DNA of 34,706 nt from Planctomycetota bacterium. Lineage in GTDB: Bacteria > Planctomycetota > PLA2 > JAEUHO01. Positions 1 through 34,706 of this stretch are shown here, piece after piece; within the stretch, counting starts at the first letter, position 1; each line of letters begins with the position of its first letter. The stretch covers positions 1 to 34,706 of the forward strand of contig JAQBWE010000004.1 of assembly GCA_027625315.1 (NCBI GenBank). The letters are read 5' to 3'. The notes beneath the pieces are model-generated. The model was not told where the DNA came from, did not search any database, and was given only the letters and a program-made list of their open reading frames with translations. The translations under genes were made by a program, and so were the position numbers.

Positions 1-10
1 GCTCAACAAG

Positions 11-60
11 GAGGGAGGGAGGGAGGGCTGGAGAGAGGAGGCTGGAGAGAGGAGGGAGGC
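11..60. repeat. G-rich low-complexity tract with (GGGA)n run and two copies of a 14-bp unit (ggctggagagagga)
   Basis: gggagggagggaggg at 13-27; ggctggagagaggag at 26-40 and again at 40-54. Confidence 0.8.
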
Positions 61-61
61 G

Positions 62-994
62 TCAGGATCCGGTCGCGGCGCGCTTCACACGCTTGGCTTC
101 CCGTTCCCGACGCAGCGCCACACCGCGGAGGGCCGCGGCGCGGGCAATTTCACGAAGCTGGGCTTCTCGGACGACGCGGAAGGCGCGCAAATCCTCGGCC
201 TGCTTCCAGACGTCACGCTCGCTCTCGACACCGTCGAGGACCGGCACGGGCGGCGCGGCGCGCGGAACGCTGTGACCGGGCGCTTCAGCGCACTCGGCCA
301 GCACGGTACGCATCTCGTTGAGCACGGTGGGCTCGCCCGTCCAGAGACCGATGAAGCCACCGCTGGGCAGCGCGCGTGCGACCACCGCGACCCGGAAGCC
401 GGGGGTATCCGCCAACAGGAACCGGTAGTTGCGCAGGTGCAGGGGCGTCGCCACTTGGCGCACGCGGCCCACGCGCGCGACGGGCAGGGGGTTGAGGCTC
501 GCATTGAAACCAAACGTCGTGGCGGCCGCGGCCAGCTCGCGCAGGCTGCGCGCCCGGGTGCCCAGCTCGTCCGCGTGCGGCAGGCTGAGGAACACGCTTC
601 CGCCGAGACGCTCGTCCTTCACGGTGTCCTCGACGTCTACCTCGGCCGTGCGGAGTTCGGCCGGATCGAGCACCAACAGCGTGCCCTCTGGGAGGGCGGT
701 CGGGCTGAGGAGCTCTTCAACGGGTCGCGGGCTCCGCAGGCTGGCGGGGTCCTCGACGCCGAGGATGTCCAAGGCGCGCTCGACGGCGTCGAAAGCGCGG
801 TCAAGGATCGGGAACGCGCGCGGGTAGGCGGCGGGTTCACCGAAGAGCTCGGGGAGATCACAGTGAGGAAGAGGGCGGATCATGAGGGGGGGGCCGTCCT
901 GCTGGGAGCTCCCATCCCCGGGGGCGACCTGACGGGCGACCGCGAGGAAAGGGCTGGCTCGTTGGCGTGCGGCGGACGTTCGGGCCGGTTCCAA
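62..994 (-). CDS. Hypothetical protein, possibly DICT-like sensory domain; alternative ATG start at 883
   Basis: 310 aa ORF; conserved-looking segment LRNYRFLLADTPGFRVAVVARALPSGGFIGLWTGEPTVLNEM; internal MIRPLPHCDL start possible. The DICT assignment is a guess. Confidence 0.6.
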   Translation of the reverse strand: MEPARTSAARQRASPFLAVARQVAPGDGSSQQDGPPLMIRPLPHCDLPELFGEPAAYPRAFPILDRAFDAVERALDILGVEDPASLRSPRPVEELLSPTALPEGTLLVLDPAELRTAEVDVEDTVKDERLGGSVFLSLPHADELGTRARSLRELAAAATTFGFNASLNPLPVARVGRVRQVATPLHLRNYRFLLADTPGFRVAVVARALPSGGFIGLWTGEPTVLNEMRTVLAECAEAPGHSVPRAAPPVPVLDGVESERDVWKQAEDLRAFRVVREAQLREIARAAALRGVALRREREAKRVKRAATGS

Positions 995-1220
995 ATCCGT
1001 CCGCGGTCGATGTCTCTACGTCGTTGGACGCACGAGGGTTGGGACGGTTTCCACGCGCGGCCGCCGAGTTCTGCCAAGTTGGCAGACTTTTGACCTACGC
1101 GACGACGTAACGTGCTTTCCAATAACGCGTTACGCGTTCTGTACAGGTTGCGTAAGAAGTGGTCGCTAACGGCCCTCAGGCGGCTCGGGAGCGCGCGAGT
1201 AACGCCGCCGGGTCGGGTGC

Positions 1221-2318
1221 TCAGGCGCGCGTACCGAGGCGCTCTTGCACGGCCTTCACGAGCAGCGGCCAAGTCACGGTCGCATCGGCGAGGACCTCGG
1301 CGTACTGGCCACCCTCGCGCTTGCTGACGAACTTGCCCCAGGACACGCCTTCGCTGTACGTGCAGCCAGAGAGTCCACCCCAGTGCGCCGGCTCCGGACA
1401 GAGCCGAATGCCGTACTGGAAGCGCCGGATCGGAACGTCGATGCCGAGACGCGTGCGCGTGATATCGAGGTACGGCGAGACCTGCTGCGCCCAGTTGCGC
1501 GGGACGCCGCCCCCCACCGTAAAGATGCCGACGCGCTTGGCCGCGATGACCCGCTCCGTGTAGTCCTCGAGGTCCAAGAACCCGTCGTAGCGCGGATACG
1601 GCCGGCCAGCGTCGCGGCAGCGCCGCTGAAACAGGGCCGTGTCGAGGCCGATCTCCGAGTCCGTGAAGGCCGGAACGTAGACGGGGATGCCGCGCGCTGC
1701 GGCCGACTTCAGGATGCCGCGCCCCTCGACGTTCGCACCCAGCCACTCGCCGAGCCGCTGGTGAAAGTACGCACTGCTGTACGGCTCGTTGGCATCGAAG
1801 CTATGCAGGACCGTGCTGACGATGCGCTCGATGTCATCGAGGCTCTGTTCGAGCTCCAGCGTGTCGTAGACACGGTCGTAGCCCTTCTCAAACAGCTCGT
1901 CGTCGTCCATGGACGGGTCGTACTTGAAGTGCGAGCGGCCCGTCGCCTCGACGAACCCGTGCGCCATGAGCGCGCCGGTCGAAACGATGGCGTCGATCCA
2001 GCCGTCCTCGATCATGTCGCAGAGCACGAGGCCCATCTTGGCGATCGTCATCGCCCCAGACAGCGTGCAGACGACCATGCAGTCCTTGTCGCTGACCATG
2101 GCCTCCAACACGTCCGCTGCCTCGCCCAGCGCGCGCCCGGCGAAGGCGGTCCGCGACATCGCCCGGAGCAGTTGGTCGGCGTTCCCCACCGAGCCCAAGT
2201 CCAGGGGCTCGAGCGCCGTCAGCCCGTCGGACAGGCCGTCGTGTAGTTCACGGCGTTCGGGATCCTCGTGCGCACCATGCGGCGAGGCGGGGGGCTGGCG
2301 GTGGCTCATGCGCGCCAT
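1221..2318 (-). CDS. Deoxyhypusine synthase-family protein
   Basis: 365 aa; MVVCTLSGAMTIAKMG, VSTGALMAHGFVEATG, IFTVGGGVPRNWAQQVSPY, and YSEGVSWGKF containing the catalytic-Lys motif of DHS family enzymes. Confidence 0.92.
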   Translation of the reverse strand: MARMSHRQPPASPHGAHEDPERRELHDGLSDGLTALEPLDLGSVGNADQLLRAMSRTAFAGRALGEAADVLEAMVSDKDCMVVCTLSGAMTIAKMGLVLCDMIEDGWIDAIVSTGALMAHGFVEATGRSHFKYDPSMDDDELFEKGYDRVYDTLELEQSLDDIERIVSTVLHSFDANEPYSSAYFHQRLGEWLGANVEGRGILKSAAARGIPVYVPAFTDSEIGLDTALFQRRCRDAGRPYPRYDGFLDLEDYTERVIAAKRVGIFTVGGGVPRNWAQQVSPYLDITRTRLGIDVPIRRFQYGIRLCPEPAHWGGLSGCTYSEGVSWGKFVSKREGGQYAEVLADATVTWPLLVKAVQERLGTRA

Positions 2319-2377
2319 CCTGCGGACACGGCCTCAGGACGCAAGCCCGAGCCGACCGCTGCCGGCCCGCAGCCCGC

Positions 2378-3366
2378 CTATAGGTCGCGGGGGTGGGCGA
2401 TCACCGTGTTGCTTTGGACCCCCACGACGCCCTTGCCGCCCGGCGACTCGACCACGAGGTGCATCCACACCTTCCGCGTGCCGCTGAGACCTGTGACCTT
2501 CACCTCGAACCCGTCCGGCTTCCACACGGCCGGATCGTCTGGGCTCAGCCGGGCCCGCCGGTAGGGATCCCCCGCCTTCGTCGGCGCGAGTTGGGTGTGG
2601 GCGTGCACGAGGCGCCCGCCCTCCCCGGCGTCGGGATCCTCTTCGATGCTCATGGGTACGACCGGCGTAGATTCGATCGTGCCGAGGCTGCCGAGCCGGA
2701 AGAACGCCTCGTCCACCGGCGCGCCGACATCCCAGGCGAGGTCGCACCCGAAGCGCCCGACGAGATCGGCCACGACGCTGCGCCGCTCATCATCGTCCTC
2801 GATGTCCTGAAGCTGGGTGAGATTGGCGTAGCGCACGCTGCGCCACACCACGAGGTCGCGGGCTGGCTGCACGGGCGCATCGAGGATCAGCTTGCGATCC
2901 GTCTCGGTGGGGTAGCAGCACACGATCCGATAGAGATCGATGTGGCGCAGCTGTGCCGTCGGTGCGTCGGCGACGGCCTCTACGGCATCGCTCTCGCGAG
3001 CGAACAGGAGGATGTTCCCCGTGTGGGGATCTCCGACCTCATCGGGAGCCAGAGCCGCGAGTGCATCCGTGCGCGGCAGGCGGGCGCCGGTCAGCAGGGG
3101 GCGCGCATCGAGCTCAAGGGCGCCGAGGTAGCCGGCACCGACGCCGTCCCCCGTCAGGAGGATCCGACTGCCGTTGACGGCCGCCAGCAGTTCATACGTC
3201 AGTCGTTCGCTGCGCTCCGTGGCGGTGCGGACGGCGCGCACACGGCGCTCGGCGCGCGTAGCGCCATCGATCGTGGCCTGCACGATGAGCGCCATGATGG
3301 AGAGGATGCCCATCATGATCGCGAGCTCGAACATCGAGAAGCCCGCTTCGTGGCGGCGGGTCGATC
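2378..3366 (-). CDS. Pseudopilin / type IV prepilin-like protein (PilW/GspJ-like position); 5' end uncertain
   Basis: Prepilin cleavage and TM motif EAG|FSMFELAIMMGILSIMALIVQATI; ORF track runs to 3610, but residues 1-76 look non-coding and no canonical start lies close upstream of the motif. Confidence 0.8.
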
Positions 3367-3596
3367 TAGCCTCCTGCGCCAGACGTTCGCTTCGATGAAC
3401 CGGCCCGGCTCCGGGGGATCGGGCGGACGTGGGATCAATGCCCGCTCGACCGCGGTCGGCGGGCTGGCTGGGGCGCGGAAGGCCGATGAGGAGGACGACT
3501 CGTGGCCGGTCCACTCGAGGACGACGAAGCGGCCTGATCGGTCCCAGCCCAGTCCGCCGCACATCCGGGATGCAACGGGACTTCGCGTTCACCACC

Positions 3597-6500
3597 TTAG
3601 CGGTTGACATAGATCTTTTCCATGTGCTGCGTGTAGTGCAGCGCCTCGTCGAGGCGGAAGCCCTCGATGCGGATCAGATACGAGCCCTGGGGGAACTCAT
3701 CCGCGGGCGTGTTCCACGTGAAGCTCTCGTCGCCGCCGGGTACCGCGTCCACGAGCGTCTGATCCGGATCGCGACCGACGCCTTCGATCCACGGCACACG
3801 GCCGGGCGTGACCGCTTCGCCGTTCAACATCGACTGCCATGTGCGGCCGTTGTCCTTCGACACCATGGGCACATAGACGAGCGAGTCGCTCGACTCGGCG
3901 AACCCATCGGGATACGAGCTCGTGTACTTCTTCCCGTCCCAGCGCGTCCACGACACGCTCCAGCGGACCTCGATGGTGCTCGGGTTGTCGAGCTCCGTAA
4001 TCAATGTAGGAGCGAGAAGCTGCATCCGCGGCAGCTGCCGGATGCGGTTGGCCGAGGACGGCAGGCCGCTGCCGAAGTAACTGTGGACGAGCGACAGCAT
4101 GCTGTAGCGGGCGATGAACGATGAGCCCGACTCCGTCGTCCGGTCGATGCCGTTCACAACGACGTACCCGCCGCGCGGGTCGAGACCCGGCTCCTGAAGC
4201 CGAATGAGGCCGCTGCCGACAAGGCCCGCGGTGCTGTGGTTGTAGTAGCGCCGCACGAGTTGGGCGCTGTAGCGCGGGAAACTGTCCGTGTAGCCAAACT
4301 CGTCCCCGACCCCGCCGCTGTAGCTGCTGGCGAGGTGGAACGGCCGGCTGATCTGCGTGCTGCTCGGGAGGGGGAAGTTGTACTCACTCGACAGCTCGGG
4401 CCCGTCCTCGACCAGGGAGCCCGAGTCGCCGCTTTTGAACTGGTGGTGATACGTGGCGCTGGAGGTCCCGATGTTGAAGAAGGAGGTGCAGCCCTCTTCC
4501 TTGGTGCGCGTGATGCTGGCGATCAGCGTGGTCCCCGTGGGTTGCTGGCTCACCGGCGACTCCTGCCGGCGGATGAGCCGGAAGGTCGCGGGCGCGGTGC
4601 CGGCGTCGGCGCGCAGGTTGCCCCACGGCTTCCACTGGGCGCCATACGCGCTATCCGGGCACAGCTCGCCCAGCCACGGCTTGCTCCACCAATGGCCGCC
4701 AGCGCGCACGCCCGCGTCCGCGCCCGAGTTCTCGCGTACGTACTTGCGGCTTCCAATGATGGCGGCCGTGCCGCCGCTCGTGGTGAGCGTGTTCTCGTTG
4801 ACATCGGTGGTCAAGCCAAAGGGCTTGCCGTCCATCGGGATGCTGTTGGCGTACCCGTTGGCGCTGTCATAGCCCACGTCGCCGCCGAGGGAGAGGTAGT
4901 AGAAGCTGAAGCCCGTCTGCGACGTCCAGAGCGCCTCGCTCTTCGTGATCGCCGTTCGCAGCCACTGGTAGACGCGCGCCACGTCGTGGCCCGCGCGCCC
5001 CTTCCAGCCGTCGCGCAGGCGCGCGCCATCGAAAGCGAGCCATGCGGACTGGGCGTTGGCCACGCCGTTGGACAAGTTGTCGAACGACCAGTTGTAGCCG
5101 TGCGGCGCGGTCGCTCCCGACCGATCCGTGTCGGCGTAGGGCGAGTGGCGGGGGTCGCCCTGGAACTGGTACCGCTCGCTAAACGGCACGGTCGCGGGAT
5201 CCGCATGGAACCAGGCGAAGGTGCGCGAGAGGTTGCGCGGCTCGTTGCGCGTGGGCCACTGCGTGCCGGCTTCCAGGTCGGTGCCGATCCGGGTCTCGAC
5301 CGCCAGGAGCCGATCCGTCGCGTCGCCATCGCCGGCGCCCGGTGCTGAGGCCAGGACGGTGCGCACGGAGTCGAGCGGCAGGGTGATGCGCCAACGCGCG
5401 GTGTTCTTGGGAGCATTGCCGCTCCAGGCGAGGTCGCGCGTGAAACGATTGGCGTCGGTCGCGCTATCCGGCGTGGGGCAGGGGATGTAGTCCAGGTCGT
5501 AGAGGCGCCATCCGGCGGGCAAGCCCTGAGACCCCACGGCGGGCGTTTCGAGGGGCGTACCGTGGAGCGTGATCACGCTGCGGTTGCCGGCCGCATCGAA
5601 CACGGCCTCGAACCACATCTCGCCGCGCTCGACGCCGCCGTCGCGCACGCCATTCATGTTGGTGTCGAAGAACGTCTCGCCTGCGCCCCAGATGGTGTCG
5701 CCATCGAGATCAAGGAAGGGCTCGCCGTACGCAGCGACGTACGAGGCCTCGGCGCCGATGTTGCCGTACGCGGCCGGATTCCAAGGCTGCCACGCGGGCG
5801 GTAGCTCCATGGTCGGTCCGTCGCGCAGGCCGTTCTTGTTGCGGTCCCAGTAGGGCTCCGGGGCATCCCAAACGCCGTCACCATCCGCGTCGACGAACGA
5901 CTCAGCCGGGCGGGCGGGATCGAAGATGCCATCGCCGTCGCCATCGACGAACGACTCGGCCGTGGCGCTATACGCGCCATCGCCGTCGAGCTCCTGATGC
6001 GGATCGTATGCATCCTTGACGCCGTTGCCGTCCAGGTCGAACCAAGTCTCGACCACCTGCCGAATGCCGTCGCCGTTGGTGTCGGAGAGCGCCTCGGGGT
6101 ACTGCGTCGCGGCTTCGAACGCCCGGTACGGATCGGCCGTACCGTCGCCATCGGCGTCGATGCCTCCGGGCAGTCGCTCGACGACGAGCGACGGCGAAAG
6201 GACGGCGTTGGTCGCCCGGGTCCAGTCCGCTCCGGGTAGCACTAGCGTGGCGGGTACGCCGGCCGTCCATTGGCCATCGCCATTCCAATCCTCGAACGCT
6301 TCGCCGGCGCCGCGCTTGCCGTCGCCATCGAGGTCGGCAAACGGCTCGGCCTGCTCCATCAGCACGGCCGCGCCCGACGGCCCGTCGAACGCCGCCTTCC
6401 AAGCGTGGACGCGGAAGCGCGGGACGACGGCGGGCAGCCCGCCCAGAGCGACGCGCCGGGGCATGAGGTGCTCCGGGTGCGTCACGACGCGCCAGCCGGG

Positions 6501-7715
6501 GTGCTGCTCCGGCGCCGCGGCGGCGTCGCTGATGTTGCGCACAGGCGGCATGGGCAGCAGCTCGCCGTGCAGGTTCACGATGAGCGCGTTGTGGTACCGA
6601 TCGGGCTCCGCCACCATGCGGTCGAGCAGGATGCGCCAGGTCGGTGTGTCGTCGGTCTCGAGGCCCGCGTCGACGCGCGCCTCGTGGCGCGCGAGCGCCT
6701 CGGGGTAGCGCTTGCAGTGGTTCTGCATGTCGGCCAGGGCATAGGGCACCTCGTTGCCGACATCCCAGCGGTCGTCACCGTTGGTGTCGGTGAAGGGCTC
6801 GCCCATGTCGTAGGCCCCGTTGCCGTTCGAATCCGTGTACGACTCAGCTGAAAGGAAGTCGCCCACGTGGTTGGGTGTGGACACGCCATCGCGGTTCATG
6901 CGCGCCGCCATGCGCTCAGGGACGTAGTAGCGCTGCGACGCGTTCCCGGCGGGCATGGAGCCGGGATAGACGTACGCCCAGGGCGTGTCGTCCGTGCTGC
7001 TCCGCGCTTCGTTCGTGTACGGCGCGTACTCCTCGTCGCGGCCGTAGCCCAGCTTCGTGATCCAGTGCGTACGGAACTTGAGACCCGGATTGCGGCCCTC
7101 GAGATCGCGGAGCGTCGCTTCGACGAACGGCTGGATGCTGTCCATGAACACCCACCAGCCCGGCACGTTCTCGCAGGCCACGAGGAACACGTCGTAGACC
7201 TGGGTCGTGGGGAAGGCATCCCCCACCGTGCGAATCACGGAAGACACATCGGCCATCAGCTCGCCGGGCAGCGTATCGCCCGGACGCACGCGGTAGACCT
7301 GCACCGTACAGATGCGCAGGTCGCGCGTCGCAACGCCGGGGAACGGCCGTACGGTGATGCGGCGCTGCCAGCGCCACTCGCCGCGATCTCTGATGTTGCC
7401 CGAGACCACGTTGCCAGCCGGCAGATACGCCGTCGGCTCGACCGGATCCGGCTGAATGGTCAGCGAGGGGACGTACGCGACGCCGTCGTCGAAGCCGTCG
7501 AGATCTGCGGCCACTTCGCCCTCGCCGCCCTCAACGAACGAGCGCAGCTCGGCGAGCATCGCCATGGCCTTCTGGCGGGCGAAGGCGCGGTCGCGCACCC
7601 AGTCGCTGTGCTGCGTATCGCGGAGGACGAACGCGATGCCCGCCATGGCCGCGACGGCCATGACCGAAACCGCGATGAGTACCTCAATGAGACCGAAGCC
7701 GCGCGCGCGAGTCAT
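3597..7715 (-). CDS. Giant pseudopilin-like protein (1372 aa) with many EF-hand/dockerin-like Ca-binding loops
   Basis: N-terminus MTRARG|FGLIEVLIAVSVMAVAAMAGIAFVLRD is a canonical prepilin motif; interior carries about 13 D-x-[DN]-x-[DN]-G-type loops; start overlaps upstream stop by 1 nt (TAATG). Confidence 0.92.
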   Translation of the reverse strand: MTRARGFGLIEVLIAVSVMAVAAMAGIAFVLRDTQHSDWVRDRAFARQKAMAMLAELRSFVEGGEGEVAADLDGFDDGVAYVPSLTIQPDPVEPTAYLPAGNVVSGNIRDRGEWRWQRRITVRPFPGVATRDLRICTVQVYRVRPGDTLPGELMADVSSVIRTVGDAFPTTQVYDVFLVACENVPGWWVFMDSIQPFVEATLRDLEGRNPGLKFRTHWITKLGYGRDEEYAPYTNEARSSTDDTPWAYVYPGSMPAGNASQRYYVPERMAARMNRDGVSTPNHVGDFLSAESYTDSNGNGAYDMGEPFTDTNGDDRWDVGNEVPYALADMQNHCKRYPEALARHEARVDAGLETDDTPTWRILLDRMVAEPDRYHNALIVNLHGELLPMPPVRNISDAAAAPEQHPGWRVVTHPEHLMPRRVALGGLPAVVPRFRVHAWKAAFDGPSGAAVLMEQAEPFADLDGDGKRGAGEAFEDWNGDGQWTAGVPATLVLPGADWTRATNAVLSPSLVVERLPGGIDADGDGTADPYRAFEAATQYPEALSDTNGDGIRQVVETWFDLDGNGVKDAYDPHQELDGDGAYSATAESFVDGDGDGIFDPARPAESFVDADGDGVWDAPEPYWDRNKNGLRDGPTMELPPAWQPWNPAAYGNIGAEASYVAAYGEPFLDLDGDTIWGAGETFFDTNMNGVRDGGVERGEMWFEAVFDAAGNRSVITLHGTPLETPAVGSQGLPAGWRLYDLDYIPCPTPDSATDANRFTRDLAWSGNAPKNTARWRITLPLDSVRTVLASAPGAGDGDATDRLLAVETRIGTDLEAGTQWPTRNEPRNLSRTFAWFHADPATVPFSERYQFQGDPRHSPYADTDRSGATAPHGYNWSFDNLSNGVANAQSAWLAFDGARLRDGWKGRAGHDVARVYQWLRTAITKSEALWTSQTGFSFYYLSLGGDVGYDSANGYANSIPMDGKPFGLTTDVNENTLTTSGGTAAIIGSRKYVRENSGADAGVRAGGHWWSKPWLGELCPDSAYGAQWKPWGNLRADAGTAPATFRLIRRQESPVSQQPTGTTLIASITRTKEEGCTSFFNIGTSSATYHHQFKSGDSGSLVEDGPELSSEYNFPLPSSTQISRPFHLASSYSGGVGDEFGYTDSFPRYSAQLVRRYYNHSTAGLVGSGLIRLQEPGLDPRGGYVVVNGIDRTTESGSSFIARYSMLSLVHSYFGSGLPSSANRIRQLPRMQLLAPTLITELDNPSTIEVRWSVSWTRWDGKKYTSSYPDGFAESSDSLVYVPMVSKDNGRTWQSMLNGEAVTPGRVPWIEGVGRDPDQTLVDAVPGGDESFTWNTPADEFPQGSYLIRIEGFRLDEALHYTQHMEKIYVNR
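5620..6355 (-). repeat. Main array of Ca-loop-encoding repeats inside the giant pseudopilin
   Basis: DLDGDGKRG, DWNGDGQWT, DADGDGTAD, DTNGDGIRQ, DLDGNGVKD, LDGDGAYSA, DGDGDGIFD, DADGDGVWD, DRNKNGLRD, DLDGDTIWG, DTNMNGVRD; includes an 18-aa near-repeat AESFVDGDGDGIFDPARP / AESFVDADGDGVWDAPEP. Coordinates approximate. Confidence 0.8.
6752..6840 (-). repeat. Second, separate pair of Ca-loop repeats in the giant pseudopilin
   Basis: DSNGNGAYDMGEPFTDTNGDDRWDVGNE. Confidence 0.75.
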
Positions 7716-9145
7716 TAGGGAGTTCCTTCGCTGAGGCTCGGCGCCGGATCGCCGTCCAGCTTGTAGGTGGCCTTGCTCGGGCGATAGCTGCCCATGCGCG
7801 TCATGAGTTCATCGACGATCGCGCCGTCGTACTCCAGTTCGGCGTGATCGCCGCCGGTGCCGCGCACCTCGATGCGATCGCCTGCGATGCAGACGCCGCG
7901 GAGGTAGCAGGGGCCCTCAATGACCAAGTCGTCGCCGACCCACAGTACGCCGTTGAAGAACGAGGCTGAGCCCGAGCTCAAGGTGCAGTCGCCCGTCACG
8001 ATCACCACGCCCGTGCCGCGTAGCGGACGGGCGCTATCAAACACCGCGTCGCCTTCGATCACCGTGAGCGTGTACTCGCCGAGGTCGGCGGGCAGGATGG
8101 TGTGGTCCGTCACGGCCACATCGGCCATACCGCGCAGCGCGGTCAGGTTGTTGCCAAACACCTTGCCAAGGGAGAAGTCAAAGCCCGGGATTGAGGCCGT
8201 CGAGGGCGCCCCCGTGACCTGGCTTCCGCTCTGGAGGACCGGCGAGGCCGTGCCCTCGCGGTACCCGATGCCCGCCCCGGAGCTCCCGCGCACGCGGCCT
8301 CGCGAGCCGATCGTGACGCGATAGCCGTTCTGGGCACAGATGGCGGCGGCGGCCGGCGGCGTGATGGTCATGCGGCGCAGCTCGGTGGCCGCCGCGTAGG
8401 TAGCGAACCGCGTATTCGGTCCTTCGCCAAGGGGCTGGGCCGCGCGCGGGCGCCGGTAGAGGCTGCCGCGACTCTCAATCATCCAGACGGAGCCCGCCCC
8501 CACCTGGCCCCGCGCGCTAGAGACATCGCGCGTGCCGTGGGCGCGATCGCGCCGGCCGTTCTCGTTGGTGTCGAGGAACTCGTCGATGCCGTCCTCGTAG
8601 ATGCCGTTGCCATTGGTGTCCGTGAAGGCTTCAGCGGGCGACCCCAGGCGCACCTCGTACCGCGCCCAAATGCCAGGCGTGATCTCGTACTCGCGCGTCA
8701 GCCCCAGGTCGGGGTCCGCGGTCTCGTTTACCGGCGGGTTCGCCTCGAGGTCGAGCCGCGGCGCGAAGGCAGTCACGGGTTGCACCGTTTGACGGCGGAA
8801 CCAAGAGAGGGACTCCGCCACGCCGGCCAACGCGACTTCGCGGGCTCTTGCCGGCGCGACGATGTCGTACTCAGTGATGCCCTGACCCGCACGGCTCGAC
8901 TCTGAGCTCGAGGCGATGATGCCGGCCAGCATGAGCACGGAGAACACGGCGATGAGGAGGGCGTAACCCCGCTCCGCGGCAGGGCGGCCACGCGGGGTCG
9001 AACCGGTAAGGGGGGCAGGCATGTAGGGGCTACGTTCTGCTGCCGCATCCGAGCATCTCACGCTCATCCCGGGGGACAACCGGGATGTACGCCCTATCGG
9101 CCGGGGCTGCGCGGGTAAGCGAGTCGTTTTCATGGAGCGCCTCAC
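7715..9145 (-). CDS. PilX/GspK-like pilus assembly protein with Ca-loop pair; ATG alternative start at 9133
   Basis: 476 aa; ERGYALLIAVFSVLMLAGIIASSSESSRAG hydrophobic N-terminal helix; EAFTDTNGNGIYEDGIDEFLDTNENGRRD loops; TAATG coupling to the downstream gene. Confidence 0.8.
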   Translation of the reverse strand: MRRSMKTTRLPAQPRPIGRTSRLSPGMSVRCSDAAAERSPYMPAPLTGSTPRGRPAAERGYALLIAVFSVLMLAGIIASSSESSRAGQGITEYDIVAPARAREVALAGVAESLSWFRRQTVQPVTAFAPRLDLEANPPVNETADPDLGLTREYEITPGIWARYEVRLGSPAEAFTDTNGNGIYEDGIDEFLDTNENGRRDRAHGTRDVSSARGQVGAGSVWMIESRGSLYRRPRAAQPLGEGPNTRFATYAAATELRRMTITPPAAAAICAQNGYRVTIGSRGRVRGSSGAGIGYREGTASPVLQSGSQVTGAPSTASIPGFDFSLGKVFGNNLTALRGMADVAVTDHTILPADLGEYTLTVIEGDAVFDSARPLRGTGVVIVTGDCTLSSGSASFFNGVLWVGDDLVIEGPCYLRGVCIAGDRIEVRGTGGDHAELEYDGAIVDELMTRMGSYRPSKATYKLDGDPAPSLSEGTP

Positions 9146-9547
9146 CTAGCGCCTGTCGCCGGCCGGGCGCTCGGCGCGTTCGCGGTCGCGGGCCTCGCGC
9201 TCCGCGCGCATCTTCTCGAGCAGACGCTCGATGAGCTCGTCGGCCTCACGCTGGCTGGCGGTGCTGGGCGCCTGCCGCGGGGCAGGGGGCCGCGCGGGAG
9301 CCTGGACGACCGGAGCCGAGAGCAGGACCGGCTCCTCCTCGACAAGCGGAACGGTGCCGAACGAGCCGTCGGCGGCTGCGCCGGTCGCCTGGCCGCTCGA
9401 CGCGTCGGCGACGGCAAGGAGGACGCCGAGCGCCGCCAGCAGGAGGCCGGCGAGCCAAACGGCGGAGCGTGTACGGGAGCGGGCCGGAGCCAGGGGACTG
9501 CGGGGAGACACGGCGGCAGCGCCTCTCTTCCCACCACGAGGCCCCAT
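9146..9547 (-). CDS. Small single-TM hypothetical protein, first gene of the pilin-like cluster
   Basis: ORF with TM segment SAVWLAGLLLAALGVLLAVADAS and charged coiled-coil C-terminus; stop directly precedes the next gene; ATG at 9547 preferred over 9595. Confidence 0.6.
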   Translation of the reverse strand: MGPRGGKRGAAAVSPRSPLAPARSRTRSAVWLAGLLLAALGVLLAVADASSGQATGAAADGSFGTVPLVEEEPVLLSAPVVQAPARPPAPRQAPSTASQREADELIERLLEKMRAEREARDRERAERPAGDRR

Positions 9548-9740
9548 CGACCCGCGGTGGCCCCCCTGCGGAGCCGCATCTGCAGGCGGTCTCAAACCGG
9601 GACAGCGGCCCTAGGGACTTTAGGCCCGCCCGACCGCCCGGCGGGGCCTGGGCCCCGGCTCAGGGAGGTCCGTAGGCAACCCGCGGCTAGGCTTAGGCGT
9701 CCCTGTAGGCAGTACCCGCTGCACCCCCAAGGAGATCCCC

Positions 9741-10958
9741 GTGGACCGATTCCCCTTCCGAGCGCTGCTGACCGCGTCGCTCGCCGCTGCGCTGCTGTGC
9801 GTGGCCGCCGCCCCGCTCGCCCTCGCCGAGGGTGAGGATCTCGAGGGCGCAGGCATTCAGTGGATCGATGGCTGGGCCGCTGGCCAGGCCAAGGCAACTG
9901 AGGGCGGCAAGCTCTGCTTTGTCTACTTCGGCCGCAAGACTCCCACCTGACCCCCCTGCGTGCAGCTTGAGAACCGTGTGTTCTCCACCGCCGACAGCAA
10001 GCAGATCAGCGACAAGTACGTGGCAGTCCGCCTCCTTGGCGGCAACGACCTCGACGACGAAGGCCGTGACTTCATGCAGCGCTACGGCGTGCAGGGCTAC
10101 CCGACGTTGTTGGCGATGACCCCCGACGGCGCCGTCCTCGGCACCGACTTCCAGCGCGACGTCGCGGGCATTCTCGCCACGATGGATCAGGCCGCCACGG
10201 CCGATCAGAACTTCCGCACGAAGGCCAAGGAGCTGGGTGCCTCAAAGTTGCCCGAGGCCGTGCGCACGATGGCGGGCCTGTACAAGGACCGCATGCAGTG
10301 GGCCGAGGCCCGCACTCGCTACGAGCAGCTCGTCGCAGCCGGCGGCAGCGTTGAGGACAAGATGAGCCTGCTCGACGTGCTCGGGAAGGTCAACGACGTG
10401 CCCGCGCGCAAGGAATTGCTCGCGAAGCTTGTGAGCACGTGCAGCGATCGCCCGGAGTGCATCCAGTGGCGCATCGACCTGGCGACCGCTGACCTGCCGA
10501 CCGTCATTCGCAGCCGCGACGAGTACGTCGCGATGCTCGAGAAGAAGAAGACCGCTCTCGAAGGTCTGCTGAGTGAGGTCAAGTCGGCTGGCGACCAGGC
10601 CGTCGTCCGCAACGAACTCGCCAACGCGCTGTCCGGCACGGGCGACAAGGACGGCGCTGCGGCGCATTGGGACTGGATCCTCGCGAACGCGAAGGATTGC
10701 CCGGCGGTGCCCGACGCCCTCTGGGGCAAGGCCATCGCTGCCGTGAACGGCGGCTACATGGACTCCGACGTGGCCATGGTCAAGGAGGGCCGCGCGCTGC
10801 TTCAGAAGATCGTGGACGAGCACGGCTCGCACCAGATCGCGGGCCAGGCGCGGCGCGCGCTCATGCAGGTCGAGCAACTCATCACCCAGCTCGAAGCCAA
10901 GGCTGGCGGCGACGAGGATGGTGGCGATGACGACGACGGTGACGAAGAGGACAAGTAG
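9741..10958 (+). CDS. Secreted thioredoxin-fold protein, candidate selenoprotein with in-frame UGA (Sec70) in a UPPC motif
   Basis: GTG 9741 with SD aaggag, signal peptide, ...KLCFVYFGRKTPT-[TGA 9948-9950]-PPCVQLENRVFSTADSKQISDKYVAVRLLGG...YGVQGYPTLLAMTPDG (cis-Pro thioredoxin motif); frame is maintained to TAG 10958 (405 codons plus stop), followed by a helical repeat-like region and acidic tail. Confidence 0.85.
9969..9985 (+). promoter_or_regulatory. Candidate bacterial SECIS-like hairpin
   Basis: GAGAAC-CGTGT-GTTCTC, perfect 6-bp stem; loop starts 24 nt after the TGA and has G as its second base. Confidence 0.55.
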
Positions 10959-10987
10959 TCCCCACCGCGCCCAGTGACCCAACGAAG

Positions 10988-11020
10988 CCGCCCCGTCTTC
11001 GCACGGGGCGGTTTCATTTT
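10988..11020 (+). terminator. Intrinsic terminator after the thioredoxin-like gene
   Basis: CCGCCCCGT-CTTCGC-ACGGGGCGG perfect 9-bp stem followed by TTTCATTTTT. Confidence 0.9.
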
Positions 11021-12255
11021 TGGGATCGATCTGCCTCGGCCCGTGCTGCCGCGCGGCCGGCGGCCGTGCCTGAGGCCCAGGCCCACTGGAAGTTGAAGCC
11101 GCCAATCCGGCCGTCGACATCCAGGATCTCGCCACAGAGATGGAGACCCGGGACCCTGCGCGACTCCAGCGAGTCCAAGCGCACCTCAGCCAGCGGGACG
11201 CCACCCGCCGTAACCTCCGCCCACGTCCAGCCGCGCGGTCCCGTGACCGGCAACTCCATCGCCGTCAGCGCCTCGACCAGCACCGAGCGCTGCACCCGCG
11301 TCAGATCCAGGCGGCGTGCGCTCGGGTCAAGCCCCGCGCCAGCCACCAGTACGTCAGCCAAGCGCCGCGGCATGCGCGCGGCCAGCCAGGCCGCGGGGTT
11401 CTGACCGCGCAGTTCTTGGAGTGCGGCGTCGAGCGTCGCGGGCGTGTACTCGGGAACCCACGAGACGACGAGCGTGCCGCCCTCCAACAACCAGTGCCGG
11501 CTGATGTCGAGCACCGCGGGGCCGCTCAATCCGAAGTGCGTGCAGAGCAACGCGCCCTCCGCTGTGGGCGGGCGCTTGCGGCCCGGTGCGCGAACCTCCA
11601 AGCGTACGGGCGTGGCGATCCCCTTCAACTCGGTCAGAGGATGGCCAGCGGGAAGCAGCAAGGGCACGAGGGCCTGCTCGATCCGCGGAGTGAGTCCATG
11701 GCCGAGGCCCTGCACCATGGCCAGCCCATGCCCGTCGGAGCCGCTCTTTGGCAAGCTCTTGCCGCCCGTGGCCAAGACCACCCGCCGCGCCAACAGCACG
11801 CCCGCCGGCGACTCCACGCGGAAGCCAGCGGGCTCCGGAACGAGCGCCTCGACCCGGAACGGGTGCACGATCCGCACACCCGCGTCGCGTGCGGCGAGGA
11901 CCAGAGCATCGAGCACCGTCCTCGCCTTGTCCGTGACGGGAAAGAGCTTGCCCGTCTCCTCGCGCTTCAGCTCGACCCCGAGCTCCGCGAAGAACGCTGT
12001 CGTCTCGTCGACGCCGAAGCCACGCAAGACACGGCGGATGGCCGGCGGAGTGGAGCCCGCGAAGTCACGCTCGTCGACCGCATGGTGCGTGACGTTGCAG
12101 CGCCCGCCGCCGGCCACCAGAATCTTCGCGCCCAGCGTGCGTGCGCCATCGACGAGCGTGATGGCAAGACCCGGCCGTTCGCGCCCGGCCTGGACGGCCG
12201 CCATGAGGCCCGCGGCGCCCGCTCCCACGATGACGATGTCGGCGGACTCCTGCAC
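11014..12255 (-). CDS. HI0933/YhiN-family FAD-dependent oxidoreductase
   Basis: DIVIVGAGAAGLMAAVQAG, GAKILVAGGGRCNVTH, VLATGGKSLPKSGSDGHGLAM, CGEILDVDGRIGGFNFQWAWASGTAAG. Confidence 0.95.
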   Translation of the reverse strand: MQESADIVIVGAGAAGLMAAVQAGRERPGLAITLVDGARTLGAKILVAGGGRCNVTHHAVDERDFAGSTPPAIRRVLRGFGVDETTAFFAELGVELKREETGKLFPVTDKARTVLDALVLAARDAGVRIVHPFRVEALVPEPAGFRVESPAGVLLARRVVLATGGKSLPKSGSDGHGLAMVQGLGHGLTPRIEQALVPLLLPAGHPLTELKGIATPVRLEVRAPGRKRPPTAEGALLCTHFGLSGPAVLDISRHWLLEGGTLVVSWVPEYTPATLDAALQELRGQNPAAWLAARMPRRLADVLVAGAGLDPSARRLDLTRVQRSVLVEALTAMELPVTGPRGWTWAEVTAGGVPLAEVRLDSLESRRVPGLHLCGEILDVDGRIGGFNFQWAWASGTAAGRAAARAEADRSQK

Positions 12256-12348
12256 GCGCCGAGTGTAGGCGCGCGGCCCGCTGGCTCCTCAACGCTTCGC
12301 GGCCCGCGCCGGGTACGATCCGCCCGTCCCAGCGATCGGAGGACCGCC

Positions 12349-14400
12349 TTGGCTCGTATCGTCTCTTTGCGCACGCGCCTCTTGCGCCAGCTGGTCTTGC
12401 TGATCGTGGCCGTGGGCGGGGCACTGCTCCTCGCGACGTACTTCGGCAACCAAGCCGCCGTTCGGACGCTGTCCGCAGACTCGATTCGCCGAGCCCAACT
12501 GCAAACCGCGACGCATCTGGACCGCTTCTTCGATCCGGTCGTGCGCTACCTCCGGATCGCCGAGAACCAGCGCGCACGTGGACTCCTGCCGTTGGAGGAT
12601 CCCGAGCGCGTCAACGCCATGCTCGTACCCGTCCTCGCGCGCTATCCCCAGGTGTCCTCCCTCATGGTGGCCGACGACCGCGGTCGCGAGCACATGGTGC
12701 TGAGGATGCGTGCGGCGTGGCGCGTCCGACAGACGCGGGTGGATGAGTGGCAGGATGAGGTGCGCTGGACCGAGTGGTCCGAAGAGCAGCCCACCCCCGT
12801 GGAGCGGCTCGAGAAGCTGGGCTACGACCCCCGCACCCGGCCGTGGTTTCAGGCCGCGCTTGAGCATCTGGCGCCGGACGCACCGGGTGGCCTGCCCGAC
12901 GCCCGCTGGGACGCGCGCCTGTCTTGGACAAAGCCCTACACCTTCTTCACTACGAAGGAGCCGGGTATCACCGCGGCGCTCGCACGACGCGGCGGGGACG
13001 GCATCACTCGGGTCCTCGCGTTCGACATCCTGCTCCGCGACCTATCGCTCTACACGACGCGCGACGACGTTCAGCCGAGCGCCAACGGGCTCATCGCCGT
13101 CGTGGAAGAAGAGACGAACGAAGTGCTTGGACTGCCGCGCACGCCGCCCTTCCTCGACGAAGTCGCGCGCATGGCGGCGGTTCGCAAGCACATCGACGAG
13201 ATCGACACGCCGGTGCTGACCCAGGCCAAGAGCACGTGGACCGCGCGCGGCGGCGTGACGGGTTCCCCCTTCCGCTTCGAGGCCGGCGGCCAGGCGTGGT
13301 GGGGCGACATCGCGCGCTATGAGCTCGCCAGCGACCGGAAGTTGCTCGTCATCACCGTGGTCCCGGAGGCCGACCTCCTCGGCGACTTGGCGCGCTTGCG
13401 CTGGATCCTGCTCGGCGTGGTCTTGCTTGCCCTCGGGATCGCGATCTGGCAGGCCTGGCGCCTCGCCGACAGCGTGAGCGACCCCATCGAAGCGCTGGTC
13501 GCCGCGTCCGAGCGGATCGCGCGCGGCGAGCTCGACACCCCCACCGCGGTTGCGTCGGATCTGCGTGAGGTGCAAACGCTGGCCGAAGCTCAGGAACGCA
13601 TGCGCCTCGGCCTGCAGGTGCTGATGAAGCTTGAACGCGACCTGCAGGTCGCACGCAACATCCAGCAGCAGACTTTCCCAAGCATCCTCCCGGGCCTCAA
13701 GGGCTTCGACGTCGAAGGCTGGAGCGAACCGGCCGATGAGACCGGCGGCGACACCTACGACATGATCGGGCTGAGCGGCGGCTGGCAACGCGCAAGCCTC
13801 GTCGCAGCGGATGAGTCGGCGGATCGCGCGGTCCTCATGCTGGCTGACGCGACGGGCCATGGGATTGGGCCCGCGCTGTGCGCGCTCCAGCTGCGCGCCA
13901 TGCTGCGCATGGCGATGCGCATGGGAGGCGATCTCGAGACCATCGCCAAGCACATGAACACGCAACTTTACGAAGACCTCCCCTCGTCGCAGTTTCTAAC
14001 GACTTGGATTGGCATGCTCGATCCCGACGAAGGCACGCTGCGTACCTTCAGCGCAGGTCAGGCCCCCCTGCTGCGTTACGAGGCCGCCAGCGACTCCGTC
14101 CAAATCCTCGCAGCAGACGCACCGCCGTTTGGCATCCTGCCGATCATTCCGATCAACATCAAGGAGGCCGTGAGCCTGGCCCCGGGCGACCTCTACATCG
14201 TGTTCTCGGACGGCATCTACGAAGCGAACGACCCCGACGGGAACAAGTTTGGGGAGGACCGGGTCATCGAGATCGTGCGTGCCCACCGCCACCGCTCGCC
14301 GCGCAAGATCCTGGAGGCCGTTCGCGCCGGCGTCGAGGCGTTCGCCCGCGGTCGTCCGGCCGACGACGACCGCACCGCCGTCATCATCAAGCGCCTGTAG
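12349..14400 (+). CDS. Membrane sensor with extracellular Cache-like region, HAMP and SpoIIE/PP2C-type phosphatase (RsbU-like)
   Basis: TTG start with SD cggagga; TM, periplasmic region, second TM, HAMP-like DSVSDPIEALVAASERIARGELDTP, and phosphatase motifs ARNIQQQTFP, DETGGDTYDMI, MLADATGHGIGPAL, FSAGQAPLLRY, FSDGIYEANDPDG, DDRTAVIIKRL. Confidence 0.92.
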   Translation: MARIVSLRTRLLRQLVLLIVAVGGALLLATYFGNQAAVRTLSADSIRRAQLQTATHLDRFFDPVVRYLRIAENQRARGLLPLEDPERVNAMLVPVLARYPQVSSLMVADDRGREHMVLRMRAAWRVRQTRVDEWQDEVRWTEWSEEQPTPVERLEKLGYDPRTRPWFQAALEHLAPDAPGGLPDARWDARLSWTKPYTFFTTKEPGITAALARRGGDGITRVLAFDILLRDLSLYTTRDDVQPSANGLIAVVEEETNEVLGLPRTPPFLDEVARMAAVRKHIDEIDTPVLTQAKSTWTARGGVTGSPFRFEAGGQAWWGDIARYELASDRKLLVITVVPEADLLGDLARLRWILLGVVLLALGIAIWQAWRLADSVSDPIEALVAASERIARGELDTPTAVASDLREVQTLAEAQERMRLGLQVLMKLERDLQVARNIQQQTFPSILPGLKGFDVEGWSEPADETGGDTYDMIGLSGGWQRASLVAADESADRAVLMLADATGHGIGPALCALQLRAMLRMAMRMGGDLETIAKHMNTQLYEDLPSSQFLTTWIGMLDPDEGTLRTFSAGQAPLLRYEAASDSVQILAADAPPFGILPIIPINIKEAVSLAPGDLYIVFSDGIYEANDPDGNKFGEDRVIEIVRAHRHRSPRKILEAVRAGVEAFARGRPADDDRTAVIIKRL

Positions 14401-15022
14401 CGCGATCCACCCGCTTGCGCTCCGCCAGCAGCGCGCGCACTTCCGGCACGAGCTTCGGCGCCGTGAGGACGGCGAGGCCGAGCCCAAGACACGCAATTGG
14501 TACGCCGTAGAGCCACCAGCCCATGGGTGCTGCGACGAGAGTCGCGAAAGCCGTGGCGGGCGCCTCGTCACGAATCCCGTGCGTCTTGCGCAGCAGCAAC
14601 CAGACGGCGATGGTCGTCAGGATCCACGCGGCGACCAGCCAAGGACAGAACACAAGCATCGCCCCCGCGGCGGCGGCGAAGCCCTTGCCGCCGACCACGC
14701 GCCCCATCGCCAACGAAAGCCACGGGTTGTAGTTGTGTCCCGCGATCGCTCCCACGGTCGCGGCGACCTGCGTGACTGTGTCGACGTCACCTCGCCAGAG
14801 CGTGGCCAACAGCACGGCGGCCACGCCTTTGAGCCCATCCAGCCCGAGCACGGCGAGCCCGAGCAGCCGCGATCGCCCCACCCGCGAAGCGTTGAGTGCA
14901 CCGACGTTGCCCGAGCCGCCTGCGCTCACGTCCTGGCGCGCGACGACGCGCACGAGAATCCACGCGACGGGGATCGAACCGGCGAGGGCGCCGATCAAGA
15001 ACGGCACGATCAAGTCGGTCAT
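14387..15022 (-). CDS. plsY: Glycerol-3-phosphate acyltransferase PlsY
   Basis: GSIPVAWILVRV, GSGNVGALNASRV, AGHNYNPWLSLAMGRVVGGKGFAAAAG; overlaps the convergent phosphatase gene by 14 nt. Confidence 0.92.
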   Translation of the reverse strand: MTDLIVPFLIGALAGSIPVAWILVRVVARQDVSAGGSGNVGALNASRVGRSRLLGLAVLGLDGLKGVAAVLLATLWRGDVDTVTQVAATVGAIAGHNYNPWLSLAMGRVVGGKGFAAAAGAMLVFCPWLVAAWILTTIAVWLLLRKTHGIRDEAPATAFATLVAAPMGWWLYGVPIACLGLGLAVLTAPKLVPEVRALLAERKRVDRATGA

Positions 15023-15099
15023 GCGGGCTCCCCGGCGGCGTGGGGGCAGTATAGCGGCGCGCCACGGTACCCTACGCCCTCGTCTCGGGAGGCCCGCTG

Positions 15100-16650
15100 G
15101 TGTCGCGCACGCTCGCTCTCATGCTCTGTCTCTGCGTCGGCGCCACGGCGTCCGCCGACCCGCCGGATCCCGCGCCGATCGTCGTCGACGCGGCGCATGT
15201 CACGGAGGCTCTAGCAGCCGCCGGGGAGAACGCCCCGGAGCTACAGCGCGTGCTTGAGCACTTCGCGTTGGACCAGGCCAAGCAGGTGGCGGCGCGCTTC
15301 CTCATCGCCAACATGCCGGGCAAGGGCTACGTCCGCACCCGCCTCGTCGATGCCCAGGGCGCGGCCGTCGCGTTCGATCCGCTGGCCTATGACTCCTTCG
15401 AATCGGCGCGCGAGGCCATTGAGGCCTTGGAGACGGAGCACGGCGCGCTGGACTTCCAGCGCTCGGACCTCGTGGAAGACGTTCGCACGATCCGCGCCGA
15501 CGCGCTCATCCGACACATCGACTTGTCCTTCGCCGCGTGGCTGGCGCGTCCACCCAACCGACGCGTCTCGTTCGGCGCGTTCCTGGAGTACGTCCTCCCC
15601 TACCGCGGCTCCGAAGAGCCGCTGGATGACTGGCTCGCGCCGCTGCAGCGACGCTACGCCCCGCGCGCGCGCCAACACGCCGGTGGCGAGGCGCTCGACG
15701 AGCTCTATGCTTGGCTGCTGAAGGACATCGGCGCGCGCGTGCGGTTTGATCCGCGCTACTACTTGCACCCGACTGACCAGGGTTACACCGAGATGGGCCG
15801 CACGGGTCTCGGGCGTTGCGAAGACATCACCAACATGCAGACCTACGCGGCGCGCTCGCTGGCACTCGCGACCGCGGCGGACTACACGCCCTATTGGGCC
15901 CACGGCGACAACAACCACGCCTGGAACGTGCTACTCGACAACGAGGGCCGCGGCGCGGTCACCGCGTACTCGCATGCAGCGAAGGTCTACCGCAAGTCCT
16001 ACGCCATCCAGCGCGACAGCTTGGCCTTCCAGCTGGCCGATGGCCGCGAAGCGCCCAATCGCTTCATGGGGAGCACGACGGCGCGCGACGTGACAGACCA
16101 GTACGGCCCGACCACGGACGTCACCGTGGAAGTCGGCGCGGCCGCCGGGGCCGAGCGCCACGCGTACCTCTGCGTCTTCAACGGCGGGGAGTGGCGCGCG
16201 ATCCACTGGGGCACGATCACGGCAGGCCGCGTCACCTTCGACCGCATGGGGCGCAACATCGTGTACCTGCCGGCTGTCCACGACGGCACGCGCTTGATCG
16301 CGGTGTCGGCGCCGTTACTCGTCCACCGTGACGGCCAAATCGAGCCGCTCCCGGGTGTAGGCACCGAAGGGCCGGCCGTGCTGCGCGCGGTGCAACCGCA
16401 GCGCCGCAGCGTCGACACGGGCGAAGATCAACCCATCACCTACCTCCTGCCCGAGCAGACCTACACGCTGCAGGTTTGGGATGTGACCAAGGGCGCGTGG
16501 AGCGAGCTGGCGACTCACGTTGCCGGCGCCGAGCCGTGGAACCTGCCGGACCTCCGCCGTGACGCGCTGTATTGGCTCGTGGCTAAGGAGAGCCGCCGCC
16601 TCGAACGCCCGTTCACGATCGCCCCCAGTCGCGATCAGAAGTGGTGGTAG
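15100..16650 (+). CDS. Secreted transglutaminase-like domain protein
   Basis: GTG start, signal peptide; TGLGRCEDITNMQTYAARSLAL ... YWAHGDNNHAWNVLLDNEG (Cys...His core). Confidence 0.8.
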   Translation: MSRTLALMLCLCVGATASADPPDPAPIVVDAAHVTEALAAAGENAPELQRVLEHFALDQAKQVAARFLIANMPGKGYVRTRLVDAQGAAVAFDPLAYDSFESAREAIEALETEHGALDFQRSDLVEDVRTIRADALIRHIDLSFAAWLARPPNRRVSFGAFLEYVLPYRGSEEPLDDWLAPLQRRYAPRARQHAGGEALDELYAWLLKDIGARVRFDPRYYLHPTDQGYTEMGRTGLGRCEDITNMQTYAARSLALATAADYTPYWAHGDNNHAWNVLLDNEGRGAVTAYSHAAKVYRKSYAIQRDSLAFQLADGREAPNRFMGSTTARDVTDQYGPTTDVTVEVGAAAGAERHAYLCVFNGGEWRAIHWGTITAGRVTFDRMGRNIVYLPAVHDGTRLIAVSAPLLVHRDGQIEPLPGVGTEGPAVLRAVQPQRRSVDTGEDQPITYLLPEQTYTLQVWDVTKGAWSELATHVAGAEPWNLPDLRRDALYWLVAKESRRLERPFTIAPSRDQKWW

Positions 16651-16654
16651 CGCG

Positions 16655-17812
16655 ATGCGCAGGCTTGCCCTTCTCCCGCTGATCGCGGCCCTGACCTTCT
16701 ACGCGCCCGCCCACGCCGAGGAGGAAGCCACGCCCGAAGCGCAGCTTGCGGCGCTGCTGGCTCCGACTTGCGCACAGCACGATGTGCCCGCCCTGGCCGT
16801 CGCGATCGTGAGTTCGAACGGGCCTGCCGTCGTGGCCGTCTCGGGCGTGCGCAAGCGCGGCGCCGACACAGCCGTCACCCCGGCGGACCTGTGGCACATC
16901 GGCTCGTGCACGAAGTCGATGACCGCGACCTTGATCGGCCGCCTCGTGGATCAGAAGAAGCTGCGGTTTGAGACAACCGTCGCCCAGGCGTTCCCGGATC
17001 TCGCGGAGTCGATGCACGCCTCCTGGCGTGACGTCACGCTCGACCTGCTCCTGCGCAACCGCGGGGGCGCGCCGGCCACGCTCGATCGCGACGGCTTGTG
17101 GGCACATCTCTGGCAGCATACCGGTACGCCGCGCGAGGCGCGGCGCCTGCTTGCGAAGACCATGCTTGCGTGGCCCCCGGCGTACGAGCCAGGTACGCAG
17201 TATGAGTACAGCAACGCCGGATTCGCGCTCGTGGGCCACGCGGCGGAATGCCTGCTCGATCAACCGTACGAAGCGCTCATCACGGCCGAGCTGTTCGAGC
17301 CTCTCGGCATCCAGACGGCCGGCTTCGGCGCCCCGGGCTCAGCCGACAAGCTCGATCAGCCCTGGGGCCACCGACTGCTGCCCCAAGCACGACCGCCCGT
17401 GCCGCCGGGTCCCCCCGCCGACAATCCTCCGGCGATCGCTCCGGCGGGTCGCGTGCATCTCTCGATGGCCGACTGGGCTCGGTACGCGCAACTGCACCTC
17501 GCGGGGGCGCGGGAGGGCGACGAGAAACTCGCCGTCGAGCGCGGAACGCTGCGCCACATCCAGACGCCGCGCAGGGGCGAGGACTACGCCCTCGGCTGGG
17601 GTACGACGACCCGGCCCTGGGCGAACGGCCCCGTGCTCTCCCACACCGGCTCCAACACCATGTGGTTCTCGGTCCTGTGGCTCGCGCCGCGCAAGGACTT
17701 CGCCGTCCTTGTCGCGTGCAATCAGGGCGGCGATCCGGGCGCCCAGGCGACCGACGCGGTGGCTAGTGCCGCAATCCGCTGGCACCTCGAACGGCAGGCG
17801 AAGCCGCGCTAG
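16655..17812 (+). CDS. Beta-lactamase-like serine hydrolase (class C / PBP family), secreted
   Basis: Signal peptide; SxxK in IGSCTKSMTATLIGRL, YSN in YEYSNAGFALVG, HTGSNTMW. Confidence 0.9.
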   Translation: MRRLALLPLIAALTFYAPAHAEEEATPEAQLAALLAPTCAQHDVPALAVAIVSSNGPAVVAVSGVRKRGADTAVTPADLWHIGSCTKSMTATLIGRLVDQKKLRFETTVAQAFPDLAESMHASWRDVTLDLLLRNRGGAPATLDRDGLWAHLWQHTGTPREARRLLAKTMLAWPPAYEPGTQYEYSNAGFALVGHAAECLLDQPYEALITAELFEPLGIQTAGFGAPGSADKLDQPWGHRLLPQARPPVPPGPPADNPPAIAPAGRVHLSMADWARYAQLHLAGAREGDEKLAVERGTLRHIQTPRRGEDYALGWGTTTRPWANGPVLSHTGSNTMWFSVLWLAPRKDFAVLVACNQGGDPGAQATDAVASAAIRWHLERQAKPR

Positions 17813-17919
17813 TTCGTGCGGCGAGGCGTGCGGCCCGCCGGTCACGGCCCGGCTCGTGCAACAATCCGCCTGGCGAGGCCGGACGCCAGAACGCGGACGG
17901 ACATCACACGGGAGGTTGC

Positions 17920-18354
17920 ATGCTTCGGGACGAACTACGCGACGCGATGCTCGCGGCGATGAAGGCCGGCAAGGCGGTCGAGAAGAACATCCTGCGCGTG
18001 GCGCTCGGCGAGGTCCAGACCGCCGAGAGTCGAAGCGGGGAGGACGCCCCGGACGCCGAAATCCAGAAGATGCTGCGCAAGCTGATCAAGTCCATCGGCG
18101 AGACGCGCGACGCGACGCCGGCTGGCGCCCAGCGCGTCACGCTCGACGAGGAGATCGCGGTGCTCGAGACGTACCTGCCGCGGACGCTGACGGTCGACCA
18201 GATCGTCGCCGCGCTGACCCCCCACGCGGACGCCATCCGGGCCGCCGGCAACGACGGGCAGGCGATGGGCTTGGCGATGAAGCAGCTCAAAGCCGCCGGC
18301 GCGGCCGTGGAGAGCCAGGACGTCCAGGCCGCCATTCGCGCCCTCCGCTCCTAA
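17920..18354 (+). CDS. GatB/YqeY domain-containing protein
   Basis: 144 aa; MLRDELRDAMLAAMKAGK...LRVALGEVQ...LDEEIAVLETYLPRTLTVDQI; SD gggagg. Confidence 0.92.
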   Translation: MLRDELRDAMLAAMKAGKAVEKNILRVALGEVQTAESRSGEDAPDAEIQKMLRKLIKSIGETRDATPAGAQRVTLDEEIAVLETYLPRTLTVDQIVAALTPHADAIRAAGNDGQAMGLAMKQLKAAGAAVESQDVQAAIRALRS

Positions 18355-18410
18355 CGGGACCAGAGCTGGCAGCGAAATGCCCCGCGGGCCCCGCCGCTCC
18401 TGCGAGTGGC

Positions 18411-19319
18411 ATGGGGAACCGACTTTCCATTTCTGCGGGCTTGGCCCTGTTACTCCTGGTTCTCGCGCCGCCGGTCGAAACCGACGCCGGCTCGGGCGAC
18501 GAGCATCGCGCCGGCGAGTGGACGCTAGGACAAGCCCAGGAACCCCCGCTACCGGCACACTGTGAGCTCTGCCGACTGGCCCGCTCGCTCGATCTGCGCA
18601 TGTCGCCGTTGGTCGAGCCTCGCATCAGCCGGTGCCCAACCTACTTGCCGCCCATTGTCGCAGCAGGACCCTGCGGACCCGTCCTGGCCTCTCGCTTGGC
18701 GCACCTCCGACTCGACCTGGGCATGTCGCTGTACGACGTGCCAGGGTTCGAGGCGGCAGACGAGCTGCCCGTCGAGTTTCGGGTCGGCGACCGCGTACTC
18801 GGACGCGTGACCGTTCCACTCATCTGGAGTGACACGACCGTCGAAATCCCCCTTGAGGTTCGCGCTGCGCTGGCCGGCATTCGGGCGCAGGTGACTTGGG
18901 GAGTGCCCGGCATCGCGACGCCGGAGAGCCAAGCAAGCCTGTATCTGGAAGCGCCTTCGGCCTCCTTGCATAGGCAACTGGAACTGCACGCCCGCAGACT
19001 GCAAGGCAGGCCCATGTGGCAGCGACGACTGCTGGAAGCCCAGCTCCTCCTCGACGAGGGGTTTGCGCATGACGCGCGCGAACTGGCGGCGACCGTACTC
19101 GCCAGCGAACCGGCGGAACCTCACGCGCTCGCGCTACTCGACGCCGCGGAGGCGGCGCTCGGCCTCAGGCAGGCGCGCGACCCAGATAATCTGTACGCGC
19201 TGCAGGAGGCCTGCTCGGCCGCGGCGAAGGTGCCGCGCGCGGAACGTTGCGACCTCCAGCGACCGATCACCGCAGCGGAGCGCGCCGCCCGTCGTCGCCT
19301 CGGCTCCTGCGGTGGTTGA
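18411..19319 (+). CDS. Secreted hypothetical protein
   Basis: ATG 18411 MGNRLSISAGLALLLLVLAPPVETDAG signal peptide; TPR-like C-terminal region; the longer ORF in the track is an upstream extension. Confidence 0.65.
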   Translation: MGNRLSISAGLALLLLVLAPPVETDAGSGDEHRAGEWTLGQAQEPPLPAHCELCRLARSLDLRMSPLVEPRISRCPTYLPPIVAAGPCGPVLASRLAHLRLDLGMSLYDVPGFEAADELPVEFRVGDRVLGRVTVPLIWSDTTVEIPLEVRAALAGIRAQVTWGVPGIATPESQASLYLEAPSASLHRQLELHARRLQGRPMWQRRLLEAQLLLDEGFAHDARELAATVLASEPAEPHALALLDAAEAALGLRQARDPDNLYALQEACSAAAKVPRAERCDLQRPITAAERAARRRLGSCGG

Positions 19320-19381
19320 TGCGGGCGCTGGCAGAAGGGGCAGGCCAAGGGTAGGGTCGTTGACCAACCTGGGAACTCGCC

Positions 19382-20212
19382 ATGCTTCGCGCGCACATCG
19401 CCCTGACCCTGTCGGCACTCTTCGCCCTGAGCCTGCTCGGTTGCGGCGAGCCTGTGGCGCCCGCCGCGCCCCCGAGCGCGTCTCCGGACGAGGGCCCGTC
19501 GGCCGAAGCTCCGCAGGCGCAGCCAGAAGCGCCCGCCGCGGAGGGCGAGAGTGCCAGCGGCGCGTCCACGCCGGTGGGCACGCCTTTCACAGGGACGGTG
19601 ACGTACTCCATGACGGCGGAGGGCGACGAGGCGAAGCTCGTGGCGGAGTTCACCGCGTCACGCTTGGACCTGGCCTTCACGCCGACCCACTACCGCCAGC
19701 AGGAGACCGGCGGACTCACGCCCGGCATCCTCATCGTCGATCGCAGCGCGTCGAGCGCGGTGCGGCTCTTCCCCGCGCAGCGCGAGTTTGCGCGGGCGGG
19801 CGGCGTTCAGGACCTGGACGCCGTGGATCCGCGGGTGAAGGCGCTGCTGACGCGCCAGTTTGAGACCAAGCTTGAAGCGACCGACGAGACGGCGACGATC
19901 TGCGGTTACGAGACGCGTAAGCACAAGGTGCTGTCCTCAGGGTTCGTGCGGGGCGAAGGCTACGTCTGGATCACGGACGCCGTGACGATGCCGCGCTGTC
20001 GCTTCGACGTCGGCTTTCGCGATGAGACCCGGATCATCTCTCCGCTGCCGGTCAGTATTCCGCTAACGCGCGGCATGATTCTGAAGGTCGCGGTGACCGA
20101 GCGGGGCACGACGGTCACGTGGTTGGCCACGGAGGTCGATGCCGATGCGCTGGCGCCCACGTTCTTTGACGTGCCGTCCGATTACACCGAGCGCGTACTC
20201 GACTCGAAGTAG
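19382..20212 (+). CDS. Hypothetical lipoprotein (possibly DUF4412-like)
   Basis: MLRAHIALTLSALFALSLLGCGEP lipobox; CGYETRKHKVLSSGFVRGEGYVWITDAV. Confidence 0.75.
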   Translation: MLRAHIALTLSALFALSLLGCGEPVAPAAPPSASPDEGPSAEAPQAQPEAPAAEGESASGASTPVGTPFTGTVTYSMTAEGDEAKLVAEFTASRLDLAFTPTHYRQQETGGLTPGILIVDRSASSAVRLFPAQREFARAGGVQDLDAVDPRVKALLTRQFETKLEATDETATICGYETRKHKVLSSGFVRGEGYVWITDAVTMPRCRFDVGFRDETRIISPLPVSIPLTRGMILKVAVTERGTTVTWLATEVDADALAPTFFDVPSDYTERVLDSK

Positions 20213-20217
20213 CGCCG

Positions 20218-20793
20218 CTACAGCCCGGTACCCTCTAGCCCCGACGCAAGGCGGTCGAAGGCCTGACCAAGGCGCTCGCTGGCAGGTGGATTGGCCTCCT
20301 CCTCGTCCGGCTGCGGCCAATCGGCGTGCACCATGATGACCGGCAGGCCTCGCTTGCGGACGACGTCGGTCGCCACCGATCCCATCAGGATGCGGCCGAG
20401 ACCCGTGCGGCCATGCGTTCCCATGACCACGATGTCGCACGCCAGCCGGTCGAGCTCGTGCTCGATGGTGTTCGCCACGTTCACGCCCTGTACGACGTGG
20501 AACTCCGTGTGAACGCCGCGCGCCTTGGCGGTCTCAGGCACGAGGCGGTGCATCCGAGCCAGAGCGCGCTCCTCCCCCGCCTTCGTCTCCTCCGGCGTCG
20601 GCACGTAGCCCTGGACGTACACCCCATACAGCGGGTTGCCCAGATACGGCGGCTCGGAGATGTGCATCAGGTGCACTCGCCCGCCCTCCGCAGCCAGCAG
20701 GTACGCAACGGGCACGGCGGAGTCGCCGGTCGCGGATAGGTCCGTAGGGCAGAGCACGGTGGCATAGGGCGGCGAGGCGCGACGGGTGGCCAT
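20218..20793 (-). CDS. Universal stress protein (UspA family)
   Basis: YATVLCPTDLSATGDSAVPVAYLLA...DIVVMGTHGRTGLGRILMGSVATDVVRKRGLPVIMV (G2xG9xGS/T motif); SD gaggag before ATG 20793. Confidence 0.95.
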   Translation of the reverse strand: MATRRASPPYATVLCPTDLSATGDSAVPVAYLLAAEGGRVHLMHISEPPYLGNPLYGVYVQGYVPTPEETKAGEERALARMHRLVPETAKARGVHTEFHVVQGVNVANTIEHELDRLACDIVVMGTHGRTGLGRILMGSVATDVVRKRGLPVIMVHADWPQPDEEEANPPASERLGQAFDRLASGLEGTGL

Positions 20794-21008
20794 GTGGTTC
20801 TCCTCAGGATGCTCGTGCTGCGGGGGCTCGGTGCCGTCGCAAGGCACACCCCAGCAGGATTGGCCGGATCTCCTTGCAGCCCTCGTGCCGGGGCGCTAGG
20901 CCGCCTTTGCTCGCCAGCGGCCGCCCTAAACTGCGTACTTTTGCGCAATTCATGGGTATTCTCACGCAGTGATCCCCGTCCAGGTGGCCACTCTGCGGGA
21001 TCTTGCGC

Positions 21009-21027
21009 ATGGCATGGCTTGTGCCAT
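21009..21027. promoter_or_regulatory. Dyad-symmetric candidate operator upstream of the NtrC-like regulator
   Basis: ATGGCA-tggcttg-TGCCAT, 25 bp before ATG 21053, in the divergent intergenic region with the usp gene. Confidence 0.4.
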
Positions 21028-21052
21028 CGACCGACGGGCTTGGAGAGTTGCC

Positions 21053-22422
<1,370 letters not shown>

Positions 22423-22426
<4 letters not shown>

Positions 22427-23583
22427 CCGCGTCCCAGGACTCCCCGCCGGTGCGCGGCATCGACGCGATTCGTCGCAGTCTCGGACTGGGTGCGGCAGAG
22501 CAGGAGTTGGTCTACGCGGCCGGACCGAGTCTCTTGCCTCACATCGAGGCCTGGGTCGACGCCTTCTACACGCGCCTCTTGGTGGACCCCGTCGCCGTAC
22601 GCATCCTTGATGACGACGGCCGCGTCATCCGCCTCAAGCGGAGCCTGCGCTCGTGGTTTCACGAACTGCTGACGCTCCCGTGGGATCGCGACTACGAGCG
22701 CGCCCGCGCCCGCGTGGGCGACGCTCACGTCCACATCCAGATGCCGACTGACCTGATGGTCACCGCCATGAGCGGCATGCGCGCCGAGGTCACGGGCACC
22801 GTGCGCAGGCTCTGGCCCACGGAGCCCGAGCGGACCGCGCAGGTCGTCGACGTGCTGGCTCGTGCCCTTGACATGGAGCTGGCCCTCATGCTGCTGGCAT
22901 TTCGTCGCCGCGAGCGCGCCCTGGCACGCCAAAAGGACCGCATGGTCTACGCGCAGCGCTCAGCCCGGCGGCTGGCACACACGGTCTACGACCGCGTGGA
23001 TGCCGCGCTGTGCTACGCAGAGCTCGTGGCCCAGGACGATCCGCGTCGCGGCGAGTGGCTTGCTCGACTGCGGGATGTGCTGCGCGGACTCGCGCGGGTC
23101 GATCAGCGACTGCGCGTCCAGGCCAAGGTGAACGGCGTCCCTCCCGAGCAGGTCGCCGTATCTGAACTCTGCCGCCTCGCGCTGGCCGACGTGAGCGCCG
23201 ACGGCGACACGCATCTTGAGTGCATCGTGGAGCCGCCCGAACTCACGGCCCGGCTGGTGGCGCCAGCCGCACGGCTGGCCATTGAGGAACTAGCGCAGAA
23301 CAGCGCGCGGCACGCGCGGGGCGGCACCGTGCGCGTGCACTGCACGGCGGGCTCGCCCGCGGGGATACGGATCGAGGTGACCGACGAGGGGCCGGGGTGG
23401 CCGCCGGAGATCCGCGAGTTTCGCGACATCTACCGCGAGGGCAGCGGTCTGGGTCTCTCGTTCTGCGAGCTCGTGGCCGAACTCCACGAGGGTCACATCG
23501 AGCTATTCGATGCTCCCGGCGGCGGCGCGGGCGTACGCTTGGATCTCATCGCGCACGGCCCGGTACCTGAAGTTGGCGCATGA
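22423..23583 (+). CDS. Globin-coupled sensor histidine kinase (protoglobin N-terminus)
   Basis: GTG start overlaps previous stop (GTGA); protoglobin-like [46 protein letters not shown]; ATPase boxes [25 protein letters not shown]. Confidence 0.85.
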
Positions 23584-24890
23584 GGATCGCCATCCTCGTA
23601 CCTGATCCGTTGCTCCGGCGCGCGCTCGTCGACCTGCTGAGGTCGCAGGGGCATCAAGTGCGGCGGTTGGATGCAGAAATGCATGGCTGCCAGCTGCGCA
23701 TCGTCAGCGGCGAAGTGCCGCCCGCTCCACCGGGCTGTGCCACCCTGCTGCTGCGCCGCGGCGGACCGCACGCCGCCCACCTCGATCCGCCCGCGGCGCT
23801 CCGGGCCGCGCTCGCCTCAGCAGGCACGGCCGTCTGGGAGTCGCCGCTCGACACCGCGCTGCTGGCCGATGCGCTTGCCGAAGACACAGCCAAGGCGTGG
23901 CCAACGCCTGCGCTCGTGCCCGATCTCGGCTCGGCGCCCCACCCGTGGATCGTCACAGATCCGAGCGTGGAGACCGTCGTGGCCGCCAACGCTGAGGCCG
24001 CCGCGCTGTTTCGACTCGCCAGCCCAGACGCGCGCGTGCGCCTGGACGACATGCCCCTGGGCCCGCGCGTGCGCGACGCGCTACGCGAGTCGAGCGAGGG
24101 GCTGCGCACGACGCACGCAGGTGGCGAGGCCCACCTCGCGGCGTGGTGGACCGACGAGAAGGGCCGCCGGGTGGTGTGCTTTCTCCCCGCTCCAAGCGTC
24201 GGACGTCCGACGGATCGAGCTGAACGAAGCTTGGCCGACCTCGGCCGAATGGCCGCAACCCTCGCCCACGAGATTCGCAACCCGGTGGCCTCGCTCGCTG
24301 GCGCACTCGAGTTGCTCGAGCACGAGGATGACCCCCAGGAGCGCGACGAGATCTTCGGCATGGCCCGTGAGCGCTTGCGCCAACTCACCCGCCTGCTCGA
24401 GAAGACTCTCACCCTCGCTCGGCCCATCGAGGGCGCCGCAGAGGCAATCGAACTCCAGCCCGTCATCGCGTCGGCGGTCTCGACGATGCGCCTGGATCCG
24501 ATGTTCGCGGACGTCAGCCTCGAGGTCGAGGCGCCGCCGGAAATCGTGCGCGTGCGCGGGCTGCAGGGCCCCTTACTTCAGGCGCTCCTCAACTTGCTGC
24601 TCAACGCGGCGCAAGCCCAGGACGGCCACGGCGCCGTGCGGATCGGCTTGAGCCTGGATCGCGGCCGGGCCCTGCTGCGCATCACCGACGACGGCCCCGG
24701 CATCCCGGCAGAGAAGCGCGACCAAGTGTTCAAGCCGTTCTACACCACGCGACCCGCCGGGACGGGCCTTGGACTCTCGGAAGTGCGCCGCTGCATTGAG
24801 GCGTTCGATGGCGAAGTCGAGATCCTCGACGTCCCGCGCGGCGCGTGCTTCCAGCTCGTCCTCCCCCTGGCCCCTGCGCCCACGGCATAA
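23580..24890 (+). CDS. NtrB-like sensor histidine kinase with degenerate receiver-like N-terminus
   Basis: ATGA overlap; [26 protein letters not shown]-box AATLAHEIRNPVASLAGALELL; N/G boxes LLNLLLNAAQAQ, DDGPGIP, FKPFYTTRPAGTGLGLS. Confidence 0.92.
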   Translation: MRIAILVPDPLLRRALVDLLRSQGHQVRRLDAEMHGCQLRIVSGEVPPAPPGCATLLLRRGGPHAAHLDPPAALRAALASAGTAVWESPLDTALLADALAEDTAKAWPTPALVPDLGSAPHPWIVTDPSVETVVAANAEAAALFRLASPDARVRLDDMPLGPRVRDALRESSEGLRTTHAGGEAHLAAWWTDEKGRRVVCFLPAPSVGRPTDRAERSLADLGRMAATLAHEIRNPVASLAGALELLEHEDDPQERDEIFGMARERLRQLTRLLEKTLTLARPIEGAAEAIELQPVIASAVSTMRLDPMFADVSLEVEAPPEIVRVRGLQGPLLQALLNLLLNAAQAQDGHGAVRIGLSLDRGRALLRITDDGPGIPAEKRDQVFKPFYTTRPAGTGLGLSEVRRCIEAFDGEVEILDVPRGACFQLVLPLAPAPTA

Positions 24891-24899
24891 TCGTGGTCC

Positions 24900-25610
24900 A
24901 TGCCGCGGACCTTCGACACCACGATTCTCGCGATCACGCAAGAGACGCCGATGGATCGCACCTTCGCCTTGGCCCTGCCCCGCGGAGAGGCGGAGACCTT
25001 CGACTTCACGCCGGGGCAGTTCGTCGTCATCGAGGACCCGGATGAAGCCACCCCGCGCCGCCGCGCCTATTCCATTTCGTCGCCACCGGGTCACGCGGAG
25101 CACCTCGAGCTGACGGTGCGAGCGATGGGCACCTTCGGCCAGCGCTTCTACGACTTCCCGGTGGGCAAGACCCTGCGCATGCGACCGCCCGCCGGCAAGT
25201 TCGTGCTGCGGCTGGAGCCGGACGAGCATCTGGTGCTCGTAGGCGGCGGCTCGGGCATCACACCCTTTCGATCGTTTGTCGGCTATGCCCGGGCGCGTCA
25301 GGCGCCACAGCCGATCACACTCCTGCACAGCGCCAGACGGCCGGAGGAGTTGGTCTTTCGCGAGCAGTTCGAGTCGTGGGTCGGCCCGAACTTCTGCTAC
25401 ATCCCCACGGTGACGCGGCCGGAGCCGGGCGATGGCTGGAGCGGGCGCACGGGCCGCGTGGACAAGACGTTACTGCGCGAACACGTCGGCGATGCCGCGC
25501 AGGCTCGCTTCTATGCGTGCGGCCCGGCGGCCTTTGTCGCGGCGAGTCTCGCGCTAGCCGAAGCGGCGCGCGTCCCGGCGGATCGGCGTCACAAGGAGCA
25601 GTGGGGCTAG
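24900..25610 (+). CDS. Ferredoxin/flavodoxin-NADP reductase-like FAD/NAD(P)-binding oxidoreductase
   Basis: FTPGQFVVIEDP, RRAYSISSPP, LVLVGGGSGITPFRSFV, FYACGPAAFV. Confidence 0.9.
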   Translation: MPRTFDTTILAITQETPMDRTFALALPRGEAETFDFTPGQFVVIEDPDEATPRRRAYSISSPPGHAEHLELTVRAMGTFGQRFYDFPVGKTLRMRPPAGKFVLRLEPDEHLVLVGGGSGITPFRSFVGYARARQAPQPITLLHSARRPEELVFREQFESWVGPNFCYIPTVTRPEPGDGWSGRTGRVDKTLLREHVGDAAQARFYACGPAAFVAASLALAEAARVPADRRHKEQWG

Positions 25611-25801
25611 GGGCAAGGGGGCTAGCCGCGCCACCAGCAGCTTGAGGAGCCACATGCGCGCAGTGTAGGCGAACCGAGCCGCAGCCCCAGTCGGCCCGCG
25701 GCGTCGAGTCCTCGCGGGCCCCTTGCTCGGCTTTGGCCAACCTGCGCTGGCACGAGCCTTGGACCCTTCGTCGCACGGCCGCCACGGGCTACACTCGCCG
25801 C

Positions 25802-27634
25802 GTGTTGGCACGCCGCCCCCGCACTCTCCTCTTGAGCCTCGTCGCCGGGCTGCTGGTTGGTGCCCCGGGCTGTGGGGAGCCGTCGCGCTCCGGTGCGCCG
25901 GCCCCGCCCGCCGAGGCCACAAGCGACTTCATTGGCGTCGCGGCCTGCAAGGCCTGCCACCCGGGTGAGCACGCCACGTGGCACCAGACATCCCACAGTC
26001 GCGCGTTGCGAGCGGTCGATCCGCACGAATACCCCCTGCCGCATGAGGCGACTCACGCCGCTTCGGGGCTCACCTACCGCGTGTTCGCGCGCGACAAGCG
26101 GCTCATCGTCGAGTCCTCACTACGCCGTGCCGACGGCGCGACCGTCGCGGTCCTAGGCGAACATGCGATGCGCTACGCCATCGGCTCCGGCAACCGCAGC
26201 GCCAGTTTCGCCGCCGAGATCGACGGGTTCCTCGTCGAGGCCCCCCAGACCTGGTACCGGGCTCCGAACGCGTGGGGCATGTCCCCCGGGTACGACGTGG
26301 CCGACCACGCCGACTTCACACGCCCCCTCGACATGCGCTGCCTCACGTGCCACGTCGGGCGCACCGAGCGCGTGGGCGACAGCGGCGAGCGCATCCGCGT
26401 GTTGGAAGACGCCATCGGTTGCGAGCGCTGCCACGGGCCCGGCCGCGCCCACGCCGCGGCGCGCGCGCAGGTGCCCGAGATCGAAGGGCCCGACCCGACC
26501 ATCGTGCATCCGGCCCGCCTGGGCCGCGCGCGCCAGATGGAGGTGTGCGCCCAGTGCCATCTGGATCACACCCTGACCGTCGAACGCCACGACGCCCCCG
26601 CTGAGGCATGGCGGCCAGGGCGGCCTCTGGATGACTACCAGATCACCTACCGCCTCGTCGGAGACTCCGATCAGATGACGGTCGTCGGTCACGTCGATCA
26701 GATCCTGCGCAGTCGCTGCTACGTCGAATCCGGCACGCTGACTTGCCTCACGTGCCATGACCCACACGCGCCGCCCGAGCCGGACACGCGCCAGGCCTAC
26801 TTCCGCGATCGCTGCCTAACCTGCCACGACGCGGCGTCGGCCTGTCGCATGCCGCAGGCGGACCGTACGTCTGCGCCCCACGGCGACGACTGTGTTGCCT
26901 GCCACATGCCGCGCGGGGACACTGAGATCCCGCACTTCGCGTTCACCGACCACCGCATCGCGATTCACCGCGGCTCGCCCCCAGCGCCCGCGGCAGGTCC
27001 GGACGCGATGGCGCTCGTGCCCGCGCAGCCCATCCGTGGGCTCGCGCCCGCCATGCAGGATCGCCACCTAGCGTTTGCGTACCTGCTCCTGGCGGTCCGC
27101 CGACCGGAGGACGTGGCGCGCGCGAGCATCACTCCGGCGGAGTACCGCGCGTGCCTCGCGCAGGCGCGGAGCCACCTCGAGCGCGCGTACTCGGGGGGCA
27201 TCCGTGACGCCGCCGCACTCGGCGCGCTCGCATTCCTCGTGCAGAGCGCAGACCCGGCGCGCGCCCTCGCCCTGGCGCGCGCAGCGGCGGCTTCCGACGA
27301 GCCTCTCCCCCCGCACACCCGGTGCTCGAACCTTCAAGTCCTCACCTCAGGCCTAGTGCAGGCCGGCCTCCCCGAGGAAGCGCTCACGCACCTAGACACG
27401 TTGATCGCGCTCCGTCGCGATGCCGGGGACTGGGGGCTGCGGGCCATGGCGCACAAGGCTCTCGCCCAGCGCAAGGAGGCAATGGACGCCGTCGATGCCG
27501 CCGTACGCATCGCGGGGCACGATCCAAGCGCGCATGAGTTTGCGGCAGAAATCTACTCCTGGGCGGGCGATCCCGTCCGGGCGGAGCATCACCGCGCGCT
27601 TGCCGCGCTTCTCCGGCGCGCGCGCGGCCGGTGA
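25802..27634 (+). CDS. Multiheme c-type cytochrome lipoprotein with C-terminal TPR-like region
   Basis: GTG 25802; lipobox-like LVAGLLVGAPGCGEP; seven CxxCH motifs: CKACH, CLTCH, CERCH, CAQCH, CLTCH, CLTCH, CVACH. Confidence 0.9.
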   Translation: MLARRPRTLLLSLVAGLLVGAPGCGEPSRSGAPAPPAEATSDFIGVAACKACHPGEHATWHQTSHSRALRAVDPHEYPLPHEATHAASGLTYRVFARDKRLIVESSLRRADGATVAVLGEHAMRYAIGSGNRSASFAAEIDGFLVEAPQTWYRAPNAWGMSPGYDVADHADFTRPLDMRCLTCHVGRTERVGDSGERIRVLEDAIGCERCHGPGRAHAAARAQVPEIEGPDPTIVHPARLGRARQMEVCAQCHLDHTLTVERHDAPAEAWRPGRPLDDYQITYRLVGDSDQMTVVGHVDQILRSRCYVESGTLTCLTCHDPHAPPEPDTRQAYFRDRCLTCHDAASACRMPQADRTSAPHGDDCVACHMPRGDTEIPHFAFTDHRIAIHRGSPPAPAAGPDAMALVPAQPIRGLAPAMQDRHLAFAYLLLAVRRPEDVARASITPAEYRACLAQARSHLERAYSGGIRDAAALGALAFLVQSADPARALALARAAAASDEPLPPHTRCSNLQVLTSGLVQAGLPEEALTHLDTLIALRRDAGDWGLRAMAHKALAQRKEAMDAVDAAVRIAGHDPSAHEFAAEIYSWAGDPVRAEHHRALAALLRRARGR

Positions 27635-27672
27635 CCGGGCCCGCTTGGCCCCCACCCCCGTAGAATCCCCGC

Positions 27673-28431
27673 GTGCAACTCGCTCTCCTCCTCTCTCTTG
27701 GCCTCTGGTTCGGCGGCGTCGACGGCGATCCGCAGGCGGCCGTCGAAGAGGTGTTCCGCGACTACGACTACCAGCGCGACCTCCGGGTACCCGTTCGGAA
27801 CAGGGATTCGGTCGTCGACCCCCGCGACTGGTCACACGAGACATGGCCCGAGGACCACCGCTGGCAGCGCGCGCGACGACGCGGCCTGCCCGGCGAACGC
27901 GGCGCACCCGGGCGGCGGGAGCAGGCTCCGGACACCCGCACCGAACCTGGCGGTGGCGGCGGCAGCGGAGCCGGCGCCCTTCTGCAGATCCTGGTCTGGG
28001 TCGCGCTGGGTATCGCTGTGCTGACTGTCGTGATGTCGCTCGTGCGCAATCGGCAGGCGCGGGCGGAGAAGGACGTCGCGGTGGTGAGCGCCAAGGAGCA
28101 GGTGCCGAAGGCGGAACTCGAGGCGCCGCGCTCGGAGGCCGAGCGGCTCGCGGACGACGGCCGCTACGACGAAGCCGTCCACATGCTCTTGCTGCGCACG
28201 ATTGAAGCGCTCATGGCGGCGCGGCCGGACGCGCTGCCCGCTTCGTGGACGAGCCGTGAGATCGAGGGCGGCGCCGACATGCCCGCCACAGCCCGCGCAC
28301 CCTTTGGTGCGCTTGTGAGCACCGTCGAGGCCAGCTTGTTCGGCGGCCGGTCCGCGGGCCGCGAGGAATGGACCACTTGCTTGGAGCGCTTCCGCGCGTT
28401 CGAGTCTGCGTACCAGGCTCCTGTCGCGTGA
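27673..28431 (+). CDS. DUF4129 domain-containing membrane protein
   Basis: GTG start, one TM (LLQILVWVALGIAVLTVVMSLV), C-terminal LADDGRYDEAVHMLLLRTIEALMAARPDALPASWTSREI typical of DUF4129. Confidence 0.8.
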   Translation: MQLALLLSLGLWFGGVDGDPQAAVEEVFRDYDYQRDLRVPVRNRDSVVDPRDWSHETWPEDHRWQRARRRGLPGERGAPGRREQAPDTRTEPGGGGGSGAGALLQILVWVALGIAVLTVVMSLVRNRQARAEKDVAVVSAKEQVPKAELEAPRSEAERLADDGRYDEAVHMLLLRTIEALMAARPDALPASWTSREIEGGADMPATARAPFGALVSTVEASLFGGRSAGREEWTTCLERFRAFESAYQAPVA

Positions 28432-29675
28432 GCCAGGCCCCGTTCAAGCGCCGCACGGCGACTCTCCTGGGCGTGGTGTGCGCGCTGTCGCTCATCGGAC
28501 TGGGCGTGCTGACCATCTTTGGCCCCGAGCTGGTGCCCACGCGGTCCGGCGAGGCGAACGTGTACAGCACGTCCGCCGTGGGCCACGGGGCCCTGCTCGA
28601 TCTCCTCGACGCGCTGGATGTGCCAACCGCCATTCACCGTCGGCCCGATCAGTTGCCACTCCTCGGGAAAGGCGTGCTGCTCGTGCTGCAGCCCACGCCC
28701 GAACTGTGCGACGGGGATGGACTCCGGCTCGGGCTCTACGATCTCGCGGTGGAGTCCGGCCCGGTGCTCGTGGCGCTCCCCAAGTGGGACGTCGAGCTCG
28801 ACGATCGTCGCCAACCGCGCGTGGCGCGCTGCGCGCCCCTGACGCAGAGCGAGGTCGAGGCCCCGCTGCGAGCGCTCCGCGTGGGCGGCGAGGTCGTGCG
28901 CGTCGAAGTCGAGACTCCCGTGGCGCCAACCGTGAACGCGTTCGACCACACGCCGACGTTCCCGACCATTTATCGTCAGTACATCGACTCGCCCGATCTC
29001 GTTCCGGTTGTGAGCGACGAGTACGGCACGGTGCTCGGGCATCTGCGCGATCGCAAGGACATCTACGTCCTGTCGGATCCGGACCTGATCGCCAACCACG
29101 GCCTGCACCGCGAGCCGAACGCAGCCGCGGTCGTGGCGTGGATCGACCGGTTGCGCGGCGGCGGTGTGGTCGTATTCGACGAGACGCTGCACGGCTTCGC
29201 GCCACCCGACGAGAGCATGCTGCGCGAGTTGTTCCGCTTCCCCCTCGTGCTGGTTCTGCTGCAGGTGCTCGTCCTCGTCGGCCTCGTCCTCTGGGCCGGC
29301 CTGGGCCGCTTCGGCGACGCGCCTCGCCCCACGACGGGGATCGAACCTGGCAGCGAGTTCCTGATCAGGCACACCGCCTGGCTCCTGCAGTTCGGCCGGC
29401 ACAGCGAGACGGCCCTGGAGCGCTACGTGGACGATGTCGCCCGGGACGTCGCCCGCGCCTACCACCTCCCCACGGGCCTCGCGGGAGCCGACCTAGACCG
29501 GCGGCTCGATCAGCTCGCGTCCCGGCGCAAGGTCACGCCCGCGTGGAGTGCGCTCAAGCAGCGCGCATCCGCTTCGATTGGCACGCGCGCATCTGAGCCC
29601 CAACTCCTGCGCGCTGCTCACGCCCTCTTCGCTTGGAAACAGGAGATCCTGCATGGACCTGGACTCGATTCGTGA
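28428..29675 (+). CDS. DUF4350 domain-containing protein
   Basis: GTG overlapping previous stop (GTGA 28428-28431); [62 protein letters not shown]. Confidence 0.85.
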
Positions 29676-30609
29676 TCTGCGCGCACGCCTCCACGAACAG
29701 ATTGGCAAGGTGGTCGTCGGCCAGTCCACACCGATCGACCTGCTGCTGATCGCGTTGCTGGCGCAGGGTCACGTGCTCCTGCACGGTGTGCCTGGCGTTG
29801 CCAAGACGCTGCTCGCGCGCTGCTTCGCCGCGTGTCTCGGGCTCGAGTTCCGACGCATCCAGTTCACGCCCGATCTCATGCCGGGCGACGTCGTCGGAAC
29901 GAATCTCTTCGACTTCCACGCGAATCAGTTCCAACTCATGCGCGGACCGATCTTCACGCAACTCCTGCTGGCAGACGAGATCAACCGAACGCCTCCCAAG
30001 ACGCAGGCGGCGCTGCTCGAAGCCATGCAAGAGCGCAGCGTGACGATTGACGGCACGTCGCACGACCTCGGTGCCTACTTCATGGTGATCGCCACGCAGA
30101 ATCCGATCGAGCAGGAGGGCACCTATCCGCTCCCGGAAGCCCAAATGGATCGTTTCCTGTTCAAGGTTGACGTCGGGTATCCGGATCGCGACGCCGAGCG
30201 CTCCCTGGTGGCCCGCCACGGCCGCGGCTCGGGCATGCCCAAGCCCAGCGAGTTTGACGTCGGCCAAATCCTGGAGCCCGAACGACTCGAGGAGGCTCGG
30301 CGTACGGTGCGCGAGGTCCTCGTGGCCGAGGAGGTCGTGGACTATGTCGTGGATGTCGTGCGCGCCTCCCGCGAGCAGACCACGCTGCTGGCCGGAGCCT
30401 CGCCGCGCGCGGCTGCAATGCTCGCCGCTGCAAGCCGCGCCCTGGCCGCCGTCAGCGGACGCGACTTCGTGACGCCCGATGACGTCAAGCGCCTGGCGAT
30501 GCCCTGCCTCGCGCACCGCGTGGTGCTCTCACCCGGCGCCGAGATCGAGGGGCACTCGTGCGCCTCGGTCATTCGCTCACTGCTCGAAGAAGTCCCGGCG
30601 CCGAGATAG
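29653..30609 (+). CDS. MoxR family AAA+ ATPase
   Basis: [118 protein letters not shown]. Confidence 0.97.
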
Positions 30610-30612
30610 CCC

Positions 30613-31935
30613 ATGCGCCCGACGCCCCTCGCCCTGCTGCTCGCCTGTGCGGGTCTGCCGCTGGCCTTGCTCCCCGCCCTCGCGGGCGCGGAGCTGTGGC
30701 CCGTTTGGATGGCCGCCCTGGGCGGGTTCCTGCTGCTGCTGGGCGCGGACCTTGTGCTGGCGATGCCGCCAGCGGCTCTCGACGTGGACCTCCTCACACC
30801 CGACCAAATCCAGATTGGCGATCGAGCGCATGCACGACTTGTGCTGGGCCGGGCGGGGCTGGCAGACGAGCACGAGCCGCTTGCCCTCGAGGTTTGGCCG
30901 ACGCTTAGCGAACGCTTCGAGCGCGTGCAGGCTGCACGCGTGACCCTCACGGGGGCGCGCTCCGAGGCGCACATTCCTCTCATCGCGCTGCGCCGCGGCA
31001 CCGGCGTCGTAGAGCGCGTTTGGCTGCGCTGGCGGGGGCCGCTGCGCCTCATGGCGCGCCACCGCATCGTGACGTTCGACCGCGGCGTACCGGTCGTACC
31101 CAACCTCTCCCCCGTCCGCAGCCTTGCGCTGCGCTACTTCACGCCGCGTGAGTCTGCGGTCGGGCTGAAAGTCGAACGGTACGTCGGCGATGGCAGCGAG
31201 TTCGAGTCCATGCGTGAGTACGTGCGGGGGCTCGACCCGCGCGGCATGAGCTGGCGCCAGACCGCGCGACATCGCAAGCTCATCTGCCAGGAGTTTCGCG
31301 CGGAGCGCAACCACGCGGTCGTCATCGCCGTGGACGCGGGCCGACTGATGAGCGATCCGGTCGAGGGCGTCCCGAAGGTGGATCACGCGGTCACGGCTGG
31401 CCTGGTCCTCGCGTACGCCGCGCTGCGGACCGGCGACCGGGTCGGGTTCTACGCGTTCGACGCCAAGCCGCGGCAGTGGATGGAGCCGGCCGCGGGCGCG
31501 GCCACGTTTCCTCGTATCTCGCATCGCGCGAGCAGCGTGGACTACACCGAGGACGAGACGAATCACACGCTGGCGCTCGCCGAGTTGGGCGCGCGCCTGC
31601 GGCGGCGCACGCTGATCGTGCTCCTGACCGACTTCGTAGACACGATCACGGCCGAGCTGATGATCGAGAACGTCACCCACTTGGCGCGGCGACATCTCGT
31701 GATCTTCGTCGCGCTCAGCGATCCCGCGTGGCGTCGCCTGGCCAGCCAGGCACCCGATCAACCCGCGGCCCTGCACGAGGCCGTCGTCGCTGCCGAGTTC
31801 GGGAGCGAGCGCGAGCGCGTGCTACGGCGGCTTCAGCGGCTTGGCGTCCTGTGTATCGACGCCCCGCCGGCACGCGTGTCCACCGACCTCCTCAGCCAGT
31901 ACCTCGACCTGAAGCGCAGAGAGGTGCTTGGATGA
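30613..31935 (+). CDS. DUF58 domain-containing protein (vWA-like)
   Basis: SEFESMREYVRGLDPRGMSWRQTARHRKLICQEFRAERNHAVVIAVDAGRLM. Confidence 0.93.
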   Translation: MRPTPLALLLACAGLPLALLPALAGAELWPVWMAALGGFLLLLGADLVLAMPPAALDVDLLTPDQIQIGDRAHARLVLGRAGLADEHEPLALEVWPTLSERFERVQAARVTLTGARSEAHIPLIALRRGTGVVERVWLRWRGPLRLMARHRIVTFDRGVPVVPNLSPVRSLALRYFTPRESAVGLKVERYVGDGSEFESMREYVRGLDPRGMSWRQTARHRKLICQEFRAERNHAVVIAVDAGRLMSDPVEGVPKVDHAVTAGLVLAYAALRTGDRVGFYAFDAKPRQWMEPAAGAATFPRISHRASSVDYTEDETNHTLALAELGARLRRRTLIVLLTDFVDTITAELMIENVTHLARRHLVIFVALSDPAWRRLASQAPDQPAALHEAVVAAEFGSERERVLRRLQRLGVLCIDAPPARVSTDLLSQYLDLKRREVLG

Positions 31936-32933
31936 ACGAGACCCTACGCAGCACCCGCTTTCGCGCTGAACGCGAGCCCACGTGGCAGCGCCTGGAGGCT
32001 CTGATTGCCAGCGCGGAGCGCGGGGGGTTCCGCCGGCTGCGCGGGCACCAGGTGGCGGAGTTGGCCACCCTGTACCGCGCGACCGTGTCCTCGCTGTCCG
32101 TCGCACGCGCCATCTCCCTCGATCGCAACCTGCTCGACTACCTCGAAAGCCTCTGCCAGCGGGCGTACTTCGTCGTGTACGGGCCGCGGCGACGCGTGCG
32201 CGAGATGCTGACGTCGTTCCTCCTGCGCGACTTTCCCGGCGCGGTACGAGCGCTGCGATGGCACGTCGCCCTGGCCGCATTGATTTTCATCGGGGGCGTC
32301 GCGGCGGGCTGGGCTCTCGTGGCGCAGGACCCGGAGCGGTTCCACGCGTTCGTGGACGCCGGGCTCGCGGGCGAACGTGGCCCCACCGCCGACACGGAAA
32401 CGTTGCGTGCCAGTCTGTACGACGGCGACGAACTCTCGGACGGGGACCTCAGCAGGTTCTCAGCCTTCCTGTTCCAGCACAACGCGCGCGTCGGCATCCT
32501 CTCGTTCGCCGTGGGCATTCTGGCCGGCTTACCTGTCTTCCTGTTGATGGCCATGAACGGCGTCATGCTCGGCGCCTTCTCGTGGCTGTATACGAGCCGC
32601 GGCTTGGGCGCAGACTGGTGGGGTTGGGTGCTCCCCCACGGCATCACGGAGCTGCTCGCGGTCGTCCTGTGTGGAGGCGCGGGCTTCGCCCTCGCACAAG
32701 GCCTGCTGTTTCCAGGACCCCGAAGACGACTCGAGAGTCTTGCGCTGCGGGGTCGAGAGGCAGGAACGGTCGTGCTGGGTGCCATCCTGATGCTGCTGTT
32801 GGCGGGGCTGATCGAAGGCATCTTCCGGCAACGCGTGACCGACATCGGCGTCCGCTACGGCGTCATCGTGGTGACAAGCGCGCTCTGGATCGGCTACTTC
32901 GGCTTTGGTGGCCGCGACAGGGGGGCGGCATGA
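31932..32933 (+). CDS. Stage II sporulation protein M (SpoIIM/DUF95) family membrane protein
   Basis: ATGA overlap; FLFQHNARVGILSFAVGILAGLPVFLLMAMNGVMLGAF...LPHGITELLAVVLCGGAGFALAQGLLFPG. Confidence 0.92.
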   Translation: MNETLRSTRFRAEREPTWQRLEALIASAERGGFRRLRGHQVAELATLYRATVSSLSVARAISLDRNLLDYLESLCQRAYFVVYGPRRRVREMLTSFLLRDFPGAVRALRWHVALAALIFIGGVAAGWALVAQDPERFHAFVDAGLAGERGPTADTETLRASLYDGDELSDGDLSRFSAFLFQHNARVGILSFAVGILAGLPVFLLMAMNGVMLGAFSWLYTSRGLGADWWGWVLPHGITELLAVVLCGGAGFALAQGLLFPGPRRRLESLALRGREAGTVVLGAILMLLLAGLIEGIFRQRVTDIGVRYGVIVVTSALWIGYFGFGGRDRGAA

Positions 32934-33817
32934 GCGTCACGCAGCCCAAAGGTGCCTTGCTGGACGTCGTTACGCCGGAGGGCGTACCCCTGCGCTTTGA
33001 GATCGCGCCCGCCGGCGCACGCGCCGGGGGCGTCATCCTCGATTACCTGATCTTGATCGGAGGCCTCCTGTGCCTCTGGATCGGCGCGGGTCTCACGGGG
33101 CTCGCCTTCTCGTCGATCTTGGCTCAAGTCGTCCTCGTCCTGCTCACATTCCTCGCCGTGCACTTCTACTTCACGATCTTCGAACTGCGCTGGCAAGGAG
33201 CAACGCCCGGCAAGCGCATGATGCGCACGCGAGTCATCAATCGACTCGGTGGACCCGTAACGGGCGAGGCGATCCTCACGCGCAACTTCCTCCGGATCGT
33301 AGAGATCTTTATCCCCGTCGAGTTCGTGACCATGTGGTCCAGCGGCTCCTTGAGCGAGCTGCCTTGGTATCTCGTGCTCGGTGCACTGCTGTGGGTGTTC
33401 CTGCTGACTTTCCTCCCCCTCTTCAACCGGCAGCGCATGCGACTCGGGGATCTCGCCGCGGGCACCGTGGTCGTTCGAAACCCGAAGACCGCCCTCCTCG
33501 GCGACATGAGCGAGGAGGCCCGGCGCCGCGATCTGCGGGCTCGCTATGCGTTCGAGCGCGAGCACTTGGAGGCGTACGGCGAGTACGAGCTGCAGGTGCT
33601 AGAGGAGTTGCTCCGCTCCGGTCGCGGTGCCTCCCACGCCGGGACGTACATGGACGTCGCGGACCGCATCGCCAAGAAGATCCGTTGGGGCCGCCGCATC
33701 CGCGACACCGAAGCCCAGGACTTCCTGCGCGCGTACTACAACGCGTTGCGCGAACATCGCGAGCGTCGACTGCTCTTTGGCCGCCGCAAACAGGACAAGC
33801 ACGCCAAGGAGTTGTAG
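32930..33817 (+). CDS. RDD family membrane protein
   Basis: ATGA overlap; RAGGVILDYLILIGGLL, WQGATPGKRMMRTRVINRLGG, RMRLGDLAAGTVVVRN. Confidence 0.92.
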   Translation: MSVTQPKGALLDVVTPEGVPLRFEIAPAGARAGGVILDYLILIGGLLCLWIGAGLTGLAFSSILAQVVLVLLTFLAVHFYFTIFELRWQGATPGKRMMRTRVINRLGGPVTGEAILTRNFLRIVEIFIPVEFVTMWSSGSLSELPWYLVLGALLWVFLLTFLPLFNRQRMRLGDLAAGTVVVRNPKTALLGDMSEEARRRDLRARYAFEREHLEAYGEYELQVLEELLRSGRGASHAGTYMDVADRIAKKIRWGRRIRDTEAQDFLRAYYNALREHRERRLLFGRRKQDKHAKEL

Positions 33818-33904
33818 CTCGCCCCTGACTCGATCGGCCTCGCCGCTAAAGGCGCCAAGACCAAGTCGATGCGTCGTCGCGGTGAGAAAACAGGCCGGCC
33901 CCTC

Positions 33905-34705
33905 TCAATCGAAGACGTGGACGATGCCGTCAGGATCGACGCCTTCACGGACGCCGCGCAGCTCCACGTACGCCACAGCCGCCAAGATGGCGCTGAGAGG
34001 CACGGTGACAACTACTTCTGTGAGCTGCGAAGCCCACAACAGCGTGGTGACGTTCCCCGACGCTGCGAAGGGGATAACCACCACCGCGGCGACCGCGACA
34101 CTGATCATCCCGAACACGAAGAGGAGGGCGAAGAGCATCCAGCGGCTACCGAGGCAGAGCTCACGGCTGCGCTTGATGCTGGCAATCGGACCGCGCCGCT
34201 CGACCGCACACACGGGCACGGTCACGAACGCGCTGTAGTAGAACATCATCAAGGGGACGCAAACAACAAGCAGGAGCAACATGCCGACGCCTGGGGCATC
34301 GAGCGCGAACGCTACGATCGTCGGTGCTAGCGCCAGCAGAAACACAGCAACGAGCGTTAGCGTCGCCGCGATTACCTGAGGGAGGCGCGCGAGTCCACGG
34401 ACCAGAGACTCGACTATGCCCGCGGGCCGGCGCTGTTCGTGGCGGACGACGAGAAACGCCAACGCCCCGGACAAGGCCAACTGCGCTAGCACGCCGAGGA
34501 GCTGCGCGCCGAAGAACGAGGCTTGCGAACTGCCTACGATTTCCTCGAAGACTGTGGGTTTGTCGTCAAAGTTCTCCGCGTCCCAGTCACCCGACTCGTC
34601 AAAGCCGTAGTCGGCCTCGTCCAGCACGTCAGATTGCATCGCTTCCTGGGTCACGATCTCGAGGTAGGCGACTGGCCCCACGATCAAGAACGAGAGGATC
34701 AGCAC
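33905..34705 (-). CDS. Integral membrane protein, truncated at the window's right edge
   Basis: Multiple TM segments (LLALAPTIVAFALDAPGVGMLLLLVVCVPLMMFYYSAFV...); C-terminus AYVELRGVREGVDPDGI; convergent with the RDD gene. Confidence 0.75.
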   Translation of the reverse strand: MLILSFLIVGPVAYLEIVTQEAMQSDVLDEADYGFDESGDWDAENFDDKPTVFEEIVGSSQASFFGAQLLGVLAQLALSGALAFLVVRHEQRRPAGIVESLVRGLARLPQVIAATLTLVAVFLLALAPTIVAFALDAPGVGMLLLLVVCVPLMMFYYSAFVTVPVCAVERRGPIASIKRSRELCLGSRWMLFALLFVFGMISVAVAAVVVIPFAASGNVTTLLWASQLTEVVVTVPLSAILAAVAYVELRGVREGVDPDGIVHVFD

Positions 34706-34706
34706 G

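Follow-up and report, generated by a model that had tools for sequence, protein, structure and literature searches.

The internal UGA of the gene at 9741–10958 of the window (the whole stretch of 34,706 nt analyzed here, which is contig C145 of a 3.2 Mb planctomycetotal metagenome-assembled genome, 342 contigs, 92% complete) is almost certainly read as selenocysteine. We have very little doubt that the gene encodes an exported selenoprotein in which Sec70 is inserted via a SECIS element and SelB, namely, a thioredoxin-fold oxidoreductase with a UPPC motif, carried on a TPR-like solenoid with an acidic tail. The position of the selenocysteine, the SECIS element, the decoding machinery, and the combination of a thioredoxin fold with TPR are supported by comparative and structural computation.

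When TGA is translated as U, the gene gives one frame of 405 aa (...YFGRKTPT-U-PPCVQLENRVFS...), with codon 70 as the sole in-frame TGA. The first-pass annotation had described two ORFs in the same frame separated by this TGA, flanked by a ribosome-binding site and a terminator. Indeed, the ORFs of 69 aa and 332 aa share one frame, with just the TGA and the PPC codons between them, and both flanking signals were found (Table 1); the AGGAGA upstream of the GTG is also present in the same-genus orthologs. The claim that TGA is otherwise a normal stop codon was borne out as well: it ends 11 of the 25 genes called in the whole window, and two orthologs of the gene themselves terminate with TGA. 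Thus, the UGA at codon 70 requires local recoding.

Table 1. Predicted features of the selenoprotein gene and its flanks, in positions of the window.
Feature	Position	Strand	Details and basis
Shine-Dalgarno motif AGGAG	9730-9734	+	Sequence; 6 nt upstream of the GTG start
Selenoprotein gene (predicted)	9741-10958	+	GTG start, UGA(Sec) at codon 70, TAG stop, 405 aa
Sec-type signal peptide (probable), residues 1-30	9741-9830	+	Judged by eye; cleavage ...AAAPLALA/EG (slash marks the site)
Thioredoxin-fold domain, about residues 39-150, cis-Pro P121	9855-10190	+	PF13098/PF13899, predicted fold, DsbH match
UGA codon taken as selenocysteine, Sec70 of UPPC	9948-9950	+	TGA in all close orthologs; distant relatives lacking TGA have a Cys codon
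UPPC redox motif, Cys73 resolving	9948-9959	+	Invariant in nine members
Bacterial SECIS hairpin (predicted)	9969-9985	+	6-bp stem 9969-9974/9980-9985, loop CGUGU 9975-9979, 24 nt from UGA
TPR-like helical solenoid, about residues 181-390	10281-10910	+	Pfam TPR matches, profile matches to TPR structures, helices of the model
Acidic tail, probably disordered	10908-10955	+	Sequence; pLDDT <50
Intrinsic terminator	10984-11015	+	13-bp hairpin with T-tail

The distribution of this codon among relatives was analyzed in 101 genomes, the own genome and 100 relatives. The close relatives of the read-through protein contain one in-frame TGA each, and all 10 long relatives, from nine other genomes, have TGA at the equivalent of codon 70 (G002–G006, G009, G017, G043 with two copies, and G164). 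When 395 genomes from the phylum were searched with a profile, long orthologs turned up within the family to which the window belongs and in three genomes from two additional families, and TGA was present in each of them. For the wider relatives, whose hits were translated with TGA read through, the aligned codon was TGA in 27 of 34 places, TGC or TGT in the other seven, and nothing else, as expected from the first-pass proposal that homologs would have Cys or TGA there; as position 70 of the query was Cys, the 27 to 7 count is subject to some selection bias. Down to about 28–33% protein identity, genomes retain the TGA together with the surrounding UPPC and the frame that follows, and a distant relative in G007 has CPPC instead of UPPC. 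In nine members, Y62, R65, P68, U70, P71, P72, C73, E77, and P121 do not vary, which agrees with the earlier assignment of the UGA to the first Cys of a CxxC motif with the resolving Cys and the cis-Pro intact. In the closest pair, dN/dS stays below 1 both upstream (0.17) and downstream (0.42) of the UGA; saturation of dS makes the ratio uninformative for the most distant pairs. A scan of a contig collection yielded one relative only, in which the matched stretch is identical to the G005 copy, and tblastn with the protein gave no match in a plasmid collection. The family tree is poorly resolved and does not give the order of the Sec and Cys states. A paralog in G005 (L065:3452-4792, plus strand) has neither Sec nor Cys at the active site and retains the TPR part; it is probably a non-catalytic form, so that not every member of the wider family would have a redox role.

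A search for the Sec machinery, as proposed by the first-pass annotation, was successful in part. The own genome contains a tRNA-Sec (68.8 bits, which exceeds the Rfam cut-off; anticodon UCA) and the N-terminal part of selB, above the cut-off and broken at a contig end; the probable C-terminal piece lies at the end of another contig, where the match is weak. Neither selA nor selD was found in the own 342-contig, 92%-complete assembly, and a weak selD match was rejected because it represents ThiL. By contrast, selA was found in all 10 other genomes of the same genus and family that were searched and, at E ≤ 0.001, in 82 of the 101 genomes, 75 of these above the curated cut-off. In G004, which belongs to the same genus, selA adjoins selD, and a single assembly gap could therefore explain both absences. 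The selD gene of G004 (L060:5555-6598, minus strand), located directly after selA, has a UGA at the SelD active site (GGUAAK), and this SelD would probably itself be a selenoprotein. UGA codons also occur in three other redox genes of the own genome (L096, L097, and L100 on contigs C54, C322, and C136, respectively): at the peroxidatic position of an AhpC-like peroxiredoxin (TFV-U-ATEF) and of a PrxQ-like protein (TPG-U-TTE), and at the catalytic Cys, in a U-GPC motif, of a TlpA-like protein. All three are candidates for further selenoproteins of the same organism. The tRNA-Sec, selB, selA in the relatives, and the other genes with UGA at Cys positions indicate that the host very probably decodes UGA as Sec.

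Folding of the 48 nt from the UGA gave a 6-bp stem with the loop CGUGU, at −8.7 kcal/mol. The bSECIS model asks for a loop of 3–9 nt, a stem of 4–16 bp, a G within the first two loop positions, a distance of 16–37 nt from the UGA, and a minimum free energy of at most −7.5 kcal/mol (PMC13188914). The window hairpin satisfies all four constraints given there, that is, spacing, loop, stem, and energy, and the same rule is satisfied by 22 of 25 distinct Sec genes of the phylum, compared to 23% of TGAs taken at random from the same DNA. When the codons were redrawn with the protein fixed, the 25 real genes formed stabler hairpins at an offset of +15 from the UGA (mean z −1.46); at the other offsets, the mean z was between −0.46 and +0.73. 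The window hairpin alone had no excess stability, either versus shuffles (z −0.57) or versus synonymous variants (z −0.16), and an Rfam scan of the region gave nothing above the gathering score. A single fixed register for the 25 genes was rejected because some of them have the hairpin at a slightly shifted position; covariation was therefore counted on the 13 sequences with the window's register. Among these, 95.6% of the cells were paired, and in two pairs both partners were changed, among them a C-G to G-C swap. Pairing in the SECIS region amounted to 43% of the cells for the Cys relatives, represented by only seven sequences, versus 73% for the Sec genes. The sequences of the set are related, so that these counts are not independent. 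Support for the putative SECIS thus comes from the set of relatives; the window hairpin alone would not convince.

Three other explanations of the in-frame TGA have to be weighed against selenocysteine. Decoding of UGA as a different amino acid (Trp or Cys), whether through a suppressor resembling tRNA-Sec or under a changed genetic code, would be in line with an own assembly that lacks selA and selD, and Cys is indeed the aligned residue in the non-TGA relatives. However, the ordinary use of TGA as a stop codon in the window genes and in two orthologs, the presence of selA in all close relatives, a SelD in G004 that itself uses UGA, and the conserved SECIS at the UGA all speak against it, and we regard such decoding as very unlikely. 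It is extremely improbable that the locus instead specifies two products, an exported peptide of 69 residues and a helical protein of 332 residues started internally at GTG 9960. Both ORFs exist, and selenoprotein genes usually show some termination at the Sec UGA, but the PPC codons between the UGA and GTG 9960 are invariant and this GTG has no obvious Shine-Dalgarno motif. In addition, a truncated thioredoxin fold that lacks the resolving Cys would make little sense, as would a second part that has no signal peptide.

Pseudogenes, and sequencing or assembly errors that turn a sense codon into TGA, are a frequent cause of isolated in-frame stops in metagenome assemblies. Here, however, the TGA occupies the exact same codon, with intact downstream frames, in independent genomes of the genus, the family, and other families. 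Together, the conserved TGA codon and the conserved downstream coding sequence exclude error and decay, leaving this explanation a negligible probability. A base-calling error at the TGA, which the first-pass annotation had listed as a possible refutation, is thus excluded in practice because independent genomes carry the codon, and its contention that the frame beyond the UGA has not decayed stands. Taken together, the TGA of the orthologs, the SECIS set, and the tRNA-Sec and selB of the host support the selenoprotein reading that it had put forward.

The first-pass annotation had also described a secreted redox domain followed by a helical region and an acidic tail. A thioredoxin fold and TPR-like helices were indeed recovered. 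The signal peptide was assigned by visual inspection, and a lipoprotein-type LAAC occurs at this place in the ortholog L023. Against Pfam, the window protein scored 26.7 for PF13098 and 25.5 for PF13899 (cut-off 27), and its match to PF00085 had an E value of 0.2. Thioredoxin_2/Thioredoxin_7 are matched by eight of the nine family members at E ≤ 0.01, and the related L066 protein is above the PF13899 cut-off. TPR_14, TPR_6, TPR_16, and TPR_19 matches, to repeats built of helical pairs of 34 residues in tandem, occur in family members, and none of the TPR repeats of the window protein is above its Pfam cut-off. The AlphaFold model, which is of moderate confidence (pLDDT 69.7) because it was built from two sequences only, has a thioredoxin core arranged beta-alpha-beta, where Sec70 sits at the N-terminal end of a helix, and then a long helical solenoid (pLDDT about 82–95 from residue 221; lower in the thioredoxin domain). 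Foldseek matches to this model were TPR proteins, including BamD, as well as DsbH, and the profile matches were to TPR structures and a putative disulfide isomerase.

Thioredoxin-fold selenoproteins with UxxC are a well-known kind. The classical Sec-thioredoxin (PF00085) has the same UxxC chemistry as the window protein but is small and cytoplasmic. The disulfide reductase DsbH (NF043050, PDB 2ju5) likewise has an exported thioredoxin-fold domain (TM 0.63 by target length, rmsd 2.9), but it is a short Cys protein without a tail, and the window protein reaches only 18.5 bits versus a cut-off of 190. The Trx7/PDZ (seleno)protein NF041199 shares a Thioredoxin_7-type N-terminal domain within a larger selenoprotein, but has a PDZ tail and, according to PMC13188914, a CxxU motif; the window protein scores 18.5 versus its cut-off of 300. 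Also of the UxxC kind is the thiol:disulfide interchange selenoprotein WP_011366075.1 (PF13098), tabulated in PMC13188914, which, by its description in that table, has in common with the window protein a Thioredoxin_2-type fold with Sec at the first CxxC position. In the window protein, this type of domain is instead joined to an acidic-tailed, TPR-like solenoid. No NCBIfam family was above its cut-off for the window protein (best, TsoB 20.4/805 and Trx7/PDZ 18.5/300), no family with a signal peptide, thioredoxin fold, TPR, and acidic tail was recognized in the table of the 2026 inventory, and a literature search of article texts yielded no description of one. The earlier suggestion of an undescribed family therefore needs to be narrowed: the UxxC Thioredoxin_2-type kind is already known, whereas the full architecture has no NCBIfam match and was not found in the passages covered of the 2026 inventory. 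As far as these sources go, the protein is a known kind of selenoprotein in an apparently uncatalogued domain combination.

For other planctomycetes, selenoproteins are already on record (PMC4807772). Besides the family of the window protein, a broader one in Planctomycetota has the motif YF(T/S)RSYxxU(P/G)PC, a UGA with a SECIS-like hairpin, and a tail of about 200 residues that looks helical (L027, L028, L030, L032, L033, L036, L037, L040, and L046); for the three members scanned, no NCBIfam family was above the cut-off. Tentatively, both families might belong to a phylum-wide, largely uncatalogued planctomycetotal expansion of exported selenoproteins with a thioredoxin domain and a helical tail, a selenium-dependent envelope thiol/disulfide system with TPR selecting the substrates, an idea to which we give somewhat less than even chances.

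Adjoining the selenoprotein gene, a cluster of prepilin-like genes occupies 2378–9595 of the window on the minus strand, and the gene order is kept in G003–G006, where the ortholog adjoins the same divergent genes. One member of the cluster, of 1372 aa, has the PF07963 methylation motif and many D-x-D-G-D repeats. Envelope or pilus-like proteins are thus possible clients, a weak lead because a gene order shared within one family may reflect descent alone. A deoxyhypusine-synthase family protein, uncommon in bacteria, is encoded at 1221–2318 on the minus strand (PF01916, 256 bits), and homologs of it are located near the ortholog in several relatives, too.

In the favored reading, SelB with Sec-tRNA(Sec) binds the in-frame SECIS hairpin past the UGA, and selenocysteine is inserted at position 70. 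Export, the direction of electron flow, and the substrates can only be inferred. Sec70 of the mature protein may then attack a disulfide, with Cys73 resolving the mixed bond, so that it would most likely reduce or isomerize disulfides of envelope proteins, while the TPR part may dock substrates or partners, such as a client protein. Under ordinary annotation, the gene would appear as two ORFs, and the catalytic residue would be lost. Planctomycetota genomes contain several UGA-containing redox families, the proteins of which are likely to be split or truncated in databases, and the window protein is a concrete candidate for the use of selenium in the bacterial envelope.
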